The notes under the pieces are model-generated. The model did not search any database. It saw nothing but the letters and a program-made list of their open reading frames with translations, and was not told the origin of the DNA. A stretch of DNA of 64,000 nt, taken from assembly GCF_900110765.1 (NCBI RefSeq), contig NZ_FOEO01000001.1:1-64000 (forward strand), given 5' to 3'. This document shows, piece by piece, positions 1-64,000 of this stretch (position 1 is its first letter; each line of letters begins with the position of its first letter). The position numbers and the translations under genes are program-made. The stretch comes from Pseudomonas sp. NFACC02. GTDB lineage: Bacteria; Pseudomonadota; Gammaproteobacteria; Pseudomonadales; Pseudomonadaceae.

Positions 1-469
1 AGAATGGGCGGTAAGGCAGGAATTTACCGTCCAGCGTGATCACCGCGCGGGAGCCGCCTTCCGGGTCTTCGACTTTCTTGATGTCCATCTTGAAGTTGAT
101 GGCGCTGATGATGCCGTCGCCGAACTGCTCGTGGACCAACGCCTTCAACGTGGTGCCGTAGACCTGAATCATTTCGTAGAAACGGTAGACGGTCGGGTCA
201 GTCGGCACGCCGCTTGGCAGGCTGCCACGCAGAGGAATCGCTTGCAGTTGACGCACCTCATCAGCGCCGAGTTCAAGGCGCTCGCCTATGAGCTTCGCCA
301 CGTCCGTCGACAGTGGGTGTTGACCCAACAGCGCTGCGGTCACGTAGGTCAGGCTGAGGCCAGTGCCTTCGGCCAGTTGTTCGAAGGTCAGGCCTTTTTT
401 AGCCTTGATGTCGAGCACTTTGGCGGTCAGGGCAAGGGTTGGATCCTGGTAAGCATTGGACTGGGTCAT
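1..469 (-). CDS. cynS: Cyanase (cyanate hydratase), stop codon cut by window edge
   Basis: Cyanase converts cyanate and bicarbonate to carbamate and CO2; the carbamate then decomposes to ammonia and CO2. It is a cytosolic decamer in the characterised family. Translation from the ATG at 469 gives exactly 156 residues, the E. coli CynS length, ending ...FLPYRPF, with only the first base of the stop codon inside the window. The catalytic triad falls at the same numbers as in E. coli: Arg96, Glu99 (in VYRFYEMIQ) and Ser122 (in GDGIISAIN). The N-terminal helical bundle (about 1-80) precedes the catalytic domain (about 90-156). It is the last gene of a minus-strand set starting with a CynT-type carbonic anhydrase at 1522; a DUF2790 gene lies between them. 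The pairing with carbonic anhydrase fits the bicarbonate requirement of the reaction. Confidence 0.96.
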
Positions 470-514
470 GTCGGTCACTCCGATAGGTAGATTAAGTGTT
501 AATACTCGCGGTCT

Positions 515-754
515 TCAGCCTGTATGGCCAGTGCCTACCACTTCATACTCCACGACGTGAACCACGCCTTTGGAATCCTCGTAGGTCATCTGAACAGTCG
601 ACACATCCTTGAACTCATCGGGTGCGGTCTGGCTAATGACTTTGGCAATGTCCAGCTCGGTGCCGTATCGATAATGCTCGACGGGGATTTGATCAGCGGC
701 GTGGGCTGCGAAACCGGTGAAAGTCAGGGCGGCGATCAGGAAAGACTTGTACAT
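515..754 (-). CDS. DUF2790 small exported protein
   Basis: A 79-residue protein with a signal peptide (about 1-20, MYKSFLIAALTF...AAHA) and a mature part carrying the DUF2790 signature: a YGTELDIAKV segment followed by a VQMTYEDSKGVVHVVEY strand pair. DUF2790 proteins are short periplasmic proteins of unknown function found mainly in Pseudomonas. The ATG at 754 was preferred over upstream in-frame starts because AGAGGA lies 7-8 nt before it and the signal peptide begins there. It sits between cynT and cynS on the same strand. A second DUF2790 protein lies at 41662-41934. No function is claimed. Confidence 0.85.
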   Translation of the reverse strand: MYKSFLIAALTFTGFAAHAADQIPVEHYRYGTELDIAKVISQTAPDEFKDVSTVQMTYEDSKGVVHVVEYEVVGTGHTG

Positions 755-859
755 GGTGAAATCCTCTTTAAGTAAGTAATGGTGAATTTCAAGTGCAGGA
801 AGCCAGCGCATGGACATCCATGCGCACACGCTTCGGGGTTCAGGCGTTCGGGGTGAAAC

Positions 860-1522
860 TCAGGCCGCAGCGGTCTCTGGGTTTGAGCCGTAGGCGCAGG
901 TCTGGGGATGCTCGCTCAGCGAGACGAACTGGTTCGTGCGTCCATCAAGGGCTTCGACGGCCCCGCTTTCGATGTCATACACCCAGCCGTGCAGGTTCAG
1001 TTGGCCTTGTTGACGCGCCAGGCGCACGCTCGGATGGGTCAGCAGGTTAGTCAGTTGAGCCGCTACGTTTTCGCGGACCATCGAACTCAATTTGTGTGCC
1101 GGCGACAGATGTGTGCGACCTTGATTGATGACCTTGGCCGAGTCAGCGTGGCGCAACCAGCTGGCGACGGCAGGCAGATGATCCAGGCATTTGCACTGGG
1201 AGATCGCGGTCATGGCGCCGCAGTCGGAGTGTCCGCAGATCACGATGTCGGTGACGCCAAGCACCGCCACTGCGTACTCAACCGTTGCGGAAACGCCGCC
1301 TGGCTCGGGGCCGTAGGAAGGTACGATATTGCCAGCATTGCGAATCACGAACAGTTCACCCGGCTCTTGCTGCGTCAGCATCTCCGGAATGACCCGGCTG
1401 TCTGAACAGGTGATGAAGAGCGTGCCCGGTTGTTGTGTAGTCGACAGGTGCTTGAACAAGTCAGTGCGTTGCGGAAATGCTTCTGTCTGGAACTTCAGGA
1501 TGCCTTCGATGAGCGCTTTCAT
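860..1522 (-). CDS. cynT: Beta-class carbonic anhydrase, CynT type
   Basis: Hydrates CO2 to bicarbonate, replenishing the bicarbonate that cyanase consumes. The 220-residue protein matches E. coli CynT in length and almost block by block: [43 protein letters not shown] and [12 protein letters not shown]. The Zn ligands of beta carbonic anhydrases are visible as Cys in CSDSR and His/Cys in GHSDCG, with the Asp-Arg dyad in SDSR. The start at 1522 ([12 protein letters not shown]) aligns with the E. coli N-terminus. In-frame ATGs upstream at 1555, 1567 and 1570 would only add a non-conserved extension. It heads the minus-strand cyn set. No CynR gene is in the window, although a CynR-like dyad lies upstream. 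Confidence 0.94.
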
Positions 1523-1605
1523 GGTGTTGGTCTCGGAGTCGTTTGCTGTTGAAGCCATATTGGGCATCACGCGTTATAACGTCCAAGACCGATATACAAT
1601 GCTTT

Positions 1606-1624
1606 CTATAAGTCATGCCTATAG
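1606..1624. promoter_or_regulatory. LysR/CynR-like dyad upstream of cynT
   Basis: CTATAAG and CCTATAG form an inverted repeat with one mismatch around the 5-bp spacer TCATG. This is the size and AT-rich interrupted dyad shape bound by LysR-type regulators. It lies about 85 bp upstream of the cynT start, where CynR acts in E. coli. That CynR is the regulator is inference; no cynR gene is visible here. Confidence 0.45.
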
Positions 1625-1822
1625 CTGAAATGGCGCATCCGTTAGCGATTAGATGTGTCGAAATCCAGTTGGCAACTCGTCTTGCAAACGAACCAACTCC
1701 AATGTCGATCGACGCTGAGCGCAGCATGCTCTCTCAGAGAAAGCGTAGATGCCAATGCATGCACCGTCGCGCGCACTTCCGGCGCCCTCCCCCAAAATCG
1801 CGGCACGAATCGCTAACTTATA

Positions 1823-1866
1823 AATAGCAATACATATCATTTCCGTTGATTATCAAATACCATTCG
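1823..1866. promoter_or_regulatory. Weak Fur-box-like AT-rich segment
   Basis: Two overlapping stretches (AATAGCAATACATATCATT at 1823-1841 and a GATTAT...CATT segment from 1848) match roughly half of the 19-bp Fur consensus each. The position, 50-95 bp upstream of a siderophore-receptor gene, favours iron control, but the sequence match alone is weak. Confidence 0.3.
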
Positions 1867-1918
1867 CACCGATTTGGCATATGCCAACACGTCTTCTCCT
1901 GGCTAAGGCTTTCCGTCG

Positions 1919-4045
1919 ATGCGTCGTACTTTGCTCTCCCTTTGTGTGCTCCAGGCCTGCTCTCCTTCCTCGTGGGCTGAGGAGAATCCCGTCTTACCCC
2001 ACAGTCTGGAACTGGAAGCGACAGATATCGTGGGTACCGCAGATTATGAGTCGGCCTTTGGCCCGGTGAATGGGTATCACGCGACTCGCTCGGCCAGTGC
2101 CACGCGTACTGACACCTCGATCCACGAAACTCCGCAGTCGATCAGCGTCGTGCCCAGGGATGTCGTTGAAGATCTGGGTGCGACGCGGCTACAGGAAGCG
2201 CTGGACTACGCAGGCGGTGTGGGTAGGGCCAACAATTTTGGCGGACAAGGCCTCACCACCTTTACGGTACGTGGCTTTACCACAGGCGAGTTCTATCGCA
2301 ACGGGTTCCCGATCAATCGGGGCTACCCCAACATGCCTGACGCCAACTCAATCGAGCGTCTTGAGGTCATCCGTGGCCCGGCCACAACGTTGTATGGGCG
2401 TGGCGATCCAGGCGGCACTTTCAATGTCGTCTCCAAACAGCCCACCGCCGAGCGTACCGTGACCTTGGGCAGTCAGCTCGACGATCAGGGAATGAAACGC
2501 GGCACCCTGGATGCGTCTGGCCCACTGGACGATGAGGGGCGGTTGGCGTACCGACTGAACCTGATAGGAGAAGGAGGAGATACGTTCAGGGATCACGTCG
2601 AAACCGAGCGGTACGGCGTCACGCCCGTCCTGAGCTGGCAAGCGTCCGATGACACCAGGATCGTTTTCGAGGGCGATTTCATGCGTAACAACCACCCGCT
2701 GGATCGCGGCGTGACGCGTTACCCCAACCAGATCGGTACAGCCTCCCGGGACACCTTCTTTGGAGAGAAAGATGCCGGCAAGCTGCACAACGACAACAAT
2801 ATGGCTCAATTACGCTTCGAGCACCTGCTCAACGAGAACTGGACACTGGCCGGCGGTTTCCAGTGGCTGGACGGCACCTTGAAAGGTAACGCGATCGAAG
2901 CTAATGGCGTGGCGGCGGACGGCCGTACCCTTGGTCGCAATTTCAACTACCGCAAGCTCGACTGGACGGATAAGGACACGCAGCTGAACCTGACCGGCCA
3001 TTTCTCGACGATGGGTTTCGACCATACGTTGCTGACCGGCGTGGAGTTCGAAGATTACGATTACAAATCAATTATTCAACGTTCCAGTGGCGCGGTCAGT
3101 GCGTATCCGATCGACATCTTCAATCCGGTCTACGGTCAGCCGCGACCTGCGTTGACCCGCACACCGACCCACGATAAGGAAAATCTCAAGACCTATGCCG
3201 CCTTCGTGCAGGATCAAGTGGCCCTTACCGAGCGCTTGAGGTTGTTGGGGGCAGCGCGGTTTGAGCGTTTCGAGCATGACTACGACACTTTCGCGCCAGG
3301 CGGGAAAAGCTGGGAGGCGAGTGACAACGCGGTGACACCTCGCGTGGGGCTGATCTACGACCTGACGGACACCCTTGCGGTCTACGCCGATACCGCCCGC
3401 TCGTTCAAGCCCAACACCGGTGCGAGTCGTCAAGGCGGCGGGTTTGAACCGGAAAAGGGCAAGTCCTATGAGATTGGCGTCAAATGGGAAGCGCTGGATC
3501 GCCAGCTCAGCGTCGATGCCGCGATCTATCAGATCGAGAAGCGTAACGTGCTGACGACAGACCCGGTCGACTCAACGTTCAGCGTTGCGGCAGGCGAGGT
3601 GCGCAGCCGGGGACTGGACATTAACGTCGCCGGCAATATTACGCCTGAGTGGAAAGTCATCGGCGGTTACGCCTATGTCGACGCTGAAGTGACCAAAGAC
3701 AACGTCCTCGAATCGGGCACGCGGCTGTTGAACATTCCGAAGAACAGTTTCAGCCTGCTCAACATGTACGAGTTTCAGGATGGCGGCCTGAAGGGGCTGG
3801 GTCTGGGTGTCGGTGGGAAATACGTCGATGAGCGTGCCGGGCAGACTGCCAACACGGCATTCACCATGGGCAGCTACACCGTCTTCGATCTGCTGACCTA
3901 TTACAGGGTCAATGACAAGATCAGGCTTAATCTTGATGTGAAGAATCTTTTTGATCGAGATTACGAAGAGGGCGCGTTCGGGAATGTGTATGCCTACCCT
4001 GGAGAGCCTCGTACTGTTCAGGTCGGTGTGTCCTACACACTCTGA
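1919..4045 (+). CDS. TonB-dependent siderophore receptor
   Basis: Outer-membrane receptor expected to import a ferric siderophore using TonB-ExbBD energy. The 708-residue protein has a short signal peptide (about 1-20). A plug domain follows (about 65-165) with ETPQSISVVPRDVVEDLG, RGF and the IERLEVIRGPATTLYGRGDPGGTFN block typical of FhuA/FpvA/FoxA-class plugs. The rest is a 22-strand barrel with the C-terminal NLFDRDY motif and final strand VQVGVSYTL. There is no N-terminal STN signalling extension, so it is a plain transporter and not a surface-signalling receptor. The last residue is Leu, not the usual aromatic. The siderophore is not deducible. It appears monocistronic, followed by two strong hairpins. 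Confidence 0.93.
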   Translation: MRRTLLSLCVLQACSPSSWAEENPVLPHSLELEATDIVGTADYESAFGPVNGYHATRSASATRTDTSIHETPQSISVVPRDVVEDLGATRLQEALDYAGGVGRANNFGGQGLTTFTVRGFTTGEFYRNGFPINRGYPNMPDANSIERLEVIRGPATTLYGRGDPGGTFNVVSKQPTAERTVTLGSQLDDQGMKRGTLDASGPLDDEGRLAYRLNLIGEGGDTFRDHVETERYGVTPVLSWQASDDTRIVFEGDFMRNNHPLDRGVTRYPNQIGTASRDTFFGEKDAGKLHNDNNMAQLRFEHLLNENWTLAGGFQWLDGTLKGNAIEANGVAADGRTLGRNFNYRKLDWTDKDTQLNLTGHFSTMGFDHTLLTGVEFEDYDYKSIIQRSSGAVSAYPIDIFNPVYGQPRPALTRTPTHDKENLKTYAAFVQDQVALTERLRLLGAARFERFEHDYDTFAPGGKSWEASDNAVTPRVGLIYDLTDTLAVYADTARSFKPNTGASRQGGGFEPEKGKSYEIGVKWEALDRQLSVDAAIYQIEKRNVLTTDPVDSTFSVAAGEVRSRGLDINVAGNITPEWKVIGGYAYVDAEVTKDNVLESGTRLLNIPKNSFSLLNMYEFQDGGLKGLGLGVGGKYVDERAGQTANTAFTMGSYTVFDLLTYYRVNDKIRLNLDVKNLFDRDYEEGAFGNVYAYPGEPRTVQVGVSYTL

Positions 4046-4063
4046 GCCGTCGCGCGCATAGCG

Positions 4064-4088
4064 TGATCCGCTCCGCGAGTGCGGATCA
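4064..4088 (+). terminator. Hairpin after the TonB receptor gene
   Basis: TGATCCGC and GCGGATCA form a perfect 8-bp stem with a 9-nt loop, 18 bp after the receptor stop codon. There is no U-run after it, so it may be a weak terminator or an RNA 3'-end stabiliser. Confidence 0.45.
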
Positions 4089-4104
4089 GGAGTGCCCGTG
4101 TGTT

Positions 4105-4137
4105 GACGCACCGCAGACTCGATGCTTGCGGTGCGTC
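4105..4137. terminator. Second perfect hairpin after the TonB receptor gene
   Basis: GACGCACCGCA and TGCGGTGCGTC form a perfect 11-bp stem around an 11-nt loop. It lies 17 bp beyond the previous hairpin and also has no U-run. Together the two probably end or protect the receptor transcript. Confidence 0.45.
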
Positions 4138-4316
4138 GAGGGCATCTGAAAACTCGCAAGCCATTTTTATAGAATGCTGTTTCATTTAATCCCATCCAAT
4201 ACATGTCTGAGCCATGGAAGCTTGCCATCGCTGATCGCCATTTTTGACGCTCCCTTCACCACGCGCCCTGCGAATACCAACGTGCCTGTTGTTTGACATG
4301 CCTGATGCACCGTAAA

Positions 4317-4383
4317 AAATCATATCGATTTCCAATCTTGAAGCATGTTCAGCGCCTGCTGAAAAAAATCAATATTGATTTTT
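4317..4383 (+). promoter_or_regulatory. Promoter zone with two AAATC/GATTT dyads
   Basis: A perfect 20-bp palindrome at 4364-4383 (AAAAATCAAT then ATTGATTTTT) and a looser dyad AAATC-N5-GATTT at 4317-4331 have centres about 50 bp apart. The upstream copy overlaps a possible TTGACA/TAAAAA promoter, so both look like operator sites for one regulator controlling the amidohydrolase gene. The regulator is unknown. Confidence 0.4.
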
Positions 4384-4446
4384 ATGAAACGACATTTCAT
4401 ATTTGCCTGGCAACGAGACCTTAAAACAACAACAGGAAGGTTCTGC

Positions 4447-5367
4447 ATGACATTCTCCAGGCGTCGATTCATTCAGGCCATGGGCACCCTTAGTGCCCTG
4501 GCCTCCGTCCAGGCACACGCACGGACGCCCTACTCTTCAGGCGAAGAACGACCCATGCTTCAAGTGCCACATGGGAGCGTTGATAGCCATATGCATCTGT
4601 ATGACGACCGCTATCCAGCGGCAGCGGATGCCACCTTGCGCCCTCCTAATGCGTTCCTGACCGACTACCAGGCGTTGCAACGTCGCCTGGGCATCCATCG
4701 CATGGTCATCGTCACCCCGTCGACCTACGGCACGGATAATCGGTGCATGTTGGAAGGGTTGAAACACAGTCAGGGTGCTGCTCGAGGGGTGGCAGTTGTA
4801 GACGGCTCGATCACTGACATGGACCTGGCAAACCTGCACGAAGCAGGCGTGCGAGGGATACGCTTCAATCTCAGCTACGGTGGCGCCGCGTTGAGTGACC
4901 TTGAACGGCTTGCCGCTCGCGTGAACGAATTCGGCTGGAACGTCCAAATTGTCGCACCAGGCACACAGCTCATTGACTTGGAATCACGCCTGGCTCAGTT
5001 GCCTGCGCCGCTGGTGATCGATCACATGGGGCACGTACCACAACCAGAAGGGACGGACTCGGAAGCTTTCAAAACGATTCGACGGCTTCTGGATAATGAG
5101 AAGGTATGGGTAAAGCTATCCGGCCCTTATATACGGTCAAAAGTCGGGCCACCGAGCTATGCAGATGTGGGACTGGTAGCCAAGGCTCTGGTCAAGCTCA
5201 AGCCACAAAGGATGTTGTGGGGCTCCGATTGGCCGCATCCGACCATGCAACAGCAGAAGCCAGACGACGCATTGATATTGGATCTGCTGGCGGACTGGGC
5301 GCCTGGCGAAGCCGAAAGGACGATGATCCTGAAGGACAATCCAGTTACCCTTTATGGTTTTGATTAA
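4447..5367 (+). CDS. Tat-exported amidohydrolase 2 family (TIM-barrel hydrolase)
   Basis: A 306-residue metal-dependent hydrolase of the amidohydrolase-2 / 2-pyrone-4,6-dicarboxylate lactonase (LigI-like) type. The N-terminus MTFSRRRFIQAMGTL...AHA is a twin-arginine signal peptide, so the protein should be exported folded to the periplasm. Metal and active-site motifs are the HMH in VDSHMHLYDD (about 45-50), IDHMGH (about 200) and WGSDWPHP (about 260), which carries the conserved Asp. The start at 4447 is chosen because AGGAAGG sits 7-8 nt upstream and the Tat signal begins there. Cytoplasmic members act on lactones or decarboxylate aromatic acids; export is unusual, so the substrate is uncertain. 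The preceding region has two operator-like dyads. Confidence 0.82.
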   Translation: MTFSRRRFIQAMGTLSALASVQAHARTPYSSGEERPMLQVPHGSVDSHMHLYDDRYPAAADATLRPPNAFLTDYQALQRRLGIHRMVIVTPSTYGTDNRCMLEGLKHSQGAARGVAVVDGSITDMDLANLHEAGVRGIRFNLSYGGAALSDLERLAARVNEFGWNVQIVAPGTQLIDLESRLAQLPAPLVIDHMGHVPQPEGTDSEAFKTIRRLLDNEKVWVKLSGPYIRSKVGPPSYADVGLVAKALVKLKPQRMLWGSDWPHPTMQQQKPDDALILDLLADWAPGEAERTMILKDNPVTLYGFD

Positions 5368-5581
5368 CGGGAGATAGCCGTGAACCATAACCGACCCAAC
5401 GCAGGCGGTACGACTCGCAACAGAGCAGCCGTCCCGCAAACGACGAACGCCCACCAGGCTCAAGTTACCCAGTGCAACTGACGGCAAGGCGCGCCTTGCT
5501 TCTTTTCAAGACGCGCAGGCCTTCAAACGTTTTTATCGTTCGCCTTTCTGCCGATCAGCAAGGTCCATCGAGATTATCCCA

Positions 5582-6181
5582 ATGTTGAAACGCCTGATGA
5601 GAACAGCGCTGCTTTCCCTGGTTGTCGCCGGAGTGGACGCGATGGCAAAGTCACCCGGGGACCCACCGCCCCCCTCCCCTGAGCCTTTGAAGCTTCTTCT
5701 GAGCATCATCAACGAGCGCCTGGAAATCGCCGACCTCGTGGCGCTGACGAAATGGGATAGCGCACAACCTGTTCAGGACAGTGACAGAGAGTCGACGGTG
5801 ATCGCCGATGCACAACGGCAGGCTGCGAGCTACGCGATCGCGGAAAAAGAGGCAGCGCAATTGATGGCCGCTCAGATTGAAGCGAACAAACTGGTTCAAT
5901 ACGGTTTGCTCGCGACATGGCATTCGGATGGAAAGGCGCCTCTGACTCAGCGTCCGGACTTGAAGAATCAAATCCGTCCTCGGCTGGACGCACTTCAGAC
6001 CGGGCTGCTGCAGCAGTACGCAAAATTCAGCGCATCGAGAGCTGATCCCGCCTGCCCTCTTTGGCTAAACCAGGCACTGCCACAGTTGGCCAAGGATAGA
6101 TTGCACGAAATGGCTCTCATTCGGGCAACGGGGGAGTTATGCATCCCTCAACGTCCAGCTTCGGTCGCAGTAAAGCATTGA
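5582..6181 (+). CDS. Periplasmic chorismate mutase (AroQ gamma class)
   Basis: Secreted chorismate mutase, converting chorismate to prephenate outside the cytoplasm. The 199-residue protein has a signal peptide (about 1-22), then the all-helical AroQ fold. It begins LLLSIINERLEIADLVALTKWDSAQPVQDSDRE, where Arg and the K/D-rich second turn correspond to active-site residues of *AroQ enzymes. The length fits the gamma class (about 170-190 residues mature), longer than the roughly 90-residue cytoplasmic AroQ domain. Two Cys (about 158 and 192) could form the disulfide seen in exported members. The role of periplasmic chorismate mutases is debated. The gap before it holds one 33-codon GTG frame (5380-5481) that I do not call a gene. 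Confidence 0.82.
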   Translation: MLKRLMRTALLSLVVAGVDAMAKSPGDPPPPSPEPLKLLLSIINERLEIADLVALTKWDSAQPVQDSDRESTVIADAQRQAASYAIAEKEAAQLMAAQIEANKLVQYGLLATWHSDGKAPLTQRPDLKNQIRPRLDALQTGLLQQYAKFSASRADPACPLWLNQALPQLAKDRLHEMALIRATGELCIPQRPASVAVKH

Positions 6182-6331
6182 TACCCCAGCCTGTTGACAA
6201 GGTGAGGAGATAAATTGCCCGACGATCAATAAAACTCGGTCGAATGTGAGTGGGCGCTCTGCGGCCGCCGTAACGGGATTGCATCCCGTGCCTTTACAGG
6301 TATTGTGGGTCCAACTATCCAGGGACGATCT

Positions 6332-7129
6332 ATGGCCACTCACAGCACCAGCGGCTCTCAAAAACATCTGGCCGTTCTCATCGATGCAGATAACGCCCCC
6401 GCAGCAATCGTCGAAGGTCTCTTTGAGGAGATCGCAAAGTACGGCGTTGCGAGTGTAAAGCGTATCTACGGGGACTGGACGGGCCCTCAGTTGGGCAGCT
6501 GGAAGAAGGTGCTGCTGGACCATTCTATCCAGCCGATCCAGCAATTCGCCTATACCAAAGGCAAAAACGCCACCGACAGCTCGCTTATCATCGATGCCAT
6601 GGACTTGCTGTATACCCGACGTTTCGATGGATTCTGCCTGGTGTCGAGCGACAGTGACTTCACCCGTCTGGCATCAAGGCTCAGGGAGGAAGGGTTAACG
6701 GTGTATGGCTTCGGTGAAGAAAAGACTCCGAAGCCTTTCGTGGCCGCTTGTGACAAATTCATCTATATCGAGCTGCTCCGTGACGAAGTTGCCTCTTCAA
6801 GTAGCGCAGAGATCCAGGGCGAGTCGGCAACGCCCGTTGATGCTGCCAAGGCTCCCATCGCTGCTGAGCCCAAGAAGAAGCCCAAGGTCCCCATAGGGTT
6901 TATCGCCAAAATCATGGACGACCTTGCCGACGAGGATGGCTGGGCTCACCTCAGCGCGCTGGGAACGAACATCACGAAGCTGCGACCTGATTTTGACCCC
7001 CGCACGCATGGATACAAAAAGCTCAGCGAGCTGATAAAAGGGCAACCTCAGGCGTTTGAGATCCAGACACGTAACGGGTCTGGTGGCGCTGCGGTGCTGT
7101 ATGCGCGACACAGGCAGCCGGGCAAGTAA
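6332..7129 (+). CDS. NYN domain protein with C-terminal OST-HTH/LOTUS domain
   Basis: A putative RNA-directed nuclease or RNA-binding protein. Residues about 10-150 form a NYN (PIN-like) domain with the acidic clusters expected of the active site: LIDADNAP near the N-terminus, DSSLIIDAMDLLY in the middle and LVSSDSDFTRLA later. A Lys/Pro-rich linker (AEPKKKPKVP) leads to a C-terminal OST-HTH/LOTUS-like domain (about 190-265) with the HGYKKLSELIK motif. The start at 6332 has AGGGACG upstream. The family is common in proteobacteria, but the target RNA is unknown. Confidence 0.82.
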   Translation: MATHSTSGSQKHLAVLIDADNAPAAIVEGLFEEIAKYGVASVKRIYGDWTGPQLGSWKKVLLDHSIQPIQQFAYTKGKNATDSSLIIDAMDLLYTRRFDGFCLVSSDSDFTRLASRLREEGLTVYGFGEEKTPKPFVAACDKFIYIELLRDEVASSSSAEIQGESATPVDAAKAPIAAEPKKKPKVPIGFIAKIMDDLADEDGWAHLSALGTNITKLRPDFDPRTHGYKKLSELIKGQPQAFEIQTRNGSGGAAVLYARHRQPGK

Positions 7130-7183
7130 CGCAGCACTGGCTGCCTGCTCTGCAACCTGCGTCGACACTGAGCGGCGGGTTAC

Positions 7184-7921
7184 TCAGAACGGGCTTGCGG
7201 TCGGACGGACGATCAATTCGCTGACGTCCACGTCGGCGGGCTGCTCTACCGCGTAGGCAATGGCACTGGCAATGGCCGAAGCAGGAATCGCGATCTTGCG
7301 GAACTCCCGCATCTCCTCGCGGCCGCCCTCATCGGAGATACTTTCGGCGAGCTCGGACTCGGTGACACCCGGTGCGATAACCGTGACGCGGATGTCGCCG
7401 CCTACCTCCTGGCGCAGACCTTCGGAGATCGCACGGACGGCATATTTGGTCGCGCAATACACTGCGGCGGTGGGGCTTACGGCATACGCACCAATTGAGG
7501 CGATATTGATAATCTGCCCGGCGCGCTGTTGCTGCATGAGGGGAAGCGTCGCCGCAATACCATGGAGTACGCCGCGAATGTTCACATCGATCATCCGGTT
7601 CCACTCATGGACCTTCAGGGCTTCGAGTCTGGACAGCGGCATGACCCCGGCATTATTGATCAGTACGTCAACACGGCCGTGGAGCTCCACCGCGAAGTCG
7701 ATGAATGACTGCACGTCCTCCAGTCGAGTGACGTCCAGCGGCACGGCGTCGGCTACGCCGCCCGCTGCACGGATTTCGCCTGCCAACGCCTCCAGCCGAT
7801 CGATACGGCGGGCACCCAATACGACACGGGCACCTTTGCTGGCGAGAAGACGGGCAGTCGCCTCGCCGATACCGCTGCTGGCGCCTGTGATGACGATGAC
7901 TTTCTCATTGATATTCTGCAT
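7184..7921 (-). CDS. SDR family NAD(P)-dependent oxidoreductase
   Basis: Classical short-chain dehydrogenase of 245 residues. The cofactor motif TGASSGIG lies at 12-19, NNAG at about 89-92, and the catalytic Ser142, Tyr155 and Lys159 (IASIGAY then YCATK) are in place. The C-terminal half resembles the YdfG/clavaldehyde-dehydrogenase-like group, but the substrate is unknown. The ATG at 7921 was chosen because AGGAGTG precedes it by 6-7 nt; the in-frame extension upstream is not SDR-like. It is transcribed divergently from an AraC regulator at 8180, a common arrangement in Pseudomonas in which the regulator controls the reductase. Confidence 0.9.
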   Translation of the reverse strand: MQNINEKVIVITGASSGIGEATARLLASKGARVVLGARRIDRLEALAGEIRAAGGVADAVPLDVTRLEDVQSFIDFAVELHGRVDVLINNAGVMPLSRLEALKVHEWNRMIDVNIRGVLHGIAATLPLMQQQRAGQIINIASIGAYAVSPTAAVYCATKYAVRAISEGLRQEVGGDIRVTVIAPGVTESELAESISDEGGREEMREFRKIAIPASAIASAIAYAVEQPADVDVSELIVRPTASPF

Positions 7922-8179
7922 CTCGACACTCCTGTCTTCGCTTTCAAGGTTCCTGCCGGTCAGCAGGTCGTGGAGCAAGATTAAGAAGTCGCAATGCCAT
8001 GCTGTTAGGCAAATCCTGCGAAGGTTTTGCACAATGCTCCCGGCAATGCAGCCAGGTCGGCGTGGTTGTACGGCAATGAGCACATGCCAAGAGTCCCGTC
8101 CTTATCGTTGGCCGCTCAGCTGTGTTAAAAACAACGGCCGCGTCTAACCCGGCAGACAGCCAAAACGGAGGTAATCGAG

Positions 8180-9088
8180 TTGAGCGACCATGACGCAGAG
8201 ATAACGCAGCGCAGAGCCGAACTGGCCACGGCGATGAAACGTCATGCTCCCGAATATGGCGTGTTTCAGACGGCGATTTCCCCGCTTCACTTCATCCGTA
8301 GCGATGCACCGACCGAGACCATCCACTCCACTCACAAGCCGGGCTTATGCATCATTGCCCAGGGACGCAAGGAGGTTCGCCTATGGGACGAAAGCTATAT
8401 TTACGATCCTCTGAACTACCTCGTCGTGGCGGTGACCTTGCCGCTGGCAGGACACGTCATCGAGGCCTCCCCGGATCAGCCCTACCTGTGCATAAGGCTG
8501 GATATAGACCCTGCGCAAATCGCACAGCTTATTGCCGACACCAGTCCCATTGGCGTACCCGAACGGGAGCCGCATCGTGGGCTATACCTGGACAGAATTG
8601 ATACATCGCTGCTGGATGCAATGTTGCGTCTGGTGCGCCTCCTCGACACCCCGTCCGATATCCCTGCGTTAGCGCCGCTCGCGCTCAGGGAGATTTTCTA
8701 TCGCCTGCTAAAAGGCCAGCAGGGCCAGCGCCTGCATGAAATTGCGATCGCCGACAGCCAGACCCACCGCGTTACGAAAGCGATCGAGTGGCTGAACCAT
8801 CATTACGCCAAGCCGCTCCATATCGATGAGTTGGCCAGCCACGTCAGCGTGAGCACCTCTACCCTTCACCATCGTTTCAAATCCATCACCGCCATGAGCC
8901 CGTTGCAGTACCAAAAACAACTACGCCTACAAGAAGCTCGCCGCTTGATGATTTCAGAGGGTCTTGATGTCACGACTGCAGCCTTCCGGGTGGGTTACGA
9001 AAGCCTTTCTCAGTTCAGTCGAGAGTACGGCCGGATGTTCGGTGCGCCTCCCAGCAAAGACATCGCGAAAATCCGGGCGACTGCGTAG
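8180..9088 (+). CDS. AraC family regulator (AraC_N type)
   Basis: A 302-residue regulator with an N-terminal AraC_N ligand-binding half (about 20-180, including THKPGLCIIAQGRKEVRLWDE) and two C-terminal helix-turn-helix motifs. These are HIDELASHVSVSTSTLHHRFK and the second, LDVTTAAFRVGYESLSQFSREYGRMFG. The start is TTG at 8180, with GGAGGT placed 8 nt upstream and no better candidate. It is divergent from the SDR gene at 7184-7921 and probably regulates it; the 258-bp gap between them would hold both promoters. Confidence 0.9.
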   Translation: MSDHDAEITQRRAELATAMKRHAPEYGVFQTAISPLHFIRSDAPTETIHSTHKPGLCIIAQGRKEVRLWDESYIYDPLNYLVVAVTLPLAGHVIEASPDQPYLCIRLDIDPAQIAQLIADTSPIGVPEREPHRGLYLDRIDTSLLDAMLRLVRLLDTPSDIPALAPLALREIFYRLLKGQQGQRLHEIAIADSQTHRVTKAIEWLNHHYAKPLHIDELASHVSVSTSTLHHRFKSITAMSPLQYQKQLRLQEARRLMISEGLDVTTAAFRVGYESLSQFSREYGRMFGAPPSKDIAKIRATA

Positions 9089-9205
9089 CGCATTCAGGGC
9101 GTATGCAGCCTCTGGGTCAAGGCCTGAAGAGAGAGTGGTTGCTCCCTGAGCGCCTGATGGAGGCTAAGCTTTACCGAAACTTCCGCCACTCAGAAGGAAC
9201 GCCAA

Positions 9206-9670
9206 ATGCTCGGTTCACGCTCATTGGTTGCAGTCGTTACATGCTTTACGTTGTTGAGCAGCTCGGCATCGGTCCTCGCTGATCCCGGAAACGGGAACGG
9301 AAACGGAAAAGGGCACTCCCAGAATGGCCAAGACCATGGCAAGCAGGGAAAACAGGGGAACAAAGGCAAAAACGCCGGGAGCAATGATTGGGACCAAGGC
9401 CCAGGCATCGATCGCGGCAGTATCCTGGGAATCATTGGCGGGTCCAGGGACTACTGGCGTCCTGGCCCTGCTCTGCCGCCAGGCATCCAGAAGAACCTCG
9501 CGCGAGGCAAACCCCTTCCACCGGGTATCGCGAAGAAGCTGGACGGTCGGCTGCTCGGTCAACTTCCTCGCTACGAGGGGTATGAGTGGCAGCAGGCGGG
9601 CACGGATCTGATCCTGGTTGCATTGGCGACCGGTCTCATTTACGAAGTGCTCAACGGAGCCTTCGAATAA
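9206..9670 (+). CDS. CigR/RcnB-like exported small protein
   Basis: 154 residues: signal peptide (about 1-25), a low-complexity Gly/Asn/Lys/Gln segment (GNGNGNGKGH...GKQGKQGNKGKNAG), and a conserved C-terminal module. The module has LPPGIQKNLARGKPLPPGIAKKLDGRLLGQLPRYEGYEW and a final hydrophobic segment LILVALATGLIYEVL. This architecture is the one annotated as CigR family (named after a Salmonella SPI-3 anti-virulence protein) or RcnB-like. The role in Pseudomonas is unknown. AGAAGGAA precedes the ATG. Confidence 0.75.
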   Translation: MLGSRSLVAVVTCFTLLSSSASVLADPGNGNGNGKGHSQNGQDHGKQGKQGNKGKNAGSNDWDQGPGIDRGSILGIIGGSRDYWRPGPALPPGIQKNLARGKPLPPGIAKKLDGRLLGQLPRYEGYEWQQAGTDLILVALATGLIYEVLNGAFE

Positions 9671-9972
9671 GGCCACTCCCCCGCTTCCGAGAGACCTAAC
9701 GACTGCGTGCAAAGCCGTGCCGCTGGAACTATGAACGGCGGACTAACGTGTGGACCGCCTTCAACGATCCACCGCTTGCACCCCCACTCTTTACTGAGTG
9801 GGACACGCCCTCTGAGCGATTAAGCCCGTTGGCGTGGCTTCGCCGGTGATACCGCACCTCAATGCTTTACGTTCATTGCCGCAACAGGCCTTTCACCGTG
9901 GAGGCACTATTTTTTTACATTCCGGGTTGTACGCTCCCTGCCGAATGAAACGTTCGCCAGAGACACTTCCGC
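9671..9972. other. Intergenic region between the CigR-like and winged-helix genes
   Basis: 302 bp with no supported gene. One 7-bp hairpin (CCCACTC at 9783-9789 with GAGTGGG at 9796-9802) lacks a U-run. Nothing else stands out. Confidence 0.5.
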
Positions 9973-10335
9973 ATGTTGCGCCCCATCAGAACCCCCGAAA
10001 TTCTCACCGTAGAGGATCTGCTCCTCAACGTGACGCAGTGCAAGGTGGCGCGCGGTGGACGACCGTTGAGACTCAATCCCACCAACATCGAAGTGCTCGC
10101 ACTGCTGATGCGCAGGAGCCCGGCCATCGTCACACAATCGGAAATCGCCGCGGTCTTGTGGGGGAACGTCATGCTGAAGAACAAGAATGGAGTGGCCACG
10201 CGCATTCACGAAATCAGACAGGTCGTCGACATCGGCTTCGACGTGCCGTTGATTCACACGCTCCACGGTGTGGGCTATCGCCTCGCGGCGCCGGAGGTTG
10301 GCACGGCCGCCCCGTCCATGCACGAGGGGCGTTGA
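9973..10335 (+). CDS. Stand-alone winged-helix DNA-binding protein (OmpR/PhoB C-terminal type)
   Basis: 120 residues consisting essentially of one Trans_reg_C winged-helix domain (about 10-105). Visible landmarks are LRLNPTNIEVLALLMRRSPAIVTQSEIAAVLWG (recognition region) and the C-terminal hairpin LIHTLHGVGYRLA, diagnostic of OmpR-class effectors. There is no receiver domain and no transmembrane anchor, and no kinase gene adjacent. The frame upstream gives no sign of a lost receiver. It may act as a constitutive or partner-dependent transcription factor. A palindrome follows it at 10387-10401, and an intrinsic terminator at 10491-10534. Confidence 0.72.
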   Translation: MLRPIRTPEILTVEDLLLNVTQCKVARGGRPLRLNPTNIEVLALLMRRSPAIVTQSEIAAVLWGNVMLKNKNGVATRIHEIRQVVDIGFDVPLIHTLHGVGYRLAAPEVGTAAPSMHEGR

Positions 10336-10386
10336 GCGCAAAACAGCGACCGAATCGTCCCGTTCTTCTGAAAAGCTCCTGCATTG

Positions 10387-10401
10387 TTTCCAGTCTGGAA
10401 A
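10387..10401. promoter_or_regulatory. Perfect palindrome TTTCCAG-T-CTGGAAA
   Basis: Two perfect 7-bp arms around one central base, about 50 bp after the winged-helix gene. A TGCATT/TACAGT pair with 16-bp spacing surrounds it and could be a promoter, so this may be an operator for a short plus-strand transcript ending at the terminator at 10534. Confidence 0.35.
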
Positions 10402-10404
10402 TAC

Positions 10405-10534
10405 AGTCTTGTTAAACGATGGCTGGCGAGCGACGAAGTGAGTCGGTACAGTCGAACCCATCAAATCCGCCGATTTGATACCGCTCCTTCAAGCCGCTAC
10501 GCCGTCTGAGATAACGGAATAGCGGCTTTTTTTT
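10405..10534 (+). ncRNA. Candidate small RNA ending at an intrinsic terminator
   Basis: Between the palindrome-covered promoter candidate and the U-run lie two perfect stem-loops and no open reading frame: ATCAAATC/GATTTGAT with a CGCC loop (10460-10479), then the terminator hairpin (10491-10528). Size, structure and the 3' U-tract fit a roughly 110-130-nt regulatory RNA. It could equally be the 3' UTR of the winged-helix gene. It matches no named sRNA that I can recognise. Confidence 0.35.
10491..10534 (+). terminator. Intrinsic terminator
   Basis: AAGCCGCTA and TAGCGGCTT form a 9-bp stem around a 20-nt loop and are followed by a run of eight T. It acts on the plus strand only; there is no A-run on the 5' side. 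Confidence 0.85.
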
Positions 10535-10555
10535 GCCTGTGTTTCGTGTGTCGAC

Positions 10556-11104
10556 TTAAAAGTTTGCAGGTGTATTGGCACTGATGATTTCAGCTTCATC
10601 CTGACCGATGTTACGGAAACTGTGCGGCAGCGTGGTCGGGAAGTAGTAGCCGTCACCGGCATTGAGAATGCTGATTTGTCCATCAACCGTCAGCTCGACA
10701 GTGCCACGCGTGACCAGACCGCACTCCTCGCCTTGCGCATGCACGATAGGTTCTGCTCCTGAACCCGCGCCCGGCGCGTACTGCTCGCGCAGCATCCGCA
10801 TCTGACGGCTCGGCACCGACGCACCGATCAACAGCAGACGCAAGCCGTCACGGCCCAGGTCAGGTTGCTCGCCTGCACGGAAGACATAACGTTGTTCCTG
10901 GGGAGGCTGGTCGAAGGAGAAGAAGTCGGCCAACGTCATGGGAAACCCTTCGAGCAGCTTTTTCAACGAGCTGACCGAAGGGCTGACACGGTTGAGTTCA
11001 ATCAAGGAGATCGTGCCGTTGGCGACACCGCTGCGTCTGGCCAGCTCTCGCTGGGACATCTTGTAGCTTTCCCGCACTAACTTGAGTCGTGACCCCGTAT
11101 CCAT
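10556..11104 (-). CDS. XRE-cupin transcriptional regulator (PuuR-like)
   Basis: 182 residues: an N-terminal HTH_3 domain (about 5-60, RLKLVRESYKMSQRELARRSGVANGTISLIE) and a C-terminal cupin_2 domain (about 105-180, with HAQGEECGLVTRGTVEL and YYFPTTLPHSFRN). Regulators of this build, such as PuuR, usually control polyamine or amino-acid catabolism. The start at 11104 (MDTGSRLK) has AGGG about 5 nt upstream; the longer frame adds non-conserved residues. The GABT-like aminotransferase at 16309-17562 is not adjacent, so the target is not evident. Confidence 0.85.
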   Translation of the reverse strand: MDTGSRLKLVRESYKMSQRELARRSGVANGTISLIELNRVSPSVSSLKKLLEGFPMTLADFFSFDQPPQEQRYVFRAGEQPDLGRDGLRLLLIGASVPSRQMRMLREQYAPGAGSGAEPIVHAQGEECGLVTRGTVELTVDGQISILNAGDGYYFPTTLPHSFRNIGQDEAEIISANTPANF

Positions 11105-11581
11105 GACTGCCCTATGTAAAAAACGGAGAGAATCGGGAAAAGCGGACAGCACGGCATGACACTGCCGGCAGCTCCCCCGTTCGAATGGAGATGATTAGAG
11201 CACGTTTGAGCGCCCTGACCTATACGGCCGGGCGACACCTGAACACGGGAAAACCAACTGTGCTTTGGGGAGTATTCCGCAGTGGATCGCCCGACAACGT
11301 CAGCGAAATCTTCGACAACGAAAAAGCCCAATCGCTCAGCCTCTGACCGTTCGTCGCCAACTTCTAAATGGGAATTAGTTATAAATGGGTTTTCACAAAA
11401 TATTCACGCCGTCAGGGTCAATCTGCACCTACTCCTTTTGATCCTTTTTAAGCCCGTCTTCCCCAGCGGGCTTTTTTCTGCCTGCCGTTTGCCGCTGTGG
11501 CATTGACCGGATGCCAGTCAAAAAACCCGAACTTGCAACCGCCGTCGATATCCAACTCGCATGTCACAGGAGGATATCGAC
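11105..11581. other. Intergenic region with an orphan terminator
   Basis: 477 bp with no established gene. A 51-codon frame (11191-11346, preceded by GGAG) and a 27-codon frame (11368-11451) both read on the plus strand toward the intrinsic terminator at 11450-11477. Neither resembles a family known to me, so this stretch may encode a small protein or a small RNA. Confidence 0.5.
11450..11477 (+). terminator. Intrinsic terminator with no assigned upstream gene
   Basis: AAGCCCG and CGGGCTT form a 7-bp stem with a 10-nt loop, followed by a T-run. It points to transcription on the plus strand within 11105-11450. Confidence 0.75.
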
Positions 11582-11809
11582 ATGAGCAATGAAACCCGCA
11601 CCCCACCCGTTCAATCCGATGCACCGCCCACCGACGCATCCGGCAAGCCGGTCAACGTCGTCGAGCGTGATTTACAAGACTCTGACGATGACACCCGTGC
11701 CGTGGATGAGGTCATCACGCCGTCCTCAAACAGGGTCAAAGAACAGGAAGTCGAGGACCTTGATCGCAAGACCGCCGAGATCGAAAGAAAGGTCGCTGAC
11801 GGCAACTGA
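11582..11809 (+). CDS. Small acidic hypothetical protein
   Basis: 75 residues, highly charged and probably largely disordered ([20 protein letters not shown]...). The C-terminal helix is rich in Glu/Lys ([20 protein letters not shown]). AGGAGG precedes the ATG at 11582 by 8 nt, a textbook ribosome binding site that supports translation. There is no signal peptide or membrane segment. It lies 130 bp upstream of the aerotaxis receptor on the same strand. I do not recognise a function. Confidence 0.65.
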
Positions 11810-11939
11810 CCGGACCGTCGCGACCACGCTTGCAGGCGGGAAAGGATGCCCGCTGAAAAGTGCCTCATGCACTGGAAAATGTTGTGCTACACCTATTGAC
11901 GGGTACCATGTCCAGATTTTTCAGGGAATAGACGGTCTT

Positions 11940-13505
11940 ATGCGCTTGAATATGCCGGTTACACAACAGGAACGTACATTTGCCGCCAGCGAGCGCCTCA
12001 TCTCCACCACCGACCTCAATAGCCACATCACCTATTGCAACGACGCGTTTGTCGCACTCAGCGGGTTCACCCGCGAGGAATTGATCGGGCAACCACATAA
12101 CCTCGTCCGCCATCCCGACATGCCGCCGCCCGTGTTTGCCCACATGTGGGAGACGATCAAGCAAGGCAAACCCTGGATGGGCGTCGTGAAAAACCGCAGC
12201 AAGAACGGTGATTTCTATTGGGTCAGCGCCTACGTCACCGCGGTTTACGAAAACGGCAAGATCGCCGGATATGAATCCGTTCGGTCGTTACCGACACGCG
12301 ATCAGGTTCGCCGCGCCGAGGCTCTGTATGCGCGCCTTCGGGCGGGCAAGTCGGCGGTATCGGCCTTGAGCACAGCCCGGTATTACCTGCTGCGACAACT
12401 GCCCCTAATCATTGCCGCCGTGGTATTGGGCTTTTGCAACTACCTGTTGAGCGGACACGCATCGTTTGCCGCGATGCTTATCACGCTGATTGCTTTGAGT
12501 GCCGCGCTAGAGGTTCGGCAGAACCGGGCGCTAAGGACGATATTGAGCGATCACCCAAAAGCCTTCACCGATCCGCTGATCGCGCTGACCTACAGCGATA
12601 ACCGCGGCCCGCAGGCGCAACTCGACCTGGCGATGCTCAGTGAAGAAGCTCGCCTGCAAACCGCCCTTACCCGCCTGGTTGATGCGGGGGAAAGCGTCAA
12701 GCAGCGCGCCGGGCAGTCAGCCAGCCTGTCTTCATTGCAGGCTGAAGCGCTCGATCAACAGCGTAATGAAACCGACCAGTCCGCGACCGCCATTACCCAG
12801 ATGGCGGCGACCATTCAGGAAGTCACCCATAACGTCCAAAATACCGCCAACGCAGCGCTCGAAGCGGACACCTTGGCGCAGCAGGGCCGTGGATTGGCCG
12901 ACGACAGCCTGTTGGCGATTCGACATATGGCCAACTCGGTGATGGAAATCGGCGATGCCGTGGGCGAACTTGCTAACGCGACCCAGTCGATTGGCAGTGT
13001 GGTCGACGTCATCAATGCCATCGCGCAGCAGACCAACCTGTTGGCACTGAATGCCGCTATCGAAGCTGCACGCGCCGGCGAACAGGGTCGAGGTTTTGCC
13101 GTGGTCGCGGACGAAGTTCGCTCGCTGGCGTCACGCACCCAATCCTCTACCGAGCAGATACAAGGGATCATCGGGGAATTGCGCGTAGGCGCCGCCCGTG
13201 CCGTTGCCACTGCGAGTCGAGGACAAACGATGTCTCAGGAAAGCGTCGCCAGCGTCGAGGCTGTGCAACAGGCCTTGAGCGGGATCAGCCAGGCCGTTAC
13301 GCGAATTACCGGCATGAGCCAGCAAATGGCATCGGCGTCCGAAGAGCAGACGCACGTGGCCGAGAACATCAATCAGCAGATCAACCGGATCGCCCAATTG
13401 TGCGATCAAAGCGCAGGCCAGGCCCAGCAAGGTTCTGCCATTAGCCGTGAACTGGAGCAGATGGCCCATTACCTGCACAGCCTGGCCGAGCGCTTCAACC
13501 GTTGA
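11940..13505 (+). CDS. aer: PAS-containing aerotaxis receptor / methyl-accepting chemotaxis protein
   Basis: Energy or redox taxis receptor of 521 residues, the usual length for Pseudomonas Aer proteins. The N-terminal PAS domain (about 10-120) has [43 protein letters not shown], the FAD-binding Aer-type signature. A hydrophobic double segment (about 155-200) anchors it to the inner membrane. The C-terminal signalling domain carries the hairpin tip [32 protein letters not shown]. The start at 11940 ([15 protein letters not shown]) matches the N-terminus of other Aer proteins. A 9-bp dyad (CGACTGTGC/GCACAGTCG, 13523-13578) follows the stop. Confidence 0.92.
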
Positions 13506-13589
13506 GACGTCCCGCCCGTCGACGACTGTGCTGAAGGGCTAATCCAGGGGAAACCCGTGGCCCCGCCTGGCACAGTCGCCTGACCCGAT

Positions 13590-13871
13590 CTAACGGCCGT
13601 AGGTGGTCGATCTGTGGTCAATGCCTTGAGCCCAGTCGCTGTTCAACGAACGTAATCGCAGGTCTTCTTTGAGACCGGTGATCAGCGAGGCGATGCTGCG
13701 GCTGGTGTTGAGCGTCGACACCTCGATGCCGGTCGCCATGAAGTCAGCATGGCCGGTATGTGAGGTGTACAACTGGATAGACATCAGTCCTCTGGCGTCC
13801 ACCGAGCATTGACATCTGGCGGGCAGGAAGGAGGATTCGATGATTTGGCAGAGTTCGAGTGAAGAGATCAT
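13590..13871 (-). CDS. DUF1652 domain protein
   Basis: 93 residues with the DUF1652 pattern: MISSLELCQIIESSFLPARCQCSVDARGLMSIQLY near the N-terminus, then VSTLNTSRSIASLITGLKEDLR. DUF1652 proteins are small cytoplasmic proteins of unknown role, nearly restricted to Pseudomonas. The gene is alone on the minus strand between the aer gene and the receiver/KaiC pair. Confidence 0.8.
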   Translation of the reverse strand: MISSLELCQIIESSFLPARCQCSVDARGLMSIQLYTSHTGHADFMATGIEVSTLNTSRSIASLITGLKEDLRLRSLNSDWAQGIDHRSTTYGR

Positions 13872-14010
13872 GGTGCATTCCTTTTATGTGTTATGAACTC
13901 TGGACTCTGGGTCCTCTGCGAGATTCCGGATATTTTGTTTCTACCGGACGAGCGCGCTGACGCGCCGACAGGTCAGGCGCCGTCTGCCATCATTGGCAGC
14001 AAGCAGCGGT

Positions 14011-14379
14011 TCAAGTGCCGCCAGGACCGAGCAGTGCCTTGACCCTGCCAAGCACTGCCTGGATCTCGAACGGTTTGTCGAACACCGCCACGAACAGATC
14101 AGGCCGTGCAACCCCCAGATGCGACTGTGCGCCACTCATCAACATGATGGGCAGCCGCCCCAGGGTCTTGTGCGCCCGGACCGACTCGGCGAGTTCGATA
14201 CCATTCATGCCGGGCATCATGTAGTCCGTGATGATCAGTTGCGGCTTTTCCCGCTCGAGAATACTCAACGCCTTTGGACCGCTTCCTGCGGTCACAGTGA
14301 GGTAGCCCTCATCCTCGAGCGCCAGGCTCAGGATATCGGCGATCAGATACTCGTCGTCGACGATCAATATCGTGGTCAT
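14011..14379 (-). CDS. Single-domain response regulator (CheY-like)
   Basis: 122 residues forming one receiver domain: acidic pair Asp8/Asp9 in ILIVDDEYLIA, phospho-acceptor Asp52 in LIITDYMMPGMNG, switch Ser/Thr in MLMSGA, and the conserved Lys in VFDKPF. There is no output domain. It lies 51 bp downstream of the KaiC-like ATPase gene on the same strand and is probably co-transcribed with it, so the ATPase is its most likely partner. No histidine kinase gene is adjacent. Confidence 0.88.
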   Translation of the reverse strand: MTTILIVDDEYLIADILSLALEDEGYLTVTAGSGPKALSILEREKPQLIITDYMMPGMNGIELAESVRAHKTLGRLPIMLMSGAQSHLGVARPDLFVAVFDKPFEIQAVLGRVKALLGPGGT

Positions 14380-14430
14380 AAGGCCCCCGGTCCGCTCGAC
14401 ACATCGCGAACGAATTGGCGACCGCGGTGT

Positions 14431-15852
14431 TCACGCGTTACGGGTATCGCCAGGGGCATGGAAATGAGCCTTTTTCACGTCAAGACCCTGACTGCCGATG
14501 GTGACTTCCAGCAGCGAAGGGTCGTAGGGGTTGTCCCTGATTTTAAGAATGGACAATTGGCGTTTAAGTTCAGTGGCTTGCTGAAGGAAACCCAGCACCA
14601 GCAGGTTGTCGACGATGCTCGAAAGATCAGGCGCGGGCGCATTGATCTCGCCACCCAACACGTTTTGCACTTCCCACGACGCCACCACGGTGACATCGTT
14701 CGCACGCAGCTCGCTCATAAGTGCCGTGAACAGGTCCTGTACCCGTGATTTGTCGGCGGCCACCCGCGCCATTCCCCCTAGACTGTCGAGAAAAACACGT
14801 TTGATGGATTTTTCCTCGACCACGCGCAGCAGCTCTATGGCCAGCTTGTCGACCAGACCGGCAGCCGTCGATTTGCGCAGGAGGGTCAGTGCCCCCGACC
14901 GCTCCATACGCTCAAAATCCAGTCCCAAGGCGGCAGCCTTCATGCGCAGGCGTTGCGGTGATTCATAGAAGCCGAAGTGCAGGCCAGGTGATTCGACCGT
15001 CGACGGACCCAGAAAACTGAGGCCGAACGAGGTCTTGCCCGCGCCTGAGGGCCCGACGATCAGCGTCGAGGACGACGTCACCAGCCCCCCGCCGATGAAC
15101 GGATCCAGGGAAGGCACACCGCTTGGCAAGAGCGAACAATGGTCGCTGTCCCGCAGGGCCGAATCGGTGAGGGTCGTTTCCAGCCTTGGATAGACCACCA
15201 GTCCATCTTCCGTGATCTCGCACTCATGGGCTCCGGCAAGCGCGCCGCTGCCCCGCGTCTTGCGCATCTTGATACGGCGTATCGACCGGGTCCCGACCAT
15301 CTCTTCGCCCAACTCCAGAACGCCATCGACCATGGTGTGTTCAGGACTGCCATCGTCAAGCTGGGAACTGGTCAGAAAGAACACCGTACAGCCCGCAAAC
15401 GCAGCGTGGCCTTGTAACTCAGAGATGAACCGCTTGGTGTTGAGTGGCGATTCAGCTCTGGAGCGAGCGTTGAGCAGGCCATCAAGGATCATCACCGTGG
15501 ACTTTTGCCGCACGATTTCCCGGCGCAACAGCTTGACCACCTCATCCAGTCCGTCGTTTTCCATCGTGTCGAACGCGCTGACGAACTGGATCTGATCACC
15601 GATCTTGTCTTTGTCGAAAAAACTCAAGGTGGAAAGAAACTGAAACAGACGCTCATGTGGTTCCGCGAGCAAGGTGGCGAACAGGACGCGTCCACCCTCA
15701 CGCGCATGATTGAAACCAATCTGATTGGCCAAAATGGTTTTGCCCGAGCCCGGACGCCCCTGGATGATGTACGACGATCCGGCGACGAAGCCGCCCTTCA
15801 GCAGTTCATCCAATCCTTCAATGCCGCTCTGAAGGCGTTTTAGCTGGTTCAA
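14431..15852 (-). CDS. KaiC-like double RecA-domain ATPase
   Basis: 473 residues with two tandem KaiC/RadA-type ATPase domains. Domain 1 (about 5-230) has Walker A GRPGSGKT at 32-39 and a Walker B-like VMILDGLL. Domain 2 (about 240-465) has Walker A GPSGAGKT near 265 and the Walker B-like RVFLDSLG. Where KaiC has paired catalytic Glu residues, each domain shows only one (AEPHERL and YESPQRL). The start is TTG at 15852: GGAGG is 8 nt upstream and the longer ATG frame has no such site. It is followed by a single-domain response regulator. KaiA and KaiB are absent, so a circadian role is unlikely; such KaiC-like proteins are generally tied to signalling or stress. Confidence 0.85.
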   Translation of the reverse strand: MNQLKRLQSGIEGLDELLKGGFVAGSSYIIQGRPGSGKTILANQIGFNHAREGGRVLFATLLAEPHERLFQFLSTLSFFDKDKIGDQIQFVSAFDTMENDGLDEVVKLLRREIVRQKSTVMILDGLLNARSRAESPLNTKRFISELQGHAAFAGCTVFFLTSSQLDDGSPEHTMVDGVLELGEEMVGTRSIRRIKMRKTRGSGALAGAHECEITEDGLVVYPRLETTLTDSALRDSDHCSLLPSGVPSLDPFIGGGLVTSSSTLIVGPSGAGKTSFGLSFLGPSTVESPGLHFGFYESPQRLRMKAAALGLDFERMERSGALTLLRKSTAAGLVDKLAIELLRVVEEKSIKRVFLDSLGGMARVAADKSRVQDLFTALMSELRANDVTVVASWEVQNVLGGEINAPAPDLSSIVDNLLVLGFLQQATELKRQLSILKIRDNPYDPSLLEVTIGSQGLDVKKAHFHAPGDTRNA

Positions 15853-16002
15853 ATTCGTGTCCTCCGCTGGAGTTGTCAGCGTGGTGATTGGCACGACCAA
15901 ATGCGCGCGATAAAAAATGCGCATTTTTCCGCGTCTAGTCACAGATTCCAAGCGCAATCATCAAGGATGACACGCAGTTACCCGGTAAAGCTCGAATGAT
16001 CC

Positions 16003-16203
16003 TCATGCGCGCGGATTTGTGTTTGCAGTCGTTTGCTCTTCAACGCAGCCTTCGGTTTCGGCCCTGGACTGCTCACTGCGGCGCTCGGGATCATCCGGTT
16101 TGACGGGTGCCGACAGCGGGTATTCCGGCGTCTCGTCTGGCACCTCTGGTACTTCTGGCACTTCCGGAAAACGGGGATCGGGCGTAGGTGTTTTAGCGCT
16201 CAT
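16003..16203 (-). CDS. Small Pro/Glu-rich hypothetical protein
   Basis: 66 residues beginning MSAKTPTPDPRFPEVPEVPEVPDETPEYP, with three tandem Glu-Val-Pro repeats, and ending in a charged, disordered tail. There is no clear Shine-Dalgarno site, no signal peptide and no family match. Calling it a gene rests on the open frame and biased composition only. Confidence 0.4.
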   Translation of the reverse strand: MSAKTPTPDPRFPEVPEVPEVPDETPEYPLSAPVKPDDPERRSEQSRAETEGCVEEQTTANTNPRA

Positions 16204-16308
16204 GACCACTGACTCATTCGGTGAATGCAGGGTTAGAGTGCGCGCTCGCTCAGTCGTGCATTTCTTTTCATGCCGATGCGCCGCGCGCCGCTATTTTTTT
16301 CGATGTCG

Positions 16309-17562
16309 TTACGGATGAAGAGCTGCCAGACATGCTTCGAGCAGGTCCAGCCCCTCGTTCAACACCTCAGGCTCAATGGTGAGCGGTGCCAGCAGGCGAA
16401 CGATGTGACGGGCTTTACCGCTCGGCATCAAGAGCAAACCGCGCTCCCTGGCGCACGCCAGTAACTGGGCCATCTGGGCCGTGGCAGGCTTGCCGTCCGG
16501 CGTCCGCAGCTCGATGCCGCGCATCGCGCCGACACCGGTCAATCGCCCGAGGTAGGGCGACAGCTGTTGCGCCTGCCATTGCTCGTAACGGGCGAGCAAC
16601 GTGGCCGAATACTGCTCACTCCAGGCCGCGAGGTGCGCGTCGGTCATCTCATCGAGCGTGGCCAGGCCGGCCGCGCACGCCATGGGGTTCCCGGAATAGG
16701 TACCCCCCAACCCACCCTTGGGCAGCGTATCCATCAACGCCTTGCGCCCCACGACTGCACCCAGCGGTACACCACCGGCGATGCTCTTGCCGAGCAACAG
16801 CAGATCCGGCTCGATGCCCAGGCGGCTGAAAGCGAAGCGTTGTCCGGTACGCCCAAAGCCCGACTGGATTTCATCAATGATCAACACAATCCCTTTGTCG
16901 TCGCACAGGGTGCGCAACGCCTGAGCGAACTCGACGTCCAGCGCCAGGAAACCGCCCTCGCCCTGCACGGGTTCAATAATGAAGCAAGCGACCTCGTCGA
17001 GGTCGATCTCCACACTGAACAACCGTTCCATCGCCTTCAAGGCGTCGGCCGTCGAAACGCCGTTGTCCGCGCTTGGATACGGTAGATGAAACACGGGCCC
17101 CGGCAATACGCCGACTTTTTGCTTGTACGGCGCGACCTTGCCGTTGAGGTTCAGGGTCGCCAGCGTGCGGCCGTGAAAGGCGCCATCAAATGCAATCACC
17201 GCCGTCTTGCCGGTATGCCCGCGTACGATTTTCAACGCGTTCTCCGCCGCTTCGGCACCGCTGTTGGTGAGCATGCCGCTGACCGGGTAGCTCACCGGTA
17301 TAAACGCCGCGAGCCGCTCAATGAACTGCTGATACGGCCTATGCGGCGCTGCGTTGAACGCGTAGTGCGTCATGCGCTGCGCCTGCTCGCAAATCGCCGC
17401 CACGATCCTGGGATGACAATGCCCCAGATTCAGCACACCGATACCGCCGACGAAATCGATGTAACGCTTTCCGTCAACGTCCCAGACCTCAGCGTTTTTT
17501 CCATGCGTAAGGGTGATGGGATGAACGAACGAAATGGACTGGCTGACAGACGGGAAATCCAT
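16309..17562 (-). CDS. Class III aminotransferase (GabT-like)
   Basis: PLP-dependent omega-aminotransferase of 417 residues, similar in layout to 4-aminobutyrate or 2-aminoadipate transaminases. Landmarks: NSGAEAAENALKIVRGHTGK (phosphate-binding), FDGAFHGRT, the Walker-like EPVQGEGGF, IDEIQSGFGRTG with the PLP-contacting Asp, and the Schiff-base Lys in LLLLGKSIAGG (about 265). The final GTYSGNP block is also present. Substrate is uncertain among GABA, 5-aminovalerate and aminoadipate-type compounds. No succinate-semialdehyde dehydrogenase is adjacent. Confidence 0.88.
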   Translation of the reverse strand: MDFPSVSQSISFVHPITLTHGKNAEVWDVDGKRYIDFVGGIGVLNLGHCHPRIVAAICEQAQRMTHYAFNAAPHRPYQQFIERLAAFIPVSYPVSGMLTNSGAEAAENALKIVRGHTGKTAVIAFDGAFHGRTLATLNLNGKVAPYKQKVGVLPGPVFHLPYPSADNGVSTADALKAMERLFSVEIDLDEVACFIIEPVQGEGGFLALDVEFAQALRTLCDDKGIVLIIDEIQSGFGRTGQRFAFSRLGIEPDLLLLGKSIAGGVPLGAVVGRKALMDTLPKGGLGGTYSGNPMACAAGLATLDEMTDAHLAAWSEQYSATLLARYEQWQAQQLSPYLGRLTGVGAMRGIELRTPDGKPATAQMAQLLACARERGLLLMPSGKARHIVRLLAPLTIEPEVLNEGLDLLEACLAALHP

Positions 17563-17812
17563 GCTCTAACGACCTGCGAACGTGGGAAAGACGTCTATTC
17601 AAGCGATCTCCACCCCTTCTCACAAACGAAATAAAAGCAACGTTTCATTCCACTAACGACTGACATGGCTGGCAGGCTGCGAGGGCACCGGGCCAGGGCG
17701 ACGCACACGCGTAAGCGGAACAGGCGACGAAAAACCCCAGGAAGACTGTTTATGGGAGTCCGTCGTTATTCCGGAATGACTCGTTTTTACTTGTTGAAAA
17801 AATGCCCAGCTA

Positions 17813-17829
17813 TAAACAATCTATAAACA
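17813..17829 (-). promoter_or_regulatory. PhoP-box-like repeat TGTTTA-N5-TGTTTA
   Basis: Read on the minus strand, two identical TGTTTA hexamers are separated by 5 bp (11-bp period). This equals the enterobacterial PhoP consensus (T/G)GTTTA-N5-(T/G)GTTTA. It lies 250 bp upstream of the aminotransferase start and about 600 bp upstream of arnB. Which promoter it serves, if any, is unknown. Confidence 0.4.
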
Positions 17830-17990
17830 TATCCAGGACATCCAAGCCGAATGACTTATAGCGTCTTTTTCACCCCCTTCTCCTGCCTTCCCGCCCTTCC
17901 CCCTTTTTAACCATTGCGCTTAACAGTCATACGATAGCGGGCGATCACGTCCGGCCTTTGCCAAAAAGAATTAGCCGCAACGTTTAAACA

Positions 17991-18024
17991 TTTCAGTTCC
18001 TGTTCAGCTTCGCGAGCGTACGCT
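17991..18024 (+). promoter_or_regulatory. Putative arn promoter with TTTCAG-N5-GTTCAG repeat
   Basis: TTTCAG (17991-17996) and GTTCAG (18002-18007) form an 11-bp-period direct repeat. Eleven bp further lies a TACGCT -10-like hexamer (18019-18024). The geometry is that of promoters activated by PhoP/PmrA-class response regulators, in which the box replaces the -35. The arn operon is PhoP/PmrA-controlled in other bacteria, which makes the assignment plausible but unproven. Confidence 0.45.
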
Positions 18025-18431
18025 GGTGATGACAGATGAAGGACTGGATGCACCACAGCCCCTGTAGCACGGGGGCTCGCTAGAAAAAGTTATTGAGCCT
18101 AAACGACATTTATGACCTTTTCATTTCACCTTCAACAAAAGATGAGCACGTCTTTCTCACTGCTCTTCTCGGATAAAACAACAACACTTTATCAACGGAA
18201 TTTTCATGATTTATCTCCTACTATCCTGATAAAGAAAGTGCCAAATCTTGCGTTTCTCTAACAGGGCAGTAAATGCGACCCACCCAGGATCGGGCACCGC
18301 TAGCACCCGTTTTATCTGAACGCCCACGTGGCCGAAATTATTTAACAACGAGCGCCTTGTCTCTAAGCAGCTCGCGTTTGCTTGCGCCTCGACAATGTCT
18401 TCAACACCGATAACTGTGCAGGAGGGTCTAC

Positions 18432-19580
18432 ATGAGTCTGGATTTTCTTCCTTTTTCCCGCCCCAGCATGGGCGATGAGGAAGTGGCAGCCGCCACCCGA
18501 GTCCTGCGTTCAGGGTGGATTACCACGGGGCCGGAATGCCAGCGCCTGGAACAGCAGTTTGCCGAACATTGCGGCGCGCAGCAGGCCGTGGCGCTGTCTT
18601 CTGCCACCGGTGCCATGCACATCACACTGCTCGCGCTGGGCATCGGTCCGGGGGATGAAGTCATCACGCCTTCGCAGACGTGGGTCTCCACCGCCAACAT
18701 GATCTGCCTGTTGGGCGCGACCCCGGTTTTCGTCGACATAGACCGCGACACGCTGATGACCGACGCCGCGTTGATCGAAAGCGCCATCACACCCCGCACC
18801 AAGGCCATCATTCCGGTGCATTACGCCGGTGCCGCGTTTGACCTTGATCCGCTGTATGCCCTGGCCGAACGCCATGGCATTGCGGTCATCGAGGACGCTG
18901 CCCATGCTGCAGGGACGCGTTACAAAGGCCGGCCGGTCGGCGCCTCCGGCACCGCGATCTTTTCGTTTCATGCAATCAAGAACATGACCTGCGCCGAAGG
19001 CGCGATGTTTGTCAGCGACGATCCAGAGTTGGCCGATCGTGTTCGCCGCCTGAAATTCCATGGCCTGGGCGTCGATGCCTATGACCGCCTGACCCACGGC
19101 CGCAAGCCGCAGGCCGAAGTGATCGAGCCGGGGTTCAAGTACAACCTGGCCGACATCAATGCCGCCATCGCGCGGGTGCAGCTTGAACGTCTGGACACCC
19201 TTAACGCCCGTCGTGCGGAGCTGGCCGGACATTATCTGGAACGGCTGGCAGGCAGCCCCGTTCAACCTTTGGCGCATCCTCGCTACGACCAGCACCACGC
19301 CTGGCATCTGTTCATCCTGCGCATTGACGCAGAACGCTGCGGCCTGGATCGCGATGCGTTCATGAAAGCCCTGCAGGCTCAGAACATCGGCAGCGGCATT
19401 CACTTCATTGCGACCCACCTGCACAGCTACTACCGCCAGCGATTCCCTGAGGTGCACTTGCCCGAGACCGAATGGAATTCGTCGCGGCTGTGTTCAATCC
19501 CCTTGTTCCCTGACATGACCCGCGCCGATGTCGACCGCGTCGTCAGCGCCATTGAATCCATCGTGGAAGCCCGCTCGTGA
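18432..19580 (+). CDS. arnB: UDP-Ara4O--UDP-Ara4N aminotransferase
   Basis: PLP enzyme that transaminates UDP-4-keto-arabinose with glutamate to UDP-4-amino-4-deoxy-L-arabinose, in the cytosol. The 382 residues have the DegT/DnrJ/EryC1 fold: [28 protein letters not shown] (PLP phosphate region), [21 protein letters not shown] and the Schiff-base Lys in [16 protein letters not shown]. Length and motifs equal those of enterobacterial ArnB. GGAGG lies 8 nt before the ATG. It is the first gene of arnBCADTEF-ugd and overlaps arnC by 4 bp. Confidence 0.97.
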
Positions 19581-20587
19581 AACCGTATCCCATCAACCGC
19601 GTCTCGATCGTCATCCCGGTCTACAACGAGGAACAGAGTCTGCCGGAGCTGCTGCGCCGCACCGAAGCAGCCTGCGCACAAGTCAGCCAGCCCTGCGAAA
19701 TCATTCTGGTGGACGACGGCAGTCGTGACGACTCCGCCGAGATCCTGCTCGACGCCAGCCAGCGTGAAGGCAGCCCGGTGGTCGCGGTCATTCTCAATCG
19801 CAACTACGGTCAACACGCCGCGATCATGGCCGGCTTCGAACAGTGCAAAGGCGACCTGGTGATCACCCTGGACGCCGACCTGCAAAACCCGCCCGAAGAG
19901 ATCCCGAGACTGGTCAGGCTCGCCGAGCAGGGTTACGACGTGATCGGCACGGTGCGTGGCAACCGTCAGGATTCAGCCTTGCGCCGCTGGCCTTCAAAAC
20001 TCATCAACCTGGCCGTGCAGCGCTCCACCGGCGTCGCGATGACCGACTACGGCTGCATGTTGCGTGCTTACCGCCGCAGCATTGTCGACGCCATGCTGGC
20101 CTGCCGGGAACGCAGCACCTTCATCCCGATTCTGGCGAACAGTTTTGCCCGTCACACCACTGAAGTACAGGTGATGCATGCTGAGCGCGAGCATGGGGAA
20201 TCCAAATACAGCGCGATGAAGCTCATCAATCTGATGTTCGACCTGGTCACCTGCATGACCACGACGCCGTTGCGGCTGTTGAGCATCATCGGTTTCAGCA
20301 TGGCCTTTCTCGGGGTGCTGTTCGCGATGTTGCTGATCGTACTGCGCCTGATCTTCGGCGCGCCATGGGCGGGACACGGCACCTTCGTCCTGTTCGCGGT
20401 GCTGTTCGTCTTTACCGGCGGACAGTTCATCGGCATGGGCCTGCTTGGCGAATACCTGGGGCGCATGTACAGCGATGTTCGCGCGCGCCCACGTTTTTTC
20501 ATCGAGAAGGTCGTGCGCAGCCAGCCTGTTTCCACCCCTCAGAAAGTCGATGCCCCTGCTCCCATTTTGAATAAGGTCGCACCATGA
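19577..20587 (+). CDS. arnC: Undecaprenyl-phosphate 4-deoxy-4-formamido-L-arabinose transferase
   Basis: Inner-membrane GT2 transferase moving formylated Ara4N from UDP to undecaprenyl phosphate. The 336 residues include the GT2 start [26 protein letters not shown], the [12 protein letters not shown] metal-binding block, and two C-terminal membrane helices (about 235-260 and 270-295). The start is GTG at 19577, overlapping the arnB stop (GTGA), and its stop overlaps the arnA start. Translational coupling is therefore likely. Confidence 0.96.
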
Positions 20588-22575
20588 GCCTCAAAGCCGT
20601 TGTTTTTGCCTATCACGATATCGGTTGTGTCGGTATTGAAGCCCTGCTCAACGCTGGCTATGAGATCTCGGCGGTGTTTACCCACGCCGACGACCCCAGG
20701 GAAAAGACCTTCTTCGGCTCGGTCGCACAACTGTGCGCGCAACACAACATTCCCGTTCACGCGCCTGAGGACGCGAATCACCCGCTGTGGATCGAACGCA
20801 TCGGCAAGCTGGCACCTGACTTCATCTTTTCGTTCTATTACCGCCATCTGCTCAGCGAAAACCTGCTGGCGTGCGCCAGGAACGGTGGCTTCAACCTGCA
20901 CGGTTCCTTGTTGCCACGCTATCGCGGCCGTGCACCGGCCAACTGGGTGCTGGTCAACGGTGAGACCGAAACCGGGGTGACCCTGCATCGGATGGTCAAG
21001 CGGGCCGACGCCGGCGCCATCGTGGCTCAGCAGCGCGTCAGCATCAGTACCACTGACACCGCCCTGACGCTGCACGCCAAGCTGCGCGCCAGCGCTGCCG
21101 ACCTGCTGTCCGAAACCCTACCTTTGCTGGGTAAGGGACAATTGCCAGGCACCGAGCAAGATGAATCCAAAGCCACCTGTTTTGGCCGCCGTACGCCAGC
21201 CGACGGATTGATCGACTGGCAGCAGTCGGCATTGCAGCTGTACAACCTGACGCGCGCAGTCACCCAACCCTATCCGGGCGCATTCTGTCCGGTGGGCGAA
21301 CACAAGATGATCGTCTGGAGCGCGAAGGTGCAGTCCGGCAATGAAGGCCAGACGCCGGGTACGGTCATCAGCTGTGATCCGCTGCGCATTGCCTGTGGCG
21401 AGGACTCCCTGCTGGTCACTGCCGGGCAGCGCGGCGATGACGGGCTCTATCTGAGCGGCGCGCAACTGGCCCGGGAGTTCGGCCTGGTAGACGGCTCCCG
21501 GCTGGTGGGCGGCAAGAAGCGGCGCCAACTGCGGCGTACGTGCGTGCTGATCCTGGGCGTCAACGGGTTCATCGGCAATCACCTGTCTGAGCGGCTGCTC
21601 AAAGATGACCGTTACGAGGTCTACGGCATGGACATCGGCTCCGATGCCATCGAGCGCCTGCGCAGCCACCCCAATTTCCACTTCATCGAAGGCGACATCA
21701 GCATCCACACCGAATGGATCGAATACCACATCAAGAAATGCGACGTGGTACTGCCGCTGGTGGCCATCGCCACCCCGATCGAATACACCCGCAACCCGTT
21801 GCGCGTCTTCGAGCTGGACTTTGAAGAAAACCTGAAAATCGTCCGCTACTGCGTCAAGTACAACAAGCGCGTGATCTTCCCGTCGACCTCGGAAGTCTAC
21901 GGCATGTGCCAGGACGCGAACTTCGACGAAGACACTTCGAACCTGGTGGTCGGCCCGATCAACAAACAACGCTGGATTTACTCGGTCTCCAAGCAGTTGC
22001 TCGACCGCGTGATCTGGGCCTATGGGCAAAAAGGTCTGCAGTTCTCCCTGTTCCGTCCGTTCAACTGGATGGGGCCGCGCCTGGATCGACTGGACTCTGC
22101 TCGCATCGGCAGCTCGCGCGCGATCACGCAACTGATCCTGCACCTGGTGGAAGGCACACCGATCCGTCTGGTAGACGGCGGCGCCCAGAAACGCTGCTTT
22201 ACCGATGTGGTGGACGGCATTGAGGCTTTGGCGCGCATCATCGAAAACCGTGATGGCCGCTGCAATGGTCAAATCATCAACATCGGCAACCCGGACAACG
22301 AGGCCAGCATCCGCCAGTTGGGTGAAGAGCTGTTGCGTCAGTTCGAGGCGCACCCGCTGCGTGACAACTTCCCTCCATTCGCCGGTTTCCGGGAAGTGGA
22401 AAGTCAGTCCTTCTACGGTAAGGGCTATCAGGACGTCAGCCACCGCAAACCGAGCATCGACAACGCGCGTCGCCTGATCGACTGGCAACCCACCATCGAG
22501 CTGCGTGAAACCATCGGCAAGACGCTGGATTTTTTCCTGCGCGAAGCCATGGCTGAAAAAGCGGAAGCGAGCTGA
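20584..22575 (+). CDS. arnA: Bifunctional UDP-glucuronate decarboxylase / UDP-Ara4N formyltransferase
   Basis: Two-domain enzyme of 663 residues (E. coli 660). The N-terminal formyltransferase (about 1-300) has [18 protein letters not shown] with the catalytic Asn and His. The C-terminal NAD-dependent UDP-glucuronate decarboxylase (about 315-660) has the dinucleotide motif [19 protein letters not shown] with the catalytic Ser/Glu, and the Tyr-x3-Lys in YSVSKQLLD. It supplies the keto sugar used by ArnB and formylates its product. It is coupled to arnC (ATGA) and to arnD (TGATG). Confidence 0.97.
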
Positions 22576-23459
22576 TGCAGGCAGGCTTGCGCATTGACGT
22601 CGATACGTATCGCGGAACGCGGGACGGCGTGCCGCGTCTGCTCGACCTGCTGGACGAAGCACAGGTCAAAGCCACGTTCTTTTTCAGCGTCGGTCCGGAC
22701 AACATGGGCCGTCATCTGTGGCGCCTGGCAAGGCCGCAGTTTTTCTGGAAAATGCTGCGGTCCAAAGCCGCCAGTCTGTATGGATGGGACATCTTGCTGG
22801 CCGGCACTGCCTGGCCCGGCAAACCCATCGGCCGCGATCTGGGGCCGTTGATGCGTCGTGCCCAGAACGCCGGTCACGAGATCGGCCTGCACGCCTGGGA
22901 TCACCATGGCTGGCAAGCTAATGCGGGCACCTGGACGCCCAACCAACTGACGAGCCAGATTGCCTGTGGCGTGGATTGCCTGAGTGACATTCTCGGCAAT
23001 CCCGTCACCTGCTCAGCCGCCGCCGGATGGCGTGCGGATGAACGCGTGGTGCAAGCCAAACAAGGTTTTGGCTTTCGCTACAACAGCGATTGTCGAGGCT
23101 ACGGGCTGTTTCGTCCGTTGCTCGCGGACGGTCAGCCTGGCACGCCTCAGATTCCCGTGGACCTGCCAACCTTCGATGAAGTCGTCGGCCCTCGACTGGA
23201 TGCCCGCGCGTTCAATGCGTACCTGCTGCGTCAGTTCAGCCCTGCGAAGCTGAACGTCTACACCGTGCACGCAGAGGTGGAAGGCATCGCCATGGCCGAT
23301 CATTTCCGCCATCTGCTCGTTCAGGCAAAGACCCACCGCATACAGTTCCAACCGCTGGGCAGTCTGCTACCTGATGACCTCGAGGCGATCGCGCAGGGGC
23401 ACCTGGTTCGCGGGGCGCTGGACGGACGTGAAGGCTGGCTGGGAGTGCAGCAACCATGA
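22575..23459 (+). CDS. arnD: 4-deoxy-4-formamido-L-arabinose-phosphoundecaprenol deformylase
   Basis: Removes the formyl group from undecaprenyl-linked Ara4FN at the inner membrane so that ArnT can use it. 294 residues with a NodB/polysaccharide-deacetylase fold: [16 protein letters not shown] (metal-binding Asp), [15 protein letters not shown] (His ligands) and [10 protein letters not shown]. Length matches E. coli ArnD (296). It starts within the arnA stop and its stop overlaps the arnT start. Confidence 0.96.
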
Positions 23460-25102
23460 GCCGCCATCAGAACATCGCGTTGCTGTTCGCCGCGTTCTTG
23501 CTCGCGTATCTGCTGCCGTTGGGCACTCACGGCCTGTGGATTCCCGATGAAACCCGCTACGCCCAGATCAGCCAGGAAATGCTGCACAGTGGCAATTGGG
23601 CCGCGCCTCATTTCATGGGGCTGCGCTATTTCGAGAAGCCCGCTGCGGGCTATTGGCTGATTGCGGCGGCGCAGGCGGTGTTCGGTGAGAACCTGTTCGG
23701 CGTGCGTTTCGTTTCCGCGTTGACCACAGGTTTGAGCGTACTCTTGACCTGGCTGATCGCGGGACGCCTCTGGGCCGACCCTCAGAAGCGTTTCGCGAGT
23801 GCGCTGCTGTTCATGAGTTTCGTACTGGTGGCGGGGCAATCCGGCTATGCCAATCTTGACCCGCAATTCACCCTCTGGGTGAACCTGACGCTGGTTGCCT
23901 TCTGGTTCGCCATCCACAGCGTCGGGCGCCAGCGGTTACTGTGCTGGGCGGTGCTCGGTTTTGCTTGCGGCATGGGTTTCATGACCAAGGGATTTCTGGC
24001 CTGGGCCTTGCCGGTGATCATCGCCCTGCCCTACATGATCTGGCAGCGACGCTTGCGCGAGCTGCTGACTTTCGGCCCGCTGGCCATCATCGTCGCCGTG
24101 CTGGTGTGCCTGCCGTGGGCATTGACGGTGCAGGCCCGGGAACCTGACTTCTGGCGGTTCTTCTTCTGGCATGAACACATCCGTCGCTTCGCCGGTGAAG
24201 ATGCTCAGCACGCCCAGCCATGGTGGTACTACTTGCCGCTGCTGGTCGGCGCTTGCGTACCTTGGGCCTTGTTGTTACCCGGCACCCTCAAGCAGGCCTG
24301 GGACCAGAGGAGCCTGAGCCACAGCGGGTTTCTGCTGATGTGGCTGGTCCTGCCGCTGGCTTTTCTGAGCCTGAGCAAAGGCAAGCTACCGACCTACATT
24401 TTGCCTTGCCTGATGCCATTGGCCCTGCTGATGGGGCATGCGCTCGTCGAAGCCCAGAACGCCGGAAAAACCACCGCGTTGCGCATCAATGGCCTGTTCA
24501 ACAGCGCTTTGGGCGTGATTGCGCTGGCTGCGCTGGTGTTTATCCAGTTCAAAAAATCGGTGTATGAGCAGGAGCCTCAGCACCTGATCCTGGCGGTGGT
24601 GGTGTTGCTGGGCTGGATCGTGACCAATGCGCTGCAGGGCGCCCAGCCCCGGCGGTTCTGGCTGATGCCAGCGCTGGGCAGCTGGTTGACCATTGCGTTA
24701 ATACCGGCGGCCTTGCCCGGCAGCATTGTTTCCAACAAGACGCCCGACCAGTTCGTGGCTCACCACTTGGACGAACTGAGCGCTGCCACCCACCTGCTCA
24801 GCAACGACCTGGGCGCGGCGGCCGCGCTGTCATGGCGCCTCAAACGCAATGATGTGGTGCTTTACGACACCCGTGGCGAACTGGAGTACGGGCTCGGCTA
24901 CCCACAACCGACGCCCAGGGAGGTCAACTGGAAACAGGTTCAGGCGTGGATGACCAAGGCACGTCAGCAGGGTTCTGTCGCGGTAGTAATGCGTGGCAAC
25001 TCGGACGATGACGCCTACGGATTCAGCCTGCTGCCGCAGGATGGCAAACGTTATGAAGAAGGCAACCTGACGATCCTGATCTTCGACAGGACGCCGTCAT
25101 GA
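23456..25102 (+). CDS. arnT: Undecaprenyl-phosphate-Ara4N--lipid A transferase
   Basis: Inner-membrane GT-C (family 39/83) enzyme that transfers L-Ara4N to lipid A phosphates on the periplasmic face, lowering negative charge and giving resistance to polymyxin and cationic peptides. 548 residues with about 12 membrane helices. The first periplasmic loop has the acidic catalytic motif in [15 protein letters not shown], followed by FEKPAAGYW. Length equals E. coli ArnT (550). It overlaps arnD and arnE by 4 bp each. Confidence 0.96.
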
Positions 25103-25443
25103 CGGTGGTCCTGTTGCTTTGCGCCTGCCTGCTCACGTGCCTGGGCCAGATTGCGCAGAAGCTGACCATCGAACGCTGGGGGCACACCTTCCCCGGCGTT
25201 GGCACCGCACTGAGAAGCGGCTGGTTGTGGCTGGCACTGGCGTGCCTGGGCGCAGGCCTGCTGCTGTGGCTGTTGGTACTGCAGCGCATGGACGTAGGCG
25301 TTGCTTACCCCATGCTGGCGCTGAATTTCGTCCTTGTCACCTTGACCGGACGTTATATGTTCAAAGAGCCCGTCGACCGTCGTCACTGGTTCGGCGTGGC
25401 GCTCATTCTGGTGGGTGTTGTCTTGCTGGGGCGCCAGGCGTGA
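25099..25443 (+). CDS. arnE: Ara4N-phosphoundecaprenol flippase subunit ArnE
   Basis: A 114-residue small membrane protein of the EamA/SMR type with four predicted helices (about 1-16, 35-60, 65-85, 92-112), matching ArnE (111 residues in E. coli). With ArnF it is thought to move undecaprenyl-phosphate-Ara4N across the inner membrane. The ATG overlaps the arnT stop and the stop overlaps the arnF GTG start. Confidence 0.93.
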
Positions 25444-25856
25444 ACGCGCGCCGCGGCCTGAGTCTGGCCATGGGCAGCGTATTGCTGGTCAGCGCAGCAC
25501 AGCTGGGCATGCGCTGGAGCATGCAACGCCTGCCACACCCTGCCCAATGGCTGGCAGCGCAACAAGTCGACGCTGTAGCACTCAGCGTGGTGATAGCCGC
25601 GATCGCTGCATACGCCCTGTCCATGCTCTGCTGGCTCGGCGCCCTGCGTGATATGCCCCTGAGCCGCGCCTATTCGCTGCTCAGCATCAGCTACGCAGCG
25701 GTGTACGTACTGGCGGCGCTGCTCCCCTTTTTCAACGAGACACTCACCGCTCCTCGAACGGTGGGAGTCACCCTGATCGTGCTCGGCGTGGTGACGATCA
25801 ATTTCCGGCGTAGCTGCGACAACGGCAGTAACAGTGACAAGGAGCTTTCCCGATGA
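25440..25856 (+). CDS. arnF: Ara4N-phosphoundecaprenol flippase subunit ArnF
   Basis: 138 residues, four helices, paired with ArnE. Motifs include [41 protein letters not shown], typical of the SMR-like ArnF C-terminal half. The GTG at 25440 is chosen because it overlaps the arnE stop (GTGA) like every other junction of the operon; the reading frame itself is open much further upstream inside arnE. The stop overlaps the ugd ATG. Confidence 0.92.
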
Positions 25857-27247
25857 AAATAAGCGTCTTCGGTAGCGGTTATGTGGGTCTGGTGCAGGCG
25901 ACCGTGTTGGCTGAGGTTGGCCACGACGTGGTGTGCATGGACATTGACCCGGCCAAGGTCGAGCAACTGAGCAAAGGCCATGTGACCATTTACGAACCCG
26001 GTCTGGAAAATCTGGTTCGCGAGAACCTGGAAGCCGGACGCTTGCACTTCACCACCGACGAGAAACGCGCGGTGGAGCATGGCGAAGTGTTGTTCATCGC
26101 GGTGGGTACACCTTCCCGACCCGATGGCTCCGCTGACCTGAGCGGGTTCTTTGCGGTCGGCGACGCCATCGCTCGCCACCGCGAGACCCCGGTGATCATT
26201 GTTGAAAAGTCGACAGTGCCGGTGGGCAGCGGCGACGCGTTGCGCGGCCACATCGAGCAGAGCCTGCGCCAGTCGGCCCCGCTGCTGAAATTCGATATCG
26301 TGTCCAACCCCGAATTCCTCAAGGAAGGCTCGGCAGTCAAGGACTGCCGCCGCCCCGATCGCATCGTCATCGGCTGTGGCAACCCGGACGTGTTCCCTGT
26401 CATGCGCGAACTCTACGCCCCGTTCAACCGCAACCATGAACGCATCATGTTCATGGACCTGCGCAGCGCGGAACTGACGAAGTATGCGGCCAACTGCATG
26501 CTGGCGACCAAGATCAGCTTCATCAACCAGATTGCCGAGCTGGCCGAGCACCTGGGTGCCGATGTCGAATCCGTGCGCCTGGGCATCGGTGCCGACTCAC
26601 GGATCGGTTATGACTTCATCTACCCAGGCTGTGGCTATGGCGGCTCGTGCTTCGGCAAGGACATTCGCGCGTTGATTCACAGTGCGCGGGAAGCCGGCTG
26701 CTCGAACGATCTGCTCAATGTGGTCGAGGACATCAACGAGCGGCAGAAGAACAAGCTGTTCGACCGCATTAACGCGTTCTACAAGGGCGAACTCAAGGGC
26801 AAGACCTTCGCGCTGTGGGGGCTGGCATTCAAACCGAACACCGACGATATGCGCGATGCACCGAGTCGTGTGCTGATGGAATCGCTGTGGGCCGCAGGCG
26901 CCACCGTTCGCGCGTTTGACCCCGAAGCCATGCAGGAAACCCAGCGCTTGTACGGCGAGCAACCCAACCTGATCCTGATGGGCACGCCGGAATCGGTGTT
27001 GTTGGGGGCCGACGCCCTGATCGTCTGTACCGAATGGCAGCAGTTCAAGGCACCGGACTTCGACCTGATTCAACAGCGGCTCAAGTCACCGGTCATCTTC
27101 GACGGCCGCAACCTGTATGACACCGAGCGTCTGGCCAAGCGCGGCTTCCAGTACTTCCCGATTGGCCGGGGTGACTCCTGCAGCTTGCCCATTCCGCAAC
27201 AACTGTGGGTGCCTTACGAACTGCTGGCCAACCACCACGCGGTGTAA
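25853..27247 (+). CDS. ugd: UDP-glucose 6-dehydrogenase
   Basis: Makes UDP-glucuronate, the first precursor for ArnA, by two-step NAD-dependent oxidation of UDP-glucose. 464 residues: Rossmann motif GSGYVGLV near the start, [24 protein letters not shown], and the catalytic Cys in [14 protein letters not shown] (about 265). The [18 protein letters not shown] block of the C-terminal UDP-binding domain is also present. Being last in the arn operon, it makes the pathway self-sufficient from UDP-glucose. A terminator follows at 27258-27287. Confidence 0.96.
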
Positions 27248-27257
27248 GCCCCATACC

Positions 27258-27287
27258 GCGCGGCCTGGTCAGTCAGGCCGCGCTTTT
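27258..27287 (+). terminator. Intrinsic terminator of the arn operon
   Basis: GCGCGGCCTG and CAGGCCGCGC form a perfect 10-bp stem with a 6-nt loop (GTCAGT), followed by TTTT. It begins 11 bp after the ugd stop. Confidence 0.85.
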
Positions 27288-27301
27288 GCGCTACCGTGCG
27301 G

Positions 27302-28927
27302 TCATGGCGCCGGTAACCGCAGCAGTACGTACTCTTCCTTGTCGAACCGACCGCTGAGCAACACCGGCAAGGCGCCTAACGGCGTGCCCTGCAATCGCTG
27401 AAAATCGTTGTTGCTCATCACCACATCCGCCGGTCCCTGCACCGCGCTCAGTTGTTCCGGTGTTTCGGTGAACTGCGGCAGCAGGTCCTGATCGACGTTG
27501 ACCATGAACTTGATGGCCTTGGCGTCTTTGCCCATCGAATGCAACACCAGTAACGCGTTGTCGGCTTGTGTCACCTGACGCACCGCCTGGGTGAAGTGAC
27601 GCGTGTCGTAGAGTGTGCGCTCCGCTTTCTCGAAAACGCCGATGTAGCTGATCCAGACCGCCAGCACCGCACACGCCGGAAGCCCGTACAACCACAAGCG
27701 TGGGCGCATCAACAGGGGCAAGGCGATCAGTTGCAACAGGCCGAGGGCAACCAGCACAGAACCGATATCGCTCAGCGCTTCCGGAAAACGCGGACGCACC
27801 GCCAGCAACGCGGCGAACAATACCCCGGGAATGAAGCAGCACAGCGTCAGCGTCAACGCTCGTAGCCACCCGAAGACGCGCCCGGTGCGAACCTGAAACG
27901 GATACGCCGCAATGATCGCTGCCATCGGCAGCATCGGCAGGATGTAGCGGGCCTTTTTCGCTTGCGGCACGGACAGTCCGACCATCACCACCAGACCGGC
28001 GAATGCCGCCAGATACAGCAGGTGCAAGGCGGCACTGGTCGACCGCTGGCCGGTGACGCCCACCGCCGCCAGCACCACGAGCGCCATCGGGTACGCCAAG
28101 GCATAGTTGCCCAGCGAACTGCCGAAATACCAAAGCAGCGGACTGCTGCCCTCAGTGCCGTCCATACGCGAAGTGATCTGCATGCGCAGCACCTCGGCCA
28201 GCAATGCCTCACCGCCACTGAGCCGCGCCAACAGCAACAGAACCAGCGTACACGCCACCAACAGCGCCAGTGCAGCCAGCCCGAACCACCACAACCGCCG
28301 CCATTGCAGGTTCAAGGCGTAGTAACTGCACATCACGCCGGCCGGCACGACGACGCCGATGGGCCCCCGAATCGCAAACCCCAGCACGAGCAGCGCGAAC
28401 ACCGCCCACAGCCTCCGTGCTGAGCCGAAATGATCCGCCGCATACGCCAGATAGAACACACAGAAAGACACCGTCGCGAGCATCTGGTCCAGGGAGACCG
28501 CCCGGGTTTCGGTGATAAACGTGTTGGTCAGCAATAAAAACGCAATGCTCAACCACGCCCAGCGTCGCGAATACGGTGCCAACAGGCGGTACATCAACCC
28601 CACCGTGACCGCCGATGCCACGCAGGTGGGCAGCCACGCCGTCAGACTGGTCACTTCCCCAAACGGTAAGGAAAACAGATAAATCAGCCAGGTCGAAAAC
28701 GCCGAATAATCCGGGTAAGGCTCGCCGTAGGTGGTGGGAAAAAAGCCCGGTCCGTGGCGCAACATTTCCTGAGCGAACAACACGAAACGTGAGTCGAAGC
28801 CAACGATACTCAGGTGCCAACTGGCGGCAATGAACAGAAGAAACGCCAGCCCACCGGCGGTCCAGGCCTGACGCCTGGCACGCGCCGGCGTAACACCCGA
28901 CAAAAATTCCGAAGCGATCGATGTCAA
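27302..28927 (-). CDS. ArnT-like GT39 membrane glycosyltransferase
   Basis: About 541 residues with roughly 12 membrane helices and the GT-C layout of ArnT/PMT enzymes. The first periplasmic loop reads IVGFDSRFVLFAQEML, in the position of the ArnT acidic motif but without the Asp-Glu pair. Later features are EPYPDYSAFSTWLIYLFSLP and AKKARYILPMLP. The start is probably TTG at 28927: CAGGAG lies 6 nt upstream, whereas an ATG at 28990 has no comparable site. It converges on the arn operon. It probably transfers a sugar from a polyprenyl-phosphate donor to an envelope acceptor; donor and acceptor are unknown. Confidence 0.82.
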   Translation of the reverse strand: MTSIASEFLSGVTPARARRQAWTAGGLAFLLFIAASWHLSIVGFDSRFVLFAQEMLRHGPGFFPTTYGEPYPDYSAFSTWLIYLFSLPFGEVTSLTAWLPTCVASAVTVGLMYRLLAPYSRRWAWLSIAFLLLTNTFITETRAVSLDQMLATVSFCVFYLAYAADHFGSARRLWAVFALLVLGFAIRGPIGVVVPAGVMCSYYALNLQWRRLWWFGLAALALLVACTLVLLLLARLSGGEALLAEVLRMQITSRMDGTEGSSPLLWYFGSSLGNYALAYPMALVVLAAVGVTGQRSTSAALHLLYLAAFAGLVVMVGLSVPQAKKARYILPMLPMAAIIAAYPFQVRTGRVFGWLRALTLTLCCFIPGVLFAALLAVRPRFPEALSDIGSVLVALGLLQLIALPLLMRPRLWLYGLPACAVLAVWISYIGVFEKAERTLYDTRHFTQAVRQVTQADNALLVLHSMGKDAKAIKFMVNVDQDLLPQFTETPEQLSAVQGPADVVMSNNDFQRLQGTPLGALPVLLSGRFDKEEYVLLRLPAP

Positions 28928-29061
28928 CACAAACTCCTGATGTCCTGCCACTGAACGTTCAACGGCTGACGAAATAATAGACACGGTCACCGACTACCTG
29001 CCCACTTTCAATGCTTATCTACGCGAAGATCAACTTGCCTCGCCTTGCCGCCGAAGTCCTG

Positions 29062-29364
29062 TCACTGCCCATTGCCCAATGCAGAAAACAACAGTAAGCC
29101 GCACAAGGAAATACGGCATAGACACTGCGGTCTTTCAACGTACTGGCCCGCCCCGATATAGCGTTGAACAATGACAGTCTTATTCCCGATCAAAAGGTAT
29201 GGACCGCGATTGTTCATGCCGCGCGAGCGCATCTTCGCTGCATCGTCCGCGTTGCTGAAACTGAACACGACGTGCCTGCCATTATTGATGAACCGTGTTG
29301 AACGGCGGCTGTATTTGCCCACATTGACATGAACCGCCCGGATATATGTGAAAGCCGTTTTCAC
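29062..29364 (-). CDS. Small hypothetical protein, uncertain
   Basis: 100 residues from a GTG at 29364, which has AGGTGA about 7 nt upstream. The sequence contains FTYIRAVHVNVGKYSRRSTRF, NGRHVVFSFSNADDAAKMRSRG and YLLIGNKTVIVQRYIG. It is basic in the centre and ends in a hydrophobic run (LCGLLLFSALGNGQ). No recognised domain. It sits alone between the GT39 and PAP2 genes. A chance frame cannot be excluded, but the ribosome site and plausible composition favour a gene. Confidence 0.4.
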   Translation of the reverse strand: MKTAFTYIRAVHVNVGKYSRRSTRFINNGRHVVFSFSNADDAAKMRSRGMNNRGPYLLIGNKTVIVQRYIGAGQYVERPQCLCRISLCGLLLFSALGNGQ

Positions 29365-29596
29365 AAGGACTTCACCTGCTGTTGACTCCTCTCCCCTTAC
29401 CCTCGCGGCCCAGAGACATCGACATCTCGCCGTGCTCGCCGGGAGGGTGTTCGTGACGCGCCCGCCAGCCGCCGAACATTCACCGAGCTCATCTGCCGGG
29501 GTGTTTGCCGACGTGCAAGATTGGGCATAGCGCGTTGCAAGGCGCAATTGCCCCGCCGGGCCTCGACCCTGTCATCCAAAAACCCCATCGGAACCT

Positions 29597-30448
29597 GTGA
29601 TCGTGCAAAACAGCAGAAACCGCTTTTACTTCAATTACGTCGGTATTCCCTTGCTTCTGGCGCTCGTGGTGTTCGTCAGCTTCGACCTGACGGGGCTAGA
29701 CGTCAGGTTCAGCAACTGGATATACAACGCCAGCACACAGGCTTTCCCGCTGCAGCACAGCAAACTGTTCGAGACCATTACGCACAAATGGGCCAGGATC
29801 ATCCCCAACTGGACAGGTGAAGCGGCAATCATCGGGGCGCTTCTTTCATTTTTGTGGCCGCGTTTCAGGGCAGAGAAGCACGCCCGGATGATGGCCTGGC
29901 TGGAGACGGTGCGCATCGCCCCGGCCTTGCGTTTTCTCACCCGCCATCGTCGCGACCTGCTATTCGTGGTGTTGTCGTTCTCCATCACCACGGGGGCGAT
30001 TCACTACTTCAAAAGCCACACCAGCATCTACTGCCCCGTGGAAACCACGTTGTATGGCGGGACCGAACAGCAGAAAGAGTGGTACGAGAACTTCAACCTG
30101 CTGCACGACGCCGGTAAAGGGCGCTGCTGGCCGGGCGGCCACGCCTCTGGCGGCTTCACGATGATGGCGTTGTTCTTCGTTGCGCGTCGTTACCGTTGGC
30201 GCCATGCCCGCAAGGTGCTGGCGTTCTCGCTGATCCTGGGCACCGTGTACGGCACGACGCGAGTGTTTCAGGGCTGGCACTTCATGTCGCACACGCCATG
30301 GGCGGGCATCATCGTGTGGTTCTCGATGTTCCTCACCGCGATGGTGTTCTATGGCCGGGCCCGACTGGATCCGACGATTGAGCTACATCCAGAGCGAACG
30401 CTGAACGTTACACCGGCAACGCCCCTGGGAGCTCCAGCAAAACTGTAA
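29597..30448 (+). CDS. PAP2-family membrane phosphatase (LpxE/PgpB-like)
   Basis: Inner-membrane acid phosphatase of 283 residues with about six helices. The PAP2 triad is visible: KSHTSIYCP region, PGGHASGGF (C2 motif with catalytic His) and TRVFQGWHFMSHTPWAG (C3 motif with His and Asp/Thr context). Relatives remove phosphate from lipid A, undecaprenyl pyrophosphate or phosphatidylglycerophosphate. Lying in the lipid A modification island, a lipid A or polyprenyl role is likely (inference). The start is GTG at 29597 (a second GTG at 29603 is possible). Its last 41 bp overlap the 3' end of the kinase gene on the other strand. Confidence 0.85.
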   Translation: MIVQNSRNRFYFNYVGIPLLLALVVFVSFDLTGLDVRFSNWIYNASTQAFPLQHSKLFETITHKWARIIPNWTGEAAIIGALLSFLWPRFRAEKHARMMAWLETVRIAPALRFLTRHRRDLLFVVLSFSITTGAIHYFKSHTSIYCPVETTLYGGTEQQKEWYENFNLLHDAGKGRCWPGGHASGGFTMMALFFVARRYRWRHARKVLAFSLILGTVYGTTRVFQGWHFMSHTPWAGIIVWFSMFLTAMVFYGRARLDPTIELHPERTLNVTPATPLGAPAKL

Positions 30449-31712
30449 AACAACACCCGGCGGGCTCCCGGCTGGTCAATGTCACTGTCCAGCGCTGATT
30501 GGCGCAGATGCGCTGGACCAGTGACAGCCCCAGTCCCAGCCCTTCCCCGCGCTGCTCGTCACCGCGCACGAAAGGTTGAAACATCGCCTGCCGCTTCTCT
30601 TCCGGAATCCCGATACCGCTGTCCTCGACGCTGAACCCCTGATCGGTCAGGGTCAGGCGGATGAAGCCGTGATCGGTGTAATGCCAGGCGTTGCGCAGCA
30701 GATTACCCATGACCGAGCGCAGCAACGCCGCGTTGTACAGCCTGCTCCCAGCATTCCCCGGCGAGTCGATGGACGACACATAGATAAACGCCAGCCCTTT
30801 TTCCTCGATCGGCTGGCGCCATACCTCGACCAGCTCATCGGCCATCCGCGCAATGGTCGAACCCTGCCCCTCGGAGGTACGTTTGCCTTCCGTGCGCGCC
30901 AGCAGCAGGAATGTCTCGACCAGTTGGTTCATGCCTGCGGTCGCCTTGCTGATGCGCTGCACCTGAGTGCGCGAACGCTCGTCAAGAGCTGGGTATTCCA
31001 GCAACAGCTCGCAGGAGGTCGCGAGCACCATCAGCGGTGTGCGCAATTCATGACTGACGTCACTGGTGAACAGTTTTTCCCGCCCTAGCGCAGCTCGCAG
31101 TCGGCCAAGTGTCTCGTCAAACGATTTCGCCAGCGCACCGACTTCGTCCCGTGCGTAATCGTCCGCCAGCGTCGGCGCCAGTTCGAGCAATTGGTCCCTG
31201 TGCCGAACCTGCCCGGCCAGACGCGAAACCGGCGCCATGACCCGCGAAGCGAGCAAGCGCCCGAGGAGTACCGCGAGTAACACACTGAGCATGAACCCCA
31301 CCAGCACCACCGCGAACAGAATGCGTTCGCGCTTTTCGAATTTGCGCTGGTCGCGTAGCAAAACGTAGCGTCGTCCGCCGACAGACTCGACCATGGCGTA
31401 GTAGGCTTTCTTGCCCCGGAAAAATTCCTGAAAGCCGGGTTTCAACTCTTTCAGGTCATCGCTCATCGCCACATCGCCAATCCCGTCTTCGGCGTAGAAC
31501 AATTCGTCTTTATCCGGACGATGGTGCCAGTCTTCGATGCGATCTTGCTTGAGCAAACGATGCAGATTGCCGCCCAGGCTGATGGTGGTGAGTCGGGTCT
31601 CGACAATGTGGACGGTGGCGATAATGCCCACCGCGAACACACCCGCCACTAACGCGCTCATCAGGGCAAAGACAATCACGATCCGTTGTTTAAGGCTGGG
31701 TTTGATATCCAT
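30408..31712 (-). CDS. Orphan sensor histidine kinase
   Basis: 434 residues: TM1 (about 12-33), a periplasmic sensor loop (about 34-133), TM2 (about 134-155), HAMP, and the kinase core. The core has H-box SDVSHELRTPLM, N-box NLLRNAWHYT, G1 DSGIGIP and G2 GEGLGLGLSL. The loop includes an acidic stretch (DRIEDWHHRPDKDELFYAEDGIGD), a feature of sensors that respond to cations or cationic peptides. No response regulator gene is adjacent on either side, so its partner lies elsewhere. It resembles ColS/CprS/PmrB-type kinases in layout, and its position next to arn suggests envelope sensing; both points are inference. Confidence 0.85.
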   Translation of the reverse strand: MDIKPSLKQRIVIVFALMSALVAGVFAVGIIATVHIVETRLTTISLGGNLHRLLKQDRIEDWHHRPDKDELFYAEDGIGDVAMSDDLKELKPGFQEFFRGKKAYYAMVESVGGRRYVLLRDQRKFEKRERILFAVVLVGFMLSVLLAVLLGRLLASRVMAPVSRLAGQVRHRDQLLELAPTLADDYARDEVGALAKSFDETLGRLRAALGREKLFTSDVSHELRTPLMVLATSCELLLEYPALDERSRTQVQRISKATAGMNQLVETFLLLARTEGKRTSEGQGSTIARMADELVEVWRQPIEEKGLAFIYVSSIDSPGNAGSRLYNAALLRSVMGNLLRNAWHYTDHGFIRLTLTDQGFSVEDSGIGIPEEKRQAMFQPFVRGDEQRGEGLGLGLSLVQRICANQRWTVTLTSREPAGCCFTVLLELPGALPV

Positions 31713-32069
31713 CAGTTTTCGTACATATCCGTGCCGGTGTCCGCACTGCTTCTATTGCCGCTCATTATTGGGGGCGCGATGTCATGGTTTCGTTAATTGG
31801 CCGATGTTCTGCTCAACAGCGCAACTGACGCCCGCGCTGCGTCCGCATATTCAAACGTCCCGAAAACGGTCAGCGACACGGACACGGCCGTACAAAGGTT
31901 TCTAATGACGAGAAGGCCACACGGTTTTCACGATTTTTTCTCATTCCCGACATTAATTTGCCATTCCCTCGCATGCGCTAATGATTCGCATTGAGCGGAC
32001 GGGCGCAACACGCCTTTCTGGACGTTTAAACGGATTGATCCCTCTACCCCCTGCTCGGGAATCCTGACC
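31713..32069. other. Intergenic region upstream of the ferric-iron ABC importer
   Basis: 357 bp with no gene: divergent promoters for the kinase and the iron-binding protein. A good Fur-box candidate lies at 31977-31995; otherwise only AT-rich sequence is visible. Confidence 0.6.
31977..31995. promoter_or_regulatory. Fur box upstream of the ferric-iron importer
   Basis: GCTAATGATTCGCATTGAG keeps the core AATGAT-N3-CATT of the 19-bp Fur consensus. It lies 75 bp before the start of the iron-binding protein gene, so iron repression of the operon is likely. Confidence 0.7.
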
Positions 32070-33077
32070 ATGACGCTTCACAGACCCACCTTCTTCAAAG
32101 CGCTTCTGCTCGCTGCCATGACTTGCTCCAGCATCAGTGCATGGGCCGACGACGGCCTCGTCGTGTACAACGCCCAGCATGAAGGATTGACCAAAGCCTG
32201 GGTCGAGGGCTTTACCAAACAGACCGGCATCAAGGTGACATTGCGCAATGGCGATGACACCGAGATGGCGAACCAGATCGTTCAGGAAGGTAAGGCGTCC
32301 CCGGCCGATGTCTTCCTCACTGAGAACTCCCCGTCCATGGTGCTTGTCGACGGTGCCGGTCTGTTCGCCCCGATCGCGCCGTCGACACTGTCGCAGGTTG
32401 CCTCGGCGTACCGCCCGGCCCATGGCAACTGGGTCGGCATCGCGGCGCGCTCGACGGTGTTCGTCTACAACAAGGACAAACTGACTCAGGCTCAACTGCC
32501 CAGGTCGATCCTCGATCTGGCTGACCCGAGCTGGAAAGGACGCTGGGCTGCATCGCCCGCTGGTGCTGACTTCCAGGCCATCGTCGGCGGCATGCTGGCG
32601 CTCAAAGGCGAAGCGACAACCCTGCAATGGCTCAAAGGCATGAAAGCCAACTTCACGGCGTATCGTGGTAACAGCGCCGTGCTCAAGGCAGTGAATGCCG
32701 GTCAGGTCGACAGCGGCGTGATTTTTCACTATTACAGCTTCGTCGATCAATCCAAGACCGGCGAAAACAGCAAGAACACCGCCCTTCACTACTTCAAGCA
32801 CCAGGACCCGGGCGCGTTCGTGAGCATTTCCGGTGGTGGTGTGCTGGCCTCCAGCAAGCATCAGGAGCAGGCGCAGGCGTTCATCAAATGGATCACCGGC
32901 AAAGACGGTCAGGCGGTACTCAAGGACGGCAAGTCCTTTGAATACGCCGTCGGCCAGGGTGCGGCCTCCAATCCACAGTTGACGCCGCTGGCCGAACTCG
33001 ATGCGCCGGTCGTCGATGCGTCGAAGCTGGACAGTAAAAAGGTCGTAGACCTGATGACCCAGGCGGGGCTGCTCTGA
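32070..33077 (+). CDS. Ferric-iron ABC transporter, periplasmic binding protein
   Basis: 335 residues with a Sec signal peptide (about 1-26, ending SISAWA). The mature protein begins [30 protein letters not shown], the class of FbpA/HitA/SfuA ferric-binding proteins. Tyr residues of the iron site are probably those in the C-terminal FHYYSF segment (about 217-222). First gene of a three-gene operon with permease and ATPase, preceded by a Fur box. Confidence 0.92.
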
Positions 33078-33079
33078 CG

Positions 33080-34687
33080 GTGCAACTGGAACGTCTTTCC
33101 CCGACGGTTAACGCCCCCGTGACCGGCTCTGCGCTCACGGGGGTTCCGCGCGGGCGTCAGCAGGGTCGGCATTTTGCGGCCTGGATCACCGGCAGCTCAT
33201 GGCTGATCTCGCTGCTGGCGCTGCTGCCCTTGGGTTTCGTGATTTTCATCGCGATTCAGAGCGGCTGGGACAGCATCGTCCAGCTGGTGTTTCGCCCCCG
33301 GGTCGCGGAGCTCTTGCTCAACACCTTGATGCTGGTGCTGATCACGCTGCCGCTGTGCATCGTACTGTCGGTGGCTGTGGCCTGGCTGACGGAGCGCAGC
33401 GATTTGCCGGGACGTCGGCTATGGTCTCTGCTCGCCACCGCGCCCATCGCTGTTCCGGCCTTCGTCCACAGCTACGCATGGGTCAGTCTGGTGCCCTCGA
33501 TGCACGGGTTAACGGGTGCCGTGCTGGTGTCCGTGCTGGCGTACTTCCCCTTTCTTTACCTGCCCATCGCCGCCACCTTGCGGCGACTGGATCCGGCCAT
33601 CGAGGACGTGGGTCAATCCCTTGGACTCAAACCGCTGTCGGTGTTTGTGCGCATCGTGTTACCGCAGCTGCGGCTGGCGATCTGCGGGGGTTCGTTGCTG
33701 ATCGGACTGCACCTGCTCGCAGAGTACGGCCTGTTCGCGATGATTCGGTTTGACACCTTCACCACGGCGATTTTCGACCAGTTCCAGTCATCCTTTAACG
33801 GCCCTGCTGCGAACATGCTTGCAGGGGTATTGGCACTGCTGTGTCTGTTGTTGCTGACACTGGAGTCGGCCGCCCGAGGCCATGCGCGTTACGCCCGTGT
33901 GGGATCAGGCAGCGCACGCCAACCGCAGCTCTGGAGATTGTCGAAAACGGCCACCGTATTGTGCCTGTCATTGCCGTTTAGCCTGTCTGCGCTGGCGCTG
34001 GGGGTGCCGCTTATGACCTTGGCGAAATGGCTGATCGCCGGTGGCAGCGAAGCCTGGCAGCAAGACGGGTTGCTGGACGCTGTGCAGCAAACCCTGATGC
34101 TGGCGTCCGTCGGCGCGGTCTTGATCACAGCCGCTGCGTTCCCCATCGCCTGGCTGTCGATTCGCGCACCCAGTCGTTTCAACCGCCTGATGGAAAGCTG
34201 CAACTACATCACCAGTTCGTTGCCGGGCATCGTGGTCGCGCTGGCGCTGGTGACCATCACCATCAAGGTGGCACGACCGATCTATCAGACCGTGATCACC
34301 GTACTGCTGGCGTACCTGCTGATGTTCCTGCCCCGCGCCTTGGTCAGTCTGCGCGCGGGCATTGCCCAGGCACCGGTCGAGCTGGAGAACATCGCACGCA
34401 GCCTCGGCCGCACGCCGACTCAAACCCTCTGGCTGATCACCTTGCGTCTGGCCGCGCCCGGCGCAGCAGCCGGCGCCGCGCTGGTGTTTCTGGCCATCAC
34501 CAATGAGCTGACCGCCACCCTGCTTCTGTCGCCCAGCGGCACACGCACCCTGGCGACCGGATTCTGGGCCATGACCAGTGAGATCGACTATGCCGCCGCC
34601 GCGCCGTATGCGCTGATTATGGTTCTGCTGTCGTTACCGCTGACCGCCCTTCTCTATCACCAATCCAAACGTACGGCAGGCCGATGA
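33080..34687 (+). CDS. Ferric-iron ABC transporter permease
   Basis: 535 residues containing two fused BPD_transp_1 modules (about 75-270 and 350-530), as in SfuB/FbpB/HitB. There are about 12 helices, and the EAA-type loops [21 protein letters not shown] and [23 protein letters not shown] contact the ATPase. The start is GTG at 33080, two bases after the stop of the binding-protein gene. It overlaps the ATPase gene by 4 bp. Confidence 0.93.
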
Positions 34688-35751
34688 ACGCTCTTGAGCT
34701 GCACGCGCTTTATAAATCCTTCGGTCATGTGCCGGCACTGAACAACGTCAGCCTGTCAATTCCTGCAGGCAGTCGCACCGCCATTGTCGGCCCGTCAGGA
34801 TCGGGCAAGACCACGTTATTGAGGATGATCGCAGGCTTTGAATTCCCGGACCGCGGACGCATTGCCCTGCAGGGCGACTGGATGGTCGATGAAACCCGCG
34901 CGGTTCCGGCGCACCTGCGCAACATCGGCTATGTACCGCAGGATGGTGCGTTGTTCCCTCACCTGTCGGTGGCTGCCAACATCGGTTTCGGCCTGTCGGG
35001 TGATCGCACGCTCAGACGCCGGCGCATTACCGAATTGCTGGAGATGGTTTCGCTCGATGAGTCAATGGGCGAACGTTGGCCACATGAACTCTCGGGCGGT
35101 CAGCAGCAGCGTGTCGCGCTGGCCCGGGCATTGGCGCAAAATCCCGGCATCATGCTCCTCGATGAGCCTTTTTCGGCGCTCGACACCGGCCTGCGCAGCA
35201 GCATGCGCAAGGCGGTCAGCAAACTGTTGTCGGACGCGGGCATCACCACGATCCTGGTGACTCACGATCAAGCGGAGGCGCTGTCATTTGCCGATCAACT
35301 GGCGGTCATGCGTCAAGGCAGACTGGTGCAGGCAGGGTCCCCGATGGCTCTGTACCGCCACCCCATCGACGAGGAGACGGCTGTTTTTCTGGGCGAAGCG
35401 ATCATCTTGCCTGCGTGGGTCGAGGGCGACATCGCCACCTGCGAACTGGGCTCGGTACCGGTGCTCAAACCGCGACGGCAAGGTGCCGTACAAATCCTCC
35501 TGCGTCCTGAACAACTGACCGTCGTCACCCACGACGCCACCGAGACGGGCCCCTACAGCGTCGGGCGCGTGACGGACATCGATTTCACCGGCAGCTCTTG
35601 CATCCTGACGCTGGAGCTCGCCGCCAGAACGACCGCTGGCGGCGAACAGATCCCCCATCGCACGCTCAATGTGCGCAACCCCGGCATCAACATCCCACCC
35701 CTCGGCAGTACCGTAAGGCTGTCGACGGCAGGCGAGGCCCATGTGCTGTGA
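34684..35751 (+). CDS. Ferric-iron ABC transporter ATP-binding protein
   Basis: 355 residues, FbpC/HitC type. Walker [10 protein letters not shown] (about 38-46), Q-loop [13 protein letters not shown], signature [15 protein letters not shown], Walker [13 protein letters not shown] and switch His in [10 protein letters not shown] are intact. A C-terminal TOBE-like regulatory domain follows (about 240-355, [10 protein letters not shown]). The ATG overlaps the permease stop. Confidence 0.93.
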
Positions 35752-35760
35752 CGGTGGTGA

Positions 35761-37005
35761 TCAAACCCTGATCGGACGCAACACCAGCATCACCACCGCA
35801 CACGCCGCCATCAGCACACAGGTGGCAATGAACACGACCGGCATGCCGAAATGGCCACCCAGGTAACCACCGGTCAGCGGACCGAGCACCTGACCGACGT
35901 ATTGGCTCGAGGTCGAATAACCCAACATGCGGCCGGCCACGATGTCCGGGACCGAATGACGAATGATGGCGGCGATACACGGCAGCAGACCGCCCAATGC
36001 GATCCCCATGAGAAAGCGCAGCACCACCAACTGCCATTCATTACTGACGAATGCTTGCGGGATCAGCAGTACGGCCGCCGCGCTCAGGCACCCGATCACC
36101 ACCTTCCAGTGGCCAATACGGTCCGCCAGTTTGCCAATGCGCGACGCCGACAACACGCTGGCCAAGGCGGTTGCCGACATCACCATACCTGCCATCAACG
36201 TCACGTTCTTTGTGTGCAACTGGATCAGGTAAACGGTAATGATGGGCTCGATGGACATGATCGAGAACATCACCAGGCACGCGACCACGAACATCGTGAT
36301 AACCGGCTTTCTGTCCGGAATCACATCCCACGCACGTACGGTTACCGGCTTCGGTGCTCCAGCAACACGCTTGGGACGCGGCGTTTCTTTCATCAGAAAC
36401 AAGGTGGCCAGAAAGGTCAGGAAGATCACCCCGCCGGCCAGAAAGAACGTGTTGCGTATGCCGATCAGAGGCGGCAGAAGCCCGCCAATCATCGGGCCGG
36501 TGAGGTTACCCGCCATGATTCCCGACGAGAGCATACCGAGCGCCCAGCCGGAGCGCTCTTTGGGCGTCTGGGTCGCCACCAGGATCGTTGCCCCTGAGGC
36601 GTAGCCGCCCAACAGGCCGGCCAACAGGCGCAAGCCCACCAATTGGTAGATGTTTTCTGCCAGACCAATCAGCGACATCGCGATGGCCATCCCGAGGCTG
36701 GCGCGGATCAACATCAGTTTGCGCCCATAGCGATCGCCCAACCGTCCCCAGAGCGGTGCCGTGAGCGCTGCCGACAGAAACGTCGCACCGAACGCCACGC
36801 CCGACCATTGCACAATGGCCGCAGGATCGCTGACACCAAGGTGCTCGACGTACAGGGGCAGGAACGGCAGCAAGAGCGTCATGGCAATGATCGTGGTGAA
36901 CGCGCCGAGCACGCAGACCGCAAGGTTGCGTTTCCAGTAGTGCTCGGCAACGGACGGGGCGACAGCAGACGCTTGTGAAGTGGCGGGTGGAGGCTGAACG
37001 CTCAT
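35761..37005 (-). CDS. MFS multidrug efflux transporter (MdtG-like)
   Basis: 414 residues, 12 predicted helices in two six-helix halves. It has the MFS motif A in WGRLGDRYGRKLMLIRA (loop 2-3) and a degenerate copy in SRIGKLADRIGHWKV (loop 8-9). The drug:H+ antiporter-1 motif C-like GIMAGNLTGPMIGG in helix 5 argues for export. AAAGGATCTGAC precedes the ATG. It is convergent with the iron importer (9 bp apart) and divergent from the histidine phosphatase gene. The substrate is unknown. Confidence 0.88.
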   Translation of the reverse strand: MSVQPPPATSQASAVAPSVAEHYWKRNLAVCVLGAFTTIIAMTLLLPFLPLYVEHLGVSDPAAIVQWSGVAFGATFLSAALTAPLWGRLGDRYGRKLMLIRASLGMAIAMSLIGLAENIYQLVGLRLLAGLLGGYASGATILVATQTPKERSGWALGMLSSGIMAGNLTGPMIGGLLPPLIGIRNTFFLAGGVIFLTFLATLFLMKETPRPKRVAGAPKPVTVRAWDVIPDRKPVITMFVVACLVMFSIMSIEPIITVYLIQLHTKNVTLMAGMVMSATALASVLSASRIGKLADRIGHWKVVIGCLSAAAVLLIPQAFVSNEWQLVVLRFLMGIALGGLLPCIAAIIRHSVPDIVAGRMLGYSTSSQYVGQVLGPLTGGYLGGHFGMPVVFIATCVLMAACAVVMLVLRPIRV

Positions 37006-37036
37006 GTCAGATCCTTTGGTGTGTTATCCGCCTACA

Positions 37037-37053
37037 GTAGAGGTGAACTCTAC
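37037..37053. promoter_or_regulatory. Dyad GTAGAG-N5-CTCTAC upstream of the MFS gene
   Basis: A perfect 6-bp inverted repeat with a 5-bp spacer, 32-48 bp upstream of the MFS start, in an AT-rich promoter zone. It could bind a MerR- or TetR-type repressor of the efflux gene; no regulator gene is adjacent. Confidence 0.35.
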
Positions 37054-37134
37054 ATAAATAAAATTCATGTTTTTTATAATGTGGATTCCGTAAAGGAATA
37101 CGGCTACGAGGCGCTTTCTGTTTATTACACCCGT

Positions 37135-37151
37135 GTTACACGCAAATTTTT
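37135..37151 (+). promoter_or_regulatory. Direct repeat TTACAC-N5-TTACAC
   Basis: Two identical hexamers with an 11-bp period, about 120 bp upstream of the Ais-like phosphatase gene. This is the geometry of an OmpR/PhoB-family regulator site, similar in layout but not in sequence to the repeats upstream of arnB. Confidence 0.35.
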
Positions 37152-37272
37152 CACAGCGCCTTCACTCCCGCTCTACCTCCCGATCCGTAACGTAGCGCTC
37201 ATCGAATCCTCACGCATGGGCGCCCTCGTGCCCCTGCGTCTTCATGCGTAGAACGGGTATCAGGTGACACCA

Positions 37273-37953
37273 ATGTCCAAGTTCTCAATCCGGTGGCCTG
37301 TGGCGCTCAAACGAGACCGCCATCGTTCGCGTCGGTGGCTCATCCTGGCCATCGTGCTGATGGTCACCATGACCACGGGGTTTATTGTCTGGCCGATGTC
37401 GCCGCCCATTCTGGATCTGAGGCATCCACGTTCAGCGGACATCGTCAGCCTGATGAACCACTGGCGCCAGGGCGATCTGGTCGTGCTAATCCGGCATGGT
37501 GAGCGGTGCGACCGCTCCAGCCATGAATGCCTGGGACTGGCCGACGGAATCACCCGGCTTGGCAGCGAGGAATCACAGCAGTTAGGTCGATCCTTCGCAC
37601 AGTGGGGGCTGGAAAGCACTGACATCATGCACAGCCCGATTACCCGGACAGTACAGACCGCCCGGTTCATGTTTGACACCCGATCCGTCAGCCAGCAATG
37701 GTTGGCCGATTGCGGGAAGACGATGCGTGACGATGTGCTGTCCCACAAACAGGCCCGACACAATCTGATCCTGGTCACCCACAGCGGCTGCATCAGTGAT
37801 TTTGAAAAACAGATCGGTTTCAAACATGCCGCGATGAGCGAATACGACAGCTCGCTGTTCGTACAGGTCATGCCCGACGGCAAGCTGAACGTGCTCGGGA
37901 CCGCCAACCTACCCGACTGGCCAGCGATACCGTCTGTGGGCCTCAACCCCTGA
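37273..37953 (+). CDS. Ais/PmrG-like membrane-anchored histidine phosphatase
   Basis: 226 residues with one N-terminal membrane anchor (about 22-42), then a histidine-phosphatase domain. The RHGE motif is at 74-77 within VVLIRHGERCDRSSHECLG, and the second catalytic His is in LVTHSG (about 168). The same block occurs in Ais/PmrG, which removes heptose(II) phosphate from the LPS core in enterobacteria and is PmrA-regulated. The ATG at 37273 is preferred because AGGTGA precedes it; a GTG at 37264 is also in frame. An LPS-dephosphorylating role is inferred from the family and the arn locus 10 kb away. Confidence 0.8.
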   Translation: MSKFSIRWPVALKRDRHRSRRWLILAIVLMVTMTTGFIVWPMSPPILDLRHPRSADIVSLMNHWRQGDLVVLIRHGERCDRSSHECLGLADGITRLGSEESQQLGRSFAQWGLESTDIMHSPITRTVQTARFMFDTRSVSQQWLADCGKTMRDDVLSHKQARHNLILVTHSGCISDFEKQIGFKHAAMSEYDSSLFVQVMPDGKLNVLGTANLPDWPAIPSVGLNP

Positions 37954-38024
37954 ACAAGGCCGTTGGCGAGGCCGCACCGACCGCCTACACTGCGCGCACA
38001 CAGTGCAGGTATGACGGAAGGTCG

Positions 38025-38924
38025 ATGGACAAGCTGCTCGCCTTGAAAATGTTCGTAGAAACCGTCGATGCCAAAGGCTTTTCAGCCGCTGCCCGGCAAT
38101 TGGGCGTAGCGACGTCCAGCGTCACGCGCATGATCGATTCCCTTGAAGCCGAGCTGGGAACGGTGCTGTTCAACCGCTCCACCCGCCAGGTGACGGTGTC
38201 CGACGCAGGCGCTGCCTACTACGCGCGCGCGCGCAAGATTCTCGAAGACGTGGCAGACGCCGACGCGACCGTGATGGACAGCGACGACGAGCCCTCGGGT
38301 CCGCTGCGCATCTCCGTCCCCACGGCTTTCGGACGAACCATCATCGCGCCGAAGCTGGGTGCACTGATGAGCCGCTACCCGCGGCTGGAACTGGACATCA
38401 CCCTCACCGACAGCATCGTTGACCTGTTCAGCGAACGTGTCGACCTGTCGATCCGGCTGGGCAACGCTGCGCCCATGGACGGCGTGGTCAGCCGCCCGGT
38501 CGGCGTGTTTCGACGCCGAGTCATCGCCAGCGCGGGGTACCTTGAACTGCACGGCGAACCGCAGACCCCGGCAGACCTCTCCCGCTACGACTGCCTGCGC
38601 TTCAATTTCGGCAATCCCCAGCAGGCCTGGACTTTTCTCTCGATCGACGGAGAGACCCGCGTCTCCGTCACGGGCCGCTTCAAAAGCAACAACGCCGAAG
38701 TGCTGCGCGAACTGGCGCTGGCGGGCGCCGGCATCGCGCTGCTGCCCGACTGGCTGATCGATCAGGACATCGAAGCCGGGCGGCTGGTCGAACTGTTCGA
38801 AAACAGCCCGGCCTACCCGGACAACGCCAAAGGCGAAATCTCGGCGTTGTACCTGCCTAACCATCGCGGCTCGACGCGGGTGAAGGCGTTTATTGCGTTT
38901 ATGCAGGAGATCGTGTCGAACTGA
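38025..38924 (+). CDS. LysR family transcriptional regulator
   Basis: 299 residues: N-terminal winged HTH (about 5-62, FVETVDAKGFSAAARQLGVATSSVTRMIDSLEAELG) and a LysR substrate domain (about 90-290) of the CrgA/PA3398-like type, with SVDLSIRLG-like and ALAGAGIALLPDWL segments. It precedes the flavin monooxygenase gene on the same strand by about 100 bp and may regulate it or the reductase beyond it. Confidence 0.9.
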   Translation: MDKLLALKMFVETVDAKGFSAAARQLGVATSSVTRMIDSLEAELGTVLFNRSTRQVTVSDAGAAYYARARKILEDVADADATVMDSDDEPSGPLRISVPTAFGRTIIAPKLGALMSRYPRLELDITLTDSIVDLFSERVDLSIRLGNAAPMDGVVSRPVGVFRRRVIASAGYLELHGEPQTPADLSRYDCLRFNFGNPQQAWTFLSIDGETRVSVTGRFKSNNAEVLRELALAGAGIALLPDWLIDQDIEAGRLVELFENSPAYPDNAKGEISALYLPNHRGSTRVKAFIAFMQEIVSN

Positions 38925-39028
38925 CCCTCTTGCATTCAGTGCAACACCCTTTTGCGTACGCGGCGGATTCTCCGAGCACGGCAGCGGCCCTAGTGTGGTG
39001 GCACCGATCACGCCAGGAGCGCAGCCCC

Positions 39029-40201
39029 ATGAACGACTCATCTCCCCATCCATCACCCGCGCAGGTAGGCAAAGCGTTGGTCATCGGCGGATCGCTGGGC
39101 GGGTTGTTCGCGGCGACGGCGTTGCGCGCGATCGGCTGGCAGGTCGAGGTGTTCGAACGCTCGCCCGCAGCCCTGGACAGTCGGGGCGGCGGCATCGTGC
39201 TGCAACCTGACGTGTTGAGGGCCTTCGATTTCGCCGGTATCCAGTACACCCATGCGCTGGGTGTGCGCTCCCGCCACCGGGTCTTTCTGGATGCTGCTGG
39301 CAAGATCCGTCACAACCAGCTGATGCCTCAGACCCAAACGTCCTGGAACACCCTTTACGCGGCACTGATGTCAGGTCTGCCGAGCGGGCATTACCACCGT
39401 GGGGCGACCCTGATCGACGTTCAGCAGGACGACCAAGGTGTCACCGCCACCTTCGAAGGCGGCAAGCAGGTACGAGGCGATTTACTGATTGGCGCAGATG
39501 GCGGCCACTCCACGGTCCGCAGCCTCGTGCTGCCGGATATGCAACCCGACTATTCAGGGTATCTGGTGTGGCGCGGACTGGTGGACGAACGTGATTTACC
39601 GGACCACACCAGAGACCTGCTCTACGAAAATTTCGTGTTTCAGCAAAGTCCCGAGTCGCTGATGTTGACGTACATGGTGCCCGGCGCGGACGGTTCAACC
39701 CGGGTTGGCGAACGCCGGTTCAACTGGCTCTGGTACCTGAAAGCCGCGCCCGGCGCCGAGCTGGACGCCGCGTTGACTGACCATGCGGGCCTGCGACGTC
39801 CGTATTCGGTGCCGCCGGGTGCCATGGCGCCCGCACAGGAAGCCGCCTTTCGGGCGTTGGCCAAGGGACGCATCAATCCCGCGTTTCTTGAACTGATTTG
39901 TCTCACCCACGCCATTTTCGTGCAATCGATCCTGGACCTGAAAGTCCCTCGCATGGTGTTTGACCGGGTGTTACTGACCGGCGATGCCGCGTTCATTCCA
40001 AGGCCACACACTGCAGGAAGTACGGCCAAAGCGGCGGCCAATGCGGTGGCCCTGGCCCAGGCACTCAACCATCAACCTGACGTGCGCAAGGCGCTTGATA
40101 CGTGGCAGCGCGATCAATTACGCGAAGGCGCGCAGATGGTCGACTGGGGCATCTCGATGGGCAACCGGATCATGGGGATCGACCCGCTTTCCACACGGTG
40201 A
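39029..40201 (+). CDS. FAD-dependent monooxygenase
   Basis: 390 residues, group A flavoprotein hydroxylase. FAD motif GGSLGGLFAATALRAIGWQVEVFER (about 19-43), the GADGGHSTVR motif (about 152-161) and the LLTGDAAFIPRPHTAGSTAKAAANA motif (about 315-339) are present. The His-Thr-Ala-Gly variant of the last motif and overall pattern resemble 2,6-dihydroxypyridine 3-hydroxylase-like enzymes. The aromatic substrate is unknown. The ATG at 39029 has AGGAG about 9 nt upstream. Confidence 0.85.
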   Translation: MNDSSPHPSPAQVGKALVIGGSLGGLFAATALRAIGWQVEVFERSPAALDSRGGGIVLQPDVLRAFDFAGIQYTHALGVRSRHRVFLDAAGKIRHNQLMPQTQTSWNTLYAALMSGLPSGHYHRGATLIDVQQDDQGVTATFEGGKQVRGDLLIGADGGHSTVRSLVLPDMQPDYSGYLVWRGLVDERDLPDHTRDLLYENFVFQQSPESLMLTYMVPGADGSTRVGERRFNWLWYLKAAPGAELDAALTDHAGLRRPYSVPPGAMAPAQEAAFRALAKGRINPAFLELICLTHAIFVQSILDLKVPRMVFDRVLLTGDAAFIPRPHTAGSTAKAAANAVALAQALNHQPDVRKALDTWQRDQLREGAQMVDWGISMGNRIMGIDPLSTR

Positions 40202-40225
40202 CGCGTGCGGCGAACACTCGTCAGC

Positions 40226-40251
40226 GCCCCGCCCCCGCGGGGCTTTTTTTT
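40226..40251 (+). terminator. Intrinsic terminator after the flavin monooxygenase
   Basis: GCCCCGC and GCGGGGC form a 7-bp GC-rich stem with a 4-nt loop, followed by a run of eight T. Confidence 0.9.
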
Positions 40252-40392
40252 GACTGTCTTAAATAGCGTCTGAGCCTTCAACGTTGCGCAAAATGCGATG
40301 CACCGTTGCGCCGACGACCGATTCTCCCGCCGCGCCCTAACGCCTACCGTAGACCCATCGACTACCCCCTTCGAGACTGCGAGGCAACCATC

Positions 40393-41499
40393 ATGAAACT
40401 GTTTACCCCCATCAAACTTGGCAACCTGACGCTCAACCATCGCGTGGCCATGGCGCCGCTCACCCGCTCCCGTGCCGGTCAACCCGGCAACGTGCCGACC
40501 CCGATGAACGTCGAGTATTACCGCCAGCGCGCCTCCGCAGCGTTGATCGTCACCGAAGCCACGCAGATTTCGCAGCAGGGCCAGGGGTATGCCTGGACAC
40601 CCGGCATCCACAGCGCTGAACAGGTGGCTGGCTGGAAACAGGTCAGTGATGCGGTGCATGCCGAGGGCGGGCGGATCTTTCTGCAGTTGTGGCATGTCGG
40701 CCGCGTCTCGCACCCCGTGTTTCAGCCTGCGGGCGGGTTGCCCGTAGCGCCAAGCGCCCTGCCGGTTCCGGGCAAGACGTTTATCATCGATGAGCACGGC
40801 AACGGCGTCTGGGGCGATGTCCCGGTCCCGCAAGCCCTGACCGTCGACGGCATTCAAGCGATTATCGAGGACTACCGCGTCGCGGCGCGTAACGCGCTGC
40901 TGGCAGGCATGGACGGCGTCGAGATTCACGCCGGCAATGGCTATCTGCTGGATCAGTTCATTAACTCGGCGAGTAATCACCGCACCGATGAATACGGCGG
41001 CTCCCTGGAGAAGCGCGCACGACTGGTCCTGGAGGTCACTCGCGCAGTCGTTGAGGAAGTCGGGGCGGATCGCGTTGCCGTGCGACTCACGCCGATGGGA
41101 CGCTTCATGGGCATGGGCGATGAGACCCCGGAAGAAACCTTCAGCTACATCGTGCGCCAGCTCGACACCTTGAACCTTGCCTACCTGCATCTGGTGGAAC
41201 CGGCCATGGTCGGCACCGTGCGCGACGAGCAATTCGATCCACGCTGGGACGCCATCATTGAGCGTCTGCGCAGCGAGTTCAAAGGCGTGCTGATGTTGGC
41301 CGGCGGTTACGATCAACACACCGCCGAACGTGCCTTGCAGGATGGCCGCGCGGACCTGATCGCTTTTGGTCGCCCGTTCATTGCTAACCCCGACCTGCCA
41401 GCGCGCCTGCGGGGAGACCACCCGCTGAACCCCGCCGATGGCAGCAGCTTTTTCGGCGGCGACGCACGCGGCTACATCGACTATCCGGCACTGGCCTGA
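40393..41499 (+). CDS. Old Yellow Enzyme family alkene reductase (NemA-like)
   Basis: FMN- and NAD(P)H-dependent ene-reductase of 368 residues. It has MAPLTRSRA near residue 20, LQLWHVGRVSHP, the active-site His/Asn pair in GVEIHAGNGYLLDQFIN (about 180-190), RTDEYGGSLEKRARL, and ADLIAFGRPFIANPDLP. Characterised relatives reduce N-ethylmaleimide, nitroesters, 2-cyclohexenone and morphinones. It is monocistronic between two terminator or promoter regions. The start at 40393 has GAGG upstream. Confidence 0.93.
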   Translation: MKLFTPIKLGNLTLNHRVAMAPLTRSRAGQPGNVPTPMNVEYYRQRASAALIVTEATQISQQGQGYAWTPGIHSAEQVAGWKQVSDAVHAEGGRIFLQLWHVGRVSHPVFQPAGGLPVAPSALPVPGKTFIIDEHGNGVWGDVPVPQALTVDGIQAIIEDYRVAARNALLAGMDGVEIHAGNGYLLDQFINSASNHRTDEYGGSLEKRARLVLEVTRAVVEEVGADRVAVRLTPMGRFMGMGDETPEETFSYIVRQLDTLNLAYLHLVEPAMVGTVRDEQFDPRWDAIIERLRSEFKGVLMLAGGYDQHTAERALQDGRADLIAFGRPFIANPDLPARLRGDHPLNPADGSSFFGGDARGYIDYPALA

Positions 41500-41661
41500 T
41501 GCCTTTACCGAAACAGCAGGCCGCGTTGTGAGCATCATTGAACATGATGACGCCTATCGACAGACAATATTTCAGGACAGATAGAGACGCTACTTAGAAT
41601 AACGCCATCAGCAAGCCCTTCCGTCATTGCCGCTGGCGTTGTCGCCTCGTTGGAGCCCGTC

Positions 41662-41934
41662 ATGAAATACGCACTGTTTGCCGCGTTATCAATGTTCAGT
41701 CTGTTCGCATCGGCCGAAGACATTGCCAGCCAGACCGCCGCCACAGCGGCCCAGGACGTCCAGTACGATTACACACAGGACCTGGACATCGCCAAGGTCG
41801 TGAGAATCAGCAACGCCAGCTCAGCGAACAACGCCTGTGGCCCGGTCAAGGCTCAAATGGAATACGTCGACAGCAAGGGGATCTCTCATAAACTTGAGTA
41901 CACCCGGCTGGGCGATGAATGTGATAACGGCTAA
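41662..41934 (+). CDS. DUF2790 small exported protein
   Basis: 90 residues: signal peptide (about 1-18, MKYALFAALSMFSLFASA) and a DUF2790 module with YTQDLDIAKVVRISN and VKAQMEYVDSKGISHKLEYTRLG. Two Cys (in NACGPV and GDECDN) could form a disulfide, unlike the paralogue at 515-754, which has none. GGAG precedes the ATG at 41662. Function unknown. Confidence 0.82.
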   Translation: MKYALFAALSMFSLFASAEDIASQTAATAAQDVQYDYTQDLDIAKVVRISNASSANNACGPVKAQMEYVDSKGISHKLEYTRLGDECDNG

Positions 41935-41971
41935 AAGTGGCTGGTCGACGTGTCGATGACCGCTTTTTCGG

Positions 41972-42676
41972 TCATACGCTTCCCTGCCCCACCATCAGCA
42001 TCAGTGCGTCTCGTTTGGCCAACAAATGCTGCCTCAGGATGGCACTCAAGCGTTTCCCGTCCCGCGCTTCCAGCGCCTGAATCATCTCTTCATGATCATG
42101 CAGCGCGCGGTCCCACTTGGGTAATTGCAGATTCGAGCGAAACCGCAATGCCTGTATCCGCCAGTTCAAGGCCATGTACGTCTGGCGCAATGCCGAATTG
42201 CGTGCAGCAAGATTGATCAGATCGTGAATGGCCCGGTTACGCTGGTAATAGCCAGGCAGGTCATTCTGGTTTTTGCACACGACCATCGCGTAATGCAGTG
42301 CTTTGATTTCGTCCAGCTCATCAGCGGTGATGCGTTCGCACGCCAGTTCGCCAGCGAAGGCTTCCAGGCCGCTCATCAGCTCAAACGCTTCACGAATCTC
42401 CAATTCCGACATACGGGCGACGCTGGCGCCACGATTGGGCGAGATGTCGATAAGGCCTTCAGCTTCCAGAACCTTCAACGCTTCTCGCAAGGGCGTCCGT
42501 GAAATACCGAGGGTTTCGCAAAGCTCGCGCTCGTTCAGCTTGGTACCCGCGCTCAAAGTACCTTCAATGATGAAGCTGCGCAGGTGCTCTACCACGGTGT
42601 CATGAAGACGTTGACGCTCCAGCTTGGGCAGTTGCTTTACGCCTTCCATGGACATCGCGACTTCTGGATCTTGCAT
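41972..42676 (-). CDS. GntR family regulator (FCD/FadR subfamily)
   Basis: 234 residues: winged HTH (about 18-85, TKLNERELCETLGISRTPLREALKVLEAEGLIDISPNRGASV) and an all-helical FCD domain (about 95-225) with the metal-site pattern D...H...H (for example RAIHDLINLAARN and HDHEEMIQALEARD). GAGGA lies 7 nt before the ATG. It is divergent from the class V aminotransferase gene. The perfect dyad at 42794-42813 is its likely operator, and a carboxylic acid of the downstream pathway its likely ligand. Confidence 0.92.
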   Translation of the reverse strand: MQDPEVAMSMEGVKQLPKLERQRLHDTVVEHLRSFIIEGTLSAGTKLNERELCETLGISRTPLREALKVLEAEGLIDISPNRGASVARMSELEIREAFELMSGLEAFAGELACERITADELDEIKALHYAMVVCKNQNDLPGYYQRNRAIHDLINLAARNSALRQTYMALNWRIQALRFRSNLQLPKWDRALHDHEEMIQALEARDGKRLSAILRQHLLAKRDALMLMVGQGSV

Positions 42677-42793
42677 ACAAAGTCCTCACAGTGATGCTCG
42701 GATACTAAGACAAAATGTCGACCTTTGCGGCGGAAAATAGCGGTATTACCGTCTTCCGCCCATGCATTTGACGTGCGCCAAACCACTGCTAAT

Positions 42794-42813
42794 GTATTTT
42801 GCATTCAAAATAC
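42794..42813. promoter_or_regulatory. GntR-type operator GTATTTTG-N4-CAAAATAC
   Basis: A perfect 8-bp inverted repeat around CATT, ending 20 bp before the aminotransferase start and 118 bp upstream of the gntR start. Position and symmetry suit repression of the catabolic gene by the divergent FCD regulator. Confidence 0.6.
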
Positions 42814-42833
42814 AAAAACAGAGGCATGCCCCT

Positions 42834-44039
42834 ATGAAGCTCGATTTCCACCCTGCCGGTCGTCACTTTCTGCAAATTCCTGGGCCCAGTCCGGTCCCGG
42901 ACCGCATTCTGCGCGCCATGAGCTACCCCACCATCGACCACCGGGGCCCTGAGTTCGGCGAGTTGGGGCTCAAGGTGCTAACGGGGATCAAACAGATTTT
43001 CAAGACCACTCAACCCGTGATCATCTATCCGGCCTCCGGCACAGGTGCTTGGGAAGCGGCTCTGTGCAACACGCTGAGTGCAGGTGACAAGGTTCTGATG
43101 TTCGAGACGGGCCACTTCGCCACGCTATGGAAGAAAATGGCCGAAAGCCTGGGCATCGAGCCGGAGTTCCTGGGCTTGCCAGGCATCGAAGGCTGGCGCC
43201 ATGGGGTCGACGCGAATAGGATCGAGGCGCGCTTGCGCACCGACACCGCCCACAGCATCAAAGCCGTGTGTGTGGTCCACAATGAAACCAGTACCGGCGT
43301 GACGTCTGACATCGCCTCCGTGCGCAAGGCCATCGACGCTGCCGGGCACCCTGCTCTACTGCTGGTCGACACGATCTCCGGACTGGCCTCGGCGGATTAT
43401 CGTCATGACGAATGGGGTGTGGACGTGACGGTGTCGGGTTCGCAGAAGGGCCTGATGCTGCCGCCAGGCATTAGCTTCAACGCTGTCTCCGCCAAAGCCG
43501 TCGCCGCCAGTAAAACTGCGCGTTTGCCGCGCAGCTTTTGGGCATGGGACGAGATTATCGAGATGAACAAGACCGGTTACTGGCCGTACACCCCCAATAC
43601 TAACCTGCTGTACGGGCTGTCCGAAGCGCTGGACATGATCCTGGGCGAAGGTCTGGACAATGTGTTTGCCCGCCACAATCGTCTGGCGCAAGCCTGCCGG
43701 ACGGCGGTCAACGCCTGGGGTTTGCCGATCCAGTGCGCGGACCCGTCGGTTTACAGCCCCGTACTGACCGGTGTGATGACGCCCGACGGCATCGACGCCG
43801 ATCAGGTGCGCAAGGTCATCTACGAACGCTTCGACATGTCGCTGGGGACCGGACTCGGCAAAATGAAAGGCCGCATGTTCCGCATCGGTCACCTGGGTGA
43901 CTGCAACGACCTGACCTTGATGGCGACCCTGGCCGGTTGTGAGATGGGCCTGCAAATGGCAGGGGTGAAACTCAGCGGCAGCGGCGTGGCCGCAGCCATG
44001 GATTTCATCGGCTCGCAGAACTTGCCTTTCCAGCGATAA
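42834..44039 (+). CDS. Class V aminotransferase (serine-glyoxylate / alanine-glyoxylate type)
   Basis: PLP enzyme of 401 residues. N-terminal IPGPSPVPDRILRAM and PTIDHRGPEFGEL, YPASGTGAWEAAL, the PLP-Asp in LLVDTISGLAS, the Schiff-base Lys in VSGSQKGLMLPPG (about 205), and the C-terminal RIGHLGDCN are the serine-glyoxylate / alanine-glyoxylate aminotransferase landmarks. It would use glyoxylate as amino acceptor, linking it to the Gcl pathway 4 kb away. The amino donor is not certain. GAGG lies upstream of the ATG at 42834. Confidence 0.88.
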   Translation: MKLDFHPAGRHFLQIPGPSPVPDRILRAMSYPTIDHRGPEFGELGLKVLTGIKQIFKTTQPVIIYPASGTGAWEAALCNTLSAGDKVLMFETGHFATLWKKMAESLGIEPEFLGLPGIEGWRHGVDANRIEARLRTDTAHSIKAVCVVHNETSTGVTSDIASVRKAIDAAGHPALLLVDTISGLASADYRHDEWGVDVTVSGSQKGLMLPPGISFNAVSAKAVAASKTARLPRSFWAWDEIIEMNKTGYWPYTPNTNLLYGLSEALDMILGEGLDNVFARHNRLAQACRTAVNAWGLPIQCADPSVYSPVLTGVMTPDGIDADQVRKVIYERFDMSLGTGLGKMKGRMFRIGHLGDCNDLTLMATLAGCEMGLQMAGVKLSGSGVAAAMDFIGSQNLPFQR

Positions 44040-44154
44040 AAGCCTTTCAAGCGGCAACTCACTTGTCGCTTGAGCCTTGCAACCTGTTACTGCTTCTGCC
44101 CTATCCCGACTCACGCGCCCTTGGCGCGAACAATAAGAAACTGGAGATAGCGTC

Positions 44155-45477
44155 ATGAAACTGTTCCGCCTTCGCCCCACGAGCATGGTGCTGCTCATGC
44201 TCTGCGTCATGTATTTCGTCACCTACCTGGACCGCGTCAATGTGAGCACGGCCGCCTCTGGATTCGGCACGGAGTTCGGCCTGTCCAATACACAAATCGG
44301 CCTGGTGTTTTCTGCGTTCGCTTACCCGTACCTGGTATTCCAGATCATCGGCGGCTGGATCAGCGATAAGTATGGCGCGCGCCGGACGCTGATTTTCTGC
44401 GGCGCACTCTGGGGGCTCGCGACCGTGCTCACCGGTTTCGCTGGCGGCCTGTTCTCGCTGCTCGCGGCGCGCTTGCTGCTCGGTCTGGGTGAAGGCGCCA
44501 CCTTCCCTGCGGCCACAGCGGCCATGTCACGCTGGGTCGCCCAGGAGAAACGCGGCTTCGCCCAAGGCATTACGCACTCGGCAGCCCGTATCGGCAATGC
44601 CGTGGCCCCCGCGGCCGTGGTGGCAATCATGGCCGCGTACAGTTGGCGCGCAGCGTTCTTCGTCTGCGGCGCGATCAGCCTGCTCTGGGTCGTGCTCTGG
44701 GCGTTCGTCTTTACCGAGCACCCGAAGGATCATCCGCGTATCACTCAGGCAGAACTGGCGCTGCTGCCGCCCCCCAAACCCAAGCCACCGAAAGTGCCAT
44801 GGACACCGCTCTTCAAGCGCATGTTTCCGGTGACGATCGTTTACTTCTGCTACGGCTGGACGCTTTGGTTATTTCTGTCATGGATTCCGCAGTACTTCCT
44901 GCACAGCTACAGCATGGACCTGAAGAAATCGGCGATTTTTGCGTCGGCGGTATTCCTCGCCGGCGTGGTCGGTGACACCCTCGGCGGCCTGGTCACCGAC
45001 CGTGTGCTGGTCAAGACCCAATGCCTGAAGCGCTCACGCAGCTGGATGGTCGCGATCTGCATGTTCCTGACGCTGCTCTGCGTGATCCCGGTCATGCTCA
45101 GCCACAACGTCTATGTGTCGATGGTGTGCCTGGCAGGTGGTTTCTTCTTCGCAGAAATGACCATTGGCCCGATGTGGGCGATTCCCATGGATATCGCCCC
45201 CCAGTACAGCGGCACCGCTTCCGGGATCATGAACACTGGTTCAGCGGCAGCGGCGATTCTGTCGCCCGTGGTTTCGGGCTACGTGATCGACCGCTTTGGC
45301 AGCTGGGAACTGCCCTTCGTGGGCAGTGTGGTGCTGATGGCGATCGGCGTGATTCTTGCCCTGCGGATGAAGCCCGAAGATAAATTCACGCTCCCTGAAG
45401 CACCTGTGTTGAGTCCGCTGCAGTCCACCGAGCCGTCCTCCGGGCTGAGCACCGTTTCAGCGGTTGTCAGCAAATGA
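44155..45477 (+). CDS. MFS transporter, anion:cation symporter (ACS) family
   Basis: 440 residues, 12 helices, with the ACS-family start MYFVTYLDRVNVSTAASGF, motif A GGWISDKYGARRTLIF, and GLGEGATFPAATAAMSRWV. Relatives take up organic anions such as tartrate, glucarate, phthalate or hydroxy acids. It is probably co-transcribed with the aminotransferase upstream (115-bp gap) and should import the carboxylate degraded by this island. GGAGATA precedes the ATG. Confidence 0.9.
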   Translation: MKLFRLRPTSMVLLMLCVMYFVTYLDRVNVSTAASGFGTEFGLSNTQIGLVFSAFAYPYLVFQIIGGWISDKYGARRTLIFCGALWGLATVLTGFAGGLFSLLAARLLLGLGEGATFPAATAAMSRWVAQEKRGFAQGITHSAARIGNAVAPAAVVAIMAAYSWRAAFFVCGAISLLWVVLWAFVFTEHPKDHPRITQAELALLPPPKPKPPKVPWTPLFKRMFPVTIVYFCYGWTLWLFLSWIPQYFLHSYSMDLKKSAIFASAVFLAGVVGDTLGGLVTDRVLVKTQCLKRSRSWMVAICMFLTLLCVIPVMLSHNVYVSMVCLAGGFFFAEMTIGPMWAIPMDIAPQYSGTASGIMNTGSAAAAILSPVVSGYVIDRFGSWELPFVGSVVLMAIGVILALRMKPEDKFTLPEAPVLSPLQSTEPSSGLSTVSAVVSK

Positions 45478-45496
45478 GGTTAGAGTAGAGCTGCCC

Positions 45497-45529
45497 GCCC
45501 CACGGCTCACAGCGTTTTGGTCGTGGGGC
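45497..45529 (+). terminator. Hairpin between the MFS and hydratase genes
   Basis: GCCCCACG and CGTGGGGC form a perfect 8-bp stem with a 17-nt loop, followed by ACTTTCC and no long U-run. It could be a partial terminator or attenuator separating the two genes. Confidence 0.4.
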
Positions 45530-45562
45530 ACTTTCCATTCAATTACATGAAGGAAGTCCCGC

Positions 45563-46330
45563 GTGACTCAACCGTCTCACCCAGCGAACATTGCCGAACT
45601 GATCGTCAACGCCATGCGCGACGGTCAGAAACTCACCGAGATTCGTCCGGAATACGTGCCCGCCGATGCCGCCAGCGCCTACGCGCTGCAGCGGGAAATC
45701 CTGCGCCTGCGCGAGACGACCGTCGGCGGTTGGAAGGTCGGCTCCAAATCCACCCGCGGCGGCCCTATCAATGGCGCGCTGCTGCCTGAAGACGGCCTGT
45801 TCGCCAGTGGCAGTCAGGTGGAATGCATCGACTACCCGTCGCCGATTCTGGAACTGGAAATCGCCTTTCGCCTGAACCGTGAATTTGCCCCTCGCGAGCA
45901 GCCTTACTCTGACGAAGAAGTGCTGGGCAGCATCGGTTCCATGGGCGCCACCATTGAAGTGGTCTCCAGCCGTTTTGCGGCGTGGCCGAAGATCGAGCCG
46001 TTGCTGGCACTCGGCGATCTGCTCAACCATGGCGCGTTGATCGTCGGCGAATTTATCCCGTACGACGCCAGCTTTCCCTTCGTCGAACCCGCGCTGACCT
46101 TTACCTTCGCCGATGAAGACATCGTCCCGGGCGACGGTGCGAATCCTGCTGGCGACCCGCGCCGGTTGCTGCCATGGCTGGTCAATCACCACACGCAAAA
46201 CGGCCAGAGCCTAACGCCGGACCTGGTGATCACGACGGGGTCGTACACCGGCATGTATGTGACCAAAGGACCGGGATTGGCGGTGGGTGAAATTCGCGGC
46301 TTGCCGCCGGTGTCGGTGGAGCTGATTTGA
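45563..46330 (+). CDS. 2-keto-4-pentenoate hydratase-like (FAH family) enzyme
   Basis: 255 residues with the hydratase/decarboxylase fold of MhpD/DmpE/HpaH. The pattern is VGGWKVGSKSTRGGPINGAL, the metal-binding ELEIAFRLNREF, and the late LVITTGSYTGMYVTKGPG. Members hydrate 2-hydroxy-dienoates or act on related 2-keto acids. The start is GTG at 45563 with GAAGGAAG upstream. Partner aldolase and dehydrogenase genes of aromatic meta-cleavage are absent here, so its substrate in this island is unclear. Confidence 0.82.
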   Translation: MTQPSHPANIAELIVNAMRDGQKLTEIRPEYVPADAASAYALQREILRLRETTVGGWKVGSKSTRGGPINGALLPEDGLFASGSQVECIDYPSPILELEIAFRLNREFAPREQPYSDEEVLGSIGSMGATIEVVSSRFAAWPKIEPLLALGDLLNHGALIVGEFIPYDASFPFVEPALTFTFADEDIVPGDGANPAGDPRRLLPWLVNHHTQNGQSLTPDLVITTGSYTGMYVTKGPGLAVGEIRGLPPVSVELI

Positions 46331-46382
46331 CAGGCCGCGCGCCGCTTGAACAGCGATCCGTCGGCTGTATACCTCCCCTGTT

Positions 46383-46468
46383 GGAGTGAGCTTGCTCGCG
46401 AATGCGTCGGTCAATTCGATACAGGTGTCTATCGTCTGCCCGTCAGTCTTCGCGAGCAAGCTCGCTCC
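46383..46468. repeat. REP-type inverted repeat doublet, class 1
   Basis: GGAGTGAGCTTGCTCGCGAA (46383-46402) and its near-perfect inverse TTCGCGAGCAAGCTCGCTCC (46449-46468) match at 19 of 20 positions and flank a 46-bp spacer. This is the head-to-head doublet arrangement of Pseudomonas extragenic REP elements. Confidence 0.85.
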
Positions 46469-46512
46469 CACAGAGGGAAGTCTTTCCTCAATGTCGGGAA
46501 CCAAAAGCCTAT

Positions 46513-47421
46513 CTAACCCTGCTTCCAATACCCCGGCCGGTTGTACACCTCTTTGAGAAACGCAATAAAAAACCGCACCTTTGCCGGCAGGTAATGTTGC
46601 TGCGGGTACACACCCTGGATGTCATAGCTGGGCAATGCGAACTCATCCAGTACCGTCACCAATGCGCCACTCTCGATTTCGTTCTGAATCTCCCACGTTG
46701 AACGCCAACACAGGCCAAGGCCACGCTTGGCCCAGTCGTACAGCAACTCCCCGTCGTTGCAGTACAGATTCCCGGCCACCTTGATCGCCACCTGTTTGCC
46801 GTCGCGCAGAAATGTCCAGCCACGATGCTGTCCGCCCTGAAGGTTGAATGACAGGCAATTGTGCTCGGCCAGGTCCTCCAGCGCCCGTGGAAACCCGTGT
46901 TCGACGAAATACTGCGGCGAGCCGCAGACCACGCGTTTGTTGGCGTACAGCTTGATGGCCACGTAGTTGGGGTCGAGCACCTCACCGATGCGGATGCTCA
47001 TGTCATACCCCTCACGCACCAGGTCGACCACGTTGTCCGTAAGGTTGAACGACAGTTGCAAGTCCGGAAAGCGCGCCTGGAATTCCGGCGCATGGGGCGC
47101 CACATGCTGACGCCCGAAACCTGCCGGGGCCGACACCACCAGATGGCCACGCACACTGCTTTCGTTTTCGCTGATGCTCGCATCCAGTTCTTCGAACGAC
47201 TGCAGCACCTGTCTGGCGCTTTCCAGATAGGAATCACCCGCGTCGGTCAGGGTCAGGCCGCGCGTTGACCGGTGAATCAGCTTCACCCCCAGCCGCGCCT
47301 CAAGTGCACTGAGCCGCCTCCCCATGATGACCGGTGTCACGCCTTCAACCAGCGCCGCCGCTGCGAAGCTGCCGTGGGTGGCCACCAGCACGTAGCTGCG
47401 CAGCTCTGTGTAACGATCCAT
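46513..47421 (-). CDS. LysR family transcriptional regulator
   Basis: 302 residues: HTH (about 5-62, YVLVATHGSFAAAALVEGVTPVIMGRRLSALEARLG) and a CrgA-type effector domain (about 90-295, SFNLTDNVVDLVREGYDMSIRIGEV, GLGLCWRSTWEI). The ATG at 47421 is chosen because CAGGAG is 7 nt upstream. It is divergent from gcl and is the obvious candidate regulator of gcl-hyi-glxR. Direct repeats in the shared 129-bp gap would be its sites. Confidence 0.9.
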   Translation of the reverse strand: MDRYTELRSYVLVATHGSFAAAALVEGVTPVIMGRRLSALEARLGVKLIHRSTRGLTLTDAGDSYLESARQVLQSFEELDASISENESSVRGHLVVSAPAGFGRQHVAPHAPEFQARFPDLQLSFNLTDNVVDLVREGYDMSIRIGEVLDPNYVAIKLYANKRVVCGSPQYFVEHGFPRALEDLAEHNCLSFNLQGGQHRGWTFLRDGKQVAIKVAGNLYCNDGELLYDWAKRGLGLCWRSTWEIQNEIESGALVTVLDEFALPSYDIQGVYPQQHYLPAKVRFFIAFLKEVYNRPGYWKQG

Positions 47422-47497
47422 TCGATACTCCTGATACCGACAGAACTGCCAAAAGCAGCCATTCACAAAAACTTCGATTCAAATCACGCTGACTGCG

Positions 47498-47529
47498 TAC
47501 AAAAACTACAGAACCAAATACAAAAACTA
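47498..47529. promoter_or_regulatory. 21-bp-period direct repeats TACAAAAACTA upstream of gcl
   Basis: TACAAAAACTA occurs at 47498-47508 and again at 47519-47529, exactly two helical turns apart; a partial CAAAAACT lies at 47466-47473. The second copy ends 21 bp before the gcl start. They are likely regulator contacts on one DNA face. Confidence 0.5.
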
Positions 47530-47550
47530 TCGAGTTCAGGAGACTAACAA

Positions 47551-49326
47551 ATGCCCCTCATGAGAGCCATCGAAGCTGCCGTTCTGGTGATGCGTCGCGA
47601 AGGGGTCGATACCGCGTTCGGTATCCCCGGCGCTGCCATCAATCCGTTGTACGCCGCATTCAAGAAACTCGGCGGCATCGATCACGTGCTGGCGCGCCAC
47701 GTCGAAGGCGCCTCGCATATGGCCGAGGGTTACACCCGCGCAATCGCGGGCAACATCGGCGTCTGCATCGGAACGTCCGGCCCTGCCGGCACTGACATGA
47801 TCACCGGCCTGTACTCCGCCTCCGCCGACTCGATCCCGATTCTCTGCATCACCGGGCAAGCGCCCCGTGCCCGTATGCACAAAGAAGATTTCCAGGCGGT
47901 CGACATCGCCAGCATCGCGTCGCCGGTCGCCAAGTGGGCGACGACCGTCATGGAGCCGGGCCAGGTGCCTTACGTGTTTCAGAAAGCTTTTCAGCTTATG
48001 CGCAGCGGTCGCCCCGGCCCGGTATTGATCGACCTGCCGTTCGACGTGCAGATGGCTGAAATCGAATTCGACATCGACGCGTATGAGCCGCTGCCGGTCG
48101 TCAAGCCACAAGCCAGTCGCAACCAGATCGAAAAAGCGCTGGCCATGCTCAACGCGTCCGAGCGCCCGTTGATCGTCGCCGGTGGCGGCATCATCAATGC
48201 CGATGCCTCGGATGCGCTGGTGGAATTCGCCGAACTGACCGGCATCCCGGTGATCCCGACCTTGATGGGCTGGGGCGCGATTCCGGACGACCATCCGCAG
48301 ATGGCAGGCATGGTCGGGCTGCAGACGTCTCATCGCTATGGCAACGCCACGATGTTGGCGTCGGACATGGTGCTCGGCATCGGTAACCGCTGGGCGAACC
48401 GGCACACCGGCACCGTTTCGGTGTACAGCGAAGGCCGCACGTTTATCCACGTCGACATTGAGCCGACGCAGATCGGCCGCGTGCTGACGCCAGACCTTGG
48501 CATCGTGTCAGACGCGGGCGCGGCACTGGCGATGTTCCTTGAGGTGGCCCGCGAATGGCACACCGCTGGCAAGCTCAAAGACCGCAGTACGTGGCTCGCC
48601 AGTTGCCAGGAACGCAAGCGCACGATGCAGCGCAAGACGCACTACGACAACATTCCGGTCAAGCCCCAACGTGTCTACGAAGAGATGAACCAGTACTTCG
48701 GCAAGGACACCTGCTACGTCAGCACCATCGGCCTGTCGCAGATCGCCGGCGCGCAGTTCCTGCATGTCTACAAGCCGCGTCACTGGATCAACTGCGGCCA
48801 GGCCGGTCCGCTCGGCTGGACCATTCCGGCTGCACTGGGTGTGGCGAAAGCAGATCCGGGTCGCAAGGTCGTTGCGCTGTCCGGCGACTATGACTTCCAG
48901 TTCATGATCGAAGAACTGGCCGTCGGTGCGCAGTTCAATCTGCCGTACATCCACGTTGTGGTGAACAACTCGTACCTGGGGCTGATCCGTCAGGCACAGC
49001 GCAACTTCGACATCGATTACTGCGTGCAACTGGCGTTCGACAACATCAACGCACCGGAACTGGAAGGTTATGGCGTCGACCATGTTGCGGTCGCCGAGGG
49101 CCTGGGGTGCAAGGCGATCCGGGTCAGCGATCCGTCACACATCCAGGCCGCCCTCGCCGAAGCGTCCAGCCTGATGCAGCAGTACAGCGTCCCGGTGGTC
49201 GTCGAAATCATTCTCGAGCGTGTGACCAATATCGCCATGGGCACCGAGATCAACGCGATCAACGAATTCGAATCGCTGGCCGGACACCGCGACGACGCAC
49301 CGACCGCCATCAGCCTGCTGGACTGA
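47551..49326 (+). CDS. gcl: Glyoxylate carboligase (tartronate-semialdehyde synthase)
   Basis: ThDP- and FAD-dependent enzyme joining two glyoxylates to tartronate semialdehyde plus CO2. 591 residues (E. coli 593). The diagnostic Val51 replaces the ThDP-activating Glu of other family members, visible in [10 protein letters not shown]. The ThDP-Mg motif is [33 protein letters not shown] lies 8-10 nt before the ATG. It is first of gcl-hyi-glxR and divergent from the LysR gene. Confidence 0.97.
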
Positions 49327-49365
49327 TCGGCGCCCCTCAATACGAGCGAGAACAAGGAACCCACC

Positions 49366-50148
49366 ATGCCCCGTTTATGCGCCAACCTGTCGATGCTCTT
49401 CACCGAGCTGGACTTCCTGCAACGCTTCGAAGCCGCCGCCAACGCGGGCTTCAGCGGTGTCGAGTACCTGTTTCCGTACGACTTCAGCTCGGCGCAGATC
49501 AAGGCCGAACTGGAGGCCAACGGCCTGACTCAAGTGCTGTTCAACCTGCCCGCTGGAGACTGGGCCAAAGGCGAGCGCGGCATCGCCTGCCATCCTGACC
49601 GGGTCGAAGAGTTCTACGCCGGCGTCGACCTGGCAATTGCCTACGCCAAAGTGCTGGGCAACACCCAGGTCAACTGCCTGGCGGGGATCAAGCCACAAGG
49701 CTTCGACGATGCGCTGATCGAAAAGACCTTCATCGACAACCTTAAATACGCGGCGGACAAGCTGCAGGCCCAAGGCATCGATCTGGTCATGGAAATGATC
49801 AACACCCTCGACATTCCCGGTTTCTACCTCAACACCACGGCGCAGGCGCTGGACATTCGCGAGAAAGTCGGCAGCCGCAATCTGTCATTGCAATACGACA
49901 TCTATCACATGCAGATCATGGAGGGTGACCTGGCCCGGACGATGGAAAAGCACTTGCCGGTGATTCGCCATGTGCAACTGGCGGACAACCCCGGTCGCCA
50001 CGAACCCGGTACTGGAGAGATCAACTACGGCTTCCTGCTCGGGCATCTGGACACGCTGGGTTATCGCGGATGGGTCGGTTGCGAGTACAAGCCGCTGACG
50101 ACCACCGAAGCGGGCCTGGGGTGGCTGAAAACCCACAACTTGATCTGA
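49366..50148 (+). CDS. hyi: Hydroxypyruvate isomerase
   Basis: Interconverts hydroxypyruvate and tartronate semialdehyde. 260 residues with an AP-endonuclease-2 / xylose-isomerase-like TIM barrel: MPRLCANLSMLFTELDFLQRFEAAANAGFSGVEYLFPY at the N-terminus, VMEMINTLDIPGFYLN (metal Glu), LQYDIYHMQIMEGD (Asp/His), HVQLADNPGRHEPGTGEINY and GCEYKP. The length equals E. coli Hyi (258). It lies 39 bp after gcl with AAGGAA before the ATG. Confidence 0.95.
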   Translation: MPRLCANLSMLFTELDFLQRFEAAANAGFSGVEYLFPYDFSSAQIKAELEANGLTQVLFNLPAGDWAKGERGIACHPDRVEEFYAGVDLAIAYAKVLGNTQVNCLAGIKPQGFDDALIEKTFIDNLKYAADKLQAQGIDLVMEMINTLDIPGFYLNTTAQALDIREKVGSRNLSLQYDIYHMQIMEGDLARTMEKHLPVIRHVQLADNPGRHEPGTGEINYGFLLGHLDTLGYRGWVGCEYKPLTTTEAGLGWLKTHNLI

Positions 50149-50180
50149 ACACACTCGCCGCTCTAACCGAAAACCACATC

Positions 50181-50316
50181 CTGTAGGAGCGTGGCTTGTC
50201 CCGCGATCTGCTGCGAAGCGGCAGTAAAACCTCATCGTGCGGTGTGCCAGACGCACATCGCACCCTGATTTACGACCGGTTCCCAGTCGATCGCGGGACA
50301 AGCCACGCGCCTACAG
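50181..50316. repeat. REP-type inverted repeat doublet, class 2
   Basis: A 27-bp arm at 50181-50207 (starting CTGTAGGAGCGTGGCTTGTC) and its inverse at 50290-50316 (ending GCCACGCGCCTACAG) match at 26 of 27 positions and flank an 82-bp spacer. The sequence differs from the class 1 doublet at 46.4 kb. It sits between hyi and glxR inside an otherwise continuous operon. Confidence 0.85.
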
Positions 50317-50333
50317 GAGACCGCACCAGACAT

Positions 50334-50357
50334 AAAACCTGACCTAAAACCTGACCT
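50334..50357 (+). repeat. Tandem 12-bp repeat in the glxR leader
   Basis: AAAACCTGACCT occurs twice head to tail and is followed by AAAATAAGAGGAA, the ribosome binding region. Slippage here would change the spacer between the REP doublet and the glxR start. No function is evident. Confidence 0.6.
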
Positions 50358-50376
50358 AAAATAAGAGGAACATCTC

Positions 50377-51279
50377 ATGGCTAACATCGGATTCATCGGC
50401 ACCGGCATCATGGGCCTGCCCATGGCAGAAAACCTGCAAAAAGCAGGTCATCAACTGTTTCTGTCCAGGCACTTCATCGCTCCGCCCGCCTCGCTGGTCG
50501 AAGGCGGCGCGACGGTATTGAACAACCCACGAGAGGTGGCGCAGGAAGCTGAATTCATCATCGTCATGCTGCCGGACACCCCGCAGGTCAACGACGTGCT
50601 GTTCGGCGAGAACGGGCTGAGTGAAGGCACGGGTGCCGGCAAGGTCGTGATCGACATGAGCTCGATTTCGCCGTCGGCGACCAAAGCGTTTGCCTCCCGG
50701 ATCAACGCCACGGGCGCGCAATACCTTGACGCACCGGTGTCCGGCGGCGAAGTCGGCGCCAAGGCCGCGACCCTGAGCATCATGGTGGGAGGCAACCAAG
50801 GCACCTTCGACCGTGCGCTGCCGCTGTTCCAGACCATGGGCAAGAACATCACCCTGGTGGGCGGCAACGGCGACGGCCAGACCGCCAAGGTCGCCAACCA
50901 GATCATCGTTGCACTGAACATTCAGGCGGTCGCCGAAGCCCTGCTGTTCGCCTCGAAGAACGGCGCGGATCCGGCCAAGGTGCGTGAAGCGCTGATGGGT
51001 GGCTTCGCTTCGTCGAAGATTCTCGAAGTACACGGTGAGCGCATGATCAAGGGCACCTTCAATCCGGGCTTCCGTATTGCCCTGCATCAGAAGGACCTGA
51101 ACCTGGCGCTGGAAGGCGCACGTGAATTGGGGCTGAACCTGCCCAACACCGCCAATGCGCAACAGGTGTTCAGCACCTGTGCGGCACTGGGTGGCAGCGG
51201 TTGGGATCACTCGGGCCTGATCAAGGGCCTGGAGCACATGTCGAATTTCTCGATTCGTGGTGACCACACGCCGGATTGA
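50377..51279 (+). CDS. glxR: 2-hydroxy-3-oxopropionate (tartronate semialdehyde) reductase
   Basis: NAD(P)H-dependent reduction of tartronate semialdehyde to D-glycerate. 300 residues of the beta-hydroxyacid dehydrogenase family: GFIGTGIMGLPMAENLQKAGH (cofactor), DAPVSGGEVGAKAATLSIMVGG (substrate loop) and the catalytic Lys in GDGQTAKVANQI (about 171). AGAGGAA precedes the ATG. It is separated from hyi by 228 bp containing a REP doublet but is on the same strand and pathway. No glycerate kinase or hydroxypyruvate reductase follows, unlike many gcl operons. Confidence 0.95.
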   Translation: MANIGFIGTGIMGLPMAENLQKAGHQLFLSRHFIAPPASLVEGGATVLNNPREVAQEAEFIIVMLPDTPQVNDVLFGENGLSEGTGAGKVVIDMSSISPSATKAFASRINATGAQYLDAPVSGGEVGAKAATLSIMVGGNQGTFDRALPLFQTMGKNITLVGGNGDGQTAKVANQIIVALNIQAVAEALLFASKNGADPAKVREALMGGFASSKILEVHGERMIKGTFNPGFRIALHQKDLNLALEGARELGLNLPNTANAQQVFSTCAALGGSGWDHSGLIKGLEHMSNFSIRGDHTPD

Positions 51280-51293
51280 GTGCAGGCGGGTAC

Positions 51294-51329
51294 AAAAAAG
51301 CCAGGCACCTTCGCGGAGTGCCTGGCTTT
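51294..51329. terminator. Bidirectional terminator between glxR and the OprD porin
   Basis: AAAGCCAGGCAC and GTGCCTGGCTTT form a perfect 12-bp stem with a 9-nt loop. The A-run on the left gives a six-U tract for the minus-strand porin transcript; the right side ends glxR on the plus strand. Confidence 0.88.
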
Positions 51330-51349
51330 CGTTGGTAATGCTTAATGCA

Positions 51350-52678
51350 TCAGAACACGTTGATCGGGTAGTCGGCGATCAGACGGAATTCGTTCACGTC
51401 GCCCTCGGCCTGATCGCTGTTCGCGCGGTGGAACGCCTGACGCATACGCAGCGACAAGTCCTTCGCAGGACCCGACTGGACGACATACTTGGCCTCGACG
51501 TTAATTTCGTGGTGCTTGCCGTCGTCACCATATCCGTAGTTGACGTAGGTGCTATTGGACGGCATGTGCGAGCCGTCGATGTCATCACCGGTGATATAAC
51601 GCGCCATGAAGCTTAAACCCGGTACGCCATAAGTCGCCATGTTCAGGTCATAACGCGCCTGCCAGGATTTCTCACCCGGTCCATTGAAGTCGGAATATTG
51701 CACCGAGTTCGCCAGGAAGATCGAGTCCGCGGTATCGCCGGGGCCATTAATCCCGAATGCCACATAGTCAAACGGCGTATCGCCGTGAACTTTCTGATAA
51801 GCCAGGGTGATGGTATGGGCCGTCAGGAAAGAATAAGCGGCTGCCAGCGACCAAGTGGTGTTACTGATATCGCCTGCTTTTGCGGAGCCGGCATCATTGG
51901 TGCGATAGATATTGAAGTCGAAGTTAACCGACTGATCGCCCGTGATGGCTTGGGTGTAGTTAATATTGCCGTAGTACTGGTCCCACACATCCTGCAGGTT
52001 GGAGCCATACAGACTCGCCGTCAGATTGTCGTTGAACGTGTACTTGCCGCCGGCATAATCAATGCTCGATGCCGTGACACCCGCATACGACGCATAAATA
52101 TCGTGATCGTGGTTAGTCGTGACCGGCCCGTTGCCGCCGGTGAAGTGACCGCCGTCCAGCTCGAGCCCGGCAATGTCGCTGCTCAAGAGGTTGAAACCGG
52201 TTGCGGTTTGCGGGAACAGCCGCGAGCCACCGGCGGCGAATACCGGCGCCGTCGGCATCAGATCACCATAGCGCAGCTCTGTCTTGGAAATGCGCATCTT
52301 GATCGCACCGCCTGCGGTGCCATATTCATCCTCAGGGTCGCCGTGACGATCGACCGGCAAGTTACCTGTGCCAGCGGTGCCTGCGCCGCCATCCAGCTTG
52401 ATACCCCAGTAACCGTAGGCATCAACGCCGAAGCCGACCGTGCCTTGAGTGAAACCCGAACTGAAATTGCCCAGCACGCCTTGCGTCCAGTCCTTACGAT
52501 CGCCGCCGCCGTTTTTGCCATCCCGATTGAAATAGTAGTTCTTGAGGTGAACGGTCAGGCTGCTGTCTTCGACGAACCCCTTGGCTTCCGATTGATCACT
52601 GACAACCCCTGCCGTTGCCAGTTGACTCACGCCCAGCGAAACCGCAAGCGTCATGAGGTTCCATTTCACAAACGTCAT
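51350..52678 (-). CDS. OprD family outer-membrane porin
   Basis: 442 residues with signal peptide (about 1-24, ending LATA). The mature start SEAKGFVEDSSLTVHLKNYYFNRD is the OprD-family signature, and the rest is an 18-strand barrel ending DVNEFRLIADYPINVF. OprD/OpdX porins give specific uptake of amino acids or carboxylates. Its position convergent to gcl-hyi-glxR suggests it admits the substrate of this island (inference). The start at 52678 has AGGGG upstream. Confidence 0.92.
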   Translation of the reverse strand: MTFVKWNLMTLAVSLGVSQLATAGVVSDQSEAKGFVEDSSLTVHLKNYYFNRDGKNGGGDRKDWTQGVLGNFSSGFTQGTVGFGVDAYGYWGIKLDGGAGTAGTGNLPVDRHGDPEDEYGTAGGAIKMRISKTELRYGDLMPTAPVFAAGGSRLFPQTATGFNLLSSDIAGLELDGGHFTGGNGPVTTNHDHDIYASYAGVTASSIDYAGGKYTFNDNLTASLYGSNLQDVWDQYYGNINYTQAITGDQSVNFDFNIYRTNDAGSAKAGDISNTTWSLAAAYSFLTAHTITLAYQKVHGDTPFDYVAFGINGPGDTADSIFLANSVQYSDFNGPGEKSWQARYDLNMATYGVPGLSFMARYITGDDIDGSHMPSNSTYVNYGYGDDGKHHEINVEAKYVVQSGPAKDLSLRMRQAFHRANSDQAEGDVNEFRLIADYPINVF

Positions 52679-52949
52679 TATTATCCCCTGTCTCAATTAA
52701 GGCCCAGCGTTCCGTCCCCCTGGATACGGGGAATCCCCTGCGTTCAGGCGAAGTTGAAACGGTGGATATAGGCTATGGCAGATGGGCTAACTGCATCGAA
52801 TCCGTATTGAAATACACGGTCAATTCACGGGCTTCAAGCCCGTTTCGTTATTGTTTCCTGAAGCGTCACGCGCTTCGTTGTTACGTCGGGTGTGCTCCAC
52901 CGACCGAAAAACTTTTAGCACTTTTCCGCTCGAAGGTTCCCAAACGAGT

Positions 52950-53137
52950 CGTGATAGTCATTATCGATCTTCGTAATAGTTGAAATCATCCATGCGGTGT
53001 TACCGTTGTCGGCGATGAAGCACATGACTCAACGGCCTGATGAATCCGCAACATCAGGCAATCGAATCTTGCTCCACTTCATCATTCCTTTGGTAAGACT
53101 TTTTAGCCACCCCACATCAGTGCGGTGGCTTTTTTTA
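52950..53137 (+). ncRNA. Candidate small RNA upstream of the class I aminotransferase 3' end
   Basis: The start is approximate. The segment contains a GCCTGATG/CATCAGGC stem-loop (53035-53059) and ends at an intrinsic terminator, with no credible reading frame and no gene on this strand for the terminator to serve. An AT-rich stretch (TCATTATCGATCTTCGTAATAG, in part) near 52960-52980 could hold a promoter. I recognise no known sRNA. Confidence 0.35.
53105..53137 (+). terminator. Intrinsic terminator without an assigned gene
   Basis: AGCCACCCCAC and GTGCGGTGGCT pair with one mismatch around a 4-nt loop, followed by seven T. It functions on the plus strand only. Confidence 0.82.
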
Positions 53138-53249
53138 TTAAATAAATTTTTAACTTCTGTACGGTCCCGTTCAATCAATGGGCACACCGCTGTCAGCGTC
53201 CAGGATAATGTTTGCTGATAACTTGCAGGATCAGGCAAGTTTCCAGCGA

Positions 53250-54431
53250 TCAAATTACCCGGGGAAGTTGACCGACAAAGTTCGCAATCCTTTCACAAGC
53301 TTCGGCCAGTTGCTCATCGCTCAAGGTGAACGACAAGCGCACGAACCCTTGCGCCGGCTCGCCAAACGCTGCCGCGTCCAATACCGACACACCGGTTTCG
53401 TGAAACAGCCGCCAGGCGAAATCCAGCGACCTCAGCCCGGTTCCGCGTACATCCACCAGGACGAACATCCCGGCGTCCGGCGCAAGTACTGACAGCCCTG
53501 GGCAATCGCTCAGGCGCCCCACCACCAGATCCCGCCGCCGCCGATAGGTCTCGCGCATCTCCCGCGTAACCGGCTCATGGGCATTCACGGCGGCCAGCGC
53601 GCCTTCCATCACGAATCCCGGCAAGCCATACAGCATGCTCAACGCCAGGTTTTCGGCATGGCCGATCAACTGCGCATCGGCGATCATCCAGCCGATCCGC
53701 CATCCGGTCATGGCGTGAGACTTGGACAGGCTGCCGATGATCACGCAACGCTTCTCCATCCCCGGCAAACTGGCCAGGCTTTGATATTCGCGCTCATAGC
53801 ACAGACTCTCGTACACCTCATCCACCACCACCCACAAGTCATGGGCGATGGCCAGATCGGCGATGAACTGCAGCTCCTGTTGATCCAGCACCACGCCGGT
53901 CGGGTTGTTGGGGTTGGACAGAAAGATGGCGCGGGTACGTGGCGTGATGGCATTTTTCAACGCGGCTTCACGCAGACGAAATCCATCCTCGGCGCGGCAG
54001 GTAGCGCGCACCAGTGTGGCCCCCGATGCATTGAGCGTTGCTTCATACGTGACATACATCGGGTCAAGGACGACCACCTCATCCCCCGGCTGAAACAGAC
54101 ACATAGACGCCATGAACAATGCATTCTGTGCGCCCGCCACGGTAATGACGTTGTCCGCCAGCACGCTGCGCCCGAGTCGTTGCGAATACCGGTCGGCGAT
54201 GGCCTGTCGCAGCTTGGGGCGGCCAGCAATGTCCGTGTAGTGGGTGTCACCGGCGCGTAACGCCTCGATGGCCGCCTGCGTGATGAAATCAGGCGTGGCG
54301 AAGTCGGGATCACCGATGCTCAGGATGATCACATCGGCGCCGTCGCGCTGGGCGTTGAAGGCTTCATGATGAATATCCCAAGCGGCCACACCATGGCCGG
54401 AAACTCGCTCGACGAAGGGAGAAAAGCGCAT
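53250..54431 (-). CDS. Class I/II PLP-dependent aminotransferase
   Basis: 393 residues, fold type I. SIGDPDFATPDFI near the N-terminus, YTDIAGRPKLRQAIADRY, SNPNNPTGVVLD with the conserved Asn, VVDEVYESLCYE with the PLP Asp/Tyr, and the Schiff-base Lys in SLSKSHAMTGWRIGW (about 235) are intact. The pattern matches aspartate/aromatic-type AATs (subgroup Ib to Ig); the exact substrate is unclear. AAAGGATCTGTC precedes the ATG. Confidence 0.9.
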   Translation of the reverse strand: MRFSPFVERVSGHGVAAWDIHHEAFNAQRDGADVIILSIGDPDFATPDFITQAAIEALRAGDTHYTDIAGRPKLRQAIADRYSQRLGRSVLADNVITVAGAQNALFMASMCLFQPGDEVVVLDPMYVTYEATLNASGATLVRATCRAEDGFRLREAALKNAITPRTRAIFLSNPNNPTGVVLDQQELQFIADLAIAHDLWVVVDEVYESLCYEREYQSLASLPGMEKRCVIIGSLSKSHAMTGWRIGWMIADAQLIGHAENLALSMLYGLPGFVMEGALAAVNAHEPVTREMRETYRRRRDLVVGRLSDCPGLSVLAPDAGMFVLVDVRGTGLRSLDFAWRLFHETGVSVLDAAAFGEPAQGFVRLSFTLSDEQLAEACERIANFVGQLPRVI

Positions 54432-54734
54432 GACAGATCCTTTTTATGCGAAAAGGCGGTCGTGGCCTGCGGGCCGCCCGACCATAGAGGAGCAACCATA
54501 GTTTCAAAACGAGGCGGCACGCAACGCTCGACGTTGAAGCACCTCCCGACCTCGAACGAATCCATGCCCACGGCGGTTGGTCAGTGGTGTCACGCACGCC
54601 GTGATGCGAATCCCCTTGGTGAAAAACTATCGCGCCAATAGAAAAAGCGGGCTACTCCCGACCCTCAGGCGGTGTATAAGGTGCGCGAATGATAGCTCTC
54701 TAATATCACCATTCAATCGGGATTCGTAACGCAT
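54432..54734. other. Intergenic region between the aminotransferase and chemoreceptor genes
   Basis: 303 bp of divergent promoter region. A TAATAT -10-like element lies near 54702, just upstream of the chemoreceptor; nothing else is distinctive. Confidence 0.5.
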
Positions 54735-56372
54735 ATGTTTAAGCAGCTCACGATTGCAAAACGTCTGGGCCTTGGTTTTGGCCTGGTCCTGGCGCTGATG
54801 ATTCTGGTAGCCCTCTTCGGCGTCCAGCGCGTCGGCATGATCGAGTCGACCCTGACAGACGTCAGCGAAGACGCAACCATCAAACAGCGCTACGCCATCA
54901 ACTTTCGTGGCAGCGTCCACGACCGGGCGATCGCTATTCGCGATGCCGTGCTGGTGCGCGATGATCAAGGGCTGGCCACTCACCTGCGCGATATCGAGCG
55001 CCTCAACGCGCTGTATCAGGCATCGGCCGCGCCCATGGACCAGATTTATCAGACCAAGCAGGCGACGGCACAGGAACAGGCGTTGCTCAGCAGCATCAAG
55101 GCCATCGAACGCAGCGCCTTGACCGCCACCGACAAGGTGCTGCGCTTGCGCCAACAGGGTGACATCGAAGGGGCACAGGCCGTATTGATGGCCGAAGTGG
55201 CGGGCGCCTACAAAGAATGGCTGAATCGCATCAATGCGCTGATCGATCTCGAAGAGGCGTCCATTAGCGAGCACATAGGTTTCGTCCGTGTGACGGCCGC
55301 GCACTTCGCCTCGTTGATGCTGGTGTCGACCGGTATCGCCGTGTTGCTGGGCATCATCGCGTCGCTGCTGATCATTCGCAGCATCAAATCGACACTCGGC
55401 GCAGAGCCCCATGAAGTGGCGACTTCAATTCGTCGCCTGGCAGCGGGCGAACTCACCGAGCGGGTCGACACACCCTACCCCGACAGCGTCATGGGCGCGC
55501 TGAAAACCACCAACGCGCACTTGTCGGCGACCATCCACCAAGTGCGCGCCGCCGCAATGGAGCTGACGGGCTCTTCATCTCAACTGCGCGCCAGTTCCGA
55601 CAGCAACAGCGAGCAGATGCGTCTGCAGGCCAGCGAGACCGAGCACATGGCGGCTGCTATCAATCAGATGGCGAGCACCGTCAAAGAAGTCGCGGGCTAT
55701 GCCGCGAAAGCCGCCAACGCGACGCAGAACGCCGATCATGAAGTCGAGCACGGCAAGCGCATGGTCGAGGACACCGCACAGGCCATGCACGCGCTCGCCG
55801 AAAAACTGGAAACCGCCGCGGAATCGGTGACCCAGGTTTCCAGCGACAGCCAGGCCATCGAGACGATTGTCGCGGTGATCAATTCCATCGCTGAGCGCAC
55901 CAACCTGCTGGCCCTCAACGCAGCCATCGAGGCTGCCCGTGCCGGGGAAGCAGGCCGCGGCTTTGCCGTGGTGGCCGACGAAGTCCGCTCACTGGCGACC
56001 CGCACCCAGGAGTCCACGCAAGAAATCCGCAACATGGTGGGTCAGTTGCAGAGTGGCGCGGGCAAGACGGCCGATCTGATGCGCGAAAGCCGCGAGATGG
56101 CACAGCAGACGGTGGCCCAGACGCAGGAAGCACAGACCTCTCTGGTGAAGATTCGCCATGAAGTGGGCGCGCTCAACGACATGAACGCACAGATCGCCAG
56201 TGCCGCGGCACAACAGGGTGTGGCGGCGGAAGACGTGAGTCATAACATCAACCGCATTCATGACGCGGCGCAGCAAACCGCCGTGGGATCAAGCCAGGTG
56301 GCACGTTCCAGTCACGAGCTGTCCAATCTGGCGGATGTGCTGACCGCACGTGTGAGCTTTTTCAAGCTCTGA
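54735..56372 (+). CDS. Methyl-accepting chemotaxis protein (4HB ligand domain)
   Basis: 545 residues: TM1 (about 10-30), a four-helix-bundle periplasmic ligand domain (about 32-190), TM2 (about 192-214), HAMP (about 215-268) and a cytoplasmic signalling domain with the tip [36 protein letters not shown]. The 4HB sequence ([21 protein letters not shown]) is the type found in receptors for small organic acids such as malate or succinate. No C-terminal CheR-docking pentapeptide is seen; it ends VSFFKL. The ligand is not deducible. Confidence 0.93.
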
Positions 56373-56633
56373 GGCCAGCGGCCTCTGAACTCAGCTTCCT
56401 CTGAACTCAGCTTTCAGCGAAGGATTGCGTCTTGCCTGACGCAGTCCTTCACCCCTGCGCCGCAAGCCGGAACGGAGCGTGCAAAAAATCCTTCTTACCC
56501 GACCGAATAAGTTCGCCTGCTGGCGTGTTCATTACTCAACGCGCTCTGGGATTTCCCACGAGTGGGGCATTGAATTCACCGTTTGTTACCAGACTGACCT
56601 TTCCTGACTGGATCGTTACGGAGCATGACCACC

Positions 56634-57182
56634 ATGAAGAACAGCCACGAAGCTGCTGAACACCGCAACCCCTTGCTCCTTGGCATGTGCATGGCACTGG
56701 CCTTGGTCGCAGGCCAGGCGCATGCCTCCGGCGACGAATCGTCTCCGCCCAAGCCCAATTGCCCTAAAGGGCAAATATGGGACAGCAAGACCGGCAAGTG
56801 CACAATGCAGACCAGCCAGGCGACCTCCGATGCCGATCGCACCGATTACGCGTATCGACTCGCCAAAGACGGCCGCTATGAAGAAGCGCTGGCATTGCTC
56901 GATACGCTGAAAAATCCGAACACGGCCAAGGCGCTGAACTATCGTGGGTATGCGACCCGCAAATTGGGCCGCACCGACGAAGGCATCAGTTACTACCTGA
57001 AATCCGTGGCACTCGACCCCAACTACGCGCAAGTGCGTGAATACCTGGGAGAGGCGTATGTCATCAAAGGGCGCCTGGATCTGGCCCAGGAACAGTTGGT
57101 GAAGATCAAGGGACTGTGCAACACGACCTGTGAAGAATACGAAGATCTGGCCGACGCCATCGCTGCTGCGCCCCAATCCTGA
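56634..57182 (+). CDS. Exported tetratricopeptide-repeat protein
   Basis: 182 residues: an N-terminal extension then a signal peptide (about 12-33, ending AGQAHA). A Cys-containing motif CPKGQIWDSKTGKC follows, then about three TPR units (about 65-165, for example AKALNYRGYATRKLGRTDEGISYYLKSVALDPNYAQVREYLGEAYVIKGRLDLAQEQL). A CNTTC motif near the end suggests a disulfide. The ATG at 56634 is preferred because GGAG is about 10 nt upstream; the ATG at 56625 is only one base from that site. It lies 40 bp before the ECF sigma gene and may be co-transcribed with it. Confidence 0.8.
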   Translation: MKNSHEAAEHRNPLLLGMCMALALVAGQAHASGDESSPPKPNCPKGQIWDSKTGKCTMQTSQATSDADRTDYAYRLAKDGRYEEALALLDTLKNPNTAKALNYRGYATRKLGRTDEGISYYLKSVALDPNYAQVREYLGEAYVIKGRLDLAQEQLVKIKGLCNTTCEEYEDLADAIAAAPQS

Positions 57183-57222
57183 GTGAGCGTCAGTTTGCGA
57201 TGAGTGAGATCGGGAGGCGGTC

Positions 57223-57750
57223 ATAGCCAGAGACGCAGAGTTTCGTAGTGAACTGGGCCTGCTGTTGCCACGCCTGTGGCGCTACGGGTTAGTGCTGTCT
57301 CGACAAAAACATCTGGCGGACGATCTGGTACAAGCCACCTGCGTGCGCGCGCTCGAACGCGCTGAGCAGTTCGTGACCGGCACACGACTGGATCGCTGGC
57401 TGCTGGCAATCATGCACTCGATCTGGCTCAACGAATTGCGTTCGCAACGGGTGCGACAGGGTCAGGGTTTTGTCGACGCCGAACATGAACTGTCGTTCGA
57501 CGGTGAAACCCAAGCGCAGGACGAAGTGCTGGCCGCGCAGGTCATCAAGCGCGTCAACGCCCTGCCCGAGGCGCAACGCGAAACCGTTTTCCTGACTTAC
57601 GTTGAAGGACTTTCGTACAAAGAAACTGCGGAAATCCTGCATATTCCGGTGGGCACGGTGATGAGTCGACTGGCCGCTGCACGTTTGAAACTGGCTGAAA
57701 CTGCACCACCACGCGCCATGTCGGATAAATCGACAGGAGAACGGCGATGA
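57223..57750 (+). CDS. ECF RNA polymerase sigma factor, apparent AUA start
   Basis: About 175 residues. Sigma region 2 reads LADDLVQATCVRALERAEQFVTGTRLDRWLLAIMHSIWLNELR; region 4 reads ALPEAQRETVFLTYVEGLSYKETAEILHIPVGTVMSRLAAARLKL. The conserved N-terminus ARDAEFRSELGLLLPRLWRYGLVLSRQ is in frame back to an in-frame stop at 57205, but contains no ATG or GTG. GGGAGG lies 5 nt before an ATA at 57223, which is the best-placed start. The alternative TTG at 57265 has no ribosome site and would remove conserved residues. The stop overlaps the anti-sigma ATG by 4 bp. Confidence 0.8.
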   Translation: MARDAEFRSELGLLLPRLWRYGLVLSRQKHLADDLVQATCVRALERAEQFVTGTRLDRWLLAIMHSIWLNELRSQRVRQGQGFVDAEHELSFDGETQAQDEVLAAQVIKRVNALPEAQRETVFLTYVEGLSYKETAEILHIPVGTVMSRLAAARLKLAETAPPRAMSDKSTGERR

Positions 57751-58538
57751 CACACAGCAAGGCACATCCGCTCCCCACAGACGAACAGTTGGTGGCCTAC
57801 CTGGACGACGAACTGGACCGAGAACAACGCCAGTTCATCGACCAGTTGCTGCGCACCGAAGGGCCGGTCGCCGCACGCCTTGATTATCTCGAAAGTGGCG
57901 ACATGCCCTTCCGGATTGCGTTCGACTCCGTGCTTGACCAGGCCCCGACCGATCGCCTGCAAGCCATGCTCGACTCATTGCCGCCGCAGACAACGCCGCA
58001 CAGGGCAGCATCCATGAGCCGCCGTGGATTTCTGGCGACCGCTGCGGGTTTCGTAATGGCCGGTATTGCCGCCGACCGTCTGTTCATGAACTGGCAAAGC
58101 GCCGAAACCAAGGGCGGCTGGCGCGCTTCGGTTGCCGAATATATGGCCCTGTACACCCCCGACACCCTGGCTAACCTGACGTCCGACGCCAGCTCCCACC
58201 AGGCGCAGTTGAACTCGGTTGGCGAGCAACTGGAGCTTGCGCTGACGCCCGATACCGTCGCCCTGCCTGGCGCCGAATTTCGACGCGCACAGATTCTGGA
58301 CTACGAGGGCGTGCTGATCGGTCAACTGACCTACCTTGATCCCCGACACGGACCGCTGGCGTTATGCATCACCATGGCCGCCAGCACCGGCAGCGAGCCG
58401 CTTGCCAGCGAAGAGCGCAAGGGCCTGAATGTGGTGTATTGGTCGAATGGGACACATGCGTTCATGCTGATCGGCAAGAACCCCTTCGAAGACCTGCGGC
58501 TCATGGCGCGCAGTGCACAAAAAGGCTTGCCGGCGTGA
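57747..58538 (+). CDS. Anti-sigma factor
   Basis: 263 residues. The N-terminal cytoplasmic part (about 1-90, PTDEQLVAYLDDELDREQRQFIDQLL) is a zinc-free anti-sigma helical domain. A single membrane-spanning segment is preceded by SRRGFLATAAGFVMAGIAA (about 90-110), which looks like a twin-arginine motif. The C-terminal periplasmic domain (about 120-263) is of the type seen in ChrR/FecR-like transmembrane anti-sigma factors. It overlaps the sigma gene (ATGA). It probably holds the sigma factor inactive until a periplasmic signal, possibly copper given the adjacent copCD genes. Confidence 0.85.
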   Translation: MTHSKAHPLPTDEQLVAYLDDELDREQRQFIDQLLRTEGPVAARLDYLESGDMPFRIAFDSVLDQAPTDRLQAMLDSLPPQTTPHRAASMSRRGFLATAAGFVMAGIAADRLFMNWQSAETKGGWRASVAEYMALYTPDTLANLTSDASSHQAQLNSVGEQLELALTPDTVALPGAEFRRAQILDYEGVLIGQLTYLDPRHGPLALCITMAASTGSEPLASEERKGLNVVYWSNGTHAFMLIGKNPFEDLRLMARSAQKGLPA

Positions 58539-58676
58539 CCTGTCGGGACGGTTATTAACTGGAGTCTGGAGGCACTTTCTGGTCTAGTAGCGCTCGAATT
58601 GCTCGGAATCGACACGTATCGGTTTCTGTCACGAACGTTGCTGCAACCCGTTGCCGCACAACCAAAGGTGCCATTG

Positions 58677-59063
58677 ATGTCTGCCCTTCGCTTCAAGCAA
58701 GCCCTCTGCTGCCTCCCCCTTCTGGCAGGCCTGACCACCACCGCCGTTTTCGCCCATGCGCACCTGGAGAGCCAGCTCCCCGCAGCGGACAGCGAAGTGA
58801 CCAGCCCCAAGGAACTGCGCCTGACCTTCTCTGAAGGTGTTGAAGAGAAGTTCACCAAAGTCGCCCTGAGCCTGGACGGTCCCGGCGAGAGCACCGAGAT
58901 CATCCAGACCCAAAGCGTGACCACCGATCCGGCGGACAAGAAAGTCCTGATCGTCGTGCCCGCCGTGCCCTTGGCACCCGGCAAATACAAGGTCGAGTGG
59001 CATGCCGTGTCAGTCGACACCCACAAGAGTGAAGGCGTTTATCGCTTCAAGGTGACGCCTTAA
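58677..59063 (+). CDS. copC: Periplasmic copper-binding protein CopC
   Basis: 128 residues with a signal peptide ending VFA. The mature protein starts HAHLESQLPAADSEV, so His1 is the Cu(II) ligand as in other CopC proteins. The C-terminal AVSVDTHKSEG supplies the conserved Asp and His ligands. The beta-sandwich length (about 102 mature residues) is typical. The ATG at 58677 has AAAGGTG upstream. It is followed 4 bp later by copD; CopC hands copper to CopD for uptake in characterised systems. Confidence 0.92.
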   Translation: MSALRFKQALCCLPLLAGLTTTAVFAHAHLESQLPAADSEVTSPKELRLTFSEGVEEKFTKVALSLDGPGESTEIIQTQSVTTDPADKKVLIVVPAVPLAPGKYKVEWHAVSVDTHKSEGVYRFKVTP

Positions 59064-59067
59064 CCCC

Positions 59068-59937
59068 ATGCAGGATGGATTGATTCTGTGCCGGTTCGTG
59101 CATTTCGGCGCAGTTTTGCTGCTGTTCGGCGTCGAACTGTTTCGTTCCGTACTGTTCGCCTCTTACTTGTCATCCTTTGAAGCCGGGATGACCCGTCGAC
59201 TTGACCGGGCAATGGCCGGGCTCGCCATCCTGGGATTGATGAGTGCCATGGCCTGGCTGATGCTGACGGCCGCGAGCATGGCCGATGACTGGCACGACGC
59301 GGTGAGCCTGCAGACAATCGGGTCCGTGATCGGCCATACTTTTTTCGGTCATGTGTGGATCGCCCATCTCTTCCTCGGCCTGCTTGCCGTGCTGTTCTGC
59401 CTGCCAGGGCCGCGGTCCCGGCCAAGGCTCGGGTTGCTGGTCAATACGTTGCTGCTTCTGACACTGGCGCCCGTCGGACATGGGGCCATGTACGACGGAA
59501 CGCAGGGCCAACTGCTGATTTTCAATCAGATGCTGCACTTGATCGGCGTTGGCACCTGGCTTGGCGGCCTCCTGATGCTGGCGGTACTGCTGAGCAGCCC
59601 CGGCACGGTTGATGTACGGGCGGTGCTGGTGCGATTCAGCGGGATTGGCTATGGGCTGGTCGCGCTGATCGTCGCCACCGGCATGATCAACGTGCGGGCC
59701 TTGAGCGGCGCGCTCTGGCCCCAACCCGCGTTCTCCGGTTTCGGCCAGGTGCTGGCTGTCAAGGTGGGCATGGTGCTATGCATGCTGGCGCTTGCAGCAG
59801 TCAACCGAAGCCTGGCCCGGGCGACCGATCTTCGGCTATCGGCACTGCGCGTGAGCGTGCTGTTCGAATGTCTGTTCGGATCAGCGGCACTGGCGGCGGT
59901 TTCGCTGCTGGGCACATTGCCGCCGATGCTGGCCTGA
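59068..59937 (+). CDS. copD: Copper resistance/uptake membrane protein CopD
   Basis: 289 residues with about eight membrane helices. His residues in CRFVHFGAVLLLFGVELFR, FGHVWIAHLFLGLLAV, APVGHGAMYDG and NQMLHLIGVGTWLGGLLM are those conserved in CopD and thought to bind metal. It follows copC by 4 bp. copA, copB and copRS are not in the window, which favours uptake or homeostasis over high-level resistance. Confidence 0.92.
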   Translation: MQDGLILCRFVHFGAVLLLFGVELFRSVLFASYLSSFEAGMTRRLDRAMAGLAILGLMSAMAWLMLTAASMADDWHDAVSLQTIGSVIGHTFFGHVWIAHLFLGLLAVLFCLPGPRSRPRLGLLVNTLLLLTLAPVGHGAMYDGTQGQLLIFNQMLHLIGVGTWLGGLLMLAVLLSSPGTVDVRAVLVRFSGIGYGLVALIVATGMINVRALSGALWPQPAFSGFGQVLAVKVGMVLCMLALAAVNRSLARATDLRLSALRVSVLFECLFGSAALAAVSLLGTLPPMLA

Positions 59938-60108
59938 GTTTCAGCGCAACGCCGGGAGTTTCGCAGCGCTTCACCGACGCTAATCGCTCGGGACGCGAAA
60001 CGTCATCCGCTGGACCCTGAGACTCAGGCAAATACCTGTAACAGCTTGACCCTTGAGAAACGCTGAGAGGGGCGTAACGTCCAGAGCTCGGAATCTGAAT
60101 CAAGGAGC

Positions 60109-60564
60109 ATGGACGTGCCAGCCATTTCTCACGCATCAATCGACACCGCCGCCCCCGCCTTCTGGCTGATAGCCGATCAGCTCAATACTCGCAACGAAAC
60201 CGAACGCCTGGCCTACATCCGCACAGGTTTCCCTCCCGGCTGGGTCAAGGCGGTACGCTGCGCATTCCAGCTCAGCAACAGTCAGTTGGAGGCGCTGCTC
60301 AGCACATCGGTTTCCACGCTAGAGCGCCGCCAACGGCAGCAGCGACCGCTTGATCTGGTGGGTTCCGAACGACTGGACCGCGTCGCCACGCTTGCTGTCC
60401 GCGCCGCGGAAGTATTCGAGGACCAGGACACCGCGCGACGCTGGATGATGACCCCGAACCGCGCCCTGAATGACCAGGCCCCGATCACCCTTTGCGAAAC
60501 CGAGATAGGTGCCATTCAGGTACGGCGCACGTTGGCGGCGCTGCAGCATGGCGGGGTCGTTTGA
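60109..60564 (+). CDS. Xre/MbcA/ParS-type antitoxin (DUF2384)
   Basis: 151 residues: N-terminal Xre-like helices (about 30-85, IRTGFPPGWVKAVRCAFQLSNSQLEALLSTSVSTLERRQRQ) and a C-terminal ParS/MbcA toxin-binding domain (about 85-150, DRVATLAVRAAEVFEDQDTARRWMMTPNRALNDQAPI). The start may instead be GTG at 60115, better spaced from GGAG. It overlaps the RES toxin gene by one base (TGATG), the usual antitoxin-first arrangement. It should bind its own promoter (60010-60108). Confidence 0.9.
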   Translation: MDVPAISHASIDTAAPAFWLIADQLNTRNETERLAYIRTGFPPGWVKAVRCAFQLSNSQLEALLSTSVSTLERRQRQQRPLDLVGSERLDRVATLAVRAAEVFEDQDTARRWMMTPNRALNDQAPITLCETEIGAIQVRRTLAALQHGGVV

Positions 60565-61022
60565 TGCGGGCCTGGCGAATCGGCAAGGCCCGAGACCTAA
60601 ACGAACTCACCGGCGCGGGCGCCGCGCTGTACGGCGGCCGCTGGAACCATCCCGATCATCCCGCACTGTATCTGGGTCTGAGCGCCGCCGGCTGTGCCCT
60701 GGACACCATCATGCTGGCGGGCCACGTGCCGTGCCTGCCCTTGAAACTCGTCGAACTGCGACTGCCCGACGATCCAGCGCTGTACGCCGAGCCCTCTCGC
60801 CCCCAATTACCACCCGGTTGGGACGCACTGCCCGCCGACAAAGCCAGTATGGACTTCGGTACCGCCTGGCTTGAGCGCACCGATCAATTGGGGCTGATCT
60901 TGCCATCGGCGACAACGGATCACACCCGTTGCCTGATGATCAATCCAAAACACCCGGCCATGGCTCAGGTCAAGGTCGTGCAAACGAGCGATTTCATTTA
61001 TGGCATCACCCGCGCACGCTAA
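60564..61022 (+). CDS. RES-domain toxin
   Basis: 152 residues. Characterised RES toxins degrade NAD+ when not held by their Xre partner. The RES-family residues seen are Arg in GGRWNHP, Tyr in ALYLGLS and Ser in LILPSATTDHTR, followed by NPKHP. At the position of the family's Glu (usually in ALLEVL) this protein has Asp (CALDTIML). The ATG at 60564 overlaps the antitoxin stop, so translation is coupled. It is an intact toxin-antitoxin pair, convergent with acuI (5 bp apart). Confidence 0.88.
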   Translation: MRAWRIGKARDLNELTGAGAALYGGRWNHPDHPALYLGLSAAGCALDTIMLAGHVPCLPLKLVELRLPDDPALYAEPSRPQLPPGWDALPADKASMDFGTAWLERTDQLGLILPSATTDHTRCLMINPKHPAMAQVKVVQTSDFIYGITRAR

Positions 61023-61027
61023 ACAGA

Positions 61028-62011
61028 TTAACGCTGAGTGTTGACCACCACCCTGCCGCGCACCCGCCCGTCCATGAGCCGTTGCGCGGTATCAATCACC
61101 TCCCCCAGGCCGATTTCATGCGTGATCAGCGCCAGCCGCGACCGGTCCAGATCCGTCGCCAGACGTGCCCACGCGTCAATACGGTCCTGACGCGGGCGCA
61201 TGACACTGTCGATCCCGGCCAGCGTCACCCCACGCAGAATGAACGGCGCCACCGATGCCGGAAACTCCATGCCTTGTGCCAGACCGCATGCCGCCACGGT
61301 ACCCCAGTAACGCATGCTGGCGCAGATGTTCGCGAGGGTGTGACTGCCGACCGAATCAATGGCGCCCGCCCAACGTTCCTTGGCCAACGGACGCCCGGGC
61401 TGCGACAGCGTCGCTCGGTCAATCACTTCGGCCGCGCCCAACTGTTTGAGGTATTCGCTTTCTTCCAGACGCCCCGTCGAAGCCACGACGTGGTAACCCA
61501 GCTTCGCCAGAATGGCGATGGAAAAACTGCCGACGCCGCCATTGGCACCCGTCACCAGGATCTCGCCCTTGTCCGGTGTCACGCCATTCTTCTCCAGCGC
61601 CATCACCGCCAACATCGCCGTGTACCCCGCTGTCCCGATGGCCATGGCCTGCGCTGCGCTGAACGCCGCCGGCAGTGGAATCAGCCATTTGCCTTCAAGC
61701 CTCGCCATTTGCGCAAGGCCGCCCCAATGGCCCTCGCCGACACCCCAGCCATTGAGCAACACCTGATCACCCGGTTTGAAGTCCGGGTTGCTGCTCTGCT
61801 CCACGGTTCCCGCGAGGTCTACGCCTGGGATCATGGGAAACGTGCGTACAATCGGCCCTTTACCGGTGATCGCCATCGCGTCCTTGTAGTTGAGCGTGCT
61901 GTAGGCCACACGGACCGTCACGTCACCCGCAGGCAAACGCGCTTCGTCAATGGCGGTCAGCTGGACGTGATAACCGCTGTCGTCCTTGTCAATCAGAATG
62001 CCGTCGAACAT
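61028..62011 (-). CDS. acuI: Acrylyl-CoA reductase AcuI-type (YhdH) oxidoreductase
   Basis: NADPH-dependent reduction of acryloyl-CoA to propionyl-CoA in characterised AcuI/YhdH enzymes. 327 residues, zinc-free medium-chain reductase. Motifs: [48 protein letters not shown] and the NADPH loop [27 protein letters not shown] lies about 8 nt upstream of the ATG. A perfect 21-bp dyad lies 13 bp before the start (62024-62044). It follows acuR on the same strand. Confidence 0.93.
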
Positions 62012-62023
62012 GTTAAGCCTCCG

Positions 62024-62044
62024 TTATAGACCGATCGTCTATAA
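62024..62044. promoter_or_regulatory. TetR-type operator before acuI
   Basis: TTATAGAC-N5-GTCTATAA is a perfect 8-bp inverted repeat. It shares 16 of 21 positions with the element at 62722-62742, so both are probably bound by AcuR. Confidence 0.65.
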
Positions 62045-62073
62045 GCAGTCATGGATAAGAAATGGCATGGGCC

Positions 62074-62712
62074 TCATCGCGGAAGCCCACGAAGAAAGCC
62101 GGCGATAAAAATATTGAGGGGACCATCGCTCTGTACCAGTCGCGCGCGAAGCACGGCACCTTCCCAGCCGATCCAGAAGTACGCCGCCAGCGCTTGGGAA
62201 TCCGCGTTCGCGGGAAGCTCCCCTGCTTGTTTCGCCGCATCAAAGCAGGCACTCAACCGTCGTTGCCAGTCGAGGAACGTGCTTTCCAGTGCCTCACGAA
62301 ACCCGTGCGGCAGCACACTGACTTCCTGCCCCAGGTTGCCCACCAGACAGCCACGGCGGTAACCGTAGCGCGCCATGCTGACCTTGGAGTGCTGGACGAA
62401 CCCGGCCAGTCGCTCAAGCGGCGACAGCGCCTCGTCAAGCAACCAGCGGTCGAGGCGTCTGGCAAAGTAACCGGCATAGCTTTCCAGGACCTCAAGACCA
62501 AAGGCTTCCTTACTGGGGAAATAGTGGTAGAAAGAGCCTTTCGGCACGCCGACGCGCTTGAGAATGCCGTCGATGCCCGTTGCCATGAAGCCCTGTTCAG
62601 TGAGCACTTCCACGCCACAGCGCACCAGCGCCGTGCGGGTGTCGAAGGGTTCGTCGCGGGCAACCTTGGGTGGACGGCCACGACGTTTGGGTTTTTCGAG
62701 CGTCTCGTTCAT
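62074..62712 (-). CDS. acuR: TetR family regulator, AcuR type
   Basis: 212 residues: a basic N-terminal tail with an AT-hook-like RRGRPPK, TetR HTH (about 35-75, TGIDGILKRVGVPKGSFYHYFPSKEAFGLEVL) and a helical ligand domain. AcuR in Rhodobacter represses acuR-acuI-dddL and responds to acrylate; the adjacent acuI supports the assignment. No clear Shine-Dalgarno site precedes the ATG, and the operator at 62722-62742 lies only 10 bp upstream of it, suggesting a very short leader. Confidence 0.88.
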   Translation of the reverse strand: MNETLEKPKRRGRPPKVARDEPFDTRTALVRCGVEVLTEQGFMATGIDGILKRVGVPKGSFYHYFPSKEAFGLEVLESYAGYFARRLDRWLLDEALSPLERLAGFVQHSKVSMARYGYRRGCLVGNLGQEVSVLPHGFREALESTFLDWQRRLSACFDAAKQAGELPANADSQALAAYFWIGWEGAVLRARLVQSDGPLNIFIAGFLRGLPR

Positions 62713-62721
62713 GGGGTTGCA

Positions 62722-62742
62722 TATTAGACTGATCGACTATTA
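62722..62742. promoter_or_regulatory. TetR-type operator before acuR
   Basis: TATTAGAC-N5-GACTATTA is an imperfect dyad of the same 21-bp length and with the same GATC centre as the one before acuI. It lies 10-30 bp upstream of the acuR start, where it would cover the promoter and give autorepression. Confidence 0.55.
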
Positions 62743-62851
62743 AATCAACCCACCTTCTGGATCTGCGTAAACGTCTGTCAGCTTGCGCCTGTTTCAGGCG
62801 CCAAAGCCTGTGAAGCACGCCTTCTTCTAACCGCCTTTGGAGAATCTGCCC

Positions 62852-63934
62852 ATGATTGCCTGGCCCGACACCCGCATTCTGAAACTGCTCGGCATTGAGG
62901 TGCCTATTCTGCTTGCGCCAATGGCAGGCGCGGCAGGCTCGGCACTGGCGATCGAAGTCGGTAAGGCCGGTGGGCTCCCATCGTTGCCCTGCGCCATGCT
63001 CAGCCACGACCAGATCCGCGAAGAGGTCGCCGCGATCCGTGCCGGGACGCACGCACCGCTAAATCTCAATTTCTTCAGCCACCAGAACCCGGACGCGAAT
63101 CCCGAAGCCGCCAAGGCCTGGAAAGACCTGTTGCAGCCTTACTATCAGGAACTGGGCGCGGACTTCGATGCACCCACGCCGACCACAAACCGCGCCCCTT
63201 TCGATGAGATGAGCTGCGTCTTGGTGGAAGAACTAAAACCTGAAGTGGTCAGCTTCCACTTCGGCCTGCCGTCTGCCGACTACGTAAAGCGCGTCAAGGC
63301 CGCCGGGGCCAAGGTGATTTCCTCTGCGACCACGGTCGAAGAAGCCGTCTGGCTGGAGCAGCATGGCTGCGACGCCGTTATCGCCATGGGCAACGAAGCG
63401 GGTGGCCATCGCGGCATGTTCCTCAGTCATGAGCTGTACACCCAGGTCGGTACTTTGGCGCTCGTCCCGCAAATCGCCGACGCCGTCAGCGTGCCGGTGA
63501 TTGCAGCGGGAGGGATCGCCGACAGCCGCGGTGTTGCAGCTGCATTCATGCTGGGCGCCTCGGCCGTCCAGGTGGGTACGGCTTATCTGTTTTGCCCGGA
63601 AGCCAAAACCTCGACGTTGCATCAAGCTGCGCTGCGAAGCGCCACCGACAGTCAGACCGCTGTGACCAACCTGTTCACCGGTCGCCCTGCACGCGGGATC
63701 GTCAATCGCATCATGAGGGAGATCGGCCCGATCAACGCAGCCGCGCCTGACTTCCCCACCGCCGGTGGCGCTCTGATGCCGCTGCGCGCCAAAGCCGAAC
63801 CTCAAGGCGACAGCGGGTTCATGAACCTCTGGGCGGGTCAGGCGGTGGGGATCAAGCATCAACTGCCAGCCGAGGCATGGACGCGCCAACTGGCCATTCA
63901 GACCCTCGAACGACTGGCTGGCGTCAGAAACTGA
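62852..63934 (+). CDS. Nitronate monooxygenase / FMN-dependent NPD family
   Basis: 360 residues, TIM-barrel FMN enzyme of the 2-nitropropane dioxygenase family. PILLAPMAGAAGSALAIEVGKAGGL (about 18-42), NLNFFSHQNPD, VSFHFGLP, CDAVIAMGNEAGGHRG with the catalytic His, VPVIAAGGIADSRGVAAAFMLGASAVQVGTAYL and the NRIMRE segment are all present. It oxidises alkyl nitronates such as propionate 3-nitronate in characterised members. The ATG at 62852 aligns with the family start and has GGAG upstream; a TTG 15 bp earlier is also in frame. Divergent from acuR. Confidence 0.9.
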   Translation: MIAWPDTRILKLLGIEVPILLAPMAGAAGSALAIEVGKAGGLPSLPCAMLSHDQIREEVAAIRAGTHAPLNLNFFSHQNPDANPEAAKAWKDLLQPYYQELGADFDAPTPTTNRAPFDEMSCVLVEELKPEVVSFHFGLPSADYVKRVKAAGAKVISSATTVEEAVWLEQHGCDAVIAMGNEAGGHRGMFLSHELYTQVGTLALVPQIADAVSVPVIAAGGIADSRGVAAAFMLGASAVQVGTAYLFCPEAKTSTLHQAALRSATDSQTAVTNLFTGRPARGIVNRIMREIGPINAAAPDFPTAGGALMPLRAKAEPQGDSGFMNLWAGQAVGIKHQLPAEAWTRQLAIQTLERLAGVRN

Positions 63935-64000
63935 CCAGCGATTGAGCTCGCGCGCAAAAGAACACGCTTCCTTGAGGTGATGACTCGCTATATATTTCAG

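Follow-up and report, generated by a model that had tools for sequence, protein, structure and literature searches.

The window analysed here, a 64,000-nucleotide stretch of genomic DNA, comes from a Pseudomonas near P. abietaniphila; its ArnB is 96% identical to that of strain ATCC 700689, which is locus L002 in our comparisons. It carries an arn operon, the function of which is to mask lipid A against polymyxin-like peptides. Six genes of the operon (arnB, arnC, arnA, arnD, arnT and arnE) have scores that exceed their own NCBIfam cut-offs. The first of them, arnB, is separated by an intergenic stretch of 869 bp (17563-18431) from a divergent transaminase gene, and this stretch holds the features collected in Table 1.

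Compared with 398 genomes of the genus, the whole intergenic DNA matched nine besides its own, every one on the transaminase side only. A 38-bp segment upstream of the transaminase gene (17619-17656) is 84% conserved in eight other genomes of the genus. The window has also lost a gene that we presume to be RidA-like and that survives in two remnants; the copy in L002, of 136 aa, is intact. Scanning of 17400-18500 for sigma-70 promoters and terminators gave no excess over shuffled sequence. For the analyses below, 81 arnB upstream regions were compared, namely that of the window and those of 80 related loci, which are given L numbers.

Table 1 Features around the arnB upstream region, in coordinates of the window
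Feature	Position	Strand	Remarks
2-aminoadipate transaminase gene, divergent neighbour	16309..17562	-	NF049976, 748 bits (cut-off 650)
RidA-like gene (presumed name), two remnants	17696-17735 and 17765-17779 (17696..17779)	+	Still whole in L002 and L081, ahead of arnB
First repeat, TGTTTA-N5-TGTTTA	17813..17829	-	Exact; 11/12 in L002 only
P1 box, TTTCAG-N5-GTTCAG, direct repeat	17991..18007	+	Exact match; likely Pseudomonas-type PhoP box
P1 -10 element, TACGCT	18019..18024	+	11 bp past the box; GCGTACGCT unchanged across six loci
Predicted P1 transcript leader, ~400 nt	18031..18431	+	Start placed from the -10 element
Hairpin in the P1 leader	18057..18077	+	In the window, not in the closest relative, L002
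Conserved block ATGACCTTTTCATTTCA, ATGAC-N5-CATTTCA-like	18112..18128	+	17 bp; upstream of P2
P2 box, AACAAC-N5-ATCAAC-N5-TTTCAT, ColR-like	18180..18207	+	Three half-sites, 11-bp period
P2 -10 element, TACTAT	18219..18224	+	11 bp past the last half-site
arnB, first gene of the arn operon	18432..19580	+	NCBIfam
Candidate ORF in the arnF place of the arn operon			Putative by position
Nucleotide-sugar dehydrogenase gene	25853-27247		Reaches the cut-off of that family; falls short of those of the UDP-glucose 6-dehydrogenase models

P1 and its relation to PhoP

An earlier note had pointed to two direct repeats of OmpR/PhoB-type geometry upstream of arnB, and that geometry is supported. The second of them, TTTCAG-N5-GTTCAG with TACGCT 11 bp on, is present exactly as described. 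The whole element, which we call P1, spans 17991-18024 (TTTCAG-N5-GTTCAG-N11-TACGCT) and lies ~440 bp ahead of arnB. Allowing up to two mismatches, boxes of this type number 10 in the window (4.19 expected), a count reached by none of 100 shuffles; allowing up to one, they occur at 53 sites genome-wide against 13 for the reversed pattern.

Strict P1 was found in six of the 81 arnB regions (the window, L002, L003, L004, L007 and L081; shuffle mean 0.03) and a looser form in L027, L043 and L078 (shuffle mean 0; 30 rounds of shuffling in both cases), with another looser P1 in L218. It is missing from the remaining 75 regions, among them L005, whose ArnB is 85% identical; in three of these 75 a TTCAG-type site of looser form is present. 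Selection of the six P1 loci rested on the 12 box bases alone. They align without gaps (the alignment being anchored on 18 fixed bases), with 25 of 34 positions invariant; for the 12 box bases among these, invariance follows from the way the loci were picked. Outside the box, 13 of 22 positions are invariant, including TACGCT at N11, and none of the 40 flanking positions on either side is. Judged by this conservation, the second repeat exceeds chance. The putative role that the earlier note gave the repeat, that of an arnB promoter, is supported; the distance to the arnB ATG at 18432 would give a leader of ~400 nt.

PhoP is a magnesium-sensing regulator, for which two P. aeruginosa reports, in the portions available, describe a closely similar box. 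The consensus was given as GTTCAGNNNNNRTTCAG, accompanied by gel-shift and mutagenesis work on retS, a gene that PhoP represses (PMC3156716), and is quoted as CGTTCAGNNNNNRTTCAG beside a MEME motif, G/ATTCAG, from ChIP-seq (PMC7916210). In the ChIP-seq experiment arnB was enriched 6.9-fold, and it is absent from the regions that the available text names as bearing the motif (PMC7916210). P1 agrees with the P. aeruginosa box GTTCAG-N5-RTTCAG, as stated in those portions, at 11 of 12 half-site bases.

The composite pattern TTCAG-N6-TTCAG-N10..12-TANNNT has two matches in the 6.19-Mb genome and none when reversed; one lies before arnB and the other upstream of phoP, and the two share the arrangement of a box 11 bp ahead of the -10 element. 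The match on the phoP side ends an array of four GTTCAG half-sites, which is separated from the gene of the PhoP orthologue by an 84-aa ORF. This orthologue is the best match of E. coli PhoP in the genome (50% identical), and NCBIfam PhoP is its top model, at 252.5 bits and thus under the 336-bit cut-off; a 447-aa ORF directly after phoP is a putative PhoQ by position only. RTTCAG-N5-RTTCAG occurs at 12 sites in the genome (reversed, 0), three of them overlapping within the phoP array. Across the genus, the composite pattern was found in 305 of 398 genomes, and its reversed control in 14 (a hand count of rows). Among 28 match loci that were assessed, 21 had the match upstream of a PhoP orthologue, none upstream of arnB and seven upstream of neither; these loci were not a random draw and remained from 30 fetched after two with the motif misplaced in a short locus had been dropped. 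On this basis the second repeat is likely to be a Pseudomonas-type PhoP promoter, and we infer binding of PhoP to it. PhoP, one of the regulators to which the earlier note had pointed, stays a likely one, through the fit of the second repeat to the P. aeruginosa box.

The 84-aa ORF between the GTTCAG array and phoP (L153, 3126-3380, minus strand) has a signal-peptide-like start and found no match in an NCBIfam search. N-terminal stretches related to it stand at the equivalent place in five of the 28 loci.

P2, a probable proximal response-regulator promoter

A further candidate promoter, P2 (18180-18224), lies ~200 nt ahead of arnB and surfaced as the second conserved block in the clade alignment. 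It had been missed by the earlier note and would add a second arnB start with a leader of ~200 nt. A pattern with its geometry matches 59 of the 81 loci, a count that is not independent because the pattern was written after the clade alignments had been viewed. We therefore rely on a model from outside the clade, a 28-mer restricted to the half-site positions of the seven footprinted P. putida ColR sites listed in Table 1 of PMC2689224. It was a second attempt, made after a 17-mer matrix had scored the window P2 at background (3.7, against a shuffled-region median of 3.6).

With the 28-mer model, 72 of the 81 arnB regions have their best site ahead of a TANNNT element at N11; N13, N14 and N15 account for a single region each, and no region has N10 or N12. 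Among 810 shuffled regions, 12 show the N11 spacing. The shuffled 95% level is exceeded by 62 of the 81 regions. For the window the model ranks P2 highest, a score as high being found in 1.9% of shuffled regions, and P2 is likewise the best site in six of the seven clade loci, the exception being L003. Variation is lower in half-site columns than in linkers (0.63 versus 1.19 bits; 16 sequences), and four of five further genomes of the genus have a ColR-like site by this model. With the 17-mer matrix, too, a TANNNT element follows the best site at N11 in 68 of 81 regions. Set against the ColR core YYNASNNYTTTTTSAC, P2 misfits in the T-track and the last base, and it is the model confined to half-sites that favours it. 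The best window site of the 17-mer matrix is at -575 (17857-17873, TATAGCGTCTTTTTCAC), with a score of 13.4 against a shuffled 99% level of 12.4 and no -10 element at N11; in the alignment it is not retained in L002.

When applied to arnB of another genus in the family (L185-L206), the 28-mer model picked repeats of the CTTAAC type in 14 of 22 loci, with TANNNT at N11 near the ATG; 13 of these have CTTAAC twice and one has CATAAC and CTTAAC. The repeats are presumably PmrA-like by consensus. Since such repeats are picked as well, the model is not ColR-specific. In a third genus it found no site with a -10 element at 10 loci. The arnB promoter thus appears to have undergone turnover in this family. 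Among the 12 response-regulator loci of the genome that were viewed by eye, neither a ColR gene nor a PmrA gene was singled out. Taking the support from the 28-mer model against the background score of the 17-mer matrix and the CTTAAC picks, we have good confidence that P2 is a response-regulator promoter and moderate confidence that it is ColR-like, and we infer ColR, or a regulator of the same family, as its ligand.

Exact YYNACNNYTTTTTCAC occurs at 10 sites in the genome, against two for the reversed pattern, and seven of these were viewed further. In L140, a divergent ORF, by eye a putative lipid A deacylase (PagL), starts 118 bp away from an exact ColR-type site. Separately, an element like GTCTACGCT lies at most 150 nt from the arnB ATG in 21 of the 81 loci and is perhaps a further promoter.

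P1-like and P2-like sites stand 190-250 bp apart in six loci of the window's clade and in L027 and L043. In the window, the conserved block at 18112-18128 lies between them; the search pattern for it was derived from the clade itself. The block is 67-68 bp from the first half-site of P2 in five of seven clade loci and 72 bp in L005, which has the block without P1. In L004 a weak match (9/12) lies 56 bp from P2, a distance shorter by 11-12 bp, or about one helical turn.

The first repeat, the leader RNA and other readings

The other repeat of the earlier note, TGTTTA-N5-TGTTTA, lies exactly where it had been placed on the minus strand, and we take it to be the exact enterobacterial PhoP consensus. 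No other exact copy exists in the 6.19-Mb genome (reversed-pattern control 0), and with up to two mismatches the window has one site against 1.14 expected, which is no enrichment. The repeat agrees with GTTCAG-N5-RTTCAG, the P. aeruginosa box, at 8 of 12 half-site bases, the other four differing in register. Among the 80 related loci, L002 has an 11/12 copy at -642, 34 nt past the stop codon of the RidA-like gene, L023 and L067 have 10/12 copies elsewhere, and the other 77 loci reach 7-9/12. The alignment of the window with L002 gave no special conservation at the repeat. Thus the first repeat is not shown to exceed chance, and a regulatory role for it found no support in genome copies, window copies, the 80 loci or the L002 alignment. 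Its assignment as a PhoP box is not upheld. As for conservation among relatives, on which the earlier note had staked both repeats, the second is conserved (strict in 6 of 81 regions) and the first is not (11/12 only in L002).

The hairpin reported for the leader is present as a 9-bp stem. The segment 18045-18090 folds at -16.1 kcal/mol (z -1.71; 11 of 200 shuffles as good), and the P1 leader as a whole has a fold z of -1.73 (4 of 100 shuffles as good). A look-alike of the hairpin occurs in L081 and none in L002, and the hairpin is not shown to exceed chance. Rfam gave no match at gathering score across the whole window and, for 17563-18440, one chance-level match (E 0.35; 16.2 of 90 bits). 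In the six leaders examined, no upstream ATG is conserved with a Shine-Dalgarno sequence. The suggestion of RNA-level control of lipid A modification thus finds no positive evidence, and a structured-leader reading is unsupported by the fold z, by Rfam and by the absence of the hairpin from L002. With starts predicted from the -10 elements, the ~400-nt leader would be limited to P1 transcripts, those of P2 having one of ~200 nt; the long leader is most simply explained by stacked promoters rather than by a new RNA switch. A full-text literature search that combined the arnB transcription start site and leader in Pseudomonas returned no papers.

These results bear on several other readings of the region. 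It is very unlikely that the PhoP box is the TGTTTA repeat at 17813 and that RNA-level control resides in a ~400-nt leader starting from the second repeat: the match to the enterobacterial consensus, the single genome copy, the length of the P1 leader and the stable hairpin favour this view, but the repeat is off the P. aeruginosa box at four half-site positions, is approached at 11/12 by only L002 of 80 loci and stands on the minus strand, its L002 copy facing back to the 3′ end of the RidA-like gene. For the RNA part, the missing L002 hairpin, the want of a credible Rfam match and the fold z of -1.73 weigh against it. We give still less credence to the idea that the P2 block encodes a small translated ORF (roughly MKNQRGLNGIFI..LL) by which arnB is attenuated. 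Its frame is open, with ATG at the start place in five of seven clade loci, but the remaining loci have ATA, ACG or ACA there and, in the loci examined (a set that excludes L005), those ATGs had no flagged Shine-Dalgarno sequence. Furthermore, the three codon phases are equally variable (1.04, 0.94 and 1.03 bits) and the half-sites vary less than the linkers; on codon-phase variation the small-ORF reading was rejected.

It is also unlikely, though not to that degree, that P2 alone drives arnB with P1 minor or decaying, as the N11 site in 72 of 81 loci against strict P1 in six might suggest; against this stand the 13 of 22 non-box P1 positions invariant in six loci, with none of 80 in the flanks, and the location upstream of phoP of the sole other exact P1-pattern site in the genome. 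A serious possibility, by comparison, is that the ligand of P2 is not ColR but another regulator, for example PmrA, CprR or ParR. The half-site TTTCAT, which agrees with ColR TTTCAC at five of six bases and with CTTAAC at three, and the exact TTTCAC in P2-type sites of many relatives argue for ColR, but the 17-mer ColR model scores the window P2 at background, and the CTTAAC-type repeats of another genus, presumably PmrA-like, have the same N11 spacing. The available parts of two reports describe PhoPQ, PmrAB, ParRS, ColRS and CprRS as acting on arn in P. aeruginosa (PMC4244539, PMC10805311), and PmrAB, CprRS and ParRS would be candidates of this kind.

Probable tandem control of arnB

We consider it probable that arnB is under tandem activator-type promoters, a distal one for PhoP (P1) and a proximal ColR-like one (P2), because P1 is PhoP-type and P2 is a ColR-like site with a -10 element at N11. 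In low Mg2+, phosphorylated PhoP would occupy the TTCAG-N6-TTCAG repeat of P1 at the -35 position and bring RNA polymerase to TACGCT, yielding an mRNA with a leader of ~400 nt. From P2, with its three half-sites at an 11-bp period, its N11 spacing to the -10 element and its closest likeness to the P. putida ColR box, transcripts with a ~200-nt leader would arise, and two envelope-stress inputs would arrive at the operon separately. P2 is the more widespread in the genus and is therefore probably the older arnB promoter. The stacking might itself be a regulatory device, an idea that we hold to be improbable: polymerase from P1 would cross the 18112-18128 block and the P2 array, so that one system could modulate the promoter of the other, and the ~200 nt found only in P1 transcripts (18031-18230) could let PhoP-made and P2-made mRNAs be treated differently.

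Direct dual two-component control of arn/pbgP is already known, from Klebsiella, with two starts and PhoP and PmrA boxes, and from Yersinia (PMC2565834, as far as its text is available). Like the pbgP promoters of Klebsiella pneumoniae and Yersinia pestis in that report, the arn promoter region of the window would be a direct target of two two-component systems, here as predicted from sequence. In contrast to those promoters, it has a ColR-like second box in place of a PmrA box, a distance of ~200 bp between its two promoters and a PhoP box of the TTCAG type. What appears new here is thus the pairing of PhoP and ColR-like boxes ~200 bp apart.

Each candidate promoter also has its closest known counterparts in Pseudomonas. 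As described in the available portions of PMC7916210 and PMC3156716, the PhoP promoters of P. aeruginosa (retS, the arnB ChIP peak and oprH) share with the proposed P1 the GTTCAG-N5-RTTCAG box, the low-Mg2+ input and arnB as a target; P1 differs in that its first half-site starts with T and that it lies ~440 bp before arnB, and the retS site is a repressor site. The P. putida ColR promoters resemble P2 in having an NYYNAC-N5-TTTCAC repeat, to which five of seven add a third half-site ending in AC or AG 11 bp upstream, whereas P2 ends in TTTCAT and has no T-track, and arnB is outside the seven footprinted sites (PMC2689224, in the part available).

These comparisons advise caution, in that the enterobacterial PhoP consensus should not be carried over to Pseudomonas. 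At arnB, the boxes are ColR-like in most loci of the genus examined and CTTAAC-type in another genus, with a likely PhoP promoter added in the window's clade. The proposed arrangement of P1 and P2 provides a testable map of the possible wiring of a main polymyxin-resistance operon beyond P. aeruginosa.
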